DNA of 64,000 bases. It comes from Paenibacillus sp. JNUCC32. GTDB lineage: Bacteria; Bacillota; Bacilli; Paenibacillales; Paenibacillaceae. Below the pieces are notes generated by a model. That model saw only the letters and a program-made list of their open reading frames with translations, searched no databases and was not told the DNA's origin. Shown here in pieces: positions 1 through 64,000 of the stretch (position 1 is its first letter; the number at the start of each line of letters is the position of its first letter). Made by a program: the position numbers and the translations under genes. The stretch lies in assembly GCF_014863545.1 (NCBI RefSeq), contig NZ_CP062260.1, positions 5,853,501 through 5,917,500 on the forward strand, written 5' to 3'.

Positions 1-181
1 GCATAGCGGAGAGTTCCTCATGCTTCAGGATGTTGTGCGCTTTGTTGGCGCTTATCGTTGGAAACCATCATAAGGAACTAAATTCCAAATATTCCATCCA
101 TAATATTTCAGAAAATTTTCGCTAATTTTCGAAATAAAGAGTACACTAGAAGTAAGAATCTACAAATTGGATGTGATGAGC

Positions 182-658
182 ATGGCAGAAGAATTGATCT
201 TGACCCAGGAGGGCTATGACAAACTCCAGGAGGAACTTGACGATCTCAAGTATGTAAAACGCAAAGAATTAGCGGAACGGATCAAGCTCGCGATCAGCTA
301 TGGTGACTTGAAGGAGAACAGCGAGTACCACTCAGCCAAGAACGACCAGGCATTTATGGAAACGCGCATCATCATCCTGGAAAAAACGCTTAACAGCGCC
401 CGGATCGTCGACGCTAAGGATGTAAGCTCGACCACGGTCAACGTCGGTTCGAACGTCGTTCTGAACGACATCGAATTTGGCGAGAAGCTTGAATATCAGG
501 TGGTAGGCCCCGCAGAAGCCGACGTATCCAATAACAAAGTTTCCTATGAAAGCCCGCTCGGCAAAGCGCTGATGGGCAAAGCGGTAGGCGACCAGGTCCA
601 TGTGGAAGCGCCCATGGGCATCGTGAAATACGAATTGTTGGAGATCAAGGCGCTGTAA
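182..658 (+). CDS. greA: Transcription elongation factor GreA
   Basis: GreA binds the RNA polymerase secondary channel and stimulates cleavage of backtracked transcripts, rescuing stalled elongation complexes. The 158-residue product has the usual family length. Its N-terminal coiled coil opens with LTQEGYDKLQEELDDL and carries the acidic tip region with YGDLKENSEYHSAKNDQ. The C-terminal FKBP-like domain ends with SPLGKALMGKAVGDQV. The frame stays open upstream to a TTG at 167, but family members start right at MAEE, so I chose the ATG at 182. No strong ribosome binding site precedes it. A strong terminator follows at 690, so the gene probably ends its transcript. Assignment is very secure. 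Confidence 0.96.
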   Translation: MAEELILTQEGYDKLQEELDDLKYVKRKELAERIKLAISYGDLKENSEYHSAKNDQAFMETRIIILEKTLNSARIVDAKDVSSTTVNVGSNVVLNDIEFGEKLEYQVVGPAEADVSNNKVSYESPLGKALMGKAVGDQVHVEAPMGIVKYELLEIKAL

Positions 659-689
659 TCGCCGATGGATCAACGAATATATAGATGCA

Positions 690-730
690 AAAGGCGTAAC
701 CGGGTGCTACATGTCCGGTTACGCCTTTCT
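690..730 (+). terminator. Rho-independent terminator after greA
   Basis: A perfect 14-bp inverted repeat (left arm 690-703 aaaggcgtaaccgg, right arm 715-728) with an 11-base loop is followed by a short T-rich tract. Its A-rich left edge means it could also stop transcripts of the convergent MFS gene. Confidence 0.85.
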
Positions 731-779
731 TATGCTCGTCCCGGTTAAGGGATCGGCTTTTCATGCCTGTTGGAGCCCT

Positions 780-1994
780 TTAAGCATTAGCCGTCACGGC
801 CTTGCGCTCATACATATAGCAGGCTGCTCCCAGAATGAAGGCGAGCGCTACCAATCCGGCGCCCACCCAAGGCAGGGCCGTTAAGCTTAGATGCGTAATG
901 ACCAATCCCCCGATAAAAGCGCCCGCCGCATTTCCGAGGTTGCCCGCGGAATGGGTTGCTGTGGAGGCCAGTGCAGGAGCGGATTGGGCCAGACTCATCA
1001 CGCGCACCTGCATTCCCGGCATAACGGCGAAAGAGGCGGCCCCCCACAGCACGATGGTCAGCACAGCCGTGACCGGGTGATGGATGGTCACCGTGAGGAT
1101 GGTCAGAATGACGGCCGTCGCAAAGTAAACGCCCAGGATGGAGGGCAGCAGTTTCCAGTCCGCCAGCCTGCCGCCTACGATGTTGCCTACGGTCACGCCG
1201 ATACCGAACAGGATCAGAATCCAGGTGACGCTGGGTTCCGCAAAGCCCGTGATCTCAATCAGCAGGGGCGCGATATAGGTGAAGACGGCGAACAGGCCGG
1301 CATTGCCAAGCGCGCCGATCAGCAGGAAGAGAAGAAGCTGGGGTCTAATGATGGCCGTGATCTGCTGAACGATGCTTGTCGCTTGCTCCTGCCGTATCTT
1401 CGGTATGAAGATCAGGATGCCGATCAATGCCAACACGCCCATGACGGCAATCGCGCCGAATGAAGCGCGCCAGCCCATCGTTTGGCCGATGAAGGTACCG
1501 ATCGGAACCCCGATGATATTGGCTATCGTTAATCCCGCCATCATGATGGACACCGCTCCGGCACGCTTGTCCGGCCGCACCAGATTGGATGCGATGACAG
1601 CGCCCACGCCGAAGAAGGTCCCGTGGGTCAGCGCGGTCAGCATCCGGGCGCCCATCAGAACGGCATAGTTCGGAGCGAAGACCGAGATGCCGTTGCCCAG
1701 GATGAACAGGCCCATGAGCAGCAGTAACAGCTTTTTCTGCGGAATTTGGTTAGTAAGGACGGTCAGAATAGGGGCTCCTACGGCTACCCCGAGGGCATAC
1801 ATCGTAATCAGCTGCCCGGCAGACGCGATGCTGACATTCAGATCATCGGCTACATTGGGGAGGATCCCCATAATGACAAACTCCGTCATGCCAATGGCAA
1901 ATGCACCCACGGTGAGAGAGAGTATAGAGATGGGAAAGGGTTCTTTGCCGCTTTTTTCCCCAGTGGCATGTTGCGAAATATCCATGGTGTTCAA
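780..1994 (-). CDS. MFS transporter, DHA1 (AraJ/YdhP-like) drug or sugar efflux family
   Basis: A 404-residue integral membrane protein of the major facilitator superfamily, predicted proton-driven efflux of small molecules. The N-terminal helix signature GAFAIGMTEFVIMGILPNVA is typical of the AraJ/YdhP/PbuE-type DHA1 group, and MTALTHGTFFGVGAV and the GxxxGxPxGTxxGQxxGWR segment (antiporter motif C region) support it. About 12 helices are expected. The TTG at 1994 lies 5 bases from AGAAAGG; the ATG at 1985 is an alternative. It is monocistronic and convergent with greA. Substrate cannot be read from sequence. Confidence 0.88.
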   Translation of the reverse strand: MNTMDISQHATGEKSGKEPFPISILSLTVGAFAIGMTEFVIMGILPNVADDLNVSIASAGQLITMYALGVAVGAPILTVLTNQIPQKKLLLLLMGLFILGNGISVFAPNYAVLMGARMLTALTHGTFFGVGAVIASNLVRPDKRAGAVSIMMAGLTIANIIGVPIGTFIGQTMGWRASFGAIAVMGVLALIGILIFIPKIRQEQATSIVQQITAIIRPQLLLFLLIGALGNAGLFAVFTYIAPLLIEITGFAEPSVTWILILFGIGVTVGNIVGGRLADWKLLPSILGVYFATAVILTILTVTIHHPVTAVLTIVLWGAASFAVMPGMQVRVMSLAQSAPALASTATHSAGNLGNAAGAFIGGLVITHLSLTALPWVGAGLVALAFILGAACYMYERKAVTANA

Positions 1995-2181
1995 GTCAAC
2001 CTTTCTGCTCTGTATGTTAAAGATATAATCCCAATCTCCATTATCGGTTTTATAGAGGGACTGTTACATATTATTTAACGTAGCGGGAGGATAATCAAGA
2101 ACTTTATTTTTCGTAAAACAGGGGCATCCTGTTAAGGTAGACTCTTCCCTGAACAGGAGCTTGTCCGTCATGTAAGAGCTT

Positions 2182-2205
2182 AAGAGCGCCATTGCAGGCG
2201 CTCTT
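2182..2205. terminator. Stem-loop downstream of the small-gene pair
   Basis: A perfect 9-bp inverted repeat (aagagcgcc, 6-base loop, ggcgctctt) lies about 70 bases beyond the end of the minus-strand gene at 2273. There is no clear T-run on either strand, so a terminator role is only likely, not certain. Confidence 0.4.
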
Positions 2206-2272
2206 CCCATAAGCAGGCGCTATAGAGGTGCCTGTGGGAGCGGATAGACCCATTCCTTTTGATATAAGAACA

Positions 2273-2563
2273 TCAGAAACAGGTGAACGACTCGATACTT
2301 CTTAAGTCGAGCCCTGAATATACCCACATCCATCCCGTCCAGCGGAAGCCGGCCACCGAGGTGCGGCCCACAAAAGTCGGGTAAAACCAGAAGCCGGGTC
2401 CACGTGTGGGCCAAATATAGGTATTTCTGAACAAACAGCCCCTGATCGCTCCAGGATCAACTGCGAAGGTACTGGCCATAGGCTGTTGGGGGACAGATGT
2501 TGGAGGCGGGGATGAGGGCCCTTGCATCGGTCCCTGGGGTCCTTGCGGCGGCATAAATGCCAT
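2273..2563 (-). CDS. Small Pro/Gly-rich protein of unknown function
   Basis: A 96-residue protein with a low-complexity N-terminus rich in P, Q and G (MPPQGPQGPMQGPSSPPP), then a well-structured C-terminal part with AVDPGAIRGCLFRNTYIW, FWFYPTFVGRTSVAGFRW and a terminal CF. I recall similar short proteins in Bacillus and Paenibacillus, sometimes misnamed transporters, but I know of no function. No signal peptide or membrane helix is seen. The ATG at 2563 follows GGAGTGAATCCTC. It is downstream of, and probably co-transcribed with, the gene at 2643-2954 (79-base gap). The aromatic C-terminal core suggests a compact beta fold. Confidence 0.7.
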   Translation of the reverse strand: MAFMPPQGPQGPMQGPSSPPPTSVPQQPMASTFAVDPGAIRGCLFRNTYIWPTRGPGFWFYPTFVGRTSVAGFRWTGWMWVYSGLDLRSIESFTCF

Positions 2564-2642
2564 GAGGATTCACTCCTTAATCGGGTTTTTAGGTTTGGAA
2601 GTGCTCGGGAGACTTGCCGAACTACAATGTAAAGCTCTTCTT

Positions 2643-2954
2643 CTAGATGTAAAGCAAGGTGATGACAAGCAATTCGAAGAGGACAAGTGGCAGGATTACA
2701 TTGTTATAGTAACTGGGACCGAAGCCGCGCTGGTTTCCGTATCCGGGCATGCTCAAATACAGAATCCCTTTCTCGCAATGCATAATAGTGCCTTCAAAGA
2801 CATCGCCGTCAAGCGTTTCGACGCGAACCAGCTGATTCGCATGCTGCTTGCATAGATGGTGGATATGATCGCGAACCGATTTGATGTTGTGCTTCATGCT
2901 GGGTTCAGCTTGATATAAGGTTTGTTCCTGGTGTCCGGGATATTGAATGCTCAT
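2643..2954 (-). CDS. Small LSm-like-fold protein with C-terminal hydrophobic tail, unknown function
   Basis: A 103-residue protein. Residues ~28-70 (VRDHIHHLCKQHANQLVRVETLDGDVFEGTI...GILYLSM) have the alternating pattern of an LSm/SH3-like small barrel (V.V.TLDG..FEG.I). The last ~18 residues (VILPLVLFELLVITLLYI) form one hydrophobic helix that could anchor it in the membrane. ATG at 2954 is preceded by GGGGGTC. It heads a two-gene minus-strand unit with 2273-2563. The pairing of these two short genes is probably conserved, but I infer that from memory of related genomes, not from this sequence. Confidence 0.65.
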   Translation of the reverse strand: MSIQYPGHQEQTLYQAEPSMKHNIKSVRDHIHHLCKQHANQLVRVETLDGDVFEGTIMHCEKGILYLSMPGYGNQRGFGPSYYNNVILPLVLFELLVITLLYI

Positions 2955-3116
2955 ATGGAAAAGACCCCCATCGTGAATTAGTCATACATAATCCCATCCT
3001 ATGCAAATGCCCAGAGAAGGGTGTTAAGGGTCTGTTGAATTTCCCGCATGGGCAAATGAGCCGATCAGTGATACGATTTAGGTCAATACATTGAATAGAG
3101 GAAGTGAACGTTAGCC

Positions 3117-3473
3117 ATGATCGATATAACCATCCCCAAGCCGGACGTCACCATAACCAAGCAGGATGCTCCGGAACTGAGCCATATTTACGGATTTACG
3201 GATTTCCACCTGATTCCGAGAGACCGGGGCGGGATTTTCATGTTCTACAACAGCGAGGGAGAGATTCTGTTCGTTGGCAAAGCTAGAAAGCTGAGACCGC
3301 GGATCAAGAAGCATTTTGAAGATAGCGTCTCCCCGATCAAGGAGCATCGGAATGAAGTGACGAGCATCGAGGTTTGCGTCATTGAAGACGCGGTGCATAG
3401 AGAGATATATGAAACCTATATCATTAATGAATTCAAGGCCAAATACAATGTGGACAAGGTGTTCTTTCGATAA
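3117..3473 (+). CDS. GIY-YIG domain nuclease-like protein (UvrC N-terminus-like)
   Basis: A 118-residue stand-alone GIY-YIG domain like the incision domain of UvrC. The hallmark elements are GIFMFYNSEGEILFVGKA (GIY...YIG variant), the catalytic-type arginine region KLRPRIKKHFED, and the metal-binding glutamate in HREIYETYIINEFKAKYN. Such short proteins are often named nucleotide excision repair endonuclease. They have no UvrB-binding or helix-hairpin-helix domains, so the role is DNA cleavage or repair by inference only. The ATG at 3117 has a distant GAGGAAG. It appears monocistronic. Confidence 0.82.
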   Translation: MIDITIPKPDVTITKQDAPELSHIYGFTDFHLIPRDRGGIFMFYNSEGEILFVGKARKLRPRIKKHFEDSVSPIKEHRNEVTSIEVCVIEDAVHREIYETYIINEFKAKYNVDKVFFR

Positions 3474-3579
3474 GGAATACGAACGGTAAAGCGAAGAGGG
3501 GCAATAAGCGAGGTCAGGTAAGGAGCCGCGTTTGTTGCTTTTTTTGCGCTGTAATAAAAATAAATTGAAAAAACATCTA

Positions 3580-3617
3580 AATATTCCTTTACAGGAATAT
3601 TCCCTTTGTGGTATATT
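3580..3617 (+). promoter_or_regulatory. Promoter and candidate ArsR operator of the ArsR/AHSA1 operon
   Basis: A perfect 8-bp inverted repeat aatattcc-N6-ggaatatt spans 3580-3601. Its six-base centre, tttaca (3588-3593), is itself a good -35 box, 18 bases from an extended -10, TGgTATATT (-10 at 3612-3617). A regulator bound here would mask the -35, so autorepression by the adjacent ArsR protein is the natural reading. Promoter and palindrome are directly visible; the binding protein is inferred. Confidence 0.7.
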
Positions 3618-3664
3618 GAAAACAAGAAAAACGGCAGCAAAAAAAGAAGCCGAAAAAAGAGGTG

Positions 3665-3754
3665 ATGATGGTGACGGGAACAGAGAGAGTTGACAATCGC
3701 CGTAAACGCCATAACAGCGGGTCTGTACCGGTCATCACGACAAGATGGAACTGA
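3665..3754 (+). CDS. Possible 29-codon leader ORF overlapping the arsR-type start
   Basis: A short reading frame starting ATG-ATG-GTG directly after an excellent ribosome binding site (AGAGGTGATG), rich in basic and polar residues (MMVTGTERVDNRRKRHNSGS...). Its TGA at 3752-3754 lies 10 bases beyond the first base of the ArsR ATG at 3745. The ArsR gene itself has no convincing ribosome binding site, so translation of this leader could deliver ribosomes to it. The peptide resembles nothing I recognise and may have no function of its own. Confidence is limited because it is so short. Confidence 0.4.
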   Translation: MMVTGTERVDNRRKRHNSGSVPVITTRWN

Positions 3755-4074
3755 CAACATTTAACGCATTAGCCGAACCAAGCCGTTTTCGTATCGTGAA
3801 TCTCCTGCAGAAGGGGCCGCTTACGGTAGGGGAAATCGCCGAACGTCTCGACATTCGGCAGCCTCAAGCCTCGAAGCATTTGAAGGTACTGCTGGATGCC
3901 GGACTGGTCGAGGTAAGGGCGGATGCGAACCGACGGAATTACATGCTGCGGTCAGAGCCGTTTCAGGAATTGGACCGTTGGCTCGATAATTACCGCCGCA
4001 TATGGAACGAACGGTATGACAACTTGGATGATTACTTGGAGAAGCTGCAATCGGATATGAAGAAACAGGAGTAA
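3745..4074 (+). CDS. ArsR family winged-helix transcriptional repressor
   Basis: A 109-residue winged-helix regulator. The HTH region LAEPSRFRIVNLLQKGPLTVGEIAERLDIRQPQASKHLKVLLDAGLVEVR is typical of ArsR proteins that control AHSA1/SRPBCC genes. No cysteine metal-binding motif is present, so it is unlikely to sense arsenic or heavy metals. It sits 29 bases upstream of the AHSA1-domain gene and shares its promoter (3580-3617), whose -35 lies within a palindrome. The start at 3745 lacks a good ribosome binding site and overlaps a short upstream ORF. Confidence 0.9.
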   Translation: MELTTFNALAEPSRFRIVNLLQKGPLTVGEIAERLDIRQPQASKHLKVLLDAGLVEVRADANRRNYMLRSEPFQELDRWLDNYRRIWNERYDNLDDYLEKLQSDMKKQE

Positions 4075-4103
4075 ACACCATCTAATTCGAGGAGGAATAT
4101 ATA

Positions 4104-4613
4104 ATGACAAGCAAAATGATTACACGGGTAGAAGGTCAAGTGATCGTACTGGAGCGCGTATTTAATGCACCAAGGGATCTGGTATTCAAGGTGCTTACCG
4201 ATGGAGAGCATCTGAAGCAGTGGTGGGGGCCTCGCGGATGGGACATTACGGTATCCGACATGGATTTCCGTCCTGGCGGCCAATGGCATTACTGCATGAA
4301 GTGCATGGATCAGAATCAAGGGGATTTCTACGGCATGGAATCCTGGGGCAAATCGGTCTACCAGGAAATTGAGGAGCCGGAGAAAATCGTCTACATCGAC
4401 TATTTCTCGGATGCGGAAGGCAATATTGCGGAGGGCATGCCCGCAACCACGGTGACGATGACGTTTGAGGAAGTGGATGGAAAGACCAAGCTGGTCAATC
4501 GAGGTGTATATGAATCCGCTGAAGCGCTCCAATCGGTATTGGATATGGGAATGGAAGAAGGCATTACCCAAACCTGGGATCGCTTGGAGGAATACCTGGC
4601 ATCGAAACAATAA
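4104..4613 (+). CDS. SRPBCC / AHSA1 domain protein
   Basis: A 169-residue protein of the Aha1-C-terminus-like START-fold family, which forms a hydrophobic ligand cavity. Family features are VFNAPRDLVFKVLTDGEHLKQWWGPRGW near the N-terminus, MDFRPGGQWHYCM in the middle, and the C-terminal helix GMEEGITQTWDRLEEYLASK. It follows ArsR with its own strong site (GGAGGAATATATA-ATG). The ArsR-AHSA1 pair is widespread in Firmicutes and actinobacteria, but the ligand is unknown. Confidence 0.9.
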   Translation: MTSKMITRVEGQVIVLERVFNAPRDLVFKVLTDGEHLKQWWGPRGWDITVSDMDFRPGGQWHYCMKCMDQNQGDFYGMESWGKSVYQEIEEPEKIVYIDYFSDAEGNIAEGMPATTVTMTFEEVDGKTKLVNRGVYESAEALQSVLDMGMEEGITQTWDRLEEYLASKQ

Positions 4614-4647
4614 GCCCATTTCAAATGCATCGTTAAAAGGTAAAATG

Positions 4648-4682
4648 AATGGCCGGAATCCGTATGGATCCCGGCCATTTTT
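4648..4682 (+). terminator. Terminator of the ArsR/AHSA1 operon
   Basis: Stem aatggccgg/ccggccatt with a 14-base loop ends in a five-base T-run. Confidence 0.85.
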
Positions 4683-4872
4683 GGATTCCATATGCATCGA
4701 ATCCACCGATTTCACGTTATCAGTTAACTTGTAACTTGAAAATTCCGAACCAAAAGTTCAATATAAAGATAATTGCAAGATGATTAACGATATGGACTGC
4801 CCTAAGCGGGAAGCATCGATAACCTTTGCCTGCGGTTCTGACCGCGGCAAAGGATAATAGGAGGAAAACATA

Positions 4873-5934
4873 ATGGAAATTGGGGTTAGCTCGTTCGTGG
4901 AGACGTGGCCGGATGTGAAGACCGGCGAAGTGATGAGCCATGCGCAGCGGCTGCGCGAGGTGGTTGAGGAAATCGTCCTGGCCGATCAGGTGGGATTGGA
5001 TGTGTATGGCGTAGGGGAGCATCACCGCAAGGATTATGCGGCGTCTTCGCCTGCGGTCGTTCTTGCCGCGGCTGCGTCGCAGACGAAGTGGATTCGGCTG
5101 ACCAGCGCGGTGACGGTGCTGTCTTCCGCGGACCCGGTACGGGTCTTTCAGGATTTTGCTACCTTGGACGCGATTTCGAACGGACGCGCGGAGATTATGG
5201 CCGGCAGGGGTTCGTTCATCGAATCGTTCCCGTTATTCGGCTATGATCTGAGTCATTATGACGAGTTGTTCGAGGAGAAGCTGGAGCTGCTGCTCAAAAT
5301 CCGCGAGTCGGAAAAAGTCACCTGGCAGGGCGAGCATCGTCCGGCGATCCATAACTTAGGCGTCTATCCTCGTCCGGTTCAGAACCCGCTGCCGGTGTGG
5401 ATCGGAAGCGGAGGCAATTCGGAATCGGTCGTGCGGGCAGGCCTGCTCGGCCTCCCGCTGGTGCTGGCGATTATCGGCGGCAGTCCCCTGCAGTTTGCGC
5501 CGCTGGTCAAGCTGTATAAAGAAGCGGCAGCTCATGCCGGGCATGATGTGTCGAAGCTGCCGATCGGCTCGCATTCCCACGGATTCATTGCGGAAGAAAC
5601 CGAGCTGGCCGCGGACAAGTTCTTCCCTTCGACCCAAGCCAGCATGAACGTGCTGGGACGGGAGCGGGGCTGGGGGTACTATGACCGGGCAAGATTCGAT
5701 GCGGCCCGCAGCTTCGAAGGTGCGCTGTATGTAGGGGACCCTGAGACGGTCGCCGAGAAGATCATTCACCTGCGCAAGCATGTGGGCATCACCCGCTTTA
5801 TGCTGCATGTGCCTGTGGGAACGATGCCTCACGACGAAGTCATGAGAGCCATCGAACTGCTGGGAACCGAAGTCGCCCCTCGGGTCCGGAAGGAAATCGA
5901 CCGCTGGGAAGCGGCTGGCGAGCCTGCGGAGTAA
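4873..5934 (+). CDS. LLM class (luciferase-like) flavin-dependent oxidoreductase
   Basis: A 353-residue TIM-barrel flavoprotein related to bacterial luciferase alpha chain and alkane/nitrilotriacetate monooxygenases, predicted to use FMNH2 and O2. Diagnostic segments are [69 protein letters not shown], and [18 protein letters not shown] strong AATAGGAGGAAAACATA site precedes the ATG. It appears monocistronic. The substrate is not predictable, and no flavin reductase is adjacent. Confidence 0.9.
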
Positions 5935-6020
5935 GCAGAATTACTTTTTGACGATATGAAATGAAGACGCATGTAACTTTTTCCGGCACGAGTTCGTCTA
6001 TGACATAAACAGGCGGGGCG

Positions 6021-6497
6021 GTGTACATCTTGCGGGTGGCCAGATATTTTGTGTTGTGGTTCGTCTTTATGTTTCTGTTTACCGGAGCTGTCGTAGGCTT
6101 GGAGTATATCGAAGGATACAAGATCACGACGACGGAATATTTCGGCCTTCGTAATGCGGGTTTTGTTCTGATGATCATTCCGATTCTCATATCCTCGCTA
6201 CTATACCCGGTGATCGTGCTCCCTTTATCGTGGCTCATGGGCATGATTCGATGGGTCAGAGCTTCACTCATCCTGTATGCCCTGCTGTATGCCGTGATTT
6301 GGGCTGCGGTCGGGACAGTGCTGTTCTACGAAAGCTATGATGATCGATTCATACAGGAATATGAACTTCATGTCAGCACCGCAGTCATTCTGTTTGGTGT
6401 AATCGGCTTGATCTACGGCGGGATCGAGCGGAAGGTTCTGCGTAATCATCCGGCCGGCTCGGTTAAGGTTCAAGAAAAGACCATGGGAAGCCATTAG
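6021..6497 (+). CDS. Membrane protein of unknown function, four predicted helices
   Basis: A 158-residue hydrophobic protein with about four transmembrane segments (roughly residues 6-28, 46-72, 80-102 and 118-138). No family motif is recognised. The GTG at 6021 is chosen because the protein opens directly into the first helix; the ribosome binding site is weak (GGCGGGGCG). The right end overlaps a terminator stem shared with the convergent anti-sigma gene. Function unknown. Confidence 0.65.
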   Translation: MYILRVARYFVLWFVFMFLFTGAVVGLEYIEGYKITTTEYFGLRNAGFVLMIIPILISSLLYPVIVLPLSWLMGMIRWVRASLILYALLYAVIWAAVGTVLFYESYDDRFIQEYELHVSTAVILFGVIGLIYGGIERKVLRNHPAGSVKVQEKTMGSH

Positions 6498-6516
6498 GGC
6501 ATCCGATGGTCTTTTG
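6475..6516. terminator. Bidirectional terminator between convergent genes
   Basis: Perfect 10-bp arms aaaagaccat/atggtctttt flanking a 21-base loop. The left arm lies inside the 3' end of the plus-strand membrane protein gene, and the A/T-flanked arms can serve both directions. Confidence 0.75.
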
Positions 6517-6529
6517 ATTAAAAATATAC

Positions 6530-7234
6530 TTATTCGTCGCTCCTGAACTGCATCTCGACGGACTCGCTTGCCGGCGGCAGATCCATGCCTTGTTCCCAGA
6601 TCAGAACCCGGTCATCCGGCGTCCCCAAATAGAGGGCCTTGATCTGAACGCCGTCGCCAAAGCTCTTCTCGTAGGCATTTCGTTCTTCAATATCGTTCGT
6701 ATAGTACATATTGGACAGTCCCATATCCGCGAATTTTTTAGATTTGATGATGGGACGCTTGGGTGTCACATAGAAGTTTCCTTCCTCATCCGTATCGTAG
6801 CTGGCTTGGTTAACATTATAGCCGTCGGTCATCTTCACGTGATAAGCAATGCGCCCATCCTTCAGCTGGCTGATATCGGATACCTGCATCACGCGGGTCG
6901 GCACGCTTGTAATGTTCCATTCGAACAGACCCGCATATGCCAGGAACAAGAGACCGACTGCTAAGCAGCTGATCAATAGACCTTTGGTAAACGAGATCCA
7001 TTTGGTGCGCGACAACTGGGCCGCAACTTGCCTCAATCCGGCTCCTTCATCCTTGTTTTGCTCCATCGTTTGGGTGGGCAGCGATATTGGGGAGCTCATA
7101 TGGCTCAGCACCTCCCGGCAAGCCGGGCAATCCGCCAGATGCTCTTCTACCAAGGTTTTGGTGTCTGCGCTGCACACATCATCATGGTACAAAGGCAGCA
7201 AATCCTGAATAATCTCGCACGATATTCGGCTCAC
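6530..7234 (-). CDS. Anti-sigma factor with zinc-finger (zf-HC2) domain
   Basis: A 234-residue single-pass membrane anti-sigma factor expected to hold the adjacent ECF sigma factor at the membrane. The N-terminal zinc-binding anti-sigma motif is visible as C6...H32-x3-C36-x2-C39 (HLADCPAC). One transmembrane helix (about residues 80-103, LLISCLAVGLLFLAYAGLF) leads to an extracytoplasmic domain of ~130 residues that may sense envelope stress. It overlaps the sigma gene by 4 bases (ATGA), which means translational coupling and near 1:1 synthesis. Confidence 0.88.
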   Translation of the reverse strand: MSRISCEIIQDLLPLYHDDVCSADTKTLVEEHLADCPACREVLSHMSSPISLPTQTMEQNKDEGAGLRQVAAQLSRTKWISFTKGLLISCLAVGLLFLAYAGLFEWNITSVPTRVMQVSDISQLKDGRIAYHVKMTDGYNVNQASYDTDEEGNFYVTPKRPIIKSKKFADMGLSNMYYTNDIEERNAYEKSFGDGVQIKALYLGTPDDRVLIWEQGMDLPPASESVEMQFRSDE

Positions 7235-7719
7235 GATTGATTCCCCTCCTTGTACAGGCTTTGGATTTTTTGCTTGGCTCGAAAGAAGGTGACTCTTGCC
7301 CAGCTCTCGGTTTTTCCAAACAGCCGGCTGATTTCGCCAAAAGACAATTCCCCGAACACTCGCAGCGTAAACACCTCTTTATACGGCTCGTCCATCCGGT
7401 GCAGGATTTGATGGATGCGAAAAGCCTCAGCCCTTTCCACGGTTTGCCATGCGATATCCTGACCGCTGCCGTGGTCGATCTGCGGGGCCGGCTCATACCG
7501 CTTTTGTTTATCAAGATAGGAGAAGTATGTATGTTTAGCGATTTGGCATAGCCACACGCTCAGCTTGCATGTGCCTTGAAACGAATCGATATGCTTCAGC
7601 GCTTTGAAAAACGTCTCCTGCGTGAGTTCTTCCGCAACATGCTCGTCTCTGCTGAGCGACAGCAGAAACCGATACACGTCTTGAAAGTGTTGATGGTAGA
7701 TCTGGTGCAAATCCGTCAC
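7231..7719 (-). CDS. ECF-type RNA polymerase sigma factor
   Basis: A 162-residue ECF sigma factor. Region 2 is YRFLLSLSRDEHVAEELTQETFFKAL and region 4 is MDEPYKEVFTLRVFGELSFGEISRLFGKTESWARVTFFRAKQKI. I place the start at the GTG at 7719 because AAGGAGGTGAACAG lies just upstream; the open frame extends to 7752. It is followed by its zf-HC2 anti-sigma factor. It resembles SigW/SigM/SigV-like envelope-stress sigmas, but no target promoter can be assigned. The region upstream (7720-8388) holds a decayed regulator gene. Confidence 0.92.
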   Translation of the reverse strand: MTDLHQIYHQHFQDVYRFLLSLSRDEHVAEELTQETFFKALKHIDSFQGTCKLSVWLCQIAKHTYFSYLDKQKRYEPAPQIDHGSGQDIAWQTVERAEAFRIHQILHRMDEPYKEVFTLRVFGELSFGEISRLFGKTESWARVTFFRAKQKIQSLYKEGNQS

Positions 7720-7799
7720 CTGTTCACCTCCTTGCCTATATGACCGGGTCATGGCCGATTCGTTACAATAATCCGCGAAAAAAGTTTCGGCCGGGCGAT

Positions 7800-7988
7800 C
7801 TACTCATAGCGGATGCCGTTCGAGGCCGTCTCCATCGCGTTCCAGTCCAGAATGCGGAGAGTCTGTCCGTTTCGTTCCAGGATCCCCCTTTGGGCGAAGG
7901 CATGCATTACCCTATTCAAGTGTCGGTGCGTGGTGCCAAGCAAGGTGGAGGTAAAGCGGGCGTTCGTCATTTCATGCTGCCTAAATAA
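7800..7988 (-). pseudogene. Relic of a Crp/Fnr-family (YeiL-like) regulator, C-terminal HTH only
   Basis: Reading the minus strand from an in-frame TGA at 7989-7991 to a TAG at 7800-7802 gives about 62 codons. They include ARFTSTLLGTTHRHLNRVMH, then a wing AFAQRGILERNGQTLRILDW. This is the recognition helix and wing of Crp/Fnr proteins, where LGxSxRHLxRVLxxF is typical. The cyclic-nucleotide-binding part is missing: sequence further upstream is interrupted in all frames. It lies just before the ECF sigma operon. I call it a decayed or truncated gene; the match is from memory of the family. Confidence 0.55.
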
Positions 7989-8113
7989 TCAAACGACAGC
8001 CCGATGAACAGGCATTCGATAAGGGCTTCAATCTGGGATTGGACAGGAACGTCTCGAACAATGCTGCATCATGAAGTCGTTTCATGGGTTTCTTTTGCGC
8101 TCCCTTCTCAACT

Positions 8114-8125
8114 GGACAATTGTCC
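8114..8125. repeat. Perfect palindrome ggacaattgtcc in a gene-free stretch
   Basis: A 12-bp perfect palindrome followed immediately by a second inverted repeat, cttctcatt (8125-8133) and aatgagaag (8160-8168). They look like operator DNA left without a gene: to the left lies a Crp/Fnr relic, to the right AAGGAAATGGACATG opens a frame of only a few codons. The rest of 7990-8388 shows no convincing gene. Confidence 0.4.
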
Positions 8126-8388
8126 TTCTCATTATACGATCAACTGCTATGATAAGAGCAATGAGAAGATACAGAAGGAAATGGACATGAAATTCGTATG
8201 ATAAATGGATTTTACTTAGGGTGGGGGCATTCCTCATCCTTTTTTGCTTAGGCCGGAATTAACAAAAAATGTTTAATATTCCGCGATCGTACACAGGAAA
8301 TCCATGATTCTCGTGTAATTATTTATATTAACTCGCGAGTAGGTTCGACCGATAAATTAATTATTCCATGATCGATAAGGAGGTAATG

Positions 8389-9663
8389 GTGTTGAAGAAA
8401 AAACGGCTGTATTTTGCGGCAGCAATGTTGCTCACCTTGAGTTTAGCGATCGCACCCGTCACGCAAGCGGCAGGCATCACGATGCAAGTCAACGGGATAA
8501 CCAAGCCTGTGGATGTTGCCCCGGTTATGGTTAAAGGCAAAGTGCTGGTGCCCATTAAGCATGTAACCGAAATATTGGGCCTGTCCATTCGGTGGGATGC
8601 TTCTGCCAAGAAGATCACAGCCGTTCGAGGCGATGTCTCTGCCGAGCTGGTTCTGGGCAGTGATGTGGCTACGGTGAGAAACGACACTATCGTCACAAAA
8701 GTGAAGCTGGACCAGCCTGCCAGACTGTTGGATAACAGGGTGATGGTTCCGCTTCGTTTTTTGGCGGAAGTGTTTGGGGCTAAGGTGCAGTGGAACCAAC
8801 AAAAGCAGCTGGTTAGCATTGCGTATGGCAGTGGCGGGGGAACTCAGGAGCAGGGGCAGCCGGGTTCGGCAGGCCCGCAGGGTCCAAAAGGCGACCCAGG
8901 CGAAATGGGCCCGCAGGGTCCACAGGGGCCTCAAGGGCCCCAAGGTCCGCAAGGTCCGTCCGGGTCTTCAGGATCTTCGGGCTCCCAAGGCCCAGCTGGC
9001 CCAGCCGGGCCTAAGGGCGATCCAGGCCCCGCGGGAGCCCCGGGTCCGAAAGGCGATAAGGGGGATCAAGGCGAACAAGGCCCGGCAGGTCCGCAGGGTG
9101 AAAAGGGGGATCAAGGCGATCCTGGACCTCAGGGAATCCAGGGCGATAAGGGCGACCTCGGCCCGGTAGGACCGCAAGGTCCGCAAGGGATACAAGGAGT
9201 TCCGGGACCCCAAGGTCCCGCAGGTCCAGCGGGGCCTGTTGGACCTGCGGGAGGGAGTTCTACAGGAACTTATGCATATGCAGGGAATACGTCGGGGAGC
9301 GTTATGGCAGTGATTCTTGGCGGAACCCCTGTTGCGCTGCCAGACAATCCGAGAGTGGCAGGAATCGCAATAAGTGGAGCTTCATCGTCTTTTACGGTTC
9401 ATGAAACAGGGACTTACTATATTTCTTACACGATTAATTTAACGTCAGATTTGCTTATGGGCTCAAGGATTACTCGAAATGGTATCCCAATTATGCAGAG
9501 TGACGAAGTTCCAATTAAGTCAAAGTCGCATTTTCACGCCCAATTTATAGAACAATTGATTGCAGGCGATGCGCTTAATCTTCAATTGTATGGTGTTATA
9601 GGTGCTGCTACCCTTGCACAAGGCAACGGCGCTTCCTTAACGATCATCAAATTAGCCGATTAA
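8389..9663 (+). CDS. Secreted protein: stalk domain, 44 collagen-like Gly-X-Y triplets, C1q/BclA-like head
   Basis: A ~424-residue exported protein in four parts. A signal peptide ([27 protein letters not shown]) is followed by a copper amine oxidase N-terminal-like stalk domain (about residues 33-145, with [13 protein letters not shown] and [18 protein letters not shown]). Next come 44 uninterrupted G-X-Y triplets (8854-9249), rich in GPQ, GPA and GDK/GDQ. The last ~130 residues resemble the trimeric jelly-roll head of BclA-type filaments ([22 protein letters not shown]). AAGGAGG at 8377 fits GTG 8389 or TTG 8392, not the ATG at 8368. A surface or exosporium filament is likely. A terminator follows. 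Confidence 0.85.
8854..9249 (+). repeat. Collagen-like Gly-X-Y repeat tract
   Basis: Forty-four consecutive GXY codon triplets counted by eye, including a run of five GPQ units near 8908-8952. At DNA level this is a 9-bp quasi-repeat prone to slippage, so copy number may vary between strains. Confidence 0.85.
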
Positions 9664-9668
9664 AAATC

Positions 9669-9706
9669 GGGTCCAGCCAACTGTAGGCTGGGCTCTATTT
9701 TTATTT
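9669..9706 (+). terminator. Terminator after the collagen-like gene
   Basis: Stem gtccagcc/ggctgggc (one G-U pair) with a short loop, followed by ctatttttattt. Confidence 0.7.
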
Positions 9707-9800
9707 GAGTGGATGGTTGTATGTCAGAAGGATAATCCGTTACCTTCGAGAATATCATGTGGCATAGGCGTGAGGGAAACGGGAAGGTGTTGATGTAGGG

Positions 9801-10988
9801 GTGTCGACATACGAGTATTATAAAGAGATTTTCGCGGAGATTCCGAAGCCGTTCGCCTTGGTGGATCTGGACATGCTGGACGACAATGCCGAGGCGATTG
9901 CACAAGCGGCTGGGGGTAAGAAAGTGCGGCTGGCCAGCAAGTCCATCCGCTCCGTGGACGTGTTGAACCGTCTCCTTCGTTCGAACCCGATCTTTCAAGG
10001 AATCATGTGTTATACGGCAGCGGAGGCCGTATTTCTGGCGGAACAGGGCTTTGACGATCTGCTGCTGGGATATCCGCAGTGGCAGCCGGAAGCCATTCGC
10101 TCCATCGTGAATCTGGTCGGCGAAGGTCGCAGCATTACCTTCATGGTGGACAGCGTGGAGCATGTCGAGCACATCGAACAGTTCGCCAAACAACAGCGGA
10201 CCGTGATTCCATTATGCATCGATGTGGATATGTCGGTCCAATATCCAGGTCTGCACTTCGGTGTATGGCGATCGCCCGTCCATTCGTGGGAGGGCATGTA
10301 CCCGATAGTGGAGCAGATTATCCGCTCTCCATGGCTCCACCTGGACGGCATCATGGGGTACGAGGCGCAGGTAGCAGGCGTTGGGGATAACGCAAACGGT
10401 AAGCATATGAAGAATATCATGGTCCGGTGGCTGAAAAGCAGCTCCATCGTTGAAGCGGCCAAGCGGAGGAAAGAAGCCGTGGAGCGGCTTGCCGCCATGG
10501 ACCTTCGGCTCCGCTTCGTGAATGCAGGGGGAACCGGAAGTTTGGACAGCTCCCGGGAGGAAGCTTGGGTAACCGAAATTACGGCCGGCTCAGGCTTCTA
10601 TGCGCCGGGTCTGTTCGATCATTATGCCTCGTTCCGTTATAAGCCGGCAGCGGCCTATGCCGTAGAGGTGGTTCGCATCCCGAAGGCAGGGATCGTGACC
10701 TGCATGGGAGGAGGCTACACGGCATCGGGTACGGCAGACAAGGATAAGCTGGCGAAGCCTTACTTGCCTTCGGGATTGAAGCTGTTCCCGCTTGAAGGGG
10801 CCGGGGAAGTGCAGACGCCGCTGCGTCTGCCTGCCCATGTGGAGCTTGGCCTGGGAGACCCGGTGTTCTTCCGCCATGCGAAGGCCGGCGAGCTGTGCGA
10901 ACGGTTCAAGGTGCTGTATGCGGTCTCGCAAGGCCGTATCGTAGGCGAATATGCAACCTATCGCGGAATGGGGGAGTGTTTTCTATGA
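9801..10988 (+). CDS. PLP-dependent amino acid aldolase/deaminase, fold-type III (D-threonine aldolase/alanine racemase-like)
   Basis: A 395-residue enzyme of the alanine-racemase/D-serine dehydratase/D-threonine aldolase fold. The PLP-binding lysine is expected at K47 in RLASKSIRS, preceded by FALVDLDMLDDNAEAI, the usual first strand. Later segments GLHFGVWRSP, LDGIMGYEAQVAG and the C-terminal RYKPAAAYAVEVVRIPKAGIVTCMGGGY (second domain) fit. GTG at 9801 is the only start after an in-frame TAG at 9795. Its stop overlaps the next gene's ATG (ATGA at 10985-10988), so the two are translationally coupled. Substrate unknown; D-amino acids or beta-hydroxy amino acids are plausible. Confidence 0.85.
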   Translation: MSTYEYYKEIFAEIPKPFALVDLDMLDDNAEAIAQAAGGKKVRLASKSIRSVDVLNRLLRSNPIFQGIMCYTAAEAVFLAEQGFDDLLLGYPQWQPEAIRSIVNLVGEGRSITFMVDSVEHVEHIEQFAKQQRTVIPLCIDVDMSVQYPGLHFGVWRSPVHSWEGMYPIVEQIIRSPWLHLDGIMGYEAQVAGVGDNANGKHMKNIMVRWLKSSSIVEAAKRRKEAVERLAAMDLRLRFVNAGGTGSLDSSREEAWVTEITAGSGFYAPGLFDHYASFRYKPAAAYAVEVVRIPKAGIVTCMGGGYTASGTADKDKLAKPYLPSGLKLFPLEGAGEVQTPLRLPAHVELGLGDPVFFRHAKAGELCERFKVLYAVSQGRIVGEYATYRGMGECFL

Positions 10989-12319
10989 AGCAGGTCCAGT
11001 GGTCGAATTGGTCGGGATCGGTACGAGCCAATCCAAGAACGGTGTTGTATCCTGCCTCCATAGCGGAAGTCGAAAAAGCGGTCCGGATGTGCCGGCAGGA
11101 GGGCAGGCGACTGCGAGTGGTCGGTTCAGGGCACTCTTTTACCCCCATTGCGGCATCCGAGGACTGCCTGATCTCCTTGGACAGGATGCAGGGCCTGGTC
11201 CATGTCGACGCCGAAGCCCGAACCGCCACCGTGTGGGCAGGGACGAAGCTGAAGCTGTTGGGCGAGCTGTTGTTTCGGCAGGGGCTGGCACAGGAGAACC
11301 TGGGGGATATTGATGTTCAGTCCATTGCCGGCGCCATTAGTACAGGGACGCATGGTACGGGCCGGGCCTTCGGGAATATATCCACGCAGGTTGTCGGAAT
11401 GACGGTGGTCACCGGTACGGGCGAGGTGCTGGAGTGCAGCGGGGAGTCGCACCCCGATTGGTTCAAGGCGCTGCAGGTATCCTTAGGTACGCTCGGCATT
11501 ATCGTGCAAGTGACGTTGAGGCTTGAGCCGGCTTACAAAATCGAATATGAAAGCCGGAGAATACCGCTCGGCGAATGCTTGAAACAGCAGGCGCGATTGG
11601 CGGAGGAGAACCGTCACTTCGAGTTTTATTGGTTTCCTTACGCAGAGCCGTGCCAGATCAAGCTGATGAACAAGACGGACCAAGAGGTGAGGGAGCATCG
11701 GATCAAGGATTATATCAGCGACGTGTTGGTGGAGAACACCTTCTTTGGTCTGATCTCGGAGCTGTGCCGCAAGCTGCCCAAAGCAAGCCCGCATGTGAGC
11801 CGTCTCTCGGCGTCGCAGGTTCCGCTGGGTCGCAAAGTGAATTACAGTCACCGGTTATTCGCGACCCGGCGGCTCGTTCGTTTCAACGAAATGGAGTATA
11901 ACATTCCCGCGGAGTCGATGAACGCGGTCATTGAAGAGATGCGTGAAGAAATGTCGCGAAACAAGTACCATGTGCATTTCCCCGTAGAATGCCGTTATGC
12001 CAAGGGCGATGATATTTGGTTAAGCCCCGCCTACGACCGGGATTCCGCCTATATTGCGATCCATATGTACAAAGGCATGCCGTATGAAGATTACTTCAGT
12101 GCGATGGAGCACATCTTCCTGCGGTACGGCGGCAGGCCGCATTGGGGAAAAATGCATCATCTCGAAGCTGCTCAATTGAAGGAGCTGTATCCCATGTGGG
12201 AAGCATTCCGCGCGGTTCGGCAAGAGCTGGACCCGGACGGTATCCTGCTGAGCGATTATACGGGCAGACTGCTTGATGTATCCGGGCCGATTTCCGATTC
12301 GTTCAGTGATATTGGATAG
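10985..12319 (+). CDS. FAD-linked oxidase, D-arabinono-1,4-lactone/L-gulonolactone oxidase family
   Basis: A 444-residue VAO-type flavoprotein. The FAD-binding domain starts with RANPRTVLYPASIAEVEKAVR and VVGSGHSFTP, where H50 is the family position for covalent flavin. QENLGDIDVQSIAGAISTGTHGTG is the second FAD contact. The C-terminal ALO domain ends with the expected GRPHWGK near residue 400. Members oxidise sugar or sugar-acid lactones and polyols (alditol oxidases). GGGGGAG precedes the ATG, which overlaps the stop of the upstream PLP enzyme. No signal peptide. The natural substrate may be linked to the PLP enzyme's product. Confidence 0.88.
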   Translation: MKQVQWSNWSGSVRANPRTVLYPASIAEVEKAVRMCRQEGRRLRVVGSGHSFTPIAASEDCLISLDRMQGLVHVDAEARTATVWAGTKLKLLGELLFRQGLAQENLGDIDVQSIAGAISTGTHGTGRAFGNISTQVVGMTVVTGTGEVLECSGESHPDWFKALQVSLGTLGIIVQVTLRLEPAYKIEYESRRIPLGECLKQQARLAEENRHFEFYWFPYAEPCQIKLMNKTDQEVREHRIKDYISDVLVENTFFGLISELCRKLPKASPHVSRLSASQVPLGRKVNYSHRLFATRRLVRFNEMEYNIPAESMNAVIEEMREEMSRNKYHVHFPVECRYAKGDDIWLSPAYDRDSAYIAIHMYKGMPYEDYFSAMEHIFLRYGGRPHWGKMHHLEAAQLKELYPMWEAFRAVRQELDPDGILLSDYTGRLLDVSGPISDSFSDIG

Positions 12320-12378
12320 AATTCACAACAGATTTGATACCCAATTGAAATTGCCGCATAGATCGCATACCTGGTTCG

Positions 12379-12431
12379 AATCGCCCTTGAGATGGCAGCA
12401 CCACCTTCCATCGCCCCAGGGCGATTTTTTT
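12379..12431 (+). terminator. Terminator of the aldolase/oxidase pair
   Basis: Arms aatcgccct/agggcgatt around a 30-base loop and a run of T after 12425. Confidence 0.7.
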
Positions 12432-12551
12432 GTCCACCGCTACTTGTAATAAGCGGCAGAAACGTGAATAGAGCCATTCCTAAACAGGGAGAATAAGCGT
12501 CGGTATGCCGTCCGCATCAGTTCGAACTTGGATTTGGAAATCCATTCCGGA

Positions 12552-12606
12552 TGGACAAGCAGAAGGATCTTCTTTATAATCAATAAATAGTTACCCAAGG
12601 TAACTA
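12552..12606 (+). promoter_or_regulatory. SigA-type promoter and MarR operator
   Basis: A -35 TGGACA (12552-12557) is 17 bases from a perfect -10 TATAAT (12575-12580). A perfect palindrome, tagttacc-caa-ggtaacta (12588-12606), begins at the expected transcription start. The next gene encodes a MarR regulator, so binding here would block initiation of the MarR-MFS operon. Boxes and palindrome are directly visible; binding is inferred. Confidence 0.75.
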
Positions 12607-12625
12607 ATTTGAACGGAGGTCTCGA

Positions 12626-13054
12626 ATGGACGCCCACAGACACTTTTTTCATAAATACTTTACGTTGTATCGCCCTTTCGTCAATGAGCTTAATCGTAAG
12701 CTCGAAGACTACAACCTGTATTATGCCCAGTGGTCCATCATGTACTATCTGGATTTTTATCAGTCGATGACTTTGGTGGAGCTGTCCAGAATGCTGTACG
12801 TGGAGAAGCCCACCGTCACCCGAACCGTCAACGCGCTGATCAAGCTGGACTATGTGGAGCAAATCCCGGTGCGGGATAAACGGGAGAAGCGCATTCAGCT
12901 ATCCAAGGCCGGAGCTGACGTCTTCCTGCAAATTCGCAAGATATTTGACCAATATGAACAGGAGATTATGGAAGGCGTTTCTGAAGAGGATCAAAGGGCG
13001 GTCATCCGCGTGATGGAGACGGTCAGGGACAACATTATTAGAAAAGGTGATTAA
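12626..13054 (+). CDS. MarR family transcriptional regulator
   Basis: A 142-residue winged-helix regulator. The DNA-binding core reads MTLVELSRMLYVEKPTVTRTVNALIKLDYVEQIPVRDKREKRIQLSKAG, with the DxR(D/E)KR wing typical of MarR. ACGGAGG lies 6 bases or so before the ATG. The downstream MFS gene starts within two bases of the stop, and a palindrome sits at the promoter, so it probably represses its own operon and releases on binding an exported compound. Confidence 0.9.
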   Translation: MDAHRHFFHKYFTLYRPFVNELNRKLEDYNLYYAQWSIMYYLDFYQSMTLVELSRMLYVEKPTVTRTVNALIKLDYVEQIPVRDKREKRIQLSKAGADVFLQIRKIFDQYEQEIMEGVSEEDQRAVIRVMETVRDNIIRKGD

Positions 13055-13055
13055 C

Positions 13056-14279
13056 TTGGAGCAAGCAGACTCGCGAGAACGATTGTGGAGCAAGGACTTT
13101 TTGATTGTGTTCGGCGTCAATTTCCTGCTCTTTTTATGTTTTTACTTATTAGTGGTGATCATGTCCTCATATGCAAAGAATGAGTTTCACGCATCGACGG
13201 GAATGGCTGGCCTGGCTTCCAGCATTTTTGTCGTCGGCGCATTGATTGGACGGTTGGTCGGAGGCAGCATCATAGAGCGGGTCGGCCGCAAAAAACTGCT
13301 GTTTACCGGTCTGATCGCCTTCAGCGTTCTCATCGGTTTGTACTTCGTCGTAAACAGCTTGAGCGTGCTGCTCGTTGTCCGTTTCTTTCACGGTATCGCC
13401 TTCGCCCTTGCCTCAACGGCAACAGGCACGATTGCGGCCAGCCTGATTCCGAATTCGAGAAGAGGCGAGGGTACAGGCTACTATGGCGTGAGCATTATTA
13501 TCGCTTCGGCAATTGGCCCTTTTATCGGCCTGATGATTAACGAGCATGCTTCGATGATGGCAAACTTTACGCTGTGCGCCGCACTAGGGGTGCTTTCGCT
13601 GCTGGCGGCTTTCTTTATGAACATACCGAAACTGAAACTGACCGCGGAGCAGAAGAAGGATCTGCAAGGGTTGAAGCTATCCAACTTTATTGAGCCGAAG
13701 GCGGTGCCGATTTCGCTGGTCAGCTTTGTCATGGGGTTCGGGTATTCCAGCATTTTAACGTACCTGATGATTTTTGCCGGGCAGATCAGTCTGGCCCAAG
13801 TGGCAAGTTATTTCTTTATTGTCTATGCGATTGTGGTCATTCTGTCGAGACCGTTCACGGGTCGCTGGTTTGACCAGAGAGGGGCCAATGTGGTGATGTA
13901 CCCGGCCATTCTATCGTTTGCGATCGGGATGGTTCTGCTCAGCCAAGCCCATCAGGGCCTGACCTTGCTGCTCTCGGCCGTATTCGTCGGTCTGGGCTAC
14001 GGCACGTCGCAGTCCAGTGCTCAGGCCCTGGCCATTAAGCGTTCGCCGGCGCACCGGATCGGGCTTGCGACATCGACCTTTTATATTTTCGTGGACGTGG
14101 GCATCGGGTTTGGCCCCTTTATACTCGGCTTCCTGACGCCGCTTGTCGGTTTCCGGGGCATGTATATCGCGATGGCGGTCCTGCTAGCCGCGGGAATCGT
14201 CCTCTATCATATCCTGGTTGGGAAAAAAGAAAACGACGGGAACGACGGACATGCGATCGTGCATTCATCAACGATTTAA
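13056..14279 (+). CDS. MFS transporter co-transcribed with MarR
   Basis: A ~407-residue, 12-helix major facilitator. Motif A appears as GRLVGGSIIERVGRKKLLFTG and helix 4-5 shows ATGTIAASLIPNSRRGEGTGYYG, a segment frequent in YfkF/YwoG-like and staphyloferrin-type exporters. The TTG at 13056 has AAAGGTGA five bases upstream; GTG 13047 is the longer alternative. It starts directly after the marR stop, so it is the likely target of MarR control. Efflux of a toxic or signalling compound is inferred. Confidence 0.87.
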   Translation: MEQADSRERLWSKDFLIVFGVNFLLFLCFYLLVVIMSSYAKNEFHASTGMAGLASSIFVVGALIGRLVGGSIIERVGRKKLLFTGLIAFSVLIGLYFVVNSLSVLLVVRFFHGIAFALASTATGTIAASLIPNSRRGEGTGYYGVSIIIASAIGPFIGLMINEHASMMANFTLCAALGVLSLLAAFFMNIPKLKLTAEQKKDLQGLKLSNFIEPKAVPISLVSFVMGFGYSSILTYLMIFAGQISLAQVASYFFIVYAIVVILSRPFTGRWFDQRGANVVMYPAILSFAIGMVLLSQAHQGLTLLLSAVFVGLGYGTSQSSAQALAIKRSPAHRIGLATSTFYIFVDVGIGFGPFILGFLTPLVGFRGMYIAMAVLLAAGIVLYHILVGKKENDGNDGHAIVHSSTI

Positions 14280-14286
14280 ACCAATG

Positions 14287-14314
14287 AAAGACTGCCTTCA
14301 AGGCAGTCTTTTTT
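14287..14314 (+). terminator. Terminator of the MarR-MFS operon
   Basis: Stem aaagactgcct/aggcagtcttt with a 3-base loop, then a T-run. Confidence 0.9.
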
Positions 14315-14443
14315 ACTTGGGGACGAGCCGAGAAAGAATGATTTTAATCATTTTTTGCGAATCACAGGGCTTCATCCTATAGTAAAATTAGTCATGATTT
14401 GTGATGCTGCCCATTACAGGGCGCATGAAGGAGTGAATGACCC

Positions 14444-14929
14444 ATGGCGCATGCAAATGATGTATTAATGAATCAGCTGTTAGCGAACGCGAACGATCCC
14501 AGCTGGCACGTCCCGTTCCAGCAATCCGTGGAGGAACTGACGGAGGACGAAGCGTTTTGGACGCCGGCCAATGGCAGCCACAGCATTGCAGAGATCATAC
14601 AGCATCTGTTGTATTGGAACGAAACGTGGCAGACGCGGTACCGCGAATCGCAAGTCGATGCCATACCTTCGATTGGAGACAACCATAATAGCTTCATGAT
14701 TCCGGATAACGCGACTTTTGCCGAGTTAAGGGACCGGCTGCTTGAGGTTTTGCTTCAATGGCAGGAGCTGTTGTCGGCGGCCAAGCTTGAGCAGGAAGTG
14801 AACGGATTCCCAGTACCGGCCAAGTGGTGGGAATTGGTGAGTAATGCGGCCACGCACAATGCTTATCATATCGGTCAAATCGTGTATATCCGGAAGCTGC
14901 AGAAGAACTGCAGCCCGTTGGAATGGTAA
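14444..14929 (+). CDS. DinB family putative metal-dependent protein
   Basis: A 161-residue four-helix-bundle protein of the DinB/YfiT-like superfamily. The three histidines expected to bind a metal are present: H54 (EIIQHLLYW), H138 and H142 (ATHNAYHIGQIVYIRK). Some family members act as thiol S-transferases; most are uncharacterised. GAAGGAGTGAATGACCC precedes the ATG. Monocistronic and convergent with the first Bce-type module. Confidence 0.88.
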   Translation: MAHANDVLMNQLLANANDPSWHVPFQQSVEELTEDEAFWTPANGSHSIAEIIQHLLYWNETWQTRYRESQVDAIPSIGDNHNSFMIPDNATFAELRDRLLEVLLQWQELLSAAKLEQEVNGFPVPAKWWELVSNAATHNAYHIGQIVYIRKLQKNCSPLEW

Positions 14930-14953
14930 CCGCGTTTTTTTCACGCCTGCGCA

Positions 14954-15003
14954 CGAAAAAATGCATGGATGGTACCCGAATCATCCCTGGGCCCAACCAT
15001 GCA
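14954..15003 (-). terminator. Terminator of the first bceAB-type operon
   Basis: On the minus strand the stem tgcatggt/accatccatgca (with small bulge) is followed by a T-run (A-run at 14956-14961 on the plus strand). Confidence 0.65.
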
Positions 15004-15009
15004 CCTCGT

Positions 15010-16959
15010 TTACAACGCTTCTTTAATTACCCGTTTATAGAACATGACCGACAACAAACCGAATATGGAGTACAGCGCCGTATACAGGAGCATTACCATA
15101 ACCATCGGCAGCCACAGCTCGGTTCCGAAGAAGAACCAGCCGGATTTCACGGCAAAGTAACTGTGGGACAAGCCGACGACCAGCGGTATGCCGAAGTTGA
15201 ACAGCTGCTTGATCTGAATCCCCGTAAGCAGGTTCCCTTGAGTGAATCCCAGTTTTCGAAGGATCGTGTAATTCGGCTTCTCCTCTTCGCCTTCGTCCAT
15301 CTGCTTAAAGTACAGGATACATCCTGAAGTAATCAGGAAGGTGAGTCCCAGGAATCCCACAATAAACATCATCAAGCCCATATTGCTCTTCTGATTGAAG
15401 ATCATTTCCGCCTGAGAGAGGTTCCCTGTTCGCTCGCTAATGCCGAGATCTTTAAAAATTTGATTCGCCTGATCCATGGCGATCGGATCCACGATATCGA
15501 TGCCGTGATAGACATTGGTTTTCTTCTGGATCTTCGGATCCAGATCCTGAACCAGCTGATCGAATACGGTCTGGTCCACAATCGCCGTCGGTAGCCCGCC
15601 GCTTGCATAATAATAGGATACATAGGCTTCCTTGTCCAAACCGATCAGCTTCTGCTTAAAGCTTTGTTTAGGGCTTATGAGCTCAATTTCCCCTGTGGTC
15701 TGAATCGCCATGAATTGCTGGATCGCGTCACTGTATCCCGTGAACAGCGTCTCACCGGGGGAAACATCCTTGCCCTTCACGCTGGCATCACTGATTACCG
15801 GGATGATCATGGAACTGGAATCCACTTGCCCAGATACCTCCAGGCTGGCCCCGATAATATCGGATAGGTCCGCATTCACCTGGATTACGTCCCGTTCGGT
15901 CTTCTTAAATTCGATATCTTCATCTGTAAGTGCCTGGGTAAATGCGGCGAGATCCTTCTGATCCCCTACCGCAAAATGATTGGGCACGCTCTGCTCGGCC
16001 GATTTCTCGGCGGAATAGTACGAAATATAACTAAGAGACAGCAGTCCGATCGCGAGTGCGGACACGGTCGTGATGATCGTTAACAGCAGCGCGTTCGATT
16101 TCATGCGGAACATGATGGAGGACAGGGACAGCACATTATTCAGGGACAAGTAACCGCCCTTGCTCTTCCGAATCGCGTTGAATATAAAGCTGACCGACCC
16201 TTTATAGAACAGATAAGTCCCGATGATCACCGCCCCTAGGATCAGGATCATGGCCATGAACAGCTCGTTCATGGTGGTGAAATCTCCGCTGAACAGCTTG
16301 GTCGACACATAGTAGCCAAGAAGTATGAGTCCGATCCCGAGCAGGCCGAACAGCATTTCGGCGAAGGACATTTTCTTGATTTGGTTCTCGGTCGTCGATA
16401 CCGCGCGGAAAAGGGAGAGAATGCTCTGCCTTTTGATGAACGTATAATTCATGATCATGATCAGCACATAGATGACGGCAAACACAATCACGGTCTGGAT
16501 GAGCGCCTCGGTCGAGAAGGAGAGGGCTGCTTCGGTGTCTACGCCGGTCACCTTGAACAGGATCATCAGAATTAAGCGCGAAGCCGCGAAGCCGGCAAAG
16601 ATGCCGATGACCATGGAGCCGAAGTACAGAATCAGGTTCTCCGCACTGAGGATCCGGAAGATCTTGCCCTTGGTCAGTCCGATGAGCTGAAACAGTCCGA
16701 TTTCCTTGCTGCGCCGTTTGATGAAAATCGTGTTGGCATACAGCAGGAAGATCGCCACGATGGCCACGAGCAGCACGGAGGCGGCTCCAAGCGCAGCAGC
16801 TCCCTTAATGGAGCCTTTCGCTTCATCCATTGCGGGATCATATTGCAGCGTGACAAACGCGAAGTACAGACCCACGCTGAAGATCAGCGCAAATACATAC
16901 AGATAATAGTTCTTGATATTCTTCTTCAAATTCCGGTAGATCAGATAATTAATGTTCAT
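15010..16959 (-). CDS. BceB-type ABC transporter permease (module 1)
   Basis: A ~649-residue permease of the peptide-detoxification (Pep7E) type with ten expected helices. Two FtsX-like domains are seen ([31 protein letters not shown] and the C-terminal pair), plus the large extracytoplasmic domain between helices VII and VIII (about residues 305-520) that binds peptide-lipid targets and signals to the kinase. I chose ATG 16959, just inside the end of the ATPase gene, with GGCGGTG upstream. It forms a resistance and flux-sensing complex with the ATPase and the BceS-type kinase upstream. The peptide is not predictable. Confidence 0.92.
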
Positions 16960-17710
16960 TCTGAACACCGCCTAGCACGCCTTGAGTCTTGATGATGTCG
17001 TTGAAGAAGGCCTGCCGGGATTGCTCACCCTTGTTCAGCTGGGTGTAGATCTGTCCGTCCTTAATGAAGACTACCCGGGTGCAATAGCTGGCCGCTACGG
17101 GGTCATGGGTAACCATGATGATCGTGGAGTCGATCTTCTGATTTAATTCGCTCAGCTTGTTCAACAGATCGGATGCGGACTTCGAGTCCAGCGCTCCCGT
17201 CGGCTCATCCGCAAAAATAATGCTCGGATCGTGGATGAACGCGCGGGCCGCGGAGGTCCGCTGCTTCTGTCCCCCGGAGATTTGGTTCGGATATTTATCC
17301 TTGAGTTCGTAGATGCCAAGCTCGGTCGCGATTTTTTGGAATTTCTGATCGGCTTCTTTTTTGGAAACCTTCTTAATGGAGAGCGGCAGCAGGACGTTTT
17401 CTTTGACGGTCAGCGTATCCAGCAGGTTATACTCTTGGAAAATAAACCCGAGATGATGCTTGCGGAACTCGGCCAGCTCCTTCTCCTTGAGGCCCGTAAA
17501 CTCTTTGCCCTCGATTTTGATGCTGCCGAGGCTCACTTTGTCGATCGAGGAGAGCACGTTCAGCAGCGTGGTTTTCCCGGAGCCCGAAGCGCCCATGATG
17601 CTGACGAACTCGCCTTTGTCCACGCGGATGTCGATGCCCTTCAGCACTTCCTGTTTATTGAATTTGTTGCCGTAGCTTTTATGAATTTGGTTTGCTTCAA
17701 GAATTGCCAA
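16949..17710 (-). CDS. BceA-type ABC transporter ATPase (module 1)
   Basis: A ~253-residue ATPase of the MacB/BceA class. Walker A is [11 protein letters not shown], the Q-loop lies in [24 protein letters not shown], the signature is [15 protein letters not shown], Walker B is [13 protein letters not shown] and the H-loop is MVTHDP. Note QKQR rather than QQQR in the signature. The TTG at 17710 gives the family's usual start ([16 protein letters not shown]) with AAAGGAG nine bases upstream; GTG 17716 sits too close. It overlaps the permease start by 11 bases. Confidence 0.93.
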
Positions 17711-17793
17711 TTTCACTCACTCCTTTGTTATCTGTCCTTATCATAAAGGAGTCGAGGGCCCTTTTCCTTCGATTCGCCGAACAAAGAGCAAAA

Positions 17794-17817
17794 GCATGTG
17801 ACATTGTTGTCACATGC
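17794..17817. promoter_or_regulatory. Inverted repeat upstream of the bceAB-type genes: candidate BceR-type operator
   Basis: Perfect 10-bp arms gcatgtgaca and tgtcacatgc around ttgt. The core fits TnACA-N4-TGTnA, the pattern I remember for BceR-like response regulators. It sits between the kinase and ATPase genes and overlaps the kinase stop codon. Read on the minus strand it could also be a weak terminator, as a partly T-rich stretch follows. Either role affects bceAB expression. Confidence 0.6.
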
Positions 17818-18814
17818 CGGTAATGCTTACGAAATCATTCCGTTTCGGAAAGATCAAGGTAAAGGTTGTGCCGATGCCCGGCTTTGATTCTACCTGGATC
17901 CGGATCATCAAGGCCTCGGCTACTTTTTTCGTCAGATAGAGCCCCATGCCGGTTGCGGCACTATCCTGATGCGAGGTGGTGGACGTGAAGCCTTTATCGA
18001 AAATCCGGGGCATGTCCTTCGGATCAATGCCGCGTCCGGCATCCCGAATGATGAGTCTGACATGGTCGGCCACGAGATCGCTCTCGATGCTAATGTCCGA
18101 AGCGGAGCTGTATTTGACCGCGTTGGTCAACAGCTGGCGGATGATAAAGCCCAGCCATTTGGCGTCGCTCAGCACTTCCGCTGCCTGCAGGGAAACGTCA
18201 AAGCCGATGCCCTTTTGCATGCACCAGGTTTTGAGCCCGCGGATCTCCTGAAAGATGATCGGCTCGAGGGCGGACACCTCGATCAGAAGATCGTTCTGAA
18301 TAAAAGGGATGCGCTTCTGGTGCAGCTGCTGGTCAAGCAGCAGGTGAATGCGGAGCCATTCATACTGGAGCTGCGCTTTCAACGTTTCGTCTTCCATGCG
18401 TTCGATCATCAATTGCATCGTGGTGAGCGGCGTCTTCACTTCATGAATCCAGGATAACAGCTCGTCCTTCTCCCCTTGCATCTCCATCAGGCGCATGGAG
18501 GATTCCTTCTTGAAACGCTCGGTCTGCAGGGAGAGCATGTCCATGGCAATCGCCTCAAAGGGGTGCTCCGGCTCGCTGATGGCGGCTAAGTCGTAGGTGT
18601 CGTCCCATGCCTGGAGACTTTTGTAGAACTTGGTTTCCCGGTTGTATCTGACGAACAGAAACACCAGGAAGAACAGCGTCGACAGAAACACGATATAGAG
18701 GATGGGCAGGAACGGGATTTGGGCGTCCACCGCGGCTATAAACAGAAGCATCACCTGCAAGAACACGAATAACAGAATCCAGCTTAGCCGTTCCCGGATA
18801 TAGGCCATCATCAT
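17810..18814 (-). CDS. BceS-type intramembrane-sensing histidine kinase (module 1)
   Basis: A 334-residue kinase with two N-terminal helices (about 11-30 and 36-54) joined by almost no extracytoplasmic loop, the hallmark of intramembrane-sensing kinases that rely on a BceAB transporter for stimulus detection. The phosphoacceptor is in LLSWIHEVKTPLTTMQLMIE. Catalytic boxes follow: QLLTNAVKYS (N), RDAGRGIDPKDMPRIFDKGFT (G1/F) and ATGMGLYLTKKV (G2). It overlaps the response regulator stop by 4 bases (ATGA). Confidence 0.92.
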   Translation of the reverse strand: MMMAYIRERLSWILLFVFLQVMLLFIAAVDAQIPFLPILYIVFLSTLFFLVFLFVRYNRETKFYKSLQAWDDTYDLAAISEPEHPFEAIAMDMLSLQTERFKKESSMRLMEMQGEKDELLSWIHEVKTPLTTMQLMIERMEDETLKAQLQYEWLRIHLLLDQQLHQKRIPFIQNDLLIEVSALEPIIFQEIRGLKTWCMQKGIGFDVSLQAAEVLSDAKWLGFIIRQLLTNAVKYSSASDISIESDLVADHVRLIIRDAGRGIDPKDMPRIFDKGFTSTTSHQDSAATGMGLYLTKKVAEALMIRIQVESKPGIGTTFTLIFPKRNDFVSITGM

Positions 18815-19500
18815 GCGTGGGCCTCTTCCGTGGCGATGTAACCTTGTCCCACCTTGGTTTCGATGTAAGGGTCAAGTCCCAAGGGCTCCAGCTTCTTGCG
18901 AAGACGATTCACGTTGACCGTTAACGTATTATCGCTGACAAAATGCTCGTTGTCCCAAAGGCTCTTGATCAGGTCCTCCCGGCTGACGATCTGGTTCTTC
19001 CGCTCCATGAGGATCTTCAGAATGAACATTTCATTCTTTGTCAGTTCAGCGGTGCCCTGAGGGCTGCTTATCGTATTTTTGCCGAATTCGACGGTGGCTC
19101 CGCGCCAGGTTCTCAGCTCGGTCCGCTCGGTGTTGTAATTGTATACCCGGCGCAGGGTGGCCTGGATTTTGGCAATCAGGACATCGAAGTGAAACGGCTT
19201 CTGAATGAAATCGTCGGCGCCCAGCTGCATCGACATCACCATATCGGTGGGATGATCCCGGGAGGACAGGAATATAATCGGGACGTTGGAGTGGGAACGA
19301 ATCATTCGGCACCAATGGAACCCGTCAAATTTCGGCAGCTGGATATCGATAATGACCAGGTCGGGCTGAATCGCCGTGAACTCCTGGAGTACGGCGCTGA
19401 AATCGCGGACGCCATAAACGTCATACGACCATTGCGAGAGACGCTCCTGCACTTCATGGAACAGGGTCACGTCGTCTTCGATCAGCATAATTTTAAACAA
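18811..19500 (-). CDS. BceR-type OmpR-family response regulator (module 1)
   Basis: A ~229-residue regulator: a receiver domain (phosphoacceptor aspartate in LVIIDIQLPKFDGF) and a winged-helix domain (SREDLIKSLWDNEHFVSDNTLTVNVNRLRKKLEPLGLDPYIETKVGQGYIA). TTG at 19500 gives MFKIMLIEDD, the normal BceR beginning, with a GGTGA upstream; GTG 19512 is the longer option. It probably activates the bceAB-type genes through the inverted repeat at 17794-17817. The intergenic 19501-19696 separates it from the divergent lipoprotein. Confidence 0.92.
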   Translation of the reverse strand: MFKIMLIEDDVTLFHEVQERLSQWSYDVYGVRDFSAVLQEFTAIQPDLVIIDIQLPKFDGFHWCRMIRSHSNVPIIFLSSRDHPTDMVMSMQLGADDFIQKPFHFDVLIAKIQATLRRVYNYNTERTELRTWRGATVEFGKNTISSPQGTAELTKNEMFILKILMERKNQIVSREDLIKSLWDNEHFVSDNTLTVNVNRLRKKLEPLGLDPYIETKVGQGYIATEEAHA

Positions 19501-19723
19501 GAGATTCACCACGCTTTAAAAGGTTGTTCAAACCGCACTTCATGAATGTGCGCTGTTCCGTCATGATTTTCATTCCCCAGTGTATAGCAAAAAGTCGATA
19601 TATGCTATCTTGAGGCGCCTTCCCATGTGCATACATGACGAGGCTTAAATACCTATTTACAAACATTTCCTACCTTCCCATAATAGAAATGAGCCTATGA
19701 CCTGGGAGGGGACGAATATCAAA

Positions 19724-21235
19724 ATGTATAAGAAGTTCAAATGGTTGACCTTACTCATTGCAGCCGTGTTGGTCGTTATGACAGGATGTCAGGCCGTCGG
19801 GGGACTGGATATCAACAAGGCGATGCTGACCAGTCTTGATGTGAAATCCAGCGAATCCAGCGCAAGTATTCGATTCGAGGTGGTGCCTGCGGACAAGGCC
19901 CTATCGTCTGAAGATAAAGAAGCGATTGATCTTATTAATTCCTTATCCTTGAATATCGACCATGCCATCGTGGAGGATAGCAATACGGTGTCCATTCAAG
20001 GCAGCGTTCATTATTCGGACAAGAAGATTCCGCTTCATCTGTCCATGGATGCCAAGGGAATGGCGATTCAATTGGACGGCGCCAAGCAGCCGTTCTATCT
20101 GTCGATGGATACAACCGTTCCGGGAATGCCGGACACCAGCCAGTATGAGCAGGCGATTCAAGATGTCGTGAAGAAGGCGGCAGGACTTGTGCTGAAGCAT
20201 TTCCCGAACCCGTCCAAAGTTTCGGTGAAGCCGGTCCAGGAGAAGGTGAACGGAGAGAGCTTGAACCTGACGCATCTTCAGATGGAGCTTACGGGCGAAG
20301 AGATTTTGAACATGGTTAAGCCTTTCGCCGAAAGCCTGCTTAAAGACGAAGCCGGCTTGAAGCAGGTAATCGGTGATGGTTATGACGCCATTTATCCGAT
20401 GATAACCAGCATCGGCGAGGCATACGGCGAAGACGTTGAACTCCTGCCGCAGGAATCCAAGGAAGAGGTCGTCGCGTCGCTCTACGAGATGGTGCATGGC
20501 GCACTGACCGAATTTACGGAGAACTACGATGAACAGAAGGAGCAGTTATTGGAGGAGCTTCCGGGATCCGAAACCGTCTTCGGCAAGGATACGATCCTCA
20601 AACTGGACTATTACTTCGACGAGCAGCTGAATACGCGCAAGAATGCGCTGGAGCTGACCGTCGCGCTTCCGGCATCCGAGGACCTGCCATTAAAGTCCTT
20701 CAAGGTGTATTCCGAAGGTGAGGTCTGGAATATCGGCGGCGCAGTGAAAGCCAATAAGGTCGACACGTCCAAAGGCGTGCTGGACGTCCTGAATGAATCC
20801 GTGACGCCGGGTCAAGTGCTGCGGAACTTCGAGAAGGATTCCCTCATCTACAACGTGTTGAAGGATGATCTGAAGATCACCCAAAAGTCGATGTATTTGA
20901 ATATCTCGAACGAGGATTTTGGATACGGCGCCATCAAGAAGAACCATCAGAGCTTCGTTCCGCTCCGTTACCTGGCAGATCAACTGGATGCCGAAGTGAA
21001 GTGGACCAAAGGCTCGAATAAAATTATAGTCATCAATGATTTGACGGGAGAAGAAATCGTGGTGACCGTAGGCTCCAAAAAAGCCAGCGTTGGCGGTAAA
21101 AGCGTGACGCTGCCGGAAGCGCCATTCGTTCATAGCAACGGATCTACCTACGTTCCGCTCCGGTTTATGGCCGAAGCGCTCGGCGCAACGCTTCATCTCG
21201 AGGGCGATGGCTGGATTTCGGTCGAACGCGATTAA
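19724..21235 (+). CDS. Lipoprotein with C-terminal copper amine oxidase-like stalk domain
   Basis: A 503-residue predicted lipoprotein. The signal sequence MYKKFKWLTLLIAAVLVVMTGC ends in the lipobox MTGC. The middle 370 residues are hydrophilic and show no family I can name. The last ~110 residues form a stalk domain with the paired signatures FVPLRYLADQLDAEVKW and TYVPLRFMAEALGATLHL. Such domains are abundant in Paenibacillus surface proteins. ATG 19724 is chosen because it opens the signal peptide. It is divergent from bceR module 1 and ends at a very strong terminator. Confidence 0.85.
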   Translation: MYKKFKWLTLLIAAVLVVMTGCQAVGGLDINKAMLTSLDVKSSESSASIRFEVVPADKALSSEDKEAIDLINSLSLNIDHAIVEDSNTVSIQGSVHYSDKKIPLHLSMDAKGMAIQLDGAKQPFYLSMDTTVPGMPDTSQYEQAIQDVVKKAAGLVLKHFPNPSKVSVKPVQEKVNGESLNLTHLQMELTGEEILNMVKPFAESLLKDEAGLKQVIGDGYDAIYPMITSIGEAYGEDVELLPQESKEEVVASLYEMVHGALTEFTENYDEQKEQLLEELPGSETVFGKDTILKLDYYFDEQLNTRKNALELTVALPASEDLPLKSFKVYSEGEVWNIGGAVKANKVDTSKGVLDVLNESVTPGQVLRNFEKDSLIYNVLKDDLKITQKSMYLNISNEDFGYGAIKKNHQSFVPLRYLADQLDAEVKWTKGSNKIIVINDLTGEEIVVTVGSKKASVGGKSVTLPEAPFVHSNGSTYVPLRFMAEALGATLHLEGDGWISVERD

Positions 21236-21312
21236 CGGTTTTTATATCGATAACGGGGTCGGCAACGCCGGTGCCTGTTATGAAAGAATGCAAGTTGAAG
21301 TATATATAACGG

Positions 21313-21355
21313 GGCTGTTTCCCGTCATCCCCGGATGACGGGAAACAGCCTTTTT
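21313..21355 (+). terminator. Strong terminator after the stalk lipoprotein
   Basis: Perfect 18-bp arms (21313-21330 and 21333-21350) followed by TTTTT. Confidence 0.92.
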
Positions 21356-21375
21356 GTTGTTACCCTCCTTCATCG

Positions 21376-21401
21376 CGCTAACTGTACCGGTACAGTTAGC
21401 G
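21376..21401. promoter_or_regulatory. 26-bp perfect palindrome, MocR-type CTGTA-N4-TACAG operator candidate
   Basis: Arms cgctaactgtacc (21376-21388) and ggtacagttagcg (21389-21401) form an uninterrupted palindrome with core CTGTA-ccgg-TACAG. It lies 105 bases before the EamA transporter. The same core with a different centre, CTGTA-tcaa-TACAG, stands just before the MocR regulator gene at 50954. Without a T-run it is more likely an operator than a terminator. Confidence 0.65.
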
Positions 21402-21506
21402 TTATTTCAAATCGTAACGAAGTCTTTCCTGCCGTAAGATAAGTAACAAATGCACCGGCCCTCTAGGTTAGACATAAAAAAGAGAAGATGAAGGAGATAC
21501 ACAATC

Positions 21507-22457
21507 ATGAATATACCGCATACAAGCCGTGCCTATGCCGCCGCTTTGGGATATACGGCCATCATTGGTTTTTCGTTTATGTTCGTAAAGCTGGCGCTGG
21601 TCCATGCTAACCCGCTGGATACGCTGGCGCATCGGTTTACCATTTCGTTCTTAGCCGCATCGCTGGGGCTCCTCATCGCCCGCAGAAAGGTCCCGATGGA
21701 TCTGAAACGGCTGCTGACCATCGTGCCGCTGGCCATATTCTATCCGTTCCTGTTCTTTACGCTGCAAACCTTCGGGTTAGTCTATACCAGTTCGGCCGAG
21801 GCCGGAATTATCCACGCTACCGTACCGATCTTTACGCTGATCTTGGCGTCGCTGTTCTTGAAGGAGCGCTCCAGCTGGGCACAAAAGCTGTTTACCGTAT
21901 TGTCGGTGACAGGGATCATCTCCATCTTTGTGTTAAAAGGCGTGTCCTTCGAGCAATCGAGCACGCTCGGAATTGTGCTGATTCTGCTCTCTGCGCTATC
22001 CAATGCCGTTTACAGCGTGATGGCCCGCAGGATGACGCAGAAGCAGTCGGTACTGGATATCACCTTCATCATGTCGATGATCGGATTCGTGCTGTTTAAC
22101 CTGATGTCGGTCGCTCAGCATGCGGCGCAAGGGACGCTCGTCCATTATTTTGACCCGTTTATGCACTCATCCTTCGTGTGGGCGGTTCTTTATCTCGGCG
22201 TCTTGTCCTCCCTGGGAACATCGCTCCTGTCCAACTATGCCTTGTCCCAGATCGAGGCGTCCCGGATGGGCATCTTTAACAATCTGGCTACCGTGGTCAC
22301 GATTTTTGGAGGCGTCGCCTTCTTGAATGAAAAGCTGGCTTACTATCATGTCATCGGAGCAGCGCTCGTCATTGTCGGCGTGATCGGGACCAGCCTTGCA
22401 GGAAGAGCCGGGAACGCTAAGAAACAGCTGGCCCGGAACGAATCCAAGCCTGCTTAA
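21507..22457 (+). CDS. EamA/DMT family transporter
   Basis: A 316-residue protein with ten predicted helices in two EamA repeats (repeat 1 about residues 10-140, ending TVPIFTLILASLFLKERSSW; repeat 2 about 155-295, with NNLATVVTIFGGVAFLNEKL). Such carriers export amino acids, cofactors or metabolites. AAGGAG precedes the ATG. The upstream palindrome suggests control by a MocR-type PLP regulator, which often pairs with EamA carriers of amines, amino acids or B6 vitamers. Substrate is inferred, not seen. Confidence 0.88.
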   Translation: MNIPHTSRAYAAALGYTAIIGFSFMFVKLALVHANPLDTLAHRFTISFLAASLGLLIARRKVPMDLKRLLTIVPLAIFYPFLFFTLQTFGLVYTSSAEAGIIHATVPIFTLILASLFLKERSSWAQKLFTVLSVTGIISIFVLKGVSFEQSSTLGIVLILLSALSNAVYSVMARRMTQKQSVLDITFIMSMIGFVLFNLMSVAQHAAQGTLVHYFDPFMHSSFVWAVLYLGVLSSLGTSLLSNYALSQIEASRMGIFNNLATVVTIFGGVAFLNEKLAYYHVIGAALVIVGVIGTSLAGRAGNAKKQLARNESKPA

Positions 22458-22609
22458 AATATCTCTTCCGAATAAGTGTAAGCGAAGGATCATCAGGACC
22501 TCTAGAGCACCACTGTTGTCAAACCCCAAAGAAATGGGCTTGAGATATTAGGCAATACCTAATAAAATTAGGTGTGAGCTAATATTTTGATGAACGGGAG
22601 GGTGACCCT

Positions 22610-22852
22610 TTGCTCGAATGGATGTTACGTAACGTGATGGCAGAGAGAGGGATATGGTCGGGAGCGGCTTTGGCGCGGCTGATGAAAGAGAAGGCGGATT
22701 ACAGCCTGTCGGCTGCTTCCATTAGCGCATTGCTGACGAACCAGCCCAGGCAGATGAAGGCAGAGACGTTAGATGCCCTTTGCACAACCTTAGAGTGTAC
22801 TCCAAGTGACTTATGGGTGCATACACCTCCTTCCAAAACTAAGGGGGCTTAA
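22610..22852 (+). CDS. Small XRE-type HTH regulator (Cro/CI fold, YozG-like)
   Basis: An 80-residue single-domain HTH protein: LARLMKEKADYSLSAASISALLTNQPRQMKAETLDALCTTLECTPSDLWVH matches the HTH_26/YozG-like Cro/CI subgroup. The TTG at 22610 follows GGGAGGGTGA; an internal ATG at 22622 is an alternative. It ends 4 bases before the peptide-deformylase-like gene, forming a two-gene operon. Confidence 0.82.
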   Translation: MLEWMLRNVMAERGIWSGAALARLMKEKADYSLSAASISALLTNQPRQMKAETLDALCTTLECTPSDLWVHTPPSKTKGA

Positions 22853-22856
22853 GTGA

Positions 22857-23375
22857 ATGACGGTAAAACCTATTGTGCCATTCGGCGATCCCATCCTGCG
22901 CAAGGTGGCCCGGCCGGTCGATTCCGTGAATGCCAGAGTATTAAAGATACTGGATGATATGGTCGAGACGCTGTACGACAGCGATGGGCGCGCCGGCCTT
23001 GCAGCACCGCAAATCGGCATTTTGCGAAGGCTTATTGTCATGGACTGCGGAGAAGGGCTGATCGAACTGATTAATCCTGAAATCGTGGAGATGAACGGGG
23101 AACAAATGGGCCCTGAAGCGTGCCTCTCCTATCCGGGCTACTACGGATACGTGAAGAGATCCGACAAAGTGACGGTGAAGACATTGAACCGGCAAGGCGA
23201 GACGGTAATCCTGAAAGGCGAGGATTACCTGGCCAGATGCATGCAGCATGAGATTGATCACCTGAACGGCATTTTGTTTGTGGACCATGTTCGGGATGGA
23301 TGGTTGTATCATGAGGAGACGCATCGACGCATCGAGCTGCTGCCCGTCATTGGTTTATCCAATACAGGCTCATAG
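22857..23375 (+). CDS. def: Peptide deformylase family enzyme
   Basis: A 172-residue metalloenzyme. Motif I GLAAPQIG (47-54), motif II with metal ligand C89, and motif III QHEIDH with H131, E132 and H135 are all present, so the active site looks intact. Motif II reads EACLS where canonical deformylases have EGCLS, a substitution seen in diverged paralogues. The enzyme normally removes N-formyl from nascent proteins. AAGGGGGC precedes the ATG. Pairing with an XRE regulator suggests an accessory, regulated deformylase (for example to resist actinonin-like inhibitors); this is inference. Confidence 0.85.
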   Translation: MTVKPIVPFGDPILRKVARPVDSVNARVLKILDDMVETLYDSDGRAGLAAPQIGILRRLIVMDCGEGLIELINPEIVEMNGEQMGPEACLSYPGYYGYVKRSDKVTVKTLNRQGETVILKGEDYLARCMQHEIDHLNGILFVDHVRDGWLYHEETHRRIELLPVIGLSNTGS

Positions 23376-23406
23376 GTCCATAGAGACCAAGGGCGAAATG
23401 AATAGA

Positions 23407-23436
23407 ACAGCCGGATCTGATGTCCGGCTGTTTTTT
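23407..23436 (+). terminator. Terminator after the deformylase gene
   Basis: Stem acagccgga/tccggctgt with a 7-base loop and T-run. Confidence 0.88.
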
Positions 23437-23463
23437 ATTGGTTATGGCTGAGAATGTTGATGC

Positions 23464-23509
23464 TTGACGGAATAGGAAAGCCGTGATATTATTATCTTAA
23501 ATTAAAGAT
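23464..23509 (+). promoter_or_regulatory. Promoter with inverted repeat before the MhqO-like gene
   Basis: TTGACG (23464-23469), a 17-base spacer and TATTAT (23487-23492) make a good vegetative promoter. Immediately downstream, atcttaaattaaagat (23494-23509) is an imperfect inverted repeat at the expected start site. MhqR-like MarR repressors bind ATCT...AGAT repeats before mhq genes in B. subtilis, so a quinone-responsive repressor encoded elsewhere is plausible. Confidence 0.6.
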
Positions 23510-23582
23510 GTTTTAAATCGAAATAATAAATGAATCAGATTCGACACACACTTTACAATATAAGAGACGGAGGCGTTTAACT

Positions 23583-24560
23583 ATGAACGGATTAAAAGGA
23601 ATTCACCACGTAACAGCCATTACGAGCAGTGCCGAGAAGAACTACGAGTTCTTCACCTATGTGCTGGGCATGCGGCTCGTGAAGAAGACGGTTAACCAGG
23701 ACGATATTCAGACATACCATCTGTTCTTTGCGGATGACAAGGGCAGTGCAGGCACGGATATGACCTTCTTCGACTTCCCGGGTATTCCGAAGGGCAGACA
23801 CGGTACGGACGAGATCTACAAAACCTCGTTCCGTGTTCCTAACGATGCGGCGCTGGAATATTGGGTCAAGCGATTTGATCGGATGGACGTGAAGCATCAA
23901 GGCATTCAAGAGTTATTCGGCAAAAAAACGCTCGCTTTTGTTGATTTCGACGATCAGCAATATCAACTCATCTCCGACGAGAACAATGAAGGCGTGGCTT
24001 CGGGAACGCCTTGGCAGAAGGGGCCGATTCCCTTGGAGCATGCGATTACAGGACTTGGCCCGGTCTTTGTGCGGGTGTCCAATTTCGATCATTTCAAAGA
24101 AGTGATGGAGAAGGTGCTTCAGTTTAAGGAAATCGGCAAGGAAGGCTCGCTTCATCTGTTTGAGGTTGGTGAAGGCGGCAACGGCGCGCAGGTGGTTGTC
24201 GAGTACAACGCCGTGCTCCCACGGGCCCAGCAGGGCTTCGGTACCGTTCACCACGCGGCCTTCCGGGTAGAGGACCGTTCGGTGCTGGAGCACTGGATCA
24301 AGCGTCTGGACGACTTCCAATTCCATACGTCGGGCTTTGTCGACCGCTATTTCTTCCAGTCCCTGTACGCACGCGTCGCGCCGCAAATTCTGTTCGAGTT
24401 TGCCACCGACGGTCCGGGCTTCATGGGGGATGAGCCGTATGAAACGCTGGGCGAAAAATTGTCCCTGCCTCCATTCCTGGAGCCGAAGCGCGAGCAGATC
24501 GAGAGCATGGTTCGCCCGATCGATACGGTGCGCAGCACGAAGGAATTCGTGAAGGAATGA
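23583..24560 (+). CDS. Ring-cleaving dioxygenase / glyoxalase family protein (MhqO-like)
   Basis: A 325-residue protein with two vicinal-oxygen-chelate repeats. Repeat 1 starts LKGIHHVTAITSSAEKNYEFFTYVLGMRLVKKTVNQDD and repeat 2 has FGTVHHAAFRVEDRSVLEHW. Metal-binding His/Glu positions typical of the family are visible (IHHV, VHHAAF, and LFEFATDGPGF). MhqO-like enzymes help detoxify quinones and hydroquinones in Bacillus. The promoter and a candidate operator are readable upstream, and a terminator follows directly. Confidence 0.9.
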   Translation: MNGLKGIHHVTAITSSAEKNYEFFTYVLGMRLVKKTVNQDDIQTYHLFFADDKGSAGTDMTFFDFPGIPKGRHGTDEIYKTSFRVPNDAALEYWVKRFDRMDVKHQGIQELFGKKTLAFVDFDDQQYQLISDENNEGVASGTPWQKGPIPLEHAITGLGPVFVRVSNFDHFKEVMEKVLQFKEIGKEGSLHLFEVGEGGNGAQVVVEYNAVLPRAQQGFGTVHHAAFRVEDRSVLEHWIKRLDDFQFHTSGFVDRYFFQSLYARVAPQILFEFATDGPGFMGDEPYETLGEKLSLPPFLEPKREQIESMVRPIDTVRSTKEFVKE

Positions 24561-24576
24561 TGCAATGAATCTCAAG

Positions 24577-24618
24577 AAGCAATCCGCTTGTTCGTGACAA
24601 GGGCGGATTGCTTTTTTT
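24577..24618 (+). terminator. Terminator after the MhqO-like gene
   Basis: Stem aagcaatccgc/gcggattgctt followed by seven T. Confidence 0.88.
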
Positions 24619-24645
24619 GTGCCACCGAAATAACGGATCTTACGG

Positions 24646-25050
24646 TCATTCCCATGTATCCGAACCGAATGGATGGTCCACGATGTACAGCCAGCTTCCA
24701 TCGGGCTGTTGTCTCACGATCTCGGAGGTATGTCCTTGCAGCACCAGCGGTTGGCCATCCGGGTCGGTCGTTTGCAGGGTGAACCGAGCGCGCAGCATAG
24801 CGATATTTTCAAACGGGATACAGTATACATTGGTGGAGACCATGGCGCCTTTGAGCCGCAGCAGTTCCTCCAACGTATGGCGGAAGGAATGGATTCCGAT
24901 TTCCAGGCTTCCGTTTCGGTGGACATGAACGCCGTTCGGTTCATACAGTGCCAGCAGTTGATCGATATCCCCGCTATTATACGCGTCTGCAAAAGCTGCA
25001 TTCATATCTTCCGGCCTCCGGACTGGTTTTGAAGGATTTGATGGTTTCAT
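24646..25050 (-). CDS. NTF2-like (SnoaL/DUF4440) protein
   Basis: A 134-residue cone-shaped alpha+beta fold protein: MNAAFADAYNSGDIDQLLALYEPNGVHVH, then ARFTLQTTDPDGQPLVLQGHTSEIVRQQPDGSWLYIVDHPFG, the usual SnoaL/YybH pattern with a final strand from QPDGSWLYIVDHP. AGAGGAGATACA precedes the ATG. It is divergent from an HxlR regulator, which may control it. Enzyme or binding role unknown. Confidence 0.85.
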   Translation of the reverse strand: MKPSNPSKPVRRPEDMNAAFADAYNSGDIDQLLALYEPNGVHVHRNGSLEIGIHSFRHTLEELLRLKGAMVSTNVYCIPFENIAMLRARFTLQTTDPDGQPLVLQGHTSEIVRQQPDGSWLYIVDHPFGSDTWE

Positions 25051-25173
25051 TGTATCTCCTCTTTCTGTAAGATGATAATCAATAGCCTATCTGAAAAAGA
25101 AAGCCATGGTAAGTACGCAGAATATGGTGACCTAGTCATCTATTCATGACCAAGGGAGTTGAGGAATAGCAAT

Positions 25174-25515
25174 ATGCCCTATCAGGATGGGAGTTTCGGG
25201 TGTCCGGCTGAAGTCGGCCTGCACATGATTAGCGGAAAGTGGAAGCCTCGAATACTATATGAGCTGTTTCAGGAAACCCGCCGTTTCGGTGAGCTACACC
25301 GGAGAATACCTGAAGTATCACGTCACGTGCTGACCTTGCAATTACGGGAGTTGGAGGAGAACGGCATTGTGAAGCGGACGGTGTTTCATGAGCTGCCTCC
25401 CAAGGTGGAGTATTCGATAACGATGTTTGGCCGACAGTTTGAAGCGGTGCTCGAGCAGATGGTCATTCTGGGCCAGCAGTATATCGGATCTCAACAAGAT
25501 TCTAAGGGGAAATAA
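25174..25515 (+). CDS. HxlR family transcriptional regulator
   Basis: A 113-residue DUF24/HxlR winged helix: CPAEVGLHMISGKWKPRILYEL, RFGELHRRIPEVSRHVLTLQLRELEENGIVKRTVFHELPPKVEYSITMFG. The lone conserved cysteine near the N-terminus (GCPAEV) is the redox or electrophile-sensing residue of several HxlR proteins (YodB, HypR). The frame reaches TTG 25159, but ATG 25174 fits the family. An odd palindrome tgac-cta-gtca (25128-25138) lies 36 bases upstream, in the divergent region shared with the NTF2-like gene. Confidence 0.9.
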   Translation: MPYQDGSFGCPAEVGLHMISGKWKPRILYELFQETRRFGELHRRIPEVSRHVLTLQLRELEENGIVKRTVFHELPPKVEYSITMFGRQFEAVLEQMVILGQQYIGSQQDSKGK

Positions 25516-25640
25516 CAAACGATAGCTTTGATCGGATGAGTACCCGATGCAGCACGCGTTCAGCGATTAAGTACATCAATTCTGGTTTAAATACAAATAC
25601 TGTATGGGAAAACGATGACTTATTTGCTGAGGTGGGGCTT

Positions 25641-27191
25641 GTGAAAGGAAGTTTACTGAAGAATATCGTGTTTTCGGTATCAGCTGTCATTATTGCCGTG
25701 TTGGCTATTCTGGGGGCCGTCAAGCCCGGGGCTTTCGGTGAAGTGGCAGGGTATCTGTACAGATTTACGACGAATACGTTCGGCTGGTTCTATATGCTCT
25801 CGATCTTTGCGATTATCATATTTCTGATCTGGGTTGCGGCCAGCAAATACGGCACCATTCGCCTTGGCGGAGATAAGGAGAAGCCCGAGTACCCGTTCTT
25901 CACCTGGATCGGCATGCTGTTCTCCGCAGGATTTGGTGTCGGGCTGGTGTTTTGGGGCGTGGCCGAACCCATGAGCCATTTTTTTAAGACGCCCTTCGGA
26001 GGCGTCGAAGCACAAGGCGTCGAAGCGGCACGCGTGGCTATGGGCTATTCCTTTTTTCACTGGGGGATAAGTCAATGGTCCGTGTTTGCCCTAGTCGGGC
26101 TTGTGATTGCGTTTCTACAGTTCCGTAAGCAGAAGGATGGGCTGGTGTCTACCGCGCTGGAGCCTGTTACCGGTTCAAAGCGCAGCGTCAAGAATGTGAT
26201 TGATATCCTGGCGGTCATTGCAACAGTCATGGGTATCGCTACTTCGATCGGACTTGGCGTTCTGCAAATGAGCGGCGGGTTGAATACCATTATGGGAATT
26301 AACAATGGCGTAGGGCTGCAGTTATTGATGCTGGGGATTATTTTTGTCGCTTACATGATCTCGTCGACGACGGGATTGGACAAGGGGATTAAATACTTAA
26401 GCAACCTGAACCTCGGGATGGCGCTAGCCTTTTTATTGTTTGTGTTTATCTGCGGACCCTCCGTATTCATCTTGGAGACGTTCACATTAGCGCTTGGCGA
26501 CTACATTACGAATTTCGTTTCGTACAGTTTAAGGCTCCAACCCTATGCGGAAGGCACATGGGTACGGGAATGGACGATATTCTACTGGGCGTGGGCCATT
26601 GCTTGGTCGCCGTATGTGGGAGCCTTCGTGGCGAGGGTATCCAAGGGGAGAACGGTTCGCGAATTCATTGTGGGCGTGATGGTTGTACCGCCGGTCATTG
26701 CCTGTCTCTGGATCGCCGTGTTCGGCGGAACGGCCATCTGGTTTGACCTGCACGAGAACACCGGGATAGCGGCAGCCGTTAACGCGGATGTCACGTCGGC
26801 GCTGTTCCAATTGTTCAACCAATTGCCTTTCGCTTCCGTCATGAACGTGCTGGCGATTATACTTATACTGACGTTCCTGGTAACGTCCGCGGATTCGGCA
26901 ACGTATATATTAGCCAGCATGACCACTTATGGCAGCTTGAACCCTCCCCAAACGGCAAAAATCGTGTGGGGCACGCTGATGGCAGCCATTGCCGGCGTCC
27001 TGCTGTATGCAGGTGGCCTTGAAGCCTTACAGACCGCTTCGCTGATTGCGGCTTTGCCGTTCACCGTACTGCTGCTTCTGATGATCGTTGCGGTAGTGAA
27101 ACTGCTGAGCCGAGAGCCGCTTCCGATTCGCAAAGCCGATCTGAAACGGTTTCGCCGTCTCGAAGAGGCAGCAAACCGTGGGAAGAAGTGA
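25641..27191 (+). CDS. BCCT family osmolyte transporter (glycine betaine/choline, OpuD-like)
   Basis: A 516-residue sodium-coupled symporter with 12 expected helices. Family hallmarks are GMLFSAGFGVGLVFWGVAEPMSHF, the helix VIII aromatic box FYWAWAIAWSPYVGAFVARVSKGRTVREF, and VTSADSATYILASM. The frame is open back to ATG 25536, but GTG 25641 has GAGGTGGGGC upstream and gives the normal family length. Uptake of betaine, carnitine or choline for osmoprotection is the likely role. Monocistronic, ending at a terminator. Confidence 0.92.
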   Translation: MKGSLLKNIVFSVSAVIIAVLAILGAVKPGAFGEVAGYLYRFTTNTFGWFYMLSIFAIIIFLIWVAASKYGTIRLGGDKEKPEYPFFTWIGMLFSAGFGVGLVFWGVAEPMSHFFKTPFGGVEAQGVEAARVAMGYSFFHWGISQWSVFALVGLVIAFLQFRKQKDGLVSTALEPVTGSKRSVKNVIDILAVIATVMGIATSIGLGVLQMSGGLNTIMGINNGVGLQLLMLGIIFVAYMISSTTGLDKGIKYLSNLNLGMALAFLLFVFICGPSVFILETFTLALGDYITNFVSYSLRLQPYAEGTWVREWTIFYWAWAIAWSPYVGAFVARVSKGRTVREFIVGVMVVPPVIACLWIAVFGGTAIWFDLHENTGIAAAVNADVTSALFQLFNQLPFASVMNVLAIILILTFLVTSADSATYILASMTTYGSLNPPQTAKIVWGTLMAAIAGVLLYAGGLEALQTASLIAALPFTVLLLLMIVAVVKLLSREPLPIRKADLKRFRRLEEAANRGKK

Positions 27192-27232
27192 GACAAGCGC
27201 GAGGTACAGCAAAGTTCAGAAGAATTGGATTC

Positions 27233-27266
27233 AAGAGGGCACTCATGCGGTGTCCTCTTTATTTTT
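27233..27266 (+). terminator. Terminator after the BCCT transporter; start of a 335-base gene-free stretch
   Basis: Stem aagagggcac/gtgtcctctt (one mismatch) followed by ATTTTTAT. The rest of 27267-27527 holds no gene I can support: a minus-strand frame at about 27270-27442 contains one hydrophobic segment but reads on into the antisense of the BCCT gene. Confidence 0.75.
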
Positions 27267-27527
27267 ATGAAAATGAGCCCGGATATGACAGCAGCCATAA
27301 CCAAACCCATATAACACAGAATCGAAAAAGCCCCCATCACACCCGCGGGCGTGCAATGAGAGCTTTGGAAGTTCGGCATAAAGTATCCGTAAATCCATGT
27401 TGACCCGAGTGCAAGCAGATCGCCCGCGTTGGAGGATAACACAATCTCACGCGCGGCGAATTGGCGGGTACCTCAAGAGGGGCCGTTCTCGGACTCATAT
27501 GTAATGGTTCCGGGATTGCCGCAAGCG

Positions 27528-28406
27528 CTAGGAATGAACAGCAGTACGATAAACGGGGTGAGCAGCTTCTTCGTAGTTGTCGTTATGCTCCGCCGTTTTG
27601 AGTATGTCCTCTTTTTCCCCTTTTAATAAATTGTAAGTGATGCAGATCGGCTTCGCCGTGCGCGGATCGCGGCCGATCTCTGCGTCGATATGGAATACTT
27701 TCTTTAATACTTCGTGCGAAATGACGGATTCCGGATCGCCGGCCTGAATGATATCTCCATCCTTCATTGCGATAATGTAATCCGCGAATCGGGCAGCCTG
27801 GTTCAAATCGTGCAGAACCATGACGATGGTCCGCTCTTGTTCGATATTGAGCCTCTCGAGCAGTTCCAGAATCTCCAGCTGATGCGCCATGTCCAGGTAC
27901 GTGGTCGGCTCGTCGAGGAAGATCATTTCGGTCTCCTGCGCGAGTGCCATCGCAATCCATACCCGCTGGCGCTGTCCGCCGGACAGGGCATCCACCGAAC
28001 GGTATTTATAATCCTGGGTGCCGGTAACCTCGAGTGCCCAGTCGATGACGTCCATATCCTGCTTGGTCAAGCGGCCAAAACCGCGCTGATGGGGATAGCG
28101 CCCGTAGGATACCAGTTCGCCAACCGTCAATCCGCCCGGTCCTTCCGGAGTCTGGGGCAGAATGGCCAGCTTCTTCGCCAGAAGCTTGGTGTTCATCTTG
28201 GCGATTTCTTCCCCGTCCAGAATGGCTGCACCGGATTGATAAGGAATGATGCGGGTAACAGCCTTCAAAAGAGTGGATTTGCCGCAGCCATTAGGCCCAA
28301 TGATGGTCGTGATTCTTTTATCGGGAATATCTACGTTAAGACGATTCAATATCAGATTCTCGCCATAACCGACGCTTATTCGATCTGTACTTAGGCGAAT
28401 CATCAT
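27528..28406 (-). CDS. Iron-siderophore type ABC transporter ATPase (FecE/FhuC/YusV-like)
   Basis: A ~292-residue ATPase of the FecCDE class. Walker A GPNGCGKSTLL, Q-loop ILPQTPEGPGGLTVGELVSYGRYPHQ, signature LSGGQRQRVWIAMALAQ, Walker B IFLDEPTTYLDMAHQ and H-loop MVLHDLNQAAR match siderophore importers. The start is at ATG 28406 or 28403 after CTGGAGGTGA. A Fur box lies 30 bases upstream. No permease or binding protein gene is adjacent, so it probably serves permeases encoded elsewhere, as YusV does in B. subtilis. It is divergent from a ferredoxin-NADP reductase with its own Fur box. Confidence 0.92.
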   Translation of the reverse strand: MMIRLSTDRISVGYGENLILNRLNVDIPDKRITTIIGPNGCGKSTLLKAVTRIIPYQSGAAILDGEEIAKMNTKLLAKKLAILPQTPEGPGGLTVGELVSYGRYPHQRGFGRLTKQDMDVIDWALEVTGTQDYKYRSVDALSGGQRQRVWIAMALAQETEMIFLDEPTTYLDMAHQLEILELLERLNIEQERTIVMVLHDLNQAARFADYIIAMKDGDIIQAGDPESVISHEVLKKVFHIDAEIGRDPRTAKPICITYNLLKGEKEDILKTAEHNDNYEEAAHPVYRTAVHS

Positions 28407-28435
28407 TTCACCTCCAGAGTAGTTAGCTATCAAAC

Positions 28436-28454
28436 GATAATGATTCTCAATTTC
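28436..28454 (-). promoter_or_regulatory. Fur box of the siderophore ATPase gene
   Basis: gataatgattctcaatttc matches most positions of the 19-bp Fur consensus (GATAATGATAATCATTATC) and lies 30 bases before the ATPase start. Iron-responsive repression is inferred. Confidence 0.75.
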
Positions 28455-28655
28455 ATCCATAAATATAATGTGAGGCCGCACCGTTGTCAATAAATATCTT
28501 AATGGAAATTTCAAATAATATTCATGTTTAAGCCGAAAAATACCCATATATAGTTCAGTGGAATATTACAGGCCTACATCTAGGCGAAATTGTGACAAAA
28601 TGAATTTTTTCTAAATGTTTGATTGTAAAAAGGGCAAAGGCAACGTATACTAATT

Positions 28656-28674
28656 GATAATGATAATCATTTAC
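28656..28674 (+). promoter_or_regulatory. Fur box of the ferredoxin-NADP reductase gene
   Basis: gataatgataatcatttac matches 16 of 19 positions of the consensus, stronger than its divergent partner at 28436. It lies 54 bases before the reductase start. Confidence 0.85.
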
Positions 28675-28727
28675 GTTACAAGGTGATCACAAACAGCCTT
28701 TTAATTTATAGACCGGGAGTGAAACGC

Positions 28728-29777
28728 ATGAGTGGGAATGAGATATTTGATGTAACGGTTATTGGCGGAGGACCAGCGGGATTGTATTCCGCTTTTTATA
28801 GTGGACTGCGTGGCATGAAAACCAAGATAATAGAATATCAGCCCATGCTTGGCGGAAAGGTTCACGTGTATCCGGAGAAAATGATATGGGACGTCGGCGG
28901 ATTGACGCCGATTCCGGGCGCGAAGCTGATCGAGCAAATGGTTCAGCAAGGCCTGACGTTCAATCCCGAAGTGCTGTTAAACGAGAAGGTTGAATCGATC
29001 GCCCGCAATGAGGAAGGACTGTTCGAATTACATACCGCGAATTCCGGCGTGCATCTGTCCAAGACGGTCATCGTGGCGGTCGGCGGAGGCATCTTGAATC
29101 CGCAGAAGCTGGAGATTGAAGGCGCCGAGCGGTTCGAGGTGTCGAACCTGAACTACACCGTGAAGTCCCTGCAGCATTTCAAGGGCAAAACCGTCATTGT
29201 GTCCGGCGGAGGGAATTCAGCCGTAGATTGGGCGAACGAGCTGGAGCCTGTGGCGAAGAAGGTCTACCTGGCCTATCGCAAGGACGAATTGTCAGGCCAT
29301 GAAGCCCAGGTCGAGCAGCTGATGAACAGTAAGGCGACCTGCCATCTTAATACATCGATCACGAAGCTCATTGCTTCGGATAATCATGAGGTGATTGAGC
29401 GGGTAGAATTGACCAATAATGCCACAGGGGAAGTTTCCTATTTAGCGGTAGACGAGGTCATCATTAACCATGGCTATGAACGGGATATGTCGCTGCTGGA
29501 GAACAGCAACCTTGATATTCACCGGGTGGATGACTACTATATCGCGGGCAACGCAAGCTGTAATTCTTCCATACCGGGACTGTATGCTGCCGGCGACATC
29601 CTGCATTTTGACGGGAAGCTGCACCTGATTGCGGGCGCCTTCCAGGATGCCGCGAACGCGGTGAACAGCGCGAAGCAGTTCATTGAGCCGGATGCCAGGA
29701 AGTACGCGATGGTCTCTTCGCATAACGAGGTATTCAAGGAGCGCAATCGCGAATTAGTGAAGCAATTGATCAATTAG
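28728..29777 (+). CDS. Ferredoxin/flavodoxin-NADP+ reductase, thioredoxin-reductase-like type (YcgT/YumC-like)
   Basis: A 349-residue FAD/NADPH enzyme. The FAD site is VTVIGGGPAGLYSAFYSGLRGMK, the NADPH site is VIVSGGGNSAVDWANELEPVAKKVYLAYRK, and the C-terminal FAD contact is GLYAAGDILHFDGKLHLIAGAFQDAANAVNSAK. There is no CxxC, separating it from thioredoxin reductase. GGGAGTGAAACGC precedes the ATG. The Fur box suggests it is the iron-starvation paralogue (like B. subtilis YcgT), probably supplying electrons for siderophore iron reduction or a haem/ferredoxin partner. Confidence 0.92.
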   Translation: MSGNEIFDVTVIGGGPAGLYSAFYSGLRGMKTKIIEYQPMLGGKVHVYPEKMIWDVGGLTPIPGAKLIEQMVQQGLTFNPEVLLNEKVESIARNEEGLFELHTANSGVHLSKTVIVAVGGGILNPQKLEIEGAERFEVSNLNYTVKSLQHFKGKTVIVSGGGNSAVDWANELEPVAKKVYLAYRKDELSGHEAQVEQLMNSKATCHLNTSITKLIASDNHEVIERVELTNNATGEVSYLAVDEVIINHGYERDMSLLENSNLDIHRVDDYYIAGNASCNSSIPGLYAAGDILHFDGKLHLIAGAFQDAANAVNSAKQFIEPDARKYAMVSSHNEVFKERNRELVKQLIN

Positions 29778-29811
29778 AACACGGGCATGTGTATACATGC
29801 ATCTAACGATA

Positions 29812-29846
29812 GAAGAGAAGCGAGGGAATCCCCGCTTCTCTTTTTT
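29812..29846. terminator. Terminator between convergent reductase and TetR genes
   Basis: Stem agagaagcg(a)ggg/cccgcttctct with a 5-base loop and T-run on the plus strand; the A-rich left flank allows use from the right as well. Confidence 0.8.
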
Positions 29847-29854
29847 GCGTGCCC

Positions 29855-30466
29855 TTATTGTTTTTGGGTAATCCCTGAAGTGATCAACGGGCCGTAGTTG
29901 ATCAGCTGCGTCATCATGATGCCCATCTCTCTTGCGGACTTGTTCATCCCGGACTCGATCCAGTGTATGACCAAGCCGATATTGGCGGAGATCATATACG
30001 CGATCAGGTAATCGCTCGGAATGATCTGATTCCCGCCTGTGGGCATTCTGAACGCATGCTTGGCAAACATATGCTCCTTCATGAACTCCCTGAATTGCCG
30101 AACGAAGGAAATGTCCCCATTCGGGCCGACAATAGCCTTGAAGAAGTCGGCATGCCGGACGAGCTCCTCGAATATTTGTTCTGACGCCGGATAAGGCTCT
30201 CCCTTTTCCGCATAGTCCCTGGAATCCCTGGGATCGATATGAACCACGATGTTCTCAATCTTTTGAAGCACCTCTTCTTTGATCTTATCCAGCATATCCG
30301 GCACATCCCGATAATGCAGGTAGAAGGTACCACGGTTGATATTGGCGCGATTGGCGATATCGGTCACGGTAATGGCATCTATCCGTTTCTCCTCCATAAG
30401 TTCAAACAGGGTTTGCCGCAACAGCTGATTGGTCCGGATTTGCCGGCGATCCGTCTTTTTTGTCAA
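29855..30466 (-). CDS. TetR/AcrR family transcriptional regulator
   Basis: A 203-residue regulator. The N-terminal HTH is LFELMEEKRIDAITVTDIANRANINRGTFYLHYRDVPDML, a classic TetR signature, and the C-terminal part resembles the TetR_C_33-like ligand domain. TTG at 30466 has GGGGGG upstream. It is divergent from an ABC-2-type permease; a near-perfect palindrome sits at 30599-30617 in the shared region, closer to the permease. Confidence 0.9.
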   Translation of the reverse strand: MTKKTDRRQIRTNQLLRQTLFELMEEKRIDAITVTDIANRANINRGTFYLHYRDVPDMLDKIKEEVLQKIENIVVHIDPRDSRDYAEKGEPYPASEQIFEELVRHADFFKAIVGPNGDISFVRQFREFMKEHMFAKHAFRMPTGGNQIIPSDYLIAYMISANIGLVIHWIESGMNKSAREMGIMMTQLINYGPLITSGITQKQ

Positions 30467-30598
30467 GGAATTCCCCCCAGTACGAATGTGAAGACTTAAT
30501 CAACAGAAGGCTCGTACACTGATGAGTAATGAACACTCCGCTGAAAGCTGATGATTGAACAAATCACTCCCTTCATTATAATTAACGCTGTGATCATT

Positions 30599-30617
30599 AA
30601 TCAACAGTCTGTTCATT
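30599..30617. promoter_or_regulatory. Candidate TetR operator
   Basis: aatcaacag-t-ctgttcatt is a 19-bp palindrome with one mismatched pair, 18 bases before the permease ATG. The neighbouring TetR gene makes it the likely binding site. Binding is not shown by sequence alone. Confidence 0.65.
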
Positions 30618-30634
30618 AACGAGGAGTGGTGGAT

Positions 30635-31813
30635 ATGGGGTTCTTAAGACAAAAAATGCTATGGATCGGCGCATTGGCTGTCCTTCTGGTGCTGGCCATC
30701 TTCGGCGTAGCCATGATGGGGTCGATCGCGGGAGCGAAGCCGAAGTCGCTTCCCGTTGCGCTTGTCGCCTTGGATCAGCCGGTTGAGTTGCCAAGCGGCG
30801 AAACCCTCGCTGTCGGTGACATGATGAAAGGAATGCTGCAGGCAAACTCGCAGCTGCCCATTCATTGGGAGATCGTGAATTCGGAAGCGGAAGCGCGGGA
30901 AGGGCTCGACAGCCAGAAGTATTACGGCGCCCTTGTGCTGCCTGAGGACTTAAGCGCCGGCATCTTGTCGCTGCAGTCGCCTGCTCCGAAGCCCGCTGTG
31001 GTGCAGGTGCTGGCGAATGAGGGGATGAGCACGCAGGCATCCACTGCGGTGAGACAGATGCTGGGGCAAGCGATGAAAATGGCGGGAGCGGAGCTCTCCA
31101 AGCAGGCGTTGACCATGATCGGCTCGCAGACGGATATGCTGCCGGTCACAACCGCGCAGGCTCTGCTCATCCCGTTCGAGGTTCATGAGGAAGTCGTTCA
31201 TCCTGTAGGTGCGAACCACGCAAGCGGCAATGCGCCGGGAATGCTGATACAGATTCTATGGATCGGCTGCCTGATCCTTAGCGTGTTCCTGTTCCAGGCG
31301 CTGCAGAAAGCAGTGAATGACGGCAGCAGCAGGGGAATCGCGATTGTGCTGCAAGGCGCTGCCGGTTTGCTGCTGGCGGGTCTGGTCTCCGGTTTTCTGG
31401 TATGGATGGCTTCCTCCTGGTATGGCATGGAGCTTGCGAACGGAGGCAGCGTATGGCTGATGCTGTGGCTGGCCGGGTCGGCATTTTTCCTTCTTCAGTC
31501 GACCTTGTTGAACTGGATCGGGCTACCGGCCATGGGCATCTTGGTGCTCCTGATGTTCTTCTCGATGCCGCTTCTCAATATGGCGCCGGAGTTTCTGCCG
31601 CAGGCGACGCAGGATTGGCTGTACTCCTGGACGCCGCTGCGTTTTGCCGCTTCCGCTCTCCGGGATGTGATGTATTTTGACGGGTACGCGCCATCTTCTT
31701 CGCATTCCGCGGTAATGTGGTTCATAGCCGGAGGTTTTCTTGTTCTGCTGCTGGCCTCGACATTCAAAAAAGGGAGTCATTCAGACCCAAGAAAATCGAT
31801 GGCCGCTTCTTAA
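30635..31813 (+). CDS. YhgE/Pip-like ABC-2 type permease
   Basis: A 392-residue membrane protein: one N-terminal helix (about 9-31), a ~170-residue extracytoplasmic region (PVALVALDQPVELPSGE...GALVLPEDLSAGIL), then about six C-terminal helices beginning near residue 207. This layout matches the YhgE/Pip and ABC-2 (DUF3533-like) proteins. ATG 30635 has GAGGAG eight bases upstream. No ATPase is adjacent, which is usual for this subgroup. Control by the divergent TetR protein suggests export of, or defence against, a small molecule. Confidence 0.82.
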   Translation: MGFLRQKMLWIGALAVLLVLAIFGVAMMGSIAGAKPKSLPVALVALDQPVELPSGETLAVGDMMKGMLQANSQLPIHWEIVNSEAEAREGLDSQKYYGALVLPEDLSAGILSLQSPAPKPAVVQVLANEGMSTQASTAVRQMLGQAMKMAGAELSKQALTMIGSQTDMLPVTTAQALLIPFEVHEEVVHPVGANHASGNAPGMLIQILWIGCLILSVFLFQALQKAVNDGSSRGIAIVLQGAAGLLLAGLVSGFLVWMASSWYGMELANGGSVWLMLWLAGSAFFLLQSTLLNWIGLPAMGILVLLMFFSMPLLNMAPEFLPQATQDWLYSWTPLRFAASALRDVMYFDGYAPSSSHSAVMWFIAGGFLVLLLASTFKKGSHSDPRKSMAAS

Positions 31814-31831
31814 TAGAATAGGTTGGCGACT

Positions 31832-31866
31832 AAGCAGTGCGGGGTTTATCCCTGCACTGCTTTTTA
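31832..31866 (+). terminator. Terminator after the YhgE-like permease
   Basis: Stem agcagtgc/gcactgct extended by gggg/ccc and followed by TTTTTAT. Confidence 0.85.
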
Positions 31867-32017
31867 TAGTTTGCTCAAGCCGACCGGTTCATGTGGAAGG
31901 GATCATGGCCAAAGTCGCAGCATCAGGACGTTGCTCCCTTTATTCAAGTGAATAAAATACTATCGTTCTTCAAGATGACAGCCTGTATAATCCTGAATAA
32001 GGGAGTGTGAGCGTAAG

Positions 32018-32671
32018 TTGAAGATTAAAGTGATCATAGCGGACGATAATTCGTTTATCAGGGAAGGTATGAAAATAATTCTGACTACGTTTGATGAGTT
32101 CGACGTCGTGGCGACCGTTGAAGATGGCCAGGAAGCGGTGGCCTATTGCGAAGCGCATGAAGTGGATGTGGCGCTGATGGACGTCCGGATGCCGAATCTG
32201 AACGGCGTTGAGGCCGCGAAGCAGCTCACGGAGCGTACCAGGACCAAGACGCTGATCTTAACGACCTTTGACGACGATGAATACATTACCGATGCGATCC
32301 TGAACGGTGCCAAGGGTTATCTGCTAAAGAATAACGATCCGGAACGGATTCGCGATGCAATCAAAACCGTGTACCACGGCCATCATGTGCTGCAGGACGT
32401 CGTATTGGATAAAATCAAATCCGGGCTGTCTCCCGGAAAGCCTGACAAGGAAGATAAGGCAGACAAGTTCGACCGAGGTTTATTCACCGAAAGGGAACTG
32501 GATATTATGGCGCTTATCGCCAAAGGGCTGGCCAACAAGGAAATCTCGAAGAAGCTATTTATTTCCGAAGGCACGATTGCCAATCACATCACTTCGGTTC
32601 TCAGCAAGACAGGTCTTGAGCATCGAACCCAGATTGCGATTTTTTATCTGACGGGGGAAGTGAATAAGTGA
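32018..32671 (+). CDS. NarL/LuxR-type response regulator of the Lnr-like module
   Basis: A 217-residue regulator: receiver domain with acidic pocket ADDNS, phosphoacceptor in VDVALMDVRMPNLNGVEA, and C-terminal LuxR HTH (FTERELDIMALIAKGLANKEISKKLFISEGTIANHITSVLSKTGLEHRTQIAIF). TTG at 32018 follows GGGAGTG; a -10-like TATAAT lies at 31986. It overlaps the kinase by 4 bases (GTGA). With the downstream ABC genes it resembles LnrK. Confidence 0.92.
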   Translation: MKIKVIIADDNSFIREGMKIILTTFDEFDVVATVEDGQEAVAYCEAHEVDVALMDVRMPNLNGVEAAKQLTERTRTKTLILTTFDDDEYITDAILNGAKGYLLKNNDPERIRDAIKTVYHGHHVLQDVVLDKIKSGLSPGKPDKEDKADKFDRGLFTERELDIMALIAKGLANKEISKKLFISEGTIANHITSVLSKTGLEHRTQIAIFYLTGEVNK

Positions 32672-33792
32672 GCGAACGCCGAAATTATGCCGAACTGTGG
32701 GTCATCGGGTTCAAAAGCATACTGTTCCTGTATGTGATCAGCCAGTCGTATGCCTCTGATCTTGCGATAACGTCATGGTATATATTGGTCATGCTTCTCT
32801 ACCTGTCCGTGAATGTATCCGTCTATATTTTCAAGAGTCGCAATACACAGCCATACTTCATGGTACTTGCTATTCTTGTTGTCGTGGCGTCCTCATTCTA
32901 CATCCATCCGATGTTCTTCGTACTGCTCCCTGCGAATCTGTATGAGCTGTTGTCTTTATATCTTCGCAGGAGCTGGATGATCCTGATCCCCCTGCTGGTT
33001 CCAGCGCTTATGGTGCCTCACGAGCTTGCCATGACCTATGTCTTTATATCCGTTCTATCCTATATTTATCTCACGATGCTGAGGACTTTTATAAGCCGAG
33101 TCACATCCTATCAGGAGCAGAGCGAGCAGATGCATCGTGAACTGGATCGGTTGACCCAGCGGCTGAGCGAAAATAATGAGTACATCCGGCAGTTTGAATA
33201 TATGTTCAAGCTGGAAGAGCGAAATCGGCTGTCCCAGGAAATTCATGACAAGATCGGGCATTCCATGACGGGAGCGCTGATTCAGATGGAAGCGGCCAAG
33301 CGCTTGATGACATCGAATCCGGACAAATCCGCCGAGCTGCTGCAAAATGCCATATCCATCTCCAAAGAAGGCATTGAGAGCATCAGGCTGGTTCTAAAGA
33401 ACGTAAAGCCTCCGACGGAGCAGCTCGGCATCAACCGAATGCGTTTGTTTCTGGAGGAGTTCTCCGCCCAGCACTCGATCAAGACCGTACTAACGCATGA
33501 GGGCAATATGGATGTGATTACGCCGCTTCAGTGGAAAATCATTCAGGATAACACCCAGGAAGCGTTAACCAATACGATGAAGTATGCGAATGCAACGGCA
33601 GTCTCGTTACATATCGAAGTTCTGGGCACCATGATCAAGGCGAAGGTCAGCGACAACGGCAAGGGCATGCAGAAGGTAATCAAGGGCCTTGGGATCATAG
33701 GCATGGAGGAACGCGCCGCGGTCGTGAATGGAACCGTGATCGTGGATGGCTCGAGCGGTTTCTCGGTGACCACTCTAATTCCTTATAGCTAA
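32668..33792 (+). CDS. NarL-type sensor histidine kinase (HisKA_3) of the Lnr-like module
   Basis: A 374-residue kinase with about six N-terminal helices (residues ~15-150), a coiled-coil linker (EQSEQMHRELDRLTQRLSENNEYIRQFEYMFKLEERNRLSQEIHD) and the HisKA_3 site EIHDKIGHSMTGALIQME. The ATPase domain has TQEALTNTMKYA and VSDNGKGMQKVIKGLGIIGMEERA. No extracytoplasmic domain is seen, so it probably senses within the membrane, as LnrJ is thought to. Its stop precedes a terminator-like hairpin and the ABC genes. Confidence 0.92.
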   Translation: MSERRNYAELWVIGFKSILFLYVISQSYASDLAITSWYILVMLLYLSVNVSVYIFKSRNTQPYFMVLAILVVVASSFYIHPMFFVLLPANLYELLSLYLRRSWMILIPLLVPALMVPHELAMTYVFISVLSYIYLTMLRTFISRVTSYQEQSEQMHRELDRLTQRLSENNEYIRQFEYMFKLEERNRLSQEIHDKIGHSMTGALIQMEAAKRLMTSNPDKSAELLQNAISISKEGIESIRLVLKNVKPPTEQLGINRMRLFLEEFSAQHSIKTVLTHEGNMDVITPLQWKIIQDNTQEALTNTMKYANATAVSLHIEVLGTMIKAKVSDNGKGMQKVIKGLGIIGMEERAAVVNGTVIVDGSSGFSVTTLIPYS

Positions 33793-33895
33793 AGCTGGTA
33801 AGCGCATTTGGCGGGTTAGGGATATCGGGTCAAACAAGACATTCCCCACAAGGGTGAAGATTTGGATCATCAATAACATGAATATTCTCATGGGT

Positions 33896-33935
33896 AAGGA
33901 TGAACTTGTGCACTATCGCAAGGGCATCCTTTTTT
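33896..33935 (+). terminator. Terminator-like hairpin between kinase and ABC exporter genes
   Basis: aaggatg...catcctt plus an inner cttg/caag stem, followed by TTTTTT. It lies in the 208-base gap between the two-component genes and the exporter, so the ABC genes either have their own promoter beyond it or are controlled by read-through. Confidence 0.7.
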
Positions 33936-34000
33936 CGTACGATAAATGCAGATCAAGTCCACCGGCTGATGCGTGGATGGAATATGGAGGCGAAAAACGT

Positions 34001-34936
34001 ATGAACGTGCTGGAGATCAAAGGGCTCACGAAGAAGTTTGGGGATTTCATAGCGGTAGACCAGCTGTCGTTGAACATACGGGAAGGCGAGATTTTCGGCT
34101 TCCTGGGCGCGAACGGAGCAGGCAAGAGCACAACCATCAATATCATATCGTCGCTCATGCCCATGACCAAGGGAGAGGTTTATGTCCTGGGCAAGAATCT
34201 GACGAAGCATCGAAAGTTCGCGAAGCAGCAGATCGGCATGGTTCCGCAGGAGGTTGCGATTTATGAGGATCTGACCGCATATGAGAATGTTCATTTTTTT
34301 GCCGGATTGTATGGACTGAGAGGATCGGAGCTTAGGAGCAGGACCGAAGAGGCGCTTACCTTCGTCGGACTTAGCGACAAACATAAGGTGTACCCGAAAA
34401 GCTTCTCCGGCGGCATGAAGAGACGACTGAATATCGCTTGCGCGATTGCCCACAGACCGAAGCTGATCATCATGGATGAGCCGACCGTCGGCATCGATCC
34501 CCAATCGAGGAACTATATCCTAAACTCGGTTAGGAAGCTGAACGAGATGGGCAGCACGATCCTGTACACGAGCCATTATATGGAGGAAGTGGAGGAACTC
34601 TGCACCCGGATTGCCATTATCGACCACGGCAAGATCATAGCGGAGGGCACGAAGGCACAGCTGAAGGCCATTATTACGGACCAGAAGGATATCGGGATCG
34701 AAGTGCAAACGGCCGCCCATCTTGAAGCGAACAAGTTGAAGGAGGTCGCGGGCGTCAAATCGGTTGAAGTGAAGGAGAATATCGTGCACATCAGCTCCGA
34801 CGCAGGGGTCAATAACCTGAATAAAATCATTCAGCAATTCATGGCGCAAGGCATTGAAATTCGTTCCGTTCAAGCGTCCGAGCCGAATTTGGAAACGGTG
34901 TTCCTGACGCTGACCGGCCGGAGCCTTCGGGATTAG
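34001..34936 (+). CDS. ABC-2 exporter ATPase (LnrL-like)
   Basis: A 311-residue ATPase of the DrrA/CcmA class. Walker A GANGAGKSTTI, Q-loop MVPQEVAIYEDLTAYENV, signature FSGGMKRRLNIACAI, Walker B LIIMDEPTVGIDPQSR and H-loop TSHYMEEVE are present, plus the C-terminal DUF4162-like tail (LEANKLKEVAGVKSVEVKENIVHI). GGAGGCGAAAAACGT precedes ATG 34001; an in-frame extension back to 33854 runs through a hairpin and is rejected. Two ABC-2 permeases follow directly, as in LnrLMN, which exports linearmycins and other polyene lipopeptides. Confidence 0.93.
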   Translation: MNVLEIKGLTKKFGDFIAVDQLSLNIREGEIFGFLGANGAGKSTTINIISSLMPMTKGEVYVLGKNLTKHRKFAKQQIGMVPQEVAIYEDLTAYENVHFFAGLYGLRGSELRSRTEEALTFVGLSDKHKVYPKSFSGGMKRRLNIACAIAHRPKLIIMDEPTVGIDPQSRNYILNSVRKLNEMGSTILYTSHYMEEVEELCTRIAIIDHGKIIAEGTKAQLKAIITDQKDIGIEVQTAAHLEANKLKEVAGVKSVEVKENIVHISSDAGVNNLNKIIQQFMAQGIEIRSVQASEPNLETVFLTLTGRSLRD

Positions 34937-34965
34937 CTGATTTAGGAAGAGGGAGGTGGAAGTAC

Positions 34966-36084
34966 ATGAACGTGCTGAGAATCGCGCTGAAGGAGATGAA
35001 GATCGTCCGGGAGCCACAGATGCTGGTATTTATGCTGGCAACCCCGGTGCTGCTCATTCTGATCCTAGGGACGGCGCTTTCGAATGCTTTTAACGGCAGT
35101 ACCACGATTGGAGACATTCGGGTGCTATACCATAACAATGGAGCAGAACCCGCGCTTACGGAGCAATGGCAGGCATTCATGCAGGAGGCGGAGCGCTCAT
35201 CGGGCATGGCCTTTGAGCAGATCGAGGAAGGCATGGACGGAGGGCGTGAAGTGAGAAACAACCGGTACACCGGTTACGTGGAAATAGACGGCCAAGGCAT
35301 CCGATATGAGGGGAACAGCCGCAACAGTATGGAGAACGGGATTGTGCAAGGGATGCTGTCCGCCTTTGCCGACCGGTATCGGCTGTCAGCGGAAGCCGCG
35401 AAGATCGATCCGGAATATGAGAGCAAGCCGCTTGTTCATAATGGAGGGAGCTATGTGCTGGAGTCTTCCATTCAGGGAGCGAGGCAGCCGGGTTCGCTTG
35501 ATTATTTTTCGATTGCGGTTACCACGATGATCATCCTGTACAGCGCCTTGACGGCAGGCGGACTCATCGATAGTGAGCGAAAGCGAAACACCGCACAGCG
35601 CCTATTGGCTTCACCGGTGACGAAAGCCGAGATTTTTGCCGGAAAAATAACGGGCACGCTCGCAATCAATGCCGTATTTGTCATCATCGTCGTGCTGATC
35701 AGCAAATATATGTTCAATGCCTACTGGGGGGAGAACCCCATCATGGTATTCCTGGTGTTGTTCACCGAGATCCTGTTTGCGCTCAGCCTCGGGCTCGGCA
35801 TCAGTTACGTGCTGAAGGGAAATGCAGCCGGAGCTGTCATCATGGTCATTATTCAACTGGCTGCGTTCTTTGGCGGAGGGTATACGCCGGTTGCAAGCAC
35901 AACGGGATTCATGAAGGAGGCCGCAACGTATTCTCCCATGCATTGGTCCAATGAAGCTCTGCTGCAGCTCATTTATTCAGGCAGTGGGTCGGCAGCCATG
36001 CATGCGATGATGCTGAATATCGGTTTTTCCATCCTGCTGCTGGCGGTAGCCATGATTTCGATGCGAAGAAGGGAGGGGCTGTAA
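34966..36084 (+). CDS. ABC-2 type permease (LnrM-like)
   Basis: A 372-residue permease: helix at about 20-42, a ~140-residue extracytoplasmic segment, then five helices from residue ~178 on. The region GGLIDSERKRNTAQRLLASPVTKAEIFAGKITGTL is the ABC-2 membrane consensus. GAGGGAGGTGGAAGTAC precedes the ATG. Its TAA overlaps the next ATG (TAATG at 36082), so the two permeases are coupled and likely form a heterodimer. Confidence 0.9.
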   Translation: MNVLRIALKEMKIVREPQMLVFMLATPVLLILILGTALSNAFNGSTTIGDIRVLYHNNGAEPALTEQWQAFMQEAERSSGMAFEQIEEGMDGGREVRNNRYTGYVEIDGQGIRYEGNSRNSMENGIVQGMLSAFADRYRLSAEAAKIDPEYESKPLVHNGGSYVLESSIQGARQPGSLDYFSIAVTTMIILYSALTAGGLIDSERKRNTAQRLLASPVTKAEIFAGKITGTLAINAVFVIIVVLISKYMFNAYWGENPIMVFLVLFTEILFALSLGLGISYVLKGNAAGAVIMVIIQLAAFFGGGYTPVASTTGFMKEAATYSPMHWSNEALLQLIYSGSGSAAMHAMMLNIGFSILLLAVAMISMRRREGL

Positions 36085-37235
36085 TGTCGAAGGATATGCT
36101 CTGGCTCATTCGAAAGACGATATTGACCTCGTTGAAGGATTATAAAAATCTGCTGCTCGTTATTGCGCTTCCTATTGTCGGCATTCTGCTATCCACCTTA
36201 ATCTACAAGGGCTCCGGCGATACCTCCGTTACCATTGGCATCGTGAATCACGATATTGAACAGAAGGTCACGCAAGATACGATCGATTTTGTTGCTCAAT
36301 TGGAGCATACCGAGGCATCGGTCATTAGGGAATCGGAAGCGGATGACTTGGTTGTGTCGGGTGAGCTGGATGCGGTGCTGATCTTCCCCGAAGGGTTTGC
36401 GAAAGGCGTAATTCAGGGGACACCCGAGCCGGTCCGGATCGAGTCGATTAAGGGCGCTCAGGTTACGGGGTATGTCAAATCGTATCTGAACGCGTACGTC
36501 CAGAATATTTCATCCTTGGGGGTTATAGCGGGTGGCGACGCCGCCGCGTTTAACGAATTATACAGCGGTTACCGCAGTTCTAAGTTTCAATTGTCCACGA
36601 CTATGGTTGCGGATCAATCGGCCAATCATGATATGACCAACCGGACGATCGGTTACTTGGTTGTGTTCATGTTATTCTCCGCCGTGAATCTATCGGCATT
36701 GACGATCCGGGATCGCGAGAACCGTACGTACTATAGACTCTTATCGTCGCCTATTACGGCCCGCAGTTACGTCTTCTCGAATGCCATCGTGAACATCGTT
36801 CTGATGATGATCCAGATTGCGGCCACCTTGTTCGTCATGACCCGGTTCTTTCATATCGAGCCAGGCATTCCATTATGGCAGATGTTTCTGATTCTGTCGC
36901 TGTTCGCTCTGGTCGCGGTTAGTTTATCGCAGGTCATTGTCGCGTTCTCGGACAGCACCATGATGGCTAACGGAATCCAGACGATGGTGATCATGCCGAC
37001 ATCGCTGCTGGCGGGGTGTGTATTCCCGCTCTCCGTGATGCCCGAAGCGATTCAGCGAATCGCCGATTTCCTGCCGCAGTATTGGCTGCTCGATACGTTC
37101 GGCAAGCTTCAGCAAGGAAGCGGCCTGACCGACGTGATTCTGAACGTGGCGATTCTGCTGGCTTTTGCCTTGGCCTTATCGCTGATTGCAACCTACAAGT
37201 TCGCAAGAAATAGAGATACGCAGAGCTATATTTAA
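36084..37235 (+). CDS. ABC-2 type permease (LnrN-like)
   Basis: A 383-residue partner permease with the same plan: helix at ~23-42, a ~150-residue outer domain (VTIGIVNHDIEQKVTQDTIDFV...), and five or six C-terminal helices. NLSALTIRDRENRTYYRLLSSPITARSYVFSNAI is the ABC-2 signature. A weak terminator (about 37288-37322) follows in the 230-base gap before the sugar symporter. Confidence in class is high; the exported compound is unknown. Confidence 0.9.
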   Translation: MSKDMLWLIRKTILTSLKDYKNLLLVIALPIVGILLSTLIYKGSGDTSVTIGIVNHDIEQKVTQDTIDFVAQLEHTEASVIRESEADDLVVSGELDAVLIFPEGFAKGVIQGTPEPVRIESIKGAQVTGYVKSYLNAYVQNISSLGVIAGGDAAAFNELYSGYRSSKFQLSTTMVADQSANHDMTNRTIGYLVVFMLFSAVNLSALTIRDRENRTYYRLLSSPITARSYVFSNAIVNIVLMMIQIAATLFVMTRFFHIEPGIPLWQMFLILSLFALVAVSLSQVIVAFSDSTMMANGIQTMVIMPTSLLAGCVFPLSVMPEAIQRIADFLPQYWLLDTFGKLQQGSGLTDVILNVAILLAFALALSLIATYKFARNRDTQSYI

Positions 37236-37465
37236 ATTTAATGGCAGGGTCTCCTTGTACTGCACATAGGATGGCCGGCTATAAGCGATCAGGGGCTTGC
37301 TTGAACAGCAAGACTCCTTTTTTCATTAGTCTAGAACCCGTTCTTCCGTCGAAAAATCTATTGGAAAAAATGAACAAAGCTATTCCATCTGGAGTTACTC
37401 CATGGTTTACAATGAGTTCAAGATACAGGATCTGGTTGAAACGTTGAACGATCGGGGGATGGTAA

Positions 37466-38878
37466 ATGTTAGGTAAAGCGCGAAGTGCCTTGCGGCAAGC
37501 CTTTCGCTTCACTGCTACCGGACTGACTCTAGGGGAGAAATGGCGTCTGGCTCTTCCTGGTCCGATCCTGTCAGTCGGAGGAGTGCTCATCCACAATGTG
37601 TTCTTGAAGTATTACACGGATATCATCGGTCTCAGTCCGAAGTATGTCGCTTGGGTGTACATTATCTATAACATCTGGAACGCGATTAACGACCCGGTGC
37701 TTGGCGTATGGATCGACCGAATGAGGCATCGAGCGCAGCGTGGGAAATACGTCTATATCATGAGAGTGACGGTGCCGTTCATGATCGTTTCCTCCTTCCT
37801 CATGATGCTGTCTAATCCGGCATGGGATCAGTGGTTGATCTTTCTGCTGTATACCGCGTTGTTATTTATTTACGACACGGCTGCAACCGCTTACAGTATA
37901 GCCTATCAATCGTTTATGCTGATCGCGGCTCCAACCAAGGAGGAACGCATCGATGTTGGTGTGATCCAGAACTACTTATCCCAGGGGATGTCATTTCTGA
38001 TCACCTTGATTCCGACGCTGCTCCTCGTCGGGGACGGAAAGCAGGAGGTGATCATCCCGATCTTCTCTGCCGTAATCGTGGCGGAAGCGATATTCTTCAC
38101 CTGGGCCCTGAGGGGACTGAGAGAAGATGCGTTAATGTACGAATCACTGGATAAGCAGCATATCGATACAAAAGAGGTTTACAAAGAAGCCTGGCAGATC
38201 ATCAAGTCCAGACCTTTCCTCACCTTCGTTATATTTTCCATTGTCACCGGCCCCGTGTTTTTCTACTTTACGCCGTTTCTCTACTACATGGACAGCGTAG
38301 TGCAATCAACGGGTATCGAAGCTACCGTCATCGATGTGAGTACGCATGTGATCGCGCTCCTGTTCTTGCCGGTCATGGGATCTATCGTCAAGAAAAATGG
38401 AACGAAGAAGAGTGTATACCTGGGGACCATCTTTGTGGTGCTCGGATACGGCGGGATCTTTCTCGCTGACGGCATATGGACCGCGGCCGCATCCTACGTT
38501 CTGATTGTCTTCACTGTGAACTATCTTCGAACGGCAATATCTCCGGTCGGGGCGCTGCTCATCGACGAGAATGAGCGCACGACCGGCGTGCGGAAAACCG
38601 GGCTGTTCAACGGATTGTTCTCGTTATTCACGGTCGCCTTCTCCAGCCTGCAGACGGTTATCTTCATTAATGTGATCGGGGCATACGGATATGACGGTCT
38701 TGCGGCGGAACAGTCCGAGTCCGCCATGCTCGGCATTCGGGTAGCAACCGGCTTGATTCCATTAGCCGCTTTTCTCCTCGGATTAATTCCGCTGGCGTTG
38801 TATCCTTTTGATAAGAAAAAAGAGGATGACATCTCCGCGTTCAGCAATAATGCCAGAAGAGGGGGGGTGAAGATGTGA
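37466..38878 (+). CDS. GPH (MelB-like) sugar:cation symporter
   Basis: A 470-residue, 12-helix carrier. The family signature YIIYNIWNAINDPVLGVWIDRMRHR and the KYVYIMRVTVPF segment mark the glycoside-pentoside-hexuronide group, which includes MelB and GusB. GGGGGATGG precedes the ATG. It heads an operon with MerR and GH5 genes: its TGA overlaps the MerR GTG. It probably imports a glycoside or glycolipid-derived substrate for the cytoplasmic hydrolase encoded downstream. Confidence 0.88.
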   Translation: MLGKARSALRQAFRFTATGLTLGEKWRLALPGPILSVGGVLIHNVFLKYYTDIIGLSPKYVAWVYIIYNIWNAINDPVLGVWIDRMRHRAQRGKYVYIMRVTVPFMIVSSFLMMLSNPAWDQWLIFLLYTALLFIYDTAATAYSIAYQSFMLIAAPTKEERIDVGVIQNYLSQGMSFLITLIPTLLLVGDGKQEVIIPIFSAVIVAEAIFFTWALRGLREDALMYESLDKQHIDTKEVYKEAWQIIKSRPFLTFVIFSIVTGPVFFYFTPFLYYMDSVVQSTGIEATVIDVSTHVIALLFLPVMGSIVKKNGTKKSVYLGTIFVVLGYGGIFLADGIWTAAASYVLIVFTVNYLRTAISPVGALLIDENERTTGVRKTGLFNGLFSLFTVAFSSLQTVIFINVIGAYGYDGLAAEQSESAMLGIRVATGLIPLAAFLLGLIPLALYPFDKKKEDDISAFSNNARRGGVKM

Positions 38879-39699
38879 AGGAACCGGCGTTAAATTTGAA
38901 TTTTACGATTGGCGAAGTGTCCAAAATTCTGGATATCCCGATCGATACCTTGCGTTATTACGATAAGATCGGACTGCTTCATTCCCGCAATCGGGACGCC
39001 AACAAGTACCGCTATTATGATCTTGAGCAGTTCGATTCACTTATCACGATTCGAATGCTGCGGGCAATGGATGTGTCGATCGAGCGAATCCAAGCGCTGC
39101 TCCGGGACAACAGCCTAAACGCTATGCGCAGGCTGCTCTCCGACAAGCGTCAAGACATCGATCGCCAGCGGACTTATTTGAAACACCTGTCTCACAAGCT
39201 GGAAGTGCTTAATGTTCAGCTGCAACGGTTCGATAACACGGAGGTCATTGAGCTTGTACTAAGCCACCCGTGCTGGGTGCTCCTTACCGATTCAATCATG
39301 GAGAGCGGTGATCAGGGACTCGGGAGCAAAGTGCAGCAACAGATACGCCGAATCAATGCCAAGGAATGGCTTGCATTCTGCCATACCATATCGATTGTGT
39401 CCCAAGATAACCTTAACGCAGGCCGTTATCACAATTACCTGTACAATGGCATTCTGTCCACCCTCCCGATGGAGGATGACTCTTCCGTCTTTCAGAGACT
39501 GGAGCCTCGCTACTGTGCCAGAAAATGCGTGATTATCGGCAGGGACGACTACGCCAAGATGGACCATCACTATGATCAGATGAAAGCTTTCATTCGCAAT
39601 CGCGGACTAACGATCGCAGGCCATTCTCTTGAAGTCAATCTCTATAACCAGTACGACAATCATTACATTGAAATTTACATTCCGGTAGAAGAACGGTAG
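38875..39699 (+). CDS. MerR family transcriptional regulator inside a glycoside operon
   Basis: A 274-residue regulator. The winged HTH is FTIGEVSKILDIPIDTLRYYDKIGLLHSRNRDANKYRYYDLEQF, followed by a dimerisation coil (SDKRQDIDRQRTYLKHLSHKLEVLNVQL) and a ~140-residue C-terminal domain with two repeats resembling the GyrI/BmrR effector domain. GTG 38875 overlaps the symporter stop (GTGA). It likely senses the imported ligand and controls the operon. No MerR-type long-spacer promoter was found upstream of 37466. Confidence 0.88.
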   Translation: MKEPALNLNFTIGEVSKILDIPIDTLRYYDKIGLLHSRNRDANKYRYYDLEQFDSLITIRMLRAMDVSIERIQALLRDNSLNAMRRLLSDKRQDIDRQRTYLKHLSHKLEVLNVQLQRFDNTEVIELVLSHPCWVLLTDSIMESGDQGLGSKVQQQIRRINAKEWLAFCHTISIVSQDNLNAGRYHNYLYNGILSTLPMEDDSSVFQRLEPRYCARKCVIIGRDDYAKMDHHYDQMKAFIRNRGLTIAGHSLEVNLYNQYDNHYIEIYIPVEER

Positions 39700-39711
39700 G
39701 GGGAAGCAGAC

Positions 39712-41193
39712 ATGAAAAAAATAGTGGTCGACGGACAACGATTCTTGAATGAAGACGGCGCTCAAGTGATCCTGAACGGCATCAATCTCGTATGCAAGGA
39801 CAAGGCAAAAGGATATGTTGAGCCCTGTGATGCCTCTTTGTTCGCCTGGTTTCGCGAACAAGGCTTTAACGTTATCCGTCTAGGTTTAATATGGGATGGC
39901 GTCGAGCCGGAGCCTGGGGTCCACGACGATGCATATCTGAGCAGAATCAAGCAGCAGGTTGTATGGGCTGAGCAGCATGATCTCTATGTTTTTCTGGATA
40001 TGCATCAGGATTTGTACAGCGTGCACTACGGCGACGGGGCTCCGGCGTGGGCGACCCTCTCCGATGATCTTCCTCATGTTACCGGACATATATGGAGTGA
40101 CGCCTACCTGGAAAGTCCGGCTGTGAACCGCGCTCTGGATCACTTCTGGCGGAATACGCCCGCTTCCGACGGGATCGGCCTGCAGGATCACTATGCAGCG
40201 ATGTGGAAGCATGCGGCACAGTTTATGGCTGATTGCCCGAATATTATCGGTTATGACCTGATGAACGAGCCGTACCCCGGAACAAGCGGACAGGAGGTGC
40301 TCGGCACCATCATTGCCGCATATGCGGGTCATGTGATGGGAATAGCCGACCCGAACATGGAGCAGCTTGCCGGACTCTGGTTTGACGAGGAAAAGAGGCT
40401 GGAGGTTCTTGCCGGGATGGCAGAGATGGATACGTACCGCATACTCGTCGACAGCGCCAGAGAAGCATCGCAAATCTTCGAACGGGAGGTTCTCGCGCCC
40501 TTTTTCAACAAGACGGCGGCAGCCATTCGCTCCGTTTCCCCGGACGGATTTTTGATGCTGGAAACGAGCTATTTTTCGAACATGGGGATCGAGTCCGGCT
40601 TGCAGCTTGTGCAGGATCCAGCCGGTCAAACCTTACACCATCAGGTGTTCGCACCGCACGGCTATGATCTGGTGGTCGATACGGAGCATTATGACATTTA
40701 TAATCAGGATCGCGTCGAGCTGATTTTTGCTACCCATCGCAAGGTGCAGGAACGGTTGAACGTGCCGGTCCTGGTCGGGGAATGGGGAGCTTTCTCCCAG
40801 CATCCGGCAACCTTTCAGCTTTCCAGGCAGATCATTGCGATATTGGAGCGGTATCTTTGGAGCAATACATACTGGTGCTGGTGCGACGGCTTCAAGGAAG
40901 CCCCATATGCCAAGGCGTTGAATCGCGCGTATCCGCAAGCGACAGCCGGCGTGCTCTCAGCATACCGTTATGATCATGATACCGGCAGTTTAAGTATAGA
41001 TTTCGTTTCATCCGTTGGAGAGACATTGATTTACCATCCCCATCTGGAGTCGATATCCACAAGCGACGTGGCGGTCGCCGGTACGAACGCTTATCAAATC
41101 GAGCTGCGTCCTTTCCCGGATTCGAAGAGCGGCATCTTGGCGATCACCGTTCCTGATCAAGGGAATAAGATTACGGTTACGATAGGGAGATGA
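39712..41193 (+). CDS. GH5-type glycoside hydrolase, endoglycosylceramidase-like, without signal peptide
   Basis: A 493-residue clan-A TIM-barrel hydrolase. GYDLMNEPYPGT places the acid/base at E186, and VLVGEWGAFS places the nucleophile at E357. FREQGFNVIRLGLIWDGVEPEPGVHDDAYL, FLDMHQDLYS and the C-terminal beta-sandwich after ~residue 415 match endoglycoceramidases and the related EGCrP/steryl-glucosidase enzymes. There is no signal peptide, so it acts in the cytoplasm, unlike most secreted bacterial endoglycoceramidases. GGGGGAAGCAGAC precedes the ATG. Likely splits an imported beta-glycoside with a hydrophobic aglycone. Confidence 0.88.
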   Translation: MKKIVVDGQRFLNEDGAQVILNGINLVCKDKAKGYVEPCDASLFAWFREQGFNVIRLGLIWDGVEPEPGVHDDAYLSRIKQQVVWAEQHDLYVFLDMHQDLYSVHYGDGAPAWATLSDDLPHVTGHIWSDAYLESPAVNRALDHFWRNTPASDGIGLQDHYAAMWKHAAQFMADCPNIIGYDLMNEPYPGTSGQEVLGTIIAAYAGHVMGIADPNMEQLAGLWFDEEKRLEVLAGMAEMDTYRILVDSAREASQIFEREVLAPFFNKTAAAIRSVSPDGFLMLETSYFSNMGIESGLQLVQDPAGQTLHHQVFAPHGYDLVVDTEHYDIYNQDRVELIFATHRKVQERLNVPVLVGEWGAFSQHPATFQLSRQIIAILERYLWSNTYWCWCDGFKEAPYAKALNRAYPQATAGVLSAYRYDHDTGSLSIDFVSSVGETLIYHPHLESISTSDVAVAGTNAYQIELRPFPDSKSGILAITVPDQGNKITVTIGR

Positions 41194-41328
41194 TGTCAAG
41201 GGGGCGACAGCGACATGGCAGGCATCTCAATAAACAAGTCGGGAGTCAGAAGAACCATGGGTTATAGCGAGGCAGGACAGACTAAAGCGGTGTAGACGCT
41301 TATGTACAACATAAAAAGGCCAGCCGAC

Positions 41329-41392
41329 AAAAATAAGCAGGGCGTCCCTTGTTCTGATTCCCGATAAGGATCAGTAATTCAGGGGACGCCCT
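41329..41392 (-). terminator. Terminator of trpS
   Basis: Arms agggcgtccctt (41339-41350) and aggggacgccct (41381-41392), one mismatch, with T-rich sequence beyond on the minus strand. Confidence 0.75.
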
Positions 41393-41402
41393 CTCGGTTC
41401 TT

Positions 41403-42386
41403 TCAGAACGTGACCAATCCCATCGCTTTCTTGGCGGCAAGCAGTGTCGGGACTGCGGTTTCGGAAGCCCGCTTCGCTCCGTCCTTCAAAATGCGATCAA
41501 GCTCGGAGGAATTCACGATTTGATGAAACCTCTCCTGGATCGGTTGAAGTTTTTCGATGACCACTTCGGCTAATTCCTTCTTGAACGTACCATATCCTTG
41601 GCCTTCATACCGTTTTTCGATGACGGAGATGGCTTCCTCGGAGAATACGGAATAAATCTCGATCAGATTGCTGACCGCCGGCTTCTGCTCCCAGTCATGC
41701 CGGACCTGGCCATCGGAGTCGGTAACGGCCCTGGAGAACTTCTTGCGGATATCCTCCGGCGTATCCATCATGTGGACGCAGCTGTTTTTATTCGGGTTGC
41801 TTTTGCTCATCTTCTTGGACGGATCGTCAAGGCCCATGACGCGAGAGCCAATATCCTGAATGATCGGGTCAGGCACCGCAAACGTGCGGCCATACCGGTT
41901 GTTGAAGCGCTCGGCCACATCGCGGGTCAGCTCCAGATGCTGCTTCTGGTCGTCGCCGACAGGCACGTGCGTTGCCTGGTAGAGCAGCACATCGGCAGCC
42001 ATCAGGACCGGATACGTAAACAATGCGGAGCTTACGGTATCCTTTCCGTCCGATTTCTCCTTGAATTGGGTCATGCGCTTTAATTCACCAAAATGCGCCT
42101 GCGTCTCCAGCAACCACCCGAGCTCTACATGCGCGGGGACCTGCGATTGCAGAAAGATCGTCGCTTTATCGGGGTCAATGCCCGACGCAATGTACAGCGC
42201 GGCAATGTCCCGCGTGCGCTGGTGCAGCTCCATGGGATCCTGATAGACCGTGATCGCATGCAGATCCGGCACGAAGAAATAGGACTCATACTCATGCTGC
42301 AGCTTCACATATTGACGGAGGGCACCTCCATATCCGCCAATATTCAAATCTCCGCTCGGCTTGATGCCTGACAATAATCGTTGCAT
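41403..42386 (-). CDS. trpS: Tryptophanyl-tRNA synthetase
   Basis: A 327-residue class I synthetase that charges tRNA-Trp. The N-terminus RLLSGIKPSGDLNIGGYGGALRQYVKLQHEYESYFFVPDLHAITV holds the HIGH-equivalent as LNIGG, where most TrpRS have (T/H)LGN. LLYQATHVPVGDDQKQHLELTRDVAERFN and the KMSKS loop (DDPSKKMSKSNPN) are intact. AGGAGGTGGTTATT precedes ATG 42386. A T-box leader with a Trp specifier lies directly upstream, so synthesis rises when uncharged tRNA-Trp accumulates. Confidence 0.96.
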   Translation of the reverse strand: MQRLLSGIKPSGDLNIGGYGGALRQYVKLQHEYESYFFVPDLHAITVYQDPMELHQRTRDIAALYIASGIDPDKATIFLQSQVPAHVELGWLLETQAHFGELKRMTQFKEKSDGKDTVSSALFTYPVLMAADVLLYQATHVPVGDDQKQHLELTRDVAERFNNRYGRTFAVPDPIIQDIGSRVMGLDDPSKKMSKSNPNKNSCVHMMDTPEDIRKKFSRAVTDSDGQVRHDWEQKPAVSNLIEIYSVFSEEAISVIEKRYEGQGYGTFKKELAEVVIEKLQPIQERFHQIVNSSELDRILKDGAKRASETAVPTLLAAKKAMGLVTF

Positions 42387-42417
42387 AATAACCACCTCCT
42401 GATTGTTTGCGAACAAC

Positions 42418-42703
42418 ACAAAAACACCTCATCCCTCTATGGGACGAAGTGTAACTTTCGCGGTACCACCCAAATTCGACTGTACGGTCGCTCTTTAGCA
42501 TGACGCGGAAATGGGGAAACGCACCATTATTCCTGCCATATCTCCCAAAGTAACGGTGGAGAGCCGTCAAGGCCTACTGCTCCGGCACAGATCGGAGGTT
42601 CGGGTTGAAGCGAGAAGATCCATTCACTTATTCCGGAGTACCGGGCCTCGCACCATTCGCCGGTTCGCTTGGACCTCAAGAGATAAGCTACTATTTCTTC
42701 TCA
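42418..42703 (-). promoter_or_regulatory. T-box riboswitch (tRNA-Trp sensing) upstream of trpS
   Basis: On the minus strand: stem I is closed by gagaag (42702-42697) with its partner cttctc near 42612-42617, an AGTA motif follows, and the specifier codon TGG (42622-42620) sits just before the 3' arm. The conserved T-box GGGTGGTACCGCG is at 42471-42459 and is followed by a terminator stem (42452-42424) and T-rich tract. Uncharged tRNA-Trp stabilises the antiterminator. Only the trpS gene is downstream. Confidence 0.93.
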
Positions 42704-42833
42704 TAGCCGTGTGGTATGTTGTTCTTAAATTCATCTGTGCAGCTCTGTTCGAATGTGAATAGAGAACAAGATGATTTGATGAGTATCATCACACAGATGT
42801 TAGGTGAATGTCAAGAGGGATCGGGGGGTCAGG

Positions 42834-43805
42834 ATGAGCGATAAGGACAGAGCGATTCTTGGGGACGGATTATCCATACTGTCGCAGTGCAGAATGCTAA
42901 CAGGGGATATTTGGCAGGCTCATTACGGAGCGGCCGCGATCGCGGGTTATTTTTTTGTAAAGGCAAACCATTTGCCCGGGAAGGTCGAGGAGGCCGTTAC
43001 GGCGGAGAACCAAAGGATGATCGCCAAGTATTTGCAGTCGGGAACGGTGACAGGGGAAAGCTTGAGTGTGAAAAGTGCCGAATCAAGGATTCTTGCAGCC
43101 CTTGACGTTACGATTGATGGGCTGCACTGGGTCGGGCACAATGTGATCTATGCCGCAATAAGCCTGGCTGCACTCCACGAGCTTGGAGGCGGTCTACGGC
43201 ATGAAGCAGCCGATATCGCGGAATTAATAGCCTCTTTCACGAAGACGATTCCGGGAAGGTCCTGGATCGGATATTCTGCTGCCGAGGTCAAACGGTTGAC
43301 CCTGGATGAACTTGACGGGATATCGGAAATAACGGACGGCGATCAGCTGTCGGCCTTCATTTTAAACGAGCTGGCCTCTTATTCGGTGATCTACCGCGCA
43401 GAAGCCCATCATGACTTGATGGGGCATATGCTGACGTACTCGCATGCCTTAAACATTTTGTACGATCTTGGCCATCATGATTATTTCCACAGAGGCTTGC
43501 CGGGTCTGCTCAAAATCGTGAAGGTGCTCCGTGCCAGCAGCCAGCTGGATCCTGCAGAGCCGATCCGAATCGTGTCTCCGGTGGATCGGCTGCCACTCGT
43601 GGAGGCTCCAAGATCGGCTTGGCTGCCGCACCAGCCGGAGTACTGGGCGGGTATCGACGGGGCTGTCATCGATTGGGACTTCGGCCATCTGTTTAAATTC
43701 CCGTTCAGTTTCTACCATCATTGGAACCGTGTTTCGGAGACTCCGGCGAAGGCCATGGAGAATTTTCGATATATTATCCATCCGGTGCAGACGATCATTT
43801 CCTGA
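42834..43805 (+). CDS. Histidine-rich, mostly helical protein of unknown function
   Basis: A 323-residue soluble-looking protein I do not recognise. It lacks a signal peptide or membrane helices. Two clusters look like a possible metal site: H98 and H102 (GLHWVGHNVIYAA) and H192, H193, H198 (AEAHHDLMGHMLTYSHAL), followed by LGHHDYFHRG. The C-terminal third has a proline/aromatic region ending FYHHWNRVSETPAKAMENFRYI. GGGGGG precedes ATG 42834; GTG 42804 is less likely. It is 69 bases upstream of the sigma-DUF1835 fusion, same strand, so possibly co-transcribed. Confidence 0.75.
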   Translation: MSDKDRAILGDGLSILSQCRMLTGDIWQAHYGAAAIAGYFFVKANHLPGKVEEAVTAENQRMIAKYLQSGTVTGESLSVKSAESRILAALDVTIDGLHWVGHNVIYAAISLAALHELGGGLRHEAADIAELIASFTKTIPGRSWIGYSAAEVKRLTLDELDGISEITDGDQLSAFILNELASYSVIYRAEAHHDLMGHMLTYSHALNILYDLGHHDYFHRGLPGLLKIVKVLRASSQLDPAEPIRIVSPVDRLPLVEAPRSAWLPHQPEYWAGIDGAVIDWDFGHLFKFPFSFYHHWNRVSETPAKAMENFRYIIHPVQTIIS

Positions 43806-43874
43806 AGAGAGGTAACCTTTATCATTTAGATCGGCACTTAAGGGATAGAGACACCGAGAAGAGGTGAAGTGAGC

Positions 43875-45449
43875 GTGATCCAGTGGATTGAGGAAGCCCG
43901 GAGGGGCAGTGCGGATGCTCAGGAAAGCTTGGTCCGGCATTTTTCCGGCATGGCGCTGGCCGTGGCCTACGATAAGCTGCAGGATTCCCATTTGGCGGAG
44001 GACGCCGTGCAGGAGGCTTTTACGGAGGCCTTTGCGAATCTGCATAAGCTGCAGGATCCCAGGCGTTTCCCCGGATGGTTCAAGGTGATCGTGGAGCGGC
44101 AGTGTTACAGAGACTTGCGCCGCAAGCAATTGCAGACGTTTCCGCTGCATGAGATAGAATTGCCGATGGGAGATCAGCGAAGCTTGGAGTCGGTCGTGGA
44201 AAAGAGAGAGCTGATCGGTCAGCTGCATGCCACGATCGCGGACTTGCCACCCGGCATGAGGATTGCGGTCCAGCTCTATTATTTTCAAGGCTACAGCCTG
44301 CGTGAGATTTCGCAATATTTGGACATTTCCTTGCCGGCTTTGAAAAAACGGCTTTTTGATGCCCGGCGGAAGCTGAAGAACACGCTGCACGTAGCCGACT
44401 TTGTATCGGTGTTCACCGATCTGTATGAGGGAGGAAAGCGCATGCTGCATATCGTTAACGGGGATTCGGTAGGGGATAAGCTGAAGCAAGGGAACATTCA
44501 AGGAGATATCCTGGTGTGGAGGGAGCTATATTCGTTTGGTCCGGTCTTCACGAAGATGGACGAGCCGGATCATCGGAGAACAAGAGCTCAGTATTTGGAG
44601 CAAACGCTGGGGATTCCGCAGAAGGAATATATCGGGACCTGCCAGTCGCAGGAGAGGAAGCTCCAGGATTTTCGAAAATATGACGAAGTTGTGCTCTGGT
44701 TTGAGCATGACCTGTTTGACCAGACCATACTGGCCTACTTGCTGCATTGGTTTAAGGAACAGTCACTGGGGAATACGAGGCTGAGTCTGCTATGCATTGG
44801 CGCATACCCGGGCATCGAGCTTTTTCGCGGGCTGGGGCAGCTTAGCGCAGAGCAGCTCGAGACTTTGTCGGGCACATGGCATGCGATTGGAGACGAAGAG
44901 CTTATGCTGGGCAGCATGTTGTGGGAAGCCTATACCTCGGATCTGCCGGAGAAACATCAGCGCATGCTGGAGGTGGATTCCTCGGCGCTGCCTTTTGCGA
45001 AGGATGCATTCGAGGCCCATCTGGCACGGCTGCCCTCTGTGAGCCATGGACTTGGGATCATCGAGCAGACGACGTTAGAGGCTGTAGCGGGCGGAATCCA
45101 TACGCCGTACGAGTTATTTCGCAATGTAGGTGACCGGCTTCATACACTCGGAATGGGAGACCTGGAATTCTGGTATTACCTGGCGAAGATGACGGAGGGA
45201 TCGGATTCCTTGCTGGTTATCGATGGCACAGCTTCGTTTCCTGACTTCAAACTGGCTGTACCCCATTTTCAAGAGCGGGTGCTGCAAGTGACGAGTTTGG
45301 GGCATGAGGTGCTGGCCGGTAAGACCGACTATGCCTGCGCCGCAACGATCGATAAATGGGTAGGAGGCTTGCAGGTAAGGGGGAAGGATCCGTCATGGCG
45401 CTGGAACCCGGAGCGGAAGTCGGTTGTGCGGATAGCTGAAGCCGATTAA
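43875..45449 (+). CDS. ECF sigma factor fused to DUF1835-DUF3658
   Basis: A 524-residue fusion. Residues ~5-165 form an ECF sigma factor: region 2 HFSGMALAVAYDKLQDSHLAEDAVQEAFTEAF and region 4 LPPGMRIAVQLYYFQGYSLREISQYLDISLPALKKRLFDARRKL. Residues 190-524 equal a complete DUF1835/DUF3658 protein (MLHIVNGDSVGDKL, GDILVWRELYSFGPVF ... LEAVAGGIHTPYELFRNVGDRLHTLGMGDLEFWYYL). GTG 43875 has GAGGTGA seven bases upstream. An internal in-frame ATG at 44442 has its own strong GGGAGG, so a separate DUF1835 protein may also be made. No anti-sigma gene is adjacent. Confidence 0.88.
   Translation: MIQWIEEARRGSADAQESLVRHFSGMALAVAYDKLQDSHLAEDAVQEAFTEAFANLHKLQDPRRFPGWFKVIVERQCYRDLRRKQLQTFPLHEIELPMGDQRSLESVVEKRELIGQLHATIADLPPGMRIAVQLYYFQGYSLREISQYLDISLPALKKRLFDARRKLKNTLHVADFVSVFTDLYEGGKRMLHIVNGDSVGDKLKQGNIQGDILVWRELYSFGPVFTKMDEPDHRRTRAQYLEQTLGIPQKEYIGTCQSQERKLQDFRKYDEVVLWFEHDLFDQTILAYLLHWFKEQSLGNTRLSLLCIGAYPGIELFRGLGQLSAEQLETLSGTWHAIGDEELMLGSMLWEAYTSDLPEKHQRMLEVDSSALPFAKDAFEAHLARLPSVSHGLGIIEQTTLEAVAGGIHTPYELFRNVGDRLHTLGMGDLEFWYYLAKMTEGSDSLLVIDGTASFPDFKLAVPHFQERVLQVTSLGHEVLAGKTDYACAATIDKWVGGLQVRGKDPSWRWNPERKSVVRIAEAD
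44429..44444 (+). promoter_or_regulatory. Internal ribosome binding site and start inside the sigma-DUF1835 gene
   Basis: GGGAGG (44429-44434), a 7-base spacer and ATG (44442-44444) in the frame of the long gene, exactly where the DUF1835 domain begins. This is as good as any translation start in the window. Confidence 0.7.
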
Positions 45450-45514
45450 CCGAAGACATAGGAAAAGAGCGATATTGAGCAGAGTGACGAATCCGATTAA
45501 CAGTAGAATACAGC

Positions 45515-45563
45515 AAAAGAGCTATCCTTTCTGGCGTTAATGCCAAGCAAGGATAGCTCTTTT
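45515..45563. terminator. Bidirectional terminator, sigma-DUF1835 gene / SDR gene
   Basis: Perfect 15-bp arms aaaagagctatcctt and aaggatagctctttt around a 19-base loop, A-rich on the left and T-rich on the right. Confidence 0.88.
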
Positions 45564-45568
45564 CATAG

Positions 45569-46333
45569 TTACAGATGAGAGCCGCCGGTTGCATCGACCA
45601 TCTGTCCCGTGACCCAGCGCCCGTCACTTGATGACAGAAACGCTACGACGTCCGCAATATCCGACGGCTGACCGATTCGGCCAAGCGCTGACATCTCTGC
45701 GGCATGCTGCTGCCCTTCCGGAGTATGAAGCCATGCAGCATTCACGTCCGTATCCACGATGCCCGGAAGAACCGCATTCACCGTGATCCCGCGTGGACCC
45801 AGCAGCTTGGCGAGGTGCAAGGTGAACGTATTGATGGCTCCCTTGGTGATGTTGTAAGCCATAATATGCGGATAGGCGATACGCGTCACACCGGAGGAGA
45901 TGTTGACGATGCGCCCGCCGTCACGCAGGAGCGGCAGAGCCTGTTGGACCAGAAAGAACGGTGCTTTTACATTAACGGCAAGCAGCTCGTCGAAGCTCTC
46001 CTCGGTCGTCTCTTCAAAGGTCTTTGAGGTTCCGATGCCTGCGTTATTCACCAGAATATCAAAATGCTGGTCCCCCGTTACATGCAGCAGCTCCTCCTTC
46101 AGCGAATGGATAAGCCCCTTGGCTCCATCTACCGATTCCAGCCCAGCACCTAAGGCGATGGCTCGCCCGCCTTGAACCTGTATGGTCTGCACAACCTCAT
46201 CCGCAGCATCCCGGCGGTTTCCGTAATGAACAACGACCAGTGCCCCTTCTTCCGCCAACCGAAGCGCGATTCCTTTACCGATTCCTCGGCTTCCGCCTGT
46301 AACCAATGCAACTTTGTTTTCCAATCGTTTCAT
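45569..46333 (-). CDS. SDR family NAD(P)-dependent oxidoreductase
   Basis: A 254-residue short-chain dehydrogenase, probably a ketoreductase. Cofactor motif TGGSRGIG, NNAG in ILVNNAGIG, catalytic S in IVNISSG and YxxxK as YNITK are all present. It ends with SDGRWVTGQMVDATGGSHL, typical of classical FabG-like SDRs. GAGGAG precedes the ATG. Transcription probably starts from the MerR-type promoter at 46366-46397, controlled by the MerR encoded just upstream on the same strand. Confidence 0.93.
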   Translation of the reverse strand: MKRLENKVALVTGGSRGIGKGIALRLAEEGALVVVHYGNRRDAADEVVQTIQVQGGRAIALGAGLESVDGAKGLIHSLKEELLHVTGDQHFDILVNNAGIGTSKTFEETTEESFDELLAVNVKAPFFLVQQALPLLRDGGRIVNISSGVTRIAYPHIMAYNITKGAINTFTLHLAKLLGPRGITVNAVLPGIVDTDVNAAWLHTPEGQQHAAEMSALGRIGQPSDIADVVAFLSSSDGRWVTGQMVDATGGSHL

Positions 46334-46365
46334 GAAACTCCACTCCTCTTGTTTGATTTAAAGCT

Positions 46366-46397
46366 ACTGTACACTCTCCGGTTAGGGGGAGAGTCAA
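46366..46397 (-). promoter_or_regulatory. MerR-type promoter with 20-base spacer before the SDR gene
   Basis: On the minus strand TTGACT (46397-46392) and TACAGT (46371-46366) are 20 bases apart, too far for normal SigA use. The spacer region contains the dyad actctcc (46373-46379)/ggagagt (46388-46394). This over-long spacer with central dyad is the hallmark of MerR-activated promoters. The MerR gene at 46533-47363 is the obvious activator. Confidence 0.75.
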
Positions 46398-46532
46398 GAG
46401 GTTGATTTAGAATTTTTCGAGAGTTATTCATGAACAACAAAGACATGGCGATAACTGCTGCTGCAAGTACGGATGGAGGCGATGGAGGTTGGGCAGAGGC
46501 CCGCTCCGACAGCCTATCACGATAAGGATGGG

Positions 46533-47363
46533 TTACAACGCGTTGCCTTGTAAGGGGATAAGCAATTCCGCGGGGCGCTTCTTGCCATAGATATCTTTAT
46601 CCGAGGTGAGATAGATTTCGCGGATCGGCTCCCGATCCGATTGAACAAGGCATTGGGACGAAATCCATGCTTTGAGCTCGGGTGCAACGGGACAGCTATA
46701 ACCGTACGGATCACAACGATGTACAAAAGATGCGGCGGATTGAAGCATCGGCAGGTAGTCCACACGAACACGGCCATTAACAGGTATGTCCCTGGTTATG
46801 GGGATTGCGACTTCGATGTCGGCGATGTCGGCATTCTCGCTGCCGTGATCATGCCAAAGGATGGTTAATTGGCTAGCTTCCTCTTCTCCATAAGAGGTCG
46901 CATATTTGGTAATCTCATCAAGCAAGAGACATAGCTGGCTGCGGGGGACTTGGTCGCGAATCGATGCGGCGAGCTGGGATGGGACTTCCCGAATACGGAT
47001 GAAGCCTGCCGGATCACCGGCTTCCGATGGCTCCAAGCGCGACATTCTGCTGTTCACCTCATCCAGCTGCAGCTGGAGGGTCTGCATCGCATGTCGAAGC
47101 TCCGTCATTTTATCCGCAAGTTTGTTCTTTACGGCATCGTTTCCTATATCCTTTTCAAAAAAATCCTTGAGCTGTTCCAAGGTAAACCCCTGTTCCTTGT
47201 AGGCGGCAATCCGCTTGACGGTCAGAAGCTGCTCCTCGGAATAGTAACGGTATCCGCTTTGCTCATCAACATGGGCCGGCCTTAACAGGCCCAGCTCATC
47301 ATAATAACGCAATGTTTTGATGGAAATGCCGCTGACCTTGGCAAAAACGCTGATCTTCATCAT
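46533..47363 (-). CDS. MerR family regulator with GyrI-like effector domain
   Basis: A ~276-residue regulator like BmrR/BltR. HTH: ISVFAKVSGISIKTLRYYDELGLLRPAHVDEQSGYRYYSEEQLLTVKRI; coil: NKLADKMTELRHAMQTLQLQLDEVNSRM; C-terminal ~155 residues resemble the GyrI/SOUL multidrug-binding fold (EVAIPITRDIPVNGRVRVDYLPMLQSAASFVH). The start is ATG 47363 or 47360 after AAAGGAGG; the frame runs on to 47414. It lies upstream of the SDR gene on the same strand, with the MerR-type promoter between them. Confidence 0.9.
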   Translation of the reverse strand: MMKISVFAKVSGISIKTLRYYDELGLLRPAHVDEQSGYRYYSEEQLLTVKRIAAYKEQGFTLEQLKDFFEKDIGNDAVKNKLADKMTELRHAMQTLQLQLDEVNSRMSRLEPSEAGDPAGFIRIREVPSQLAASIRDQVPRSQLCLLLDEITKYATSYGEEEASQLTILWHDHGSENADIADIEVAIPITRDIPVNGRVRVDYLPMLQSAASFVHRCDPYGYSCPVAPELKAWISSQCLVQSDREPIREIYLTSDKDIYGKKRPAELLIPLQGNAL

Positions 47364-47592
47364 ACCGTTTGCTACCTCCTTTACGATTCGGTCTCTCGTG
47401 GATAACGATATCATATCCCGCTCTCCTGCCTACGTAAAGAACGCAACTCGCCGGATCAGAAGGAACAACTCGGTCCCAAGACCGAGTCTGTTTTCATCCC
47501 GGGGCGGGAATTCAGTTCGGTCGGATTATCGTACAATGTGTTCAAAGAAGATTCGTGATTCCCCCTTAATAGCAAGAAAGGAGATAAGGCTG

Positions 47593-48048
47593 ATGAACGG
47601 AACGCATGAGGATCGTCAGGCGATCCTGAGATTATTCGATTCGCTGTCCAGGGCGTGGGGAGAAGGGAATGGCCGGGCTTATGCGGAATGCTTTACCGAT
47701 GATGCGGATTACGTGACGTTTAGCGGACAGCACTTGAAGGGTCGCCAAGAGATTGATGAGGTTCATCAGAAGCTGTGGGACGGGGTGCTCCGCGACTCCA
47801 AACTGGTAGCGGGACCGACCCCGACGCAGCTGCGTTTCCTGACCCCGGAGCTTGCGATAGCCCAGGCTACGGGAGCGGTGCAGCTCAGATTCCATAAGAA
47901 GCCGCCCACCGGCCGCTTCTCCATTAATACCAACGTGCTGGTCAAAGTGAACGGAGAGTGGAAGATATCGGCATTTCATAACTGCCGGATTCAGAAGCCA
48001 GGCTGGATTCAGCGGATGATGATGCGTTCGAATTCAAAATCCAGCTGA
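47593..48048 (+). CDS. SgcJ/EcaC-type SnoaL-like protein
   Basis: A 151-residue NTF2-fold protein: ILRLFDSLSRAWGEGNGRAYAECFTDDADYVTFSGQHLKGRQEIDEVHQKLW is the SgcJ/EcaC/DUF4440 pattern, and NTNVLVKVNGEWKISAFHNCRI is the terminal strand pair. AAAGGAGATAAGG precedes ATG 47593. It ends ten bases before the upstream GTG of the APH-like gene, so the two probably form an operon. Function unknown; some relatives act in polyketide or oxidation chemistry. Confidence 0.85.
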   Translation: MNGTHEDRQAILRLFDSLSRAWGEGNGRAYAECFTDDADYVTFSGQHLKGRQEIDEVHQKLWDGVLRDSKLVAGPTPTQLRFLTPELAIAQATGAVQLRFHKKPPTGRFSINTNVLVKVNGEWKISAFHNCRIQKPGWIQRMMMRSNSKSS

Positions 48049-48072
48049 CATAAAGATGTGGAGGATGAGCCT

Positions 48073-48879
48073 TTGAAGAAGGGTGCGCTGATCGGAAAAG
48101 GCAGGAGTGCAGAGGTCTATGAATGGGGAGAGTCTCAGGCACTAAAGCTGTATTATGAAGGGTATCGCCCGGAATGGGTGACGTATGAGGCGGAGATGGG
48201 CCGCATCGTTGCGGAAGCGGGGGTTCCCGCCCCTTCCGTCTTTGACATGGTGGATATTGAAGGACGTACGGGGCTGGTGTATGAACGGATTACGGGCCCT
48301 TCGATGCTGCGTCAGGTTCAATCGGCACCGTTTCAGCTAACGAAGTGCGCCCGGGATATGGCGCAGCTCCAACATGCGACGCACAGCTGCACGACCAGCC
48401 TGCTGCCGCCGCAAAAAGAAAAGCTGGAACACGCGATTCTTGATGCAAGCGGCATCCTGCAAGAAAAAGCGCAGGCCATATGCAAGGTGCTGGATTCATT
48501 TCCGGAAGGCGATTCCATCTGCCATGGCGACTTTCACCCGGACAATGTGATCGTCGCGGAGAACGGATGCCGGGCGATCGACTGGAACAATGCCCATGTG
48601 GGTAACCCGCTATGCGACGTCGCCAGGACATCGCTCATGTTCCAATCGCCGTTTAACCCGGTCGATCAGCCGGGCATCCTGGTGCTTCCGCTTCGGATGG
48701 CCCGCATGCTGTGGAATAGAGTATACCTGAACGAGTACTGCCGATTATCCCGTGCGAAGCTGGAGGATATCGACCGGTGGATGCTGCCCGTAGCGGCGGC
48801 CAGGCTGAGAGAGGATGTTCCCGGGGAAAGAGATTGGCTGCTCGGGCTGATTGAAGACCGGCTCCGTGCTTATGCTTAA
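48073..48879 (+). CDS. Aminoglycoside phosphotransferase (APH) family kinase
   Basis: A ~268-residue protein-kinase-like phosphotransferase. The nucleotide loop is GALIGKGRSAEVYEW, the lysine is in ALKLYYEG, the catalytic loop is CHGDFHPDNVIV and the metal-binding aspartate is in AIDWNNAHVGNPLCDVART. TTG 48073 has GGAGG eight bases upstream; GTG 48058 overlaps that site. Family members phosphorylate antibiotics, sugars or choline; the acceptor cannot be read. Co-transcribed with the SnoaL-like gene. Confidence 0.87.
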   Translation: MKKGALIGKGRSAEVYEWGESQALKLYYEGYRPEWVTYEAEMGRIVAEAGVPAPSVFDMVDIEGRTGLVYERITGPSMLRQVQSAPFQLTKCARDMAQLQHATHSCTTSLLPPQKEKLEHAILDASGILQEKAQAICKVLDSFPEGDSICHGDFHPDNVIVAENGCRAIDWNNAHVGNPLCDVARTSLMFQSPFNPVDQPGILVLPLRMARMLWNRVYLNEYCRLSRAKLEDIDRWMLPVAAARLREDVPGERDWLLGLIEDRLRAYA

Positions 48880-48947
48880 TGAAATTCCTGCGGAGGGAGA
48901 GCGGCTTCCATAATATAGGGCAAGTTCCCCGGTCGCCGCATCCGGAT

Positions 48948-49553
48948 TTACATGCCTGTCTTCGCATGATATACGGAGAATGAGGTTCCCGTCCGGTAAT
49001 AGGGGTAGCTCATATCCGTCTGGACCCGTTCCGCCGTCGCTGCATCGGTTAGCCTTTCGAGCACATATAAGCCGAGATCAATGGACGATGACACTCCGCT
49101 CCCCGTAAAGAGATGGCCGTCCTGTACAATGCGTGCTTGAACAACTTCCTTGCAGTAGGGTGTCAACAGCTCGTAAGCCGAAGCGTTGGTGGTAGCCCGC
49201 TTTCCCTCCAGCAAGCCGGCCGCGCCCAGAAGCAGCGATCCGGTGCAGACGGATACGAGATGCTTGGCTTCCCGGGCGGTCTGCAGCCAAGTCAGCACAT
49301 CGGGGTCGCACCTCAGCTCCCTCGTGGTAAAGCCGCCAGGCACGAAGACCAGATCGTATTCCGAAAGATCCGGTTTGACCCGGGATACGACATACGCCAA
49401 TCCGCGATCATCGGTAATTTGCGTGCTCAGCGCGCAATAATCCCAGGATATATCCGCTTCGGGACGGATGCGGGCAAGCCGGGTCATGACTTCGGTGAAG
49501 CCGATCAGGTCCAGGGCCGTCATGCCATGGAATAGAATGAAAGCCATTTTCAT
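48948..49553 (-). CDS. DJ-1/PfpI family protein (isonitrile hydratase-like)
   Basis: A ~201-residue flavodoxin-fold protein. The nucleophile elbow cysteine is in LVSVCTGSLLLGAAGLLEGKRATTNASA, and YDLVFVPGGFTTREL is the typical glutamine-amidotransferase-like loop. It resembles InhA (isonitrile hydratase) and the sensor half of GATase-AraC regulators, but lacks an HTH. ATG 49553 is chosen (AGGTG upstream). It lies 14 bases after the MFS gene stop, so the two form an operon divergent from a MocR regulator. Confidence 0.87.
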   Translation of the reverse strand: MKMAFILFHGMTALDLIGFTEVMTRLARIRPEADISWDYCALSTQITDDRGLAYVVSRVKPDLSEYDLVFVPGGFTTRELRCDPDVLTWLQTAREAKHLVSVCTGSLLLGAAGLLEGKRATTNASAYELLTPYCKEVVQARIVQDGHLFTGSGVSSSIDLGLYVLERLTDAATAERVQTDMSYPYYRTGTSFSVYHAKTGM

Positions 49554-49566
49554 CAAAAACACCTGC

Positions 49567-50823
49567 CTATAGTGATTTTTTTAAGCTGGCGCCGCCCGGC
49601 TGACCTGGAACGGAACGCCTTCGATTCAGCGCGCGATGAATCCGGTAATAGCCCATGGCCGACAGAGCGCTGAAAATCAGGTTGATCCCGATCAGCGCTT
49701 GGTAGCTGTTCGTAAGGTCATACAGGAATCCGCCTGAGAAGGAGCCGAGAACGGCGCCCGCCTGATGGAAAATAAGCAGCGTTCCGGCCTGCAATCCAAC
49801 GGAGCGATGGCCCATGGCTTCGCCGGCTACCAGAATACCGCCCGGAATGGCTCCTAAATAGCTGGCTCCGAAGATGATCGAGAAGAGGATCGGAGAGGCG
49901 CTGAAGTGCAGATACAGCACCATAAAGGCCACGATTCGAAAAACGTACAGGAAGGACAAGGCCAAACTCCTCGACATCCGGTCCAGGAGGAAGGCAAACA
50001 GCAGTCCGCCTGTCAGCTCAAGCAAACCGAGAATACTCAGTGAGGACGTGAACATTACCGAACTGATCTGATGATGGCGATGGATGGCCATCAGGTGCAT
50101 TTCAACCGTTCCCATGCTGAAGCCGCATGTGAACAAAGCGAAGACCACCAGAAGCACGGTGCGGCTGGTTACCATCTCCTTGGCGATCGGGAGGATCCGT
50201 GGCCTCCCAGCCGATGGGGGCGATTCAGCAGCGGAGGGGTCGGCCTCGTGCTCTTCGCGCTTTCGTTCTTTCATGATAAGCAGGGTGAGCGGTATGGATA
50301 CAAGCGTGATCCATAAGGTGAACGTGAATGCCGTTGTCCAATCGAGCCAGTCCCGGTTGCTTACAAATAGAGGCGTCAGAATGGCCAGGCCGAGCGAGCT
50401 CGCGCTGGTCATGATCATGAGTGCCTTCGCTTTATGGCGGCTGAACCAGCTTGTGACCACGACATAACCTGTACTTGCAGCCATGCCGGAAAGGCCGGAA
50501 AGCAGCCCGAGCCCCAGGAAGAATCCCGCCGGATGACGAAACGTAAGCACGGTCAGCATGGACATCACGCCAAACAGGGCGTTCAGGAGCATCATTTTTT
50601 TGGGACCGTATCGATCGGTCAACCATCCGCCGAGCGGAGAACAGATGGCGGCAACGGCAATGTTAACGGACCAGGTGAAGCTGATAAAGGTGAGGTCGAC
50701 GCTTAAATCCCTTGCCATTTCGTGCTGGTAATAAGACATGACAAACCGGCTGATGGCCGCCGCAAACCCTAGCATCCATAGAAATATGAGAATGACCCAT
50801 GCATAACCCCGGTCTCTTTTCAT
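49567..50823 (-). CDS. MFS transporter, oxalate/formate antiporter (OFA)/monocarboxylate-like
   Basis: A 418-residue, 12-helix carrier. ISRFVMSYYQHEMARDLSVDLTFISFTWSVNIAVAAICSPLGGWLTDRYGPKKMMLL and the long central loop (about residues 190-215) fit OFA/MCT-type MFS proteins. It heads an operon with the DJ-1 gene and is divergent from MocR, 130 bases away, which likely regulates it. The imported or exported compound is unknown. Confidence 0.88.
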   Translation of the reverse strand: MKRDRGYAWVILIFLWMLGFAAAISRFVMSYYQHEMARDLSVDLTFISFTWSVNIAVAAICSPLGGWLTDRYGPKKMMLLNALFGVMSMLTVLTFRHPAGFFLGLGLLSGLSGMAASTGYVVVTSWFSRHKAKALMIMTSASSLGLAILTPLFVSNRDWLDWTTAFTFTLWITLVSIPLTLLIMKERKREEHEADPSAAESPPSAGRPRILPIAKEMVTSRTVLLVVFALFTCGFSMGTVEMHLMAIHRHHQISSVMFTSSLSILGLLELTGGLLFAFLLDRMSRSLALSFLYVFRIVAFMVLYLHFSASPILFSIIFGASYLGAIPGGILVAGEAMGHRSVGLQAGTLLIFHQAGAVLGSFSGGFLYDLTNSYQALIGINLIFSALSAMGYYRIHRALNRRRSVPGQPGGASLKKSL

Positions 50824-50926
50824 CGCAACCCCGTCAGCCCCTCTCCCAAGTCTTTACTTCCGCTATGTCATGCAATAAGCTAATTTTAATCATGGAATCG
50901 GAAATGAACAGGACAATTTAGAGCAA

Positions 50927-50940
50927 CTGTATCAATACAG
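50927..50940. promoter_or_regulatory. MocR-type operator candidate CTGTA-N4-TACAG
   Basis: ctgta-tcaa-tacag stands 13 bases before the MocR ATG, in the region shared with the divergent MFS operon. The position would allow autorepression. The same core occurs in the palindrome at 21376-21401. Confidence 0.65.
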
Positions 50941-50953
50941 GGGGAGAAGCGGG

Positions 50954-52309
50954 ATGGACACGAAGCACGAACAAATTGTTGCCCATATGATCCGCGAAGT
51001 GGAGAGGGGGCATATCCGATCAGGTCATAAGCTGCCATCGGTCAGAGCCTTGGCCAAAATGTTCTCCTGCAGTCCCAATACGGTCGTTCGTGCGTATCAG
51101 ACCTTGGAGCGCGATGATGTCATCTACCCGGTCCCCAAGAGCGGTTACTATCTCGTGGAGGGGAGGGGCTCAGCCTCTGCGCGGACGGAAAGCGGGCCGA
51201 TTGATTTCGCCTCAACGACGCCCCGGGGCGATTTTTTGCCGTTTCAGGAGATGGAGCACTGCCTGCGCAAGGCGATTTCCTTATACAAGGAGGAGCTGTT
51301 CGGTTACACCGATCCACAGGGGATTTTTTCGTTAAGGAACGAACTGAGCAGGTATTTTCACGCGCAGCAAATGTTCGCTAAACCTGATCAAATCGCTGTG
51401 GTGACCGGGGCTCAGCAGGCCTTCTCGATCCTGACGCGCATGCCTTTCCCGAGTGAGGAGGGACGGGCGGTCCTGGTGGAGCAGCCGACGTATTTCGGTT
51501 TCTTGGCGGCGGCGCGCGTTGCAGGCTGTCCGGTGATCGGCATCCATCGGGATGAGCATGGTATCGACCTGGAGGTACTGGAGTCTTATTTTCGTAGCGG
51601 ACAGATCAAGCTGTTCTACACGGTGCCGCGATTCCTCAACCCGTTAGGCACCTCGTATTCGCTGGAGCAGAAGAGGCGTATCGCGGATCTCGCCCGGCAG
51701 TATGATGTCTATATCGTGGAGGACGATTATCTGGCGGACCTGGAGGAGGATTCGAAGGCGGACCCGTTGTACGCACTGGATCAGTCGGACCATGTCATCT
51801 ATGTCAAAAGCTTCTCGAAGACGATCCTGCCAGGCATTCGGATGGGCGCCGTCCTTCTTCCGGATCGGCTGTTGGATCCGTTTATTAGGCATAAAAACGC
51901 CGCAGACATATCGTCGCCGATCCTCTCCCAAGGCACGCTTGAACTTTATATCAAGAGCGGCATGTACAACCGCCATGCAGCCCGCATCCGGGAGCATTAC
52001 CGGGAGAAGATGCGCTATGCCATCGAGGTATGTGCCCGTGTCTTCGGCAGCGGCATTCACTATACGTGCCCCTCCTCCGGCGTGTTCATCACCCTCCGGC
52101 TGCCCCAGTATGTAAAGGCATCCGCACTTCAGGATCGCTTGCTGCAGAGAGGTATCTCGGTTACGAACGTGGATCAACATCTGCTGCCGGAGAATCAGCG
52201 CAATGACCGGATTCGGTTATGTATCATCGGGGTGGAGAAACCCCGAATCGAGGCGGGTATGATAGTGATCGAGGAGGAAATACGGCGTTTAGAGCGGCGG
52301 ATGAGGTAG
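50954..52309 (+). CDS. MocR/PdxR-type GntR regulator with aminotransferase domain
   Basis: A 451-residue fusion of a GntR winged helix (residues ~1-75, IRSGHKLPSVRALAKMFSCSPNTVVRAYQTLERDDVIYPVPKSGYYLVEG) with a fold-type I aminotransferase domain. YVKSFSKTILPGIRMG holds the PLP lysine, and VPRFLNPLGTSYSLEQKRRIADLA, VEDDYLADLE are its usual neighbours. Note RFLNPLG where most have xxQNPTG. Such proteins sense PLP or amines and often control divergent transporters. GGGGGAG precedes the ATG. A candidate operator lies just upstream. Confidence 0.93.
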   Translation: MDTKHEQIVAHMIREVERGHIRSGHKLPSVRALAKMFSCSPNTVVRAYQTLERDDVIYPVPKSGYYLVEGRGSASARTESGPIDFASTTPRGDFLPFQEMEHCLRKAISLYKEELFGYTDPQGIFSLRNELSRYFHAQQMFAKPDQIAVVTGAQQAFSILTRMPFPSEEGRAVLVEQPTYFGFLAAARVAGCPVIGIHRDEHGIDLEVLESYFRSGQIKLFYTVPRFLNPLGTSYSLEQKRRIADLARQYDVYIVEDDYLADLEEDSKADPLYALDQSDHVIYVKSFSKTILPGIRMGAVLLPDRLLDPFIRHKNAADISSPILSQGTLELYIKSGMYNRHAARIREHYREKMRYAIEVCARVFGSGIHYTCPSSGVFITLRLPQYVKASALQDRLLQRGISVTNVDQHLLPENQRNDRIRLCIIGVEKPRIEAGMIVIEEEIRRLERRMR

Positions 52310-52426
52310 AAGGAATGACGGATCAAGCTGGGCAGCAGCTTGGGGAGAATACTTGGAAAACCTGCAGCACGGCTGCTTCCGAAATTAAGGATTATCATCG
52401 ATTCCGTCATCGGGCAAAGACAAACC

Positions 52427-52460
52427 AACAAACAGGAGACCTATAGGTCTCCTGTTTGTT
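52427..52460. terminator. Bidirectional terminator between MocR and DUF418 genes
   Basis: A perfect 34-bp palindrome with 17-bp arms, aacaaacaggagaccta and taggtctcctgtttgtt. Its right half encodes the last codons and stop of the DUF418 gene. Confidence 0.8.
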
Positions 52461-53535
52461 TGCGAATCGGCACGAGGGTCCAATAGGTTCCGCATCGCCA
52501 CAACCATTCCAAAGGTCCGTATTGGAACCAACGCATCCACAGTTGGCTGGCTATGATCTGGAATATCACAATACCCAGGGAAACGAGCGAGGACACGACA
52601 TAAGTCGTCGGTGTGGTGTTCAGCATGAAGCGCTGAATGCCTACCAGAAAGACGGTTTGCCCAATGTAGTTGGTAAGCGCCATGCGCCCGTATGCCTGTA
52701 ACGGATACAGCATCTTCGCACCTACGCGGGTACGTCCAAGCATTAAGAGAGAGCTTAGATAAAATACGGATACGAGAGGGCCTGTCGCCACCCCGATATG
52801 TGCCAGAGTGAAGGCGGCTTCCATGGTTGGCGACGGCGACTCGCCTGCTACCTCGAACAGAAACGATGGCATCGGCTCGGAAGGCGCTACCCGCCACATG
52901 ATACCGATGACCAAAATCGTTCCTAACAGAGACGGTATCCAAATCATGCGCAACGAGCGTAATCTTAGTCCCTTGTTGATCGCATCGAGTAATCGATATT
53001 GGCCAGCAGCTAGACCTAATACGATCAGGAAAGGGATGGTGAGGAGTTTGACGCCCATAACGGCCGCCAGAACAAACCCCGCCGATCCGATGAGAAGGTT
53101 AACCCTCCGCGGAGCCCAGTAGAGAGGAACCGTAAGCAGGCCAACAACCGCGTAATAGAATAATGCTTCCCCCGATTGATACTGCTGATGGATGAAGCCG
53201 ATCAGCACCAGAATCGCTAACCGGCGAATATACAGCCGAAGTCTTGGCTTTCCGCCCGTTGTAGCGCTTCGTGATAGAAACATGTAGAATCCAAGTCCGA
53301 ACAGAAACGTGAAGATGGTATAAAATCGGGCTTCCACAAAAAAGTTAAGTCCTCGCTGAAGCCAATAATCAGCTGCCGTTTCGGGTGTGGCGATGAGCCA
53401 GAGTCCCAATACGTTGACAAACGGCAGTCCAAGGAGGGCAAATCCCCTGAATTGGTCCAAAGAGTACAAGCGCGTCTTTTCAAGGGAAGGGCCATACCGA
53501 GTCGCGGCGTCGTGTTGTCCTGCATGCATGATCAC
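52441..53535 (-). CDS. DUF418 family membrane protein coupled to BceB-type permease
   Basis: A 364-residue protein with about ten helices. SLDQFRGFALLGLPFVNVLGLW near the N-terminus and the C-terminal AYGRMALTNYIGQTVFLVGIQRF...SQLWMRWFQYGPLEWLWRCGTYW are diagnostic for DUF418 (acyltransferase-3-like clan). GTG 53535 overlaps the permease stop as GTGA; ATG 53529 is an alternative. The coupling ties it to the second Bce-type module. Function in the family is unknown; envelope modification is plausible. Confidence 0.9.
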   Translation of the reverse strand: MIMHAGQHDAATRYGPSLEKTRLYSLDQFRGFALLGLPFVNVLGLWLIATPETAADYWLQRGLNFFVEARFYTIFTFLFGLGFYMFLSRSATTGGKPRLRLYIRRLAILVLIGFIHQQYQSGEALFYYAVVGLLTVPLYWAPRRVNLLIGSAGFVLAAVMGVKLLTIPFLIVLGLAAGQYRLLDAINKGLRLRSLRMIWIPSLLGTILVIGIMWRVAPSEPMPSFLFEVAGESPSPTMEAAFTLAHIGVATGPLVSVFYLSSLLMLGRTRVGAKMLYPLQAYGRMALTNYIGQTVFLVGIQRFMLNTTPTTYVVSSLVSLGIVIFQIIASQLWMRWFQYGPLEWLWRCGTYWTLVPIRKQTGDL

Positions 53536-55463
53536 ACCATCATCCTGTTCACGGATTTAATATAACGGGCTCTGGCGATCAGGAAATAAATCATTTGGGC
53601 GACTAAGAATGCCGATGAGGCTGCCATTACAGGTCCGTTTACATTCGGGACATCCAGGTAGCCTAGAATCGGGTCGAGCACGACCAAGGACTGCAGGGCT
53701 GCAACCAGGATGGGAATAAAGAACAGCACGGCAATCTGAATGGTTGCGGAGATGTTCATCTCTCGCGCGCTGAGTCCGATCTTGGACAGGGAACGGTACA
53801 TCGCCTGATCGGCCGAAAGCTCCGTATGCAGTTTGAAATACAGGAAGCTTGCGGTTGAGATCGAGAAGATCAGGGCGACAAACACCCCGATAAAGCTGAA
53901 TAACGAAAATCCCTGTTTATTGACGTAATAGCTCTCCGCCCTGGATTCTATATAGCCTTCGCTGATTGCACTTCCGTTCCACTCCGACAGCTCAAGACCG
54001 AGCTTGGTTTCGGGATCATCCTTCTCGGGGAGTCCTTGGGAATCGGGAAGAATAAACGGATACGTATGATTCACACTGATTTCATTTGCTTTGTTCCCGC
54101 CCCCCAACTCTTCAAACATGGTGTCCGTAACGACCAGCAATCTGCCGCTATATACCAAAGCCGCAATCCGGTCTGTGCGGTTCTCCAGGATGAAAGAGTA
54201 GGGTTGACCGGATAATTCGATATCTGCTTCCGTTAGCTTCCCTTTACTCTTCCTCGCTGCATTCGGGGTTTCCGTCAATAAGGCTTCATTCTCGCCGAGT
54301 GTCCCGGCCGGCTCGGTATTCATCATAGCAGCCAAACGGTCGTATTGGGATTGCGGCATGATGTGTAAGGAATCCTCCCCATTCGCTGACAAGCGGTAGT
54401 AGATGGTTTCGACCTCCGCCCGTTTATACTCCAGCCCTTCTGTCTGCAGGCGATTGTCAATCAGGGCCAATTCTTCCTGCGCCTTAATCTTGTCGGTATT
54501 GTTATAGTAGGTGTAGCTGAGCGCGTACGGGTTATCCAAATATACCGATTTGATCGATTGCTGCATGGCCAGTACGAAACCGGTGCTCATGGAAGCCAGC
54601 GCTACCACAACCGTGACCAGAAACAGCATGCGGGCATTATCCTTAATCTTGTAACTCATTTCGGAAATCCACAGCAGGTTTGTTCCTTTCCAGGTGGTCC
54701 TGCGACTTCGCTGCAGCATGCGGACAATCCACACGGACAGCTGGGAGTAGAAGAAATACGTGCCCATAATTCCGGTTGCCGCAGCGATTATCAATCCCGC
54801 AGGGTCTAACGCTTTGACACGAAGGACGGAAAAGCCGATGGTAAGCAGCACCACGCCTAAGAGGGCCAGGAACAGATTGGCTTTCGGTTCGGTTTTCGGT
54901 TTGCTGGTGCCTTTGAGAAGCTCCAGAACTTGATTCTTCCGGATAAATAACAAGGTAAAGAGCGAAATGACGAGAAACAGCGCAGCGAACGCACCTGCGG
55001 TCAGCAGCATTGCTTTGACCGGCCAATAGAACGGCAGCTCGTCCATATCGATCACCTTGGTGCTGATGAGCAGGAACACCTTGGATAACAGCATTCCGCT
55101 GGCGATGCCCGTTACGATGGCAATGGCGCCAATCAGAATGTTCTCCAGGAAAATCAGCCAATTGATCTGTTTGGCTTCCGCTCCCAGAATCGTCAGAATG
55201 CCGAATTCCCGATTTCTCGACTTCAGGAATACGCTGATCGAATACAGCACGAACAAGAAGGCAAACACATAGACGATCACCGTGGCAATTGTCATTCCCG
55301 TACGCGTCATCGCGCCCATGGGCGAATTCTCGATGGCCGGATGGTAGATGAATACCGCGTACGTAAAGAAAATCATGACCATGAATGAGCTGCTCAGCAG
55401 GTAAGCGAAGTATTGGCGAGCATTCCGCCGGACGTTATTAAACGCGAATTGAGGAAAGCTCAC
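53532..55463 (-). CDS. BceB-type ABC transporter permease (module 2)
   Basis: A ~643-residue ten-helix permease with two FtsX regions (REFGILTILGAEAKQINWLIFLENILIGAIAIVTG near residue 110; MYRSLSKIGLSAREMNISATIQIAVLFFIPILVA at the C-terminus) and a ~220-residue extracytoplasmic domain. GTG 55463, inside the ATPase gene, has GGGGAGGGAATACAA upstream and yields the family's usual start (SFPQFAFNNVRRNARQYFAYLLSSSF) and length. It is clearly divergent from the module 1 permease, so the two modules likely answer to different peptides. Confidence 0.92.
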   Translation of the reverse strand: MSFPQFAFNNVRRNARQYFAYLLSSSFMVMIFFTYAVFIYHPAIENSPMGAMTRTGMTIATVIVYVFAFLFVLYSISVFLKSRNREFGILTILGAEAKQINWLIFLENILIGAIAIVTGIASGMLLSKVFLLISTKVIDMDELPFYWPVKAMLLTAGAFAALFLVISLFTLLFIRKNQVLELLKGTSKPKTEPKANLFLALLGVVLLTIGFSVLRVKALDPAGLIIAAATGIMGTYFFYSQLSVWIVRMLQRSRRTTWKGTNLLWISEMSYKIKDNARMLFLVTVVVALASMSTGFVLAMQQSIKSVYLDNPYALSYTYYNNTDKIKAQEELALIDNRLQTEGLEYKRAEVETIYYRLSANGEDSLHIMPQSQYDRLAAMMNTEPAGTLGENEALLTETPNAARKSKGKLTEADIELSGQPYSFILENRTDRIAALVYSGRLLVVTDTMFEELGGGNKANEISVNHTYPFILPDSQGLPEKDDPETKLGLELSEWNGSAISEGYIESRAESYYVNKQGFSLFSFIGVFVALIFSISTASFLYFKLHTELSADQAMYRSLSKIGLSAREMNISATIQIAVLFFIPILVAALQSLVVLDPILGYLDVPNVNGPVMAASSAFLVAQMIYFLIARARYIKSVNRMMV

Positions 55464-56208
55464 TTGTATTCCCTCCCCAGAACGATAGCGTATCGATGAT
55501 TTTTTGGAAAAAGGCCTGCCGGTTCTCTCCGCGGTGAATCTCGGCGGCAAGCTTGCCGTCTTTAATAAAAACGATGCGGTTGCAATAGCTTGCGGCCAGG
55601 GGATCATGCGTAACCAGCATTAACGTGGTATGATCCCGCTCATTGATCTCGGCGAGCGACTCCATCACGATCCGAGAGGAGTTGGAATCGAGCGCTCCCG
55701 TAGGCTCATCCGCAAGCAGCAACAGGGGCGAGCCGATGATCGCCCGGGCAATCGCGGTGCGCTGCCTTTGGCCCCCCGAAATTTCGTACACGCGTTTATT
55801 CAGAATTTCGCGGATGCCAAGCCGCGAAGCGGTTTGCTGCAGCAGCGATTCCATGTCCTTGAGCGGACGGCGGTCCAGCGTAAGCGGGAGCACGATATTC
55901 TCGGCAACCGTTAGCGTGTCGAGCAGATTGAAATCCTGGAACACGAAGCCGAGCTGCCTCCGGCGGAAGTGGGCAAGCTCGCTTTTTTTCATTTGGTAAG
56001 GATTGCTGCCCCCGATCTTGACCTCGCCCGAGCTTGGACGGTCGATGGTGGATACCATGTTCAGCAGGGTGGTTTTGCCGCTGCCGGATGGCCCCATGAT
56101 GCCGACGAATTCTCCTTCTTTGATGGTGAGATGAATATCGGTAAGAGCTTGTGTCGCCACTTTGCCCGCATATACTTTGTTTAAAGCCTTTACTTCAAGA
56201 ATATCCAT
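55438..56208 (-). CDS. BceA-type ABC transporter ATPase (module 2)
   Basis: A 256-residue ATPase. Walker [13 protein letters not shown]-loop [25 protein letters not shown], signature ISGGQRQRTAIARAI, Walker [15 protein letters not shown]-loop LVTHDP. AAAGGAG lies 11 bases before ATG 56208. It overlaps the permease by 26 bases. The 186-base gap to the kinase gene holds a terminator and presumably the bceAB-type promoter; no perfect BceR-like repeat was found there, unlike in module 1. Confidence 0.93.
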   Translation of the reverse strand: MDILEVKALNKVYAGKVATQALTDIHLTIKEGEFVGIMGPSGSGKTTLLNMVSTIDRPSSGEVKIGGSNPYQMKKSELAHFRRRQLGFVFQDFNLLDTLTVAENIVLPLTLDRRPLKDMESLLQQTASRLGIREILNKRVYEISGGQRQRTAIARAIIGSPLLLLADEPTGALDSNSSRIVMESLAEINERDHTTLMLVTHDPLAASYCNRIVFIKDGKLAAEIHRGENRQAFFQKIIDTLSFWGGNTSELSSIRV

Positions 56209-56378
56209 AAATCCATAGGCTCCTTTCTATAACCTTAGTGTAGCCTAACTCTACCGCATTCCGACATGCTCCTGCTATGGATTTAGGTGAAACGGAGCTT
56301 ACATCTGCCATAAGGTTATGTTCGCATATTCTGTTCGTATCCTGAGATGCCGGCATGAAGTTTAAGCTTAACCGCCCA

Positions 56379-56414
56379 TGAAAATAAGGCACACCTATGA
56401 AAAAGATGTGCCTT
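56379..56414 (-). terminator. Terminator of the module 2 regulator/kinase pair
   Basis: On the minus strand aaggcaca/tgtgcctt followed by attttc; the stem overlaps the end of the kinase gene. Confidence 0.7.
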
Positions 56415-57402
56415 GGATTGCTGCAGTGCGCAGCGTTAAGATAACGGTGGTTCCCTCACCGAGCGTGGATTCCAGTTCGACGGAATGGTCAAGCTTATGG
56501 GCGATTTCACGGACTAGATACAGGCCCATGCCGGTGGATTCATGATATTGCCGGCCGCGCTCGCCGGTGAAGTAGGGATGGAATACCCGGTTGATGTCCT
56601 CCGGTGCAATGCCGATCCCCTCATCGCGGATACGAAGTTTGATGTGTTTCCCTGCTTCTTCTGCAGTGAATTGAATCTTCTTGCCGGGGCTGCCGGAGTA
56701 GTTCACGGCGTTCGTCAGAATTTGACCCAGCATAAATCGAAACCATTTGGCATCCGTGTAGACGGAGATCCGATCATCGATGCGAAACACCGGGGTAATC
56801 CCTTTGCGAATGAATAGCTTTCGATTCTCCACGACGGATTCGCTGACCGCGGCACGGAGTCCGACGGCTTCTACCGCGAAGTCCTGCTCGAACCGGTCCA
56901 GGCGTGCAGTATACAGCACCATTTCGAGGCCTTTGCGTATTCGTTCAAGCTCTTCCCGTATATGTTCGGCGGGTGCTTCTTCGACTTCATCGAGCGTTAA
57001 TTGAATCACCGACAGCGGGGTCTTCATCTGATGAACCCAGCGGTTGACGAAGGCCAGATGCTGGTCGGTTCCGCTTTGATGCCGATGCAGCTGTTCCCGG
57101 TATAAGCGTTCATAATGGCTGATCCGCTCGTGGATCGCTTCCGGCAGCGGCGCATCGCCCAGAGGAGGATTGGAGAACTCCTCCGAAAGTTCCTGGCTGG
57201 AAAGCTCTTGATACATCGTGCGATGAGAGAGATACCGGTACACCAGATAGACCAGCAGCACGACGCTGCTCAACAGTACCCCGTATAGTACGACAGTAAA
57301 GGGTCTGCCTTCACCGGTAAGCCAGTACAGCAGGGGGACAAGCAGCATTTGAACGGCAAAAAACAGCATGAGCGGGAGGTGCTCCCTCAAAAAAAGTTTC
57401 AT
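56395..57402 (-). CDS. BceS-type intramembrane-sensing histidine kinase (module 2)
   Basis: A 335-residue kinase with two N-terminal helices (about 9-29 and 36-57) separated by a very short loop. Phosphoacceptor in NRWVHQMKTPLSVIQLTLDEVEE; ATPase boxes QILTNAVNYSG, IRDEGIGIAPEDINRVFHPYFTGERGR and STGMGLYLVREIA. It overlaps the response regulator stop by 4 bases (ATGA). The sensing partner should be the module 2 BceAB-type transporter. Confidence 0.92.
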   Translation of the reverse strand: MKLFLREHLPLMLFFAVQMLLVPLLYWLTGEGRPFTVVLYGVLLSSVVLLVYLVYRYLSHRTMYQELSSQELSEEFSNPPLGDAPLPEAIHERISHYERLYREQLHRHQSGTDQHLAFVNRWVHQMKTPLSVIQLTLDEVEEAPAEHIREELERIRKGLEMVLYTARLDRFEQDFAVEAVGLRAAVSESVVENRKLFIRKGITPVFRIDDRISVYTDAKWFRFMLGQILTNAVNYSGSPGKKIQFTAEEAGKHIKLRIRDEGIGIAPEDINRVFHPYFTGERGRQYHESTGMGLYLVREIAHKLDHSVELESTLGEGTTVILTLRTAAIQGTSFS

Positions 57403-58100
57403 AGGGTCTCCTTGCCTGCCATGAACCGGTAGCCTGCTCCCCGGACGGTTTCGATGAGATCCCCGGCTCCGAGTTCACGAAGCTTGCGGCGAACCCTCGT
57501 AATATAAACATTCAACGTATTGTCGTCAATGAAGTGCTGATCTTCCCACATGAGGTCCAAGAGCCGCTCGCGGCTGACCACGCGGCCGTCTTTTTCCATG
57601 AGCATCGTCAGCAGGGCAGCTTCCTTCTGGGTTAACTCGGCCGACCGGTCTCCATAGGTCACGAGGAGTCGCTCTGGATACAGGAGGAGACCGGCGCTTT
57701 CAACGGTAGGCTCCTCCTCCTGGCCGGAGGCATAGGCGCCGACCGCGCGGCGCAGGTGGCTGCGGACTTTGGCCAGGACAAGCTCCATGTCAAACGGCTT
57801 CGTAATATAATCATCGGCCCCGTTTTCGAGCGCCATGATCTGGTCCATGCCGCTGTCGCGTGCCGAGATGAAGATGATCGGGCAGTGGGATTGGGTGCGG
57901 ATTTGACGGCACCAGTAGAATCCGTCGTATTTCGGCAGATTGACGTCCAGCAGAACCAGATCCGGCTTCGTCTCCGCAAAAATGTCCATCACGCGGTTGA
58001 AATCTTCGATGATCCGTACGTTGAAATCATATTTGGAGATCGCTGACCTTAGTTTATCCGCGATTCGTTCATCGTCTTCCACAATCAGAATGGTATACAT
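57399..58100 (-). CDS. BceR-type OmpR-family response regulator (module 2)
   Basis: A 233-residue regulator: receiver domain (ILIVEDDERIADKLRSAI; phosphoacceptor in LVLLDVNLPKYDGFYWCRQIR) and winged helix (RERLLDLMWEDQHFIDDNTLNVYITRVRRKLRELGAGDLIETVRGAGYRF). ATG 58100 has AAAGGAG eight bases upstream; the frame extends to 58277 without support. It begins a four-gene module followed by DUF418. Confidence 0.93.
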   Translation of the reverse strand: MYTILIVEDDERIADKLRSAISKYDFNVRIIEDFNRVMDIFAETKPDLVLLDVNLPKYDGFYWCRQIRTQSHCPIIFISARDSGMDQIMALENGADDYITKPFDMELVLAKVRSHLRRAVGAYASGQEEEPTVESAGLLLYPERLLVTYGDRSAELTQKEAALLTMLMEKDGRVVSRERLLDLMWEDQHFIDDNTLNVYITRVRRKLRELGAGDLIETVRGAGYRFMAGKETL

Positions 58101-58265
58101 GTCATCAACTCCTTTAACGCAAAGCAGGGGCTTGCATTCACTATACCACACCCTTCCCGGAGATCCGTAAGCGTATGATAAGTACGGGGCATGAACCCTT
58201 GCCCAGGCCCATGCATAAGATGTAGTCACACAAATCCTGCTGCCTGGGAAAGGGCGTGGCTTCAT

Positions 58266-59681
58266 ATGGGAATTCATCTAACCGCGATTCACTGGGTTTA
58301 CCTGGCGTTTATCGTATTGATCATGACGCTGTTGATCCGGCGGCGCGATACGACGCTGGTTTGCATTACCGGAATATTCGCGCTCGGCATTCTGGCAACG
58401 GAGACGCTGAGCGGCTCGGTCTCCGGCGTATTTAATTCATTTATCTACGCGACCAAAGAGCTGATGGGCACGATCATGATTATTTCCATTATCGTGGCGA
58501 TGAGCCGGGTCTTGATCAAGACGGGGATCAACGAGACGATGGTGGCCCCGCTAACCCGTTTTCTCCGTACTCCGGCTATGGCTTACTGGGGCATCGGCAT
58601 CATCATGATGGTCACCTCCTTTTTCTTCTGGCCGTCACCGGCGGTAGCGTTAATCGGGGCGGTCCTGCTTCCCGTTGCCATCCGGGTCGGCTTGCCTGCC
58701 CTGGGAGCAGCCGTGGCGATGAATCTGTTCGGGCACGGCATCGCGCTATCGGGGGATTATATCATTCAAGGCGCGCCTAAATTGACTGCCGATGCAGCCG
58801 GATTGCCTGTAGCCAGCGTCATGGCCGCGAGTGTGCCGCTCGTGATCGTGATGGGGCTGGTGACGACCGTGGCGGCATTTTGGATGATGAAGAGAGATCA
58901 GCGCAATGGCAGCTGGAGGGATGGATTGGTCTCCATCAAAAGCACGGGAGACGCGCTGACCACGCGAACCGATGAGGATGATACCGTTGCAGCCGTTTCT
59001 CCCGGCATGAAAAAATGGCTGGCCATCGCGATCCTGCTCCTGTTCGCGGCAGACGTCGCGGCCATGTTCATCTTGAAGCTGCAAGGCGGAGATGCGACGG
59101 CCCTGGTAGGCGGAACAGCCGTCCTGATCCTCGGCGTCATTGCGCTGGTCGCTCATCGCAACCGCGGTTTGGAGAAGGTCACCTCGTATTTGATCGAGGG
59201 CTTCATGTTCGGATTTAAGGTGTTCGGTCCCGTCATTCCCATTGCGGCTTTCTTCTATCTGGGGGATGCTGCGTTCAGCGATCTGTTCGGCAAAGTGCTT
59301 CCGGAAGCATCCCATGGGATCGTGAACGACCTGGGGGTTGCCCTTGCGAATGCGGTACCGCTGAACGGCGCCGTGGGTTCGGTGACGTTGACTATCACCG
59401 GTGCCATTACGGGTCTGGACGGTTCGGGCTTCTCCGGCATATCGCTCGCCGGCTCGATCGCGCAGTTGTTTGCCACGGCCATCGGCTCAGGGGCGGCTAC
59501 CTTGACCGCGCTCGGCCAGGTTGCCGCCATCTGGGTAGGCGGCGGGACGCTCATTCCATGGGCACTGATTCCGGCCGCAGCCATCTGCGGGGTCAGCCCG
59601 TTCGAGCTGGCAAGACGGAATCTGAAGCCGGTGCTGCTAGGCCTTGCCGTGACGACGGTCGTTGCGATGTTTTTGGTGTAA
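58266..59681 (+). CDS. Ion transporter-type membrane protein of uncertain family
   Basis: A 471-residue protein with about 12-13 helices and two similar halves. Features such as NLFGHGIALSGDYIIQGAPKLTADAAGLP and GSGAATLTALGQVAAIWVGGGTLIPWALIPAAAICGVSPFELARRNLKPV recall the ion transporter (GntP/CitMHS/DcuC-like) superfamily with its glycine-rich re-entrant loops. ATG 58266 has a weak GAAAGGGCGTGG. It is divergent from the module 2 response regulator and ends at a strong terminator. Substrate unknown; an organic anion is likely. Confidence 0.7.
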   Translation: MGIHLTAIHWVYLAFIVLIMTLLIRRRDTTLVCITGIFALGILATETLSGSVSGVFNSFIYATKELMGTIMIISIIVAMSRVLIKTGINETMVAPLTRFLRTPAMAYWGIGIIMMVTSFFFWPSPAVALIGAVLLPVAIRVGLPALGAAVAMNLFGHGIALSGDYIIQGAPKLTADAAGLPVASVMAASVPLVIVMGLVTTVAAFWMMKRDQRNGSWRDGLVSIKSTGDALTTRTDEDDTVAAVSPGMKKWLAIAILLLFAADVAAMFILKLQGGDATALVGGTAVLILGVIALVAHRNRGLEKVTSYLIEGFMFGFKVFGPVIPIAAFFYLGDAAFSDLFGKVLPEASHGIVNDLGVALANAVPLNGAVGSVTLTITGAITGLDGSGFSGISLAGSIAQLFATAIGSGAATLTALGQVAAIWVGGGTLIPWALIPAAAICGVSPFELARRNLKPVLLGLAVTTVVAMFLV

Positions 59682-59690
59682 GCCAAGGCA

Positions 59691-59724
59691 AAAGAGCGCT
59701 GACGATATTGCGTCAGCGCTCTTT
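59691..59724. terminator. Bidirectional terminator between transporter and ger operon
   Basis: Perfect 14-bp arms aaagagcgctgacg and cgtcagcgctcttt around a 6-base loop. Confidence 0.88.
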
Positions 59725-60928
59725 AATCCGTTGAGGAACCGAAGTCCGTGATCTTCATGTCGACTTCATACGTAATGGGGATATGGCTAAAGGTTTCATC
59801 CCAATCCTTCTCTACTTTTTTCCACAATTTTGGATATTTGATTCGGATCTGATCGGCAAAGCCCCCAACGTCTACATGATAGACATGCTGCATTTTATCC
59901 AAAACCTGTTCGATCTGTTTACGGGCTTCTTCTTCAAACAGTCGTTCCAACTCTCTCATATATTGCTCGGTTGTGGGAATCTCCGGAAAGCTCCAATCCT
60001 CAATTAATCTGCCTTCCGAACGGACCTTGATATGAAATGATATTTCGTCTCCCTGAACCTTGGGGATAATGGTGCTGTGGGAATTCTTGGGCTCATAAAT
60101 AACGGTATGTCCGGTTTTATGCGCGTAGGTTTTCAGCGCCCCTCCCTTCACGTCCTCCTTGATCCAGGATAAGCCTTCAAGATCATATTGGCTTAGTTCC
60201 CCGATAAATTTCTTGGTATTGCCTTTGAATACGGCGGCACCCGAGAATTTATGCTCGCTTTGGGCGGTGACGACATTTTGCAGCAGGAAGCTCTCTCCCG
60301 ACTGCATGGTGCTATCCAGCTTTATGAGTGACATCGGGGGAAGGATTTTGTTGGAACGATAGCGGTTATCCACAAGACCCATCAAGTAGAAAGCTGGGAT
60401 CTCCCCGGGTTCGGTGGAGCTCAACGCTTCAAGTGCACTCCGGTGGCTCACCACTACCAGGCAGCTGGGGCGGATATCATTATCCCGGAGAATAAAATCA
60501 AGAATCTGCTCCAGGCTGTACCGTTTGGCGAGTTCGCTTGAGACGACGATGACCTTGAGATGATGGCCGATCAACGGACGGTCTCTTCGCAGAGCAAACT
60601 GGCGGAAGATCTGAATAAGGGAATCTCCCGTTAATTGTTCATTCAGATAGGCTTTGCTGGGTGAAGACGAGCTGGATCCGCCTTGTTTCTCGCTCTTGCT
60701 CGTAATCGGGGGCACGATCTGAACCGTCGCCGTCAGCACTTTCCTTTTGGGGTAGGTCGCCCCTTGTTGGTTGATCTCCCGTTCGAATCGGGATTCATTC
60801 GCTGCATCCAGTCCTAAACCTACATAGACGCTGACATCCTCGATCTCGTTGCTGCTCCAGCATCCGGTTGTCAGCAGCAGCAGGACGCTGGCCGTTACTA
60901 TCGACACGCATCGTTTATATCTGTTCAT
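59723..60928 (-). CDS. Ger(x)C family spore germination lipoprotein
   Basis: A 401-residue lipoprotein, the C subunit of a GerA-type nutrient receptor. Signal and lipobox VLLLLTTGCWSSNEIEDVSVYVGLGLD are typical of GerAC, as are RDRPLIGHHLKVIVVSSELAKRYSLEQILDFILRDNDIRPS and the C-terminal GGFADQIRIKYPKLWKKVEKDWDETFSHIPITYEVDMKI. It overlaps the GerAB gene by 4 bases. Expected in the spore inner membrane, facing outward. Confidence 0.93.
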   Translation of the reverse strand: MNRYKRCVSIVTASVLLLLTTGCWSSNEIEDVSVYVGLGLDAANESRFEREINQQGATYPKRKVLTATVQIVPPITSKSEKQGGSSSSSPSKAYLNEQLTGDSLIQIFRQFALRRDRPLIGHHLKVIVVSSELAKRYSLEQILDFILRDNDIRPSCLVVVSHRSALEALSSTEPGEIPAFYLMGLVDNRYRSNKILPPMSLIKLDSTMQSGESFLLQNVVTAQSEHKFSGAAVFKGNTKKFIGELSQYDLEGLSWIKEDVKGGALKTYAHKTGHTVIYEPKNSHSTIIPKVQGDEISFHIKVRSEGRLIEDWSFPEIPTTEQYMRELERLFEEEARKQIEQVLDKMQHVYHVDVGGFADQIRIKYPKLWKKVEKDWDETFSHIPITYEVDMKITDFGSSTD

Positions 60929-62034
60929 TTCGGCTTCCCCCCTTTCTTGCGGGCCTTACTGATCAATAATAGGATGAGCGGCAGTCCTCCGAATAAATAT
61001 ATCGACATATAACCTACGGTATCTCCCAGCTTGAATGTCTCCGACACATCCTTCGGCACCATGGCGATCAGGAAGATCACCGGAAGCATGATGAAGAGGA
61101 TGGGGCGTATATTCTTCTTCAGCAGCTGGGAGAGCCCTAGCGAGGCTGCGTAATGCGCGACCGTAAAGGTCGAGAATATTTGCATGATCCAGATGACAAG
61201 CAGCAGGGATTCAAAGCGCTCGAATATCAAGCCCTGCATCTCGAAACTCCGCATTAAGTCCAGCGTGGGCCAGGTTCTCTTCTGTACGCCGTGAATGGAG
61301 AGCCCGCCAATGACCATGATGACGGTGATCAAATAGATCACCATGGGAACCGTAATACCGACGAGCATAGCCTTGGTGCCTTTCTTGGGCGACTTCATGA
61401 ACGCCATGGCAACAAACATGATCTCGTAACCGGTGAACGATAACAGCGAGGGTTTAATCCCTTTCAGCACGGGCATGATGCCCGAGCCAAGCACCGGCCT
61501 TAAATTTTTGACGTCGAATATGTTGCTGCTCAGCAGAATTGCAATAATGAAGAACAACAGCGTAATGGGCAAAATGATCTCGTACATTCTGGCGATGCAG
61601 TTGATCCCTCCTGTGGTCAAATACAGACCGATCCACATAAACGTCATCACGATGATCCATACGGGTGTGCCCTCAAGCAGGTATAGCCCCGTAACTTCCG
61701 CCATCACCCGGATTTCAAAAGCAGAAATGGTAATGAGATAAGCAATGACCAGCAAGCTCAACAGGAAGGCCACCCATTTACCAGTGATTTCGGGCACGAA
61801 TTGAAAATAGGTTTTTCCCTGAAATTTGCGGCATAGCATCACGACGATGAATCCGGCCAGCATGATGATCATGCCGGAGATTAGAATGGATATCCATACA
61901 TCCGGGGTTTTGGCAGCCTCTACCGTCGTTCTCGGGAGTGTGAGAATACCGGCGCCCAGCATGTAGTTAATGATCATGACGGCAGCCTGGGAAGTGGTAA
62001 TTTGGTCTTTGGTCTGTAAACTGGAGCTGCTCAT
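60925..62034 (-). CDS. GerAB/ArcD/ProY family germination protein
   Basis: A ~369-residue amino-acid-permease-like protein with ten helices (KDQITTSQAAVMIINYMLGAGILTLPRTTVEAAKTPDVWISILISG at the start; KDVSETFKLGDTVGYMSIYLFGGLPLILLLIS at the end). In GerA receptors the B subunit binds the germinant. ATG 62034 follows GAGGTGAGGACC; GTG 62043 overlaps that site. Middle gene of the three-gene ger operon. Confidence 0.93.
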   Translation of the reverse strand: MSSSSLQTKDQITTSQAAVMIINYMLGAGILTLPRTTVEAAKTPDVWISILISGMIIMLAGFIVVMLCRKFQGKTYFQFVPEITGKWVAFLLSLLVIAYLITISAFEIRVMAEVTGLYLLEGTPVWIIVMTFMWIGLYLTTGGINCIARMYEIILPITLLFFIIAILLSSNIFDVKNLRPVLGSGIMPVLKGIKPSLLSFTGYEIMFVAMAFMKSPKKGTKAMLVGITVPMVIYLITVIMVIGGLSIHGVQKRTWPTLDLMRSFEMQGLIFERFESLLLVIWIMQIFSTFTVAHYAASLGLSQLLKKNIRPILFIMLPVIFLIAMVPKDVSETFKLGDTVGYMSIYLFGGLPLILLLISKARKKGGKPK

Positions 62035-62064
62035 GGTCCTCACCTCGTTTCGTGCTTGGAATGA

Positions 62065-63732
62065 TTAGTTTCGACGATCGGGATCCTGCGGTTTTAACAG
62101 TCGGGGACGTTTCTTCATCACCTTCAAGGGGAAGCGGATGAGGAAATCCTTCAAGTCGTTGATACCGTAAGGCACCATGGGGCTTGCGTAAGGCACGCCA
62201 AAGCTCTTCAATCTGACCAGATGACTGCACAGTAAAAGGAAGAACATCACGACGCCGAACAAACCGAGCACTGCCGCAAAGAACATCGCGGTAAACCGGA
62301 GGACGCGCAGTGTAATGCCGGCACTGTAGACCGGGATCGTGAAGGAGGAGATCGCGGTTACAGCTACGACAATAACGAGAAACGGACTGACAATTCCGGC
62401 ATTTACGGCAGCATCGCCAATAATCAGACCGCCCACGATGCCCATCGCAGGTCCAATGGGTTTCGGAAGCCGGATCCCGGCCTCCCGCAAAATTTCAATG
62501 GCGATCTCCATGATGAGCGCTTCGATGATCGAGGGAAAGGGCACGCCCTGCCTCGTCCCGATAATAGTCAACGCCAGCTTGGTGGGTATCAGCCCGGGAT
62601 TAAACGAAATAAACGAAATGTACAGTGCGGGTGCCAGCAGCGCCAGAAGGGCGGAGAGAAAGCGCAATAAGCGGACAAAGGAGCCCGAGATCCATCTCTC
62701 GTAATAGTCTTCAGGCGATTGGAGCAGCATGCTGAACGTGACCGGCATGATTAACGCGTAGGGCGTGCCGTCAAGAAGGATGGCTACCCGTCCCTCCAGC
62801 AAAGCACCGATGACCCTGTCCGGTCTCTCGGTATTTTGGATTTGCTGAAAAGGACTCATGACGTTTTCTTCAATCAATTGCTCGATGTATCCCGATTCAA
62901 GCGGATCGTCGATTTCGATTTTCCGGATGCGCGTAACGACTTCATCTACCAGATTGGGGTCGGCGATGTCCTTCATGTAGGCGACGACCAGATCTTTTTT
63001 TACCCGGTTTCCGACCTCGAATCGGGTGAGCTGAAGACTTTCATTTTTTCCATGAAGCCTAAGCAGGCCTGTATTGTCTGACAATCTTTCGGTAAATCCG
63101 ATACGGGGACCTCGAAGAAGGGCTTCCGATAGAGGCTCTTCTACGTTTCGGCTTTTTCCCTTGGCCGACCCCACCAAAAAGGCTCCTTGCATTCCATCCA
63201 CCAATAAACAGGGCGTGCCTGCAAGAACGGCTTGTACAAGGTCCAATAATTGACGAACATGCTTAATCTCACATACCGGCAGCATCTGGCTGCTGATGTA
63301 GGCTTTGATGGCATCGCTCGAATCATTAAAGTTGTCGTGCTCCGTTTCCGGAACCCCCTCCAGCATCAGGGGTCTTATAAGATGGGTGTCGATGAGGTCG
63401 CTATCCAGCAATCCGTCCACATATACGACGACCGCCCGCGTTCGCGTGCCCCGTATCGTAAATTCTCTGATTTCCACGTCCGCATTGTCACCGATCGCTT
63501 GGCGAACCGACGTGATATCCGTGTCGTAAAGTCCCGTTAGGGAAGCGTCTGGCGAAACGCTATCCTCCCTCACGGGTGAAGAGGGGATGTTGGGCTTTAG
63601 GGAAAAGCTTGAGTTGATTGACTTGTGAAACCATTTGGAGAACAGCAGCATCACGACGGGGACAAAAAAGAGCAGAAAGGCTTGGAAAAATATCGTCCAC
63701 TTCGGAATATAAGACGCAATGACGGACCACAC
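62065..63732 (-). CDS. GerAA-type spore germination protein
   Basis: A 555-residue A subunit of a GerA-type receptor, with a helix at the extreme N-terminus, a large soluble N-terminal domain ([47 protein letters not shown] ...) and about five helices after residue ~315. [49 protein letters not shown] and [52 protein letters not shown] are highly diagnostic. GTG 63732 has GGGGTGA upstream. First gene of the operon; a forespore promoter could not be pinned down. Confidence 0.94.
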
Positions 63733-63895
63733 CGATAATCACCCCGCAGTTTCTTAGCAATTGGGTCATAATGCGAATCATGTGTATTGTTACCCGAGGC
63801 GATCTTGAAAATTCCTGTATTTTCAATATTAGAGAAGGGGACCCACGGGTCTGCCTTCCAATGATGACGAATGGGCGCTGGAAAACTGGATACGC

Positions 63896-63940
63896 AAAAA
63901 AAAAGGCATCCCCCAGGCCGCTGACCTGATGGGATGTCCT
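63896..63940 (-). terminator. Strong terminator of the gene entering from the right
   Basis: On the minus strand ggacatccc ... gggatgcc with an inner cagg/cctg stem, followed by about nine T. It isolates the ger operon from the upstream gene. Confidence 0.85.
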
Positions 63941-63951
63941 TATGATGCGAG

Positions 63952-64000
63952 TTAAGCTGAAGCTCTTACTTCTTCGATATCGAGAACGGCAGTTCCTCCG
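63952..64000 (-). CDS. 3' end of a gene continuing beyond the window
   Basis: Fifteen codons ending in TAA (63952-63954) read GGTAVLDIEEVRASA and are followed directly by a strong terminator, so they look like a real C-terminus. Too short to name. No other frame in this stretch is equally consistent with the terminator. Confidence 0.5.
   Translation of the reverse strand, partial: GGTAVLDIEEVRASA

Follow-up and report, generated by a model that had tools for sequence, protein, structure and literature searches.

A gene of a soil bacterium appears to make both a sigma factor fusion and its bare second half from a conserved inner start

The window, that is the whole stretch of 64 kb analysed here, comes from a host genome of 7.0 Mb. 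It carries a gene in which a single uninterrupted frame of 524 codons joins an ECF sigma factor to a DUF1835 module (Table 1). The GTG taken as the start of the long product is in frame and recurs among relatives, as judged by eye from a listing of upstream sequences. The gene is preceded by a 333-aa ORF (42804-43805, + strand), which has no Pfam or NCBIfam match at an E value of 0.001 and is not a conserved neighbour, and is followed by a convergent gene resembling an SDR by eye. The inverted repeat found past the stop codon is probably a terminator shared with the SDR-like gene; a consensus terminator scan, which considers loops of 3-8, did not list it. No conserved neighbour was found across 80 named loci and the window. 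Operon or conserved partner genes were also sought and rejected, the widest cluster of neighbours being present in only 12 of the 81 loci, at mixed positions and orientations. The earlier note had remarked that no anti-sigma factor is adjacent, and none was recognised beside the gene, the upstream ORF being unmatched, the downstream one SDR-like, and neither neighbour conserved.

Table 1. Features of the fusion gene and its flanks (positions in the window)
Feature	Position	Strand	Basis
Predicted promoter for the own sigma factor: GTAACCTT (43812-43819), 13-nt spacer, GGCACTT (43833-43839)	43812..43839	+	conservation
GAGGTG, ribosome site of the long product, 8 nt 5' of GTG 43875	43861..43866	+	sequence
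Long product, 524 aa: ECF sigma factor, linker and DUF1835 module	43875..45449	+	ORF, Pfam, relatives
Sigma70_r2, sigma region 2	43929..44129	+	Pfam
Sigma70_r4_2, sigma region 4	44220..44375	+	Pfam
Low-confidence linker joining both halves, probably flexible, with the internal ribosome site at its end	44385..44432	+	pLDDT
Internal ribosome site GGGAGG, 7 nt 5' of ATG 44442	44429..44434	+	sequence, conservation
Short product, 335 aa: DUF1835 module alone, its first half predicted as TOPRIM-like and its second as winged-helix-like	44442..45449	+	start-codon conservation, model
Inverted repeat with two 18-nt arms (94% complementary) separated by 13 nt	45515..45563		repeat search

In the protein, Pfam matches cover residues 21-87 (sigma region 2), 118-169 (region 4) and 193-298 (DUF1835), all counted from a GTG at 43869. 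Scores are well above the respective cut-offs for Sigma70_r2 (42.5 bits vs 24), Sigma70_r4_2 (44.9 vs 25.7), the NCBIfam family TIGR02937 (79.7 vs 42.9) and DUF1835 (PF08874, 45.4 vs 21.1). The ORF and both databases bear out the initial reading that a complete ECF sigma factor is joined in one frame to a DUF1835 protein. The sigma part can be aligned over its length with the sequences of the solved SigE and SigW, and residues D37, A41, E42, Q46, E47, W68, K157, K158 and R159 are invariant in a 56-row alignment (A2, comprising the window protein and 55 of the 58 named fusions). By alignment and family score, the core-binding and DNA-recognition regions of the sigma half are undegraded, and the concern that key core-binding residues might be lacking is answered. 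The label DUF3658, which the earlier note had attached to the C-terminal part, has to be dropped. Pfam found no DUF3658 (PF12395) there even with E values as high as 10 allowed, and none, with E values up to 1 allowed, in alignment A3, whose 71 members comprise the window protein and 70 of the 80 named loci; DUF1835 was matched at the latter threshold in 71 of 71. Both other DUF1835 proteins of the host genome match DUF3658. One of them, of 602 aa, combines an HD domain with DUF1835-DUF3658 (L002:748-2556, - strand) and is, by its domain matches, a second kind of DUF1835 fusion within the host genome.

The same domain order was found well beyond the window. Among the matches listed for 100 genomes of the genus, 66 genomes have the full-length fusion (in one of them, G083, a stop interrupts the sigma part), 13 the DUF1835 gene only, 3 a broken DUF1835 gene and 1 a remnant, and 17 gave no match. 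The genus fusions are 51-91% identical. The fusion is also found in other genera and, with L292 (from genome G695), in a different family of the order, and a one-frame fusion is present in 58 of the best 80 named records out of 303 relatives. Among named relatives, the nearest one found was Paenibacillus lautus NBRC 15380, 90% identical over the DUF1835 part, in a search whose comparison list may omit records of the same genome. Farther away, matches were obtained in 44 of 398 sampled genomes of the class, and the distant relatives examined are all standalone genes (10/10). No plasmid record had a single place covering 80% of the window protein. With the architecture shared by 66 of 100 genus genomes, a local frameshift joining two genes, raised early on as a possible refutation, does not account for it. 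These comparisons confirm the fusion, and make a stronger case for it than could be known from the sequence of one stretch.

At the junction, the sequence GGGAGG-N7-ATG is exactly as first read, down to the coordinates. Its conservation was followed in 117 distinct fusion genes, which are the matches most similar to the window protein and not a random draw. Codon 192 is ATG in 89, GTG in 19 and TTG in 9, hence a bacterial start codon in 117/117 in spite of the amino acid changes. The first glycine of the junction, Gly188, is encoded by GGA (91) or GGG (24) in the 115 genes having glycine there, and never by GGC or GGT, although these account for 45% of the glycine codons in the remainder of these genes. 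Multiplying the probabilities of a purine at Gly188 over 41 representatives under 75% identity, among which those with a shifted junction were also counted, gives 5.5e-12, a figure that is not a strict p-value because the lineages are related. Measured as codon identity given the same amino acid, synonymous constraint peaks at the junction when windows of seven residues are compared along the gene; the best single column is Thr286. A Shine-Dalgarno-like string is found at the junction in 115 of the 117 genes, and at 113 of 3872 other in-frame start codons. A chance origin of the internal ribosome site is ruled out by these counts, together with the codon use at the start and at Gly188. L092 and L186 are among the exceptions, and have weaker or shifted ribosome sites. 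The distant fusions L292 and L303 also feature an ATG behind GGAGG. In 32 genes lacking an intact sigma half the corresponding codon is ATG (30), GTG (1) or CTG (1), and in the CTG gene (L106) an ATG sits one codon earlier; in the outgroup it is ATG, GTG or TTG in 10/10. No signal of structured RNA was detected at the junction (z 0.23). A consensus scan of 43700-45700, whose scope is promoters of the housekeeping type, found none, and so gave no indication that the short form has an internal promoter of its own. That the second start is real and conserved at the codon level is well supported by these patterns of codon use.

Upstream of the long start lies a two-box motif, GTAACCTT-N13-GGCACTT, found with up to 2 mismatches in all the 117 fusion genes of the main set, and in none of 117 shuffled upstream sequences. 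At the same tolerance it is missing from 29 of the 32 genes whose sigma half is absent or not intact. The three that keep it are L088 and L187, in which the sigma part is full-length but interrupted, and L105 (genome G054), in which the sigma half is gone and the motif sits immediately 5' of the internal ribosome site, its end 22 nt away from the DUF1835 start. None of the ten standalone DUF1835 genes of other Bacilli is preceded by the motif. The distant fusion L303 has it at the right place with 3 mismatches, and the fusion of the other family, L292, lacks it (7 mismatches, as in the background), so that the promoter is not universal to the fusion.

In the host genome the only perfect match to the motif is the one listed in Table 1. 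Both sites with 1 mismatch fall inside open frames, and were discarded as further targets. An exact-pattern search, by which weaker promoters would be missed, found 56 sites in 55 of the 100 genus genomes, against 3 for a reversed-pattern control. Fifty of the 56, positions being compared by eye, are directly upstream of the fusion; one is at the remnant of G023, one at the sigma-less gene of G054, and four are elsewhere (three of these were inspected, all but the second site of G050). In the family, 140 exact sites were found in 128 of 394 genomes; the 84 outside the genus were counted by eye, and 20 of them were fetched and inspected. Since the exact motif is nearly confined to the fusion gene in the genus, the sigma factor probably serves its own gene, and the distribution of the motif is the one expected of a factor mainly transcribing it. 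Apparent remnants of fusion genes, carrying internal deletions and an exact promoter motif, were observed at L304 (G023) and, by eye, at L344 and L345 in the genus g9.

A second site is known from the genus g5. In 13 genomes (L336-L343, L346-L350) a gene for an oligopeptide-binding lipoprotein, which we take to be OppA-like, is followed 21-30 nt after its stop codon by an additional exact motif directed into the gene, antisense; the boxes are conserved, and the spacers differ. A search of 30 genomes gave 22 other g5 genomes with a close orthologue (>90% identity) of the lipoprotein gene; the site is present with 1-2 mismatches in 3 of these, and absent in 19. Seven of 19 genomes from other groups gave nine more distant OppA-like relatives, none with the site, and the host genome gave no match to the gene. 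The sigma factor is therefore not self-only everywhere, and the orientation of the site hints that in g5 it may lower peptide uptake.

The history of the gene was approached by a quick tree built from 85 DUF1835 parts, with its root placed on other Bacilli. It took in L292, L303 and 41 representatives chosen from the 117 fusions, treated L088, L159 and L187, whose sigma part is interrupted or partly deleted, as devoid of sigma, and omitted the broken genes L113-L115, left out also of the motif and column counts. The fused and standalone states need 21 changes on this tree, a count that does not separate gain from loss, and at least 12 of them are forced by well-supported branches. Of the 32 genes in which the sigma half is missing or damaged, 16 were searched for sigma remnants, each against a fused relative picked by eye. 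Two have a full-length interrupted sigma, three clear remnants, four weak ones (E 0.008-0.036) and seven none. The clear remnants, all upstream of the DUF1835 gene, consist of 65 sigma-tail residues in L159, of 38 residues in another frame in L118, and of a tail in L199. Read from the tree and these remains, the sigma half is lost repeatedly while the DUF1835 gene persists from the inner start. The module looks like the persistent partner, because sigma remnants are seen and no sigma-only orthologue is found among the matches listed in the 100 genus genomes. The fusion itself probably arose once, within the order.

Structure prediction gave a confident model of the short product (pLDDT 90). 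In the model of the 524-aa protein, pLDDT falls under 50 at residues 171-186, and elsewhere only in the stretch 85-110, within the sigma half. The full model has a pTM of 0.63 and low confidence between the halves, so that control in cis is not supported by structure. Among the families present in the fold lists used, the module matched TOPRIM plus winged-helix folds, arranged as in the core of type IIA topoisomerases. The module is accordingly predicted to adopt a TOPRIM/winged-helix fold like that core, without its catalytic Glu and Tyr. Residue 6, which we take from the motif rather than from a printed structural alignment to be the position of the catalytic TOPRIM Glu, is Asn in 82 of 83 rows, and DxD is not invariant. 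Tyrosine is present in at least 80% of the 83 rows at columns 30, 80, 99 and 164, and at none in the winged-helix-like stretch (~186-251). GyrB/GyrA and ParE/ParC share the TOPRIM-winged-helix core, and differ from the module in both these residues. In the sequence comparisons made, no significant match of the module to type IIA topoisomerases emerged: searches with it found no topoisomerase, and hhalign gave 3.1 against a GyrB profile built on a narrow set (9 rows, Neff 1.35), compared with 11.5 for a sigma-profile control.

Several ECF groups carry C-terminal extensions. In ECF41 (Ecf41Bli, SigJ) the extension is SnoaL-like and no anti-sigma gene is adjacent, according to PMC3426412 and PMC8999054; the factor controls a neighbouring enzyme gene, and the promoter motif is mentioned at ECF41 genes too (PMC3426412). 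The gene described here has in common with ECF41 a fused C-terminal extension, the lack of an anti-sigma neighbour, a conserved promoter motif and a very small set of targets. It differs in its extension, a DUF1835 protein of 335 aa that has a conserved start of its own, and in that the only target seen in the genus is the sigma-DUF1835 gene itself. No SnoaL-like domain was found, Pfam recognising DUF1835 alone in the C-terminal part. By analogy, ECF41 is the closest working parallel, with no evidence of membership in that group. ECF42, ECF238 and other groups likewise have a fused C-terminal regulatory part, made of TPR repeats or Cys-rich domains, and the text of PMC8999054 consulted here does not name DUF1835 as an extension. 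The standalone DUF1835 proteins of other Bacilli are homologous to the module (311, 320 and 321 aa in three scanned with Pfam). They begin where the short product begins, with ATG, GTG or TTG in 10/10, and lack the sigma half and, in 10/10, the motif. The literature searched, in which the 2021 ECF re-classification did not appear, contained no link between DUF1835 and a sigma factor, and such an ECF group may be already described. DUF1835 is named there in a single paper, for a Burkholderia gene, and no paper was found for DUF3658, for PF08874, or for TOPRIM together with an unknown domain.

Comparison of relatives supports the fusion, the second start, the association of promoter and sigma, the nearly private character of the promoter and the repeated loss of sigma. 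The account that we regard as on balance probable is that of a one-gene autoregulatory unit, having its own promoter and two products, in which the module is the older output and the sigma factor an added inducer. RNA polymerase, directed by the sigma half of the long product, would read the two-box motif in front of the fusion gene, and each mRNA would be translated from GTG 43875 into the sigma-DUF1835 fusion and from ATG 44442 into the module by itself. The interpretation in the earlier note is borne out in part; where it took the short form as a possible competitor or titrating partner and the C-terminal domain as a possible regulator of sigma, the evidence leans towards another view. Since the DUF1835 product is persistent, standing alone in ten other Bacilli and surviving sigma loss, the sigma half looks like an added self-inducer, by which the gene would induce itself. 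We infer that the module tethered in the long form most likely acts as a sensor of a ligand or nucleic acid that adjusts sigma activity, and that the free short form would be the effector, perhaps damping the loop through competition for a shared ligand or partner. A more specific picture, possible rather than probable, is a self-addressed circuit in which sigma acts on its own promoter, a re-purposed topoisomerase-like core senses the state of DNA or a ligand, and the free core serves as both output and brake.

Alternatively, the C-terminal module could be a sigma regulator in the manner of ECF41, the short form a by-product or titrating partner, and the real targets too divergent to be seen. 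Of the alternatives this is the one that fares best, and we deem it somewhat unlikely. It fits the ECF41 case, where, according to PMC3426412, the extension has positive and negative effects and a conserved promoter motif goes with one detectable target. It also fits the second target in g5, the lack of the own-promoter motif in L292, and a mean identity over the 41 representatives that is nearly the same for the sigma half (55.4%) and the module (55.6%). Yet the module stands alone in other Bacilli and outlives sigma loss, the matches listed for the genus include no sigma-only orthologue, and the host genome has, at up to 2 mismatches, 31 sites vs 62 for the reversed-pattern control, hence no further enrichment.

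GGCACTT is not a textbook ECF -10, and the unusual box, as well as a fusion (L292) doing without the motif, would agree with the upstream motif being the site of another regulator. This is clearly improbable: the AAC in the first box resembles ECF -35 elements, one fixed spacing separates the boxes in the 111 genes matching both cores (the remaining 6 are near variants), and the motif is gone from 29 of the 32 genes whose sigma half is not intact, and is kept where sigma is merely interrupted (L088, L187). It is very unlikely that no short protein is made, with Met192 and Gly-Gly retained for protein reasons and the ribosome site left over from a standalone ancestor of the gene. Standalone relatives have their start there too, and the site may thus have been inherited, but Val and Leu at codon 192 are encoded by GTG (19/19) and TTG (9/9) alone, the third base at Gly188 is a purine in 115/115 within the most constrained window, and sigma-less relatives have the junction region as their only start. 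An annotation or sequencing artefact wrongly joining two genes can hardly be entertained, and is refuted by the recurrence of the architecture in the 66 genus genomes and the 58 named records.

Fused C-terminal domains are known in ECF sigma factors, and many groups are uncharacterised. New here are the upstream motif tied to the fusion and the TOPRIM/winged-helix prediction for the DUF1835 part. The autoregulatory gene offers a candidate promoter, a nearly single target, a C-terminal product made separately, and relatives that differ by the loss of the sigma half only. Whether the fused domain regulates sigma, or sigma induces the domain, becomes directly testable in such a system, and DUF1835 gains a predicted fold and a testable link to the binding of DNA or nucleotides. 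If the patterns of start codon and promoter are read as we propose, this gene of a soil bacterium appears to make both a sigma fusion and its bare second half from a conserved inner start.
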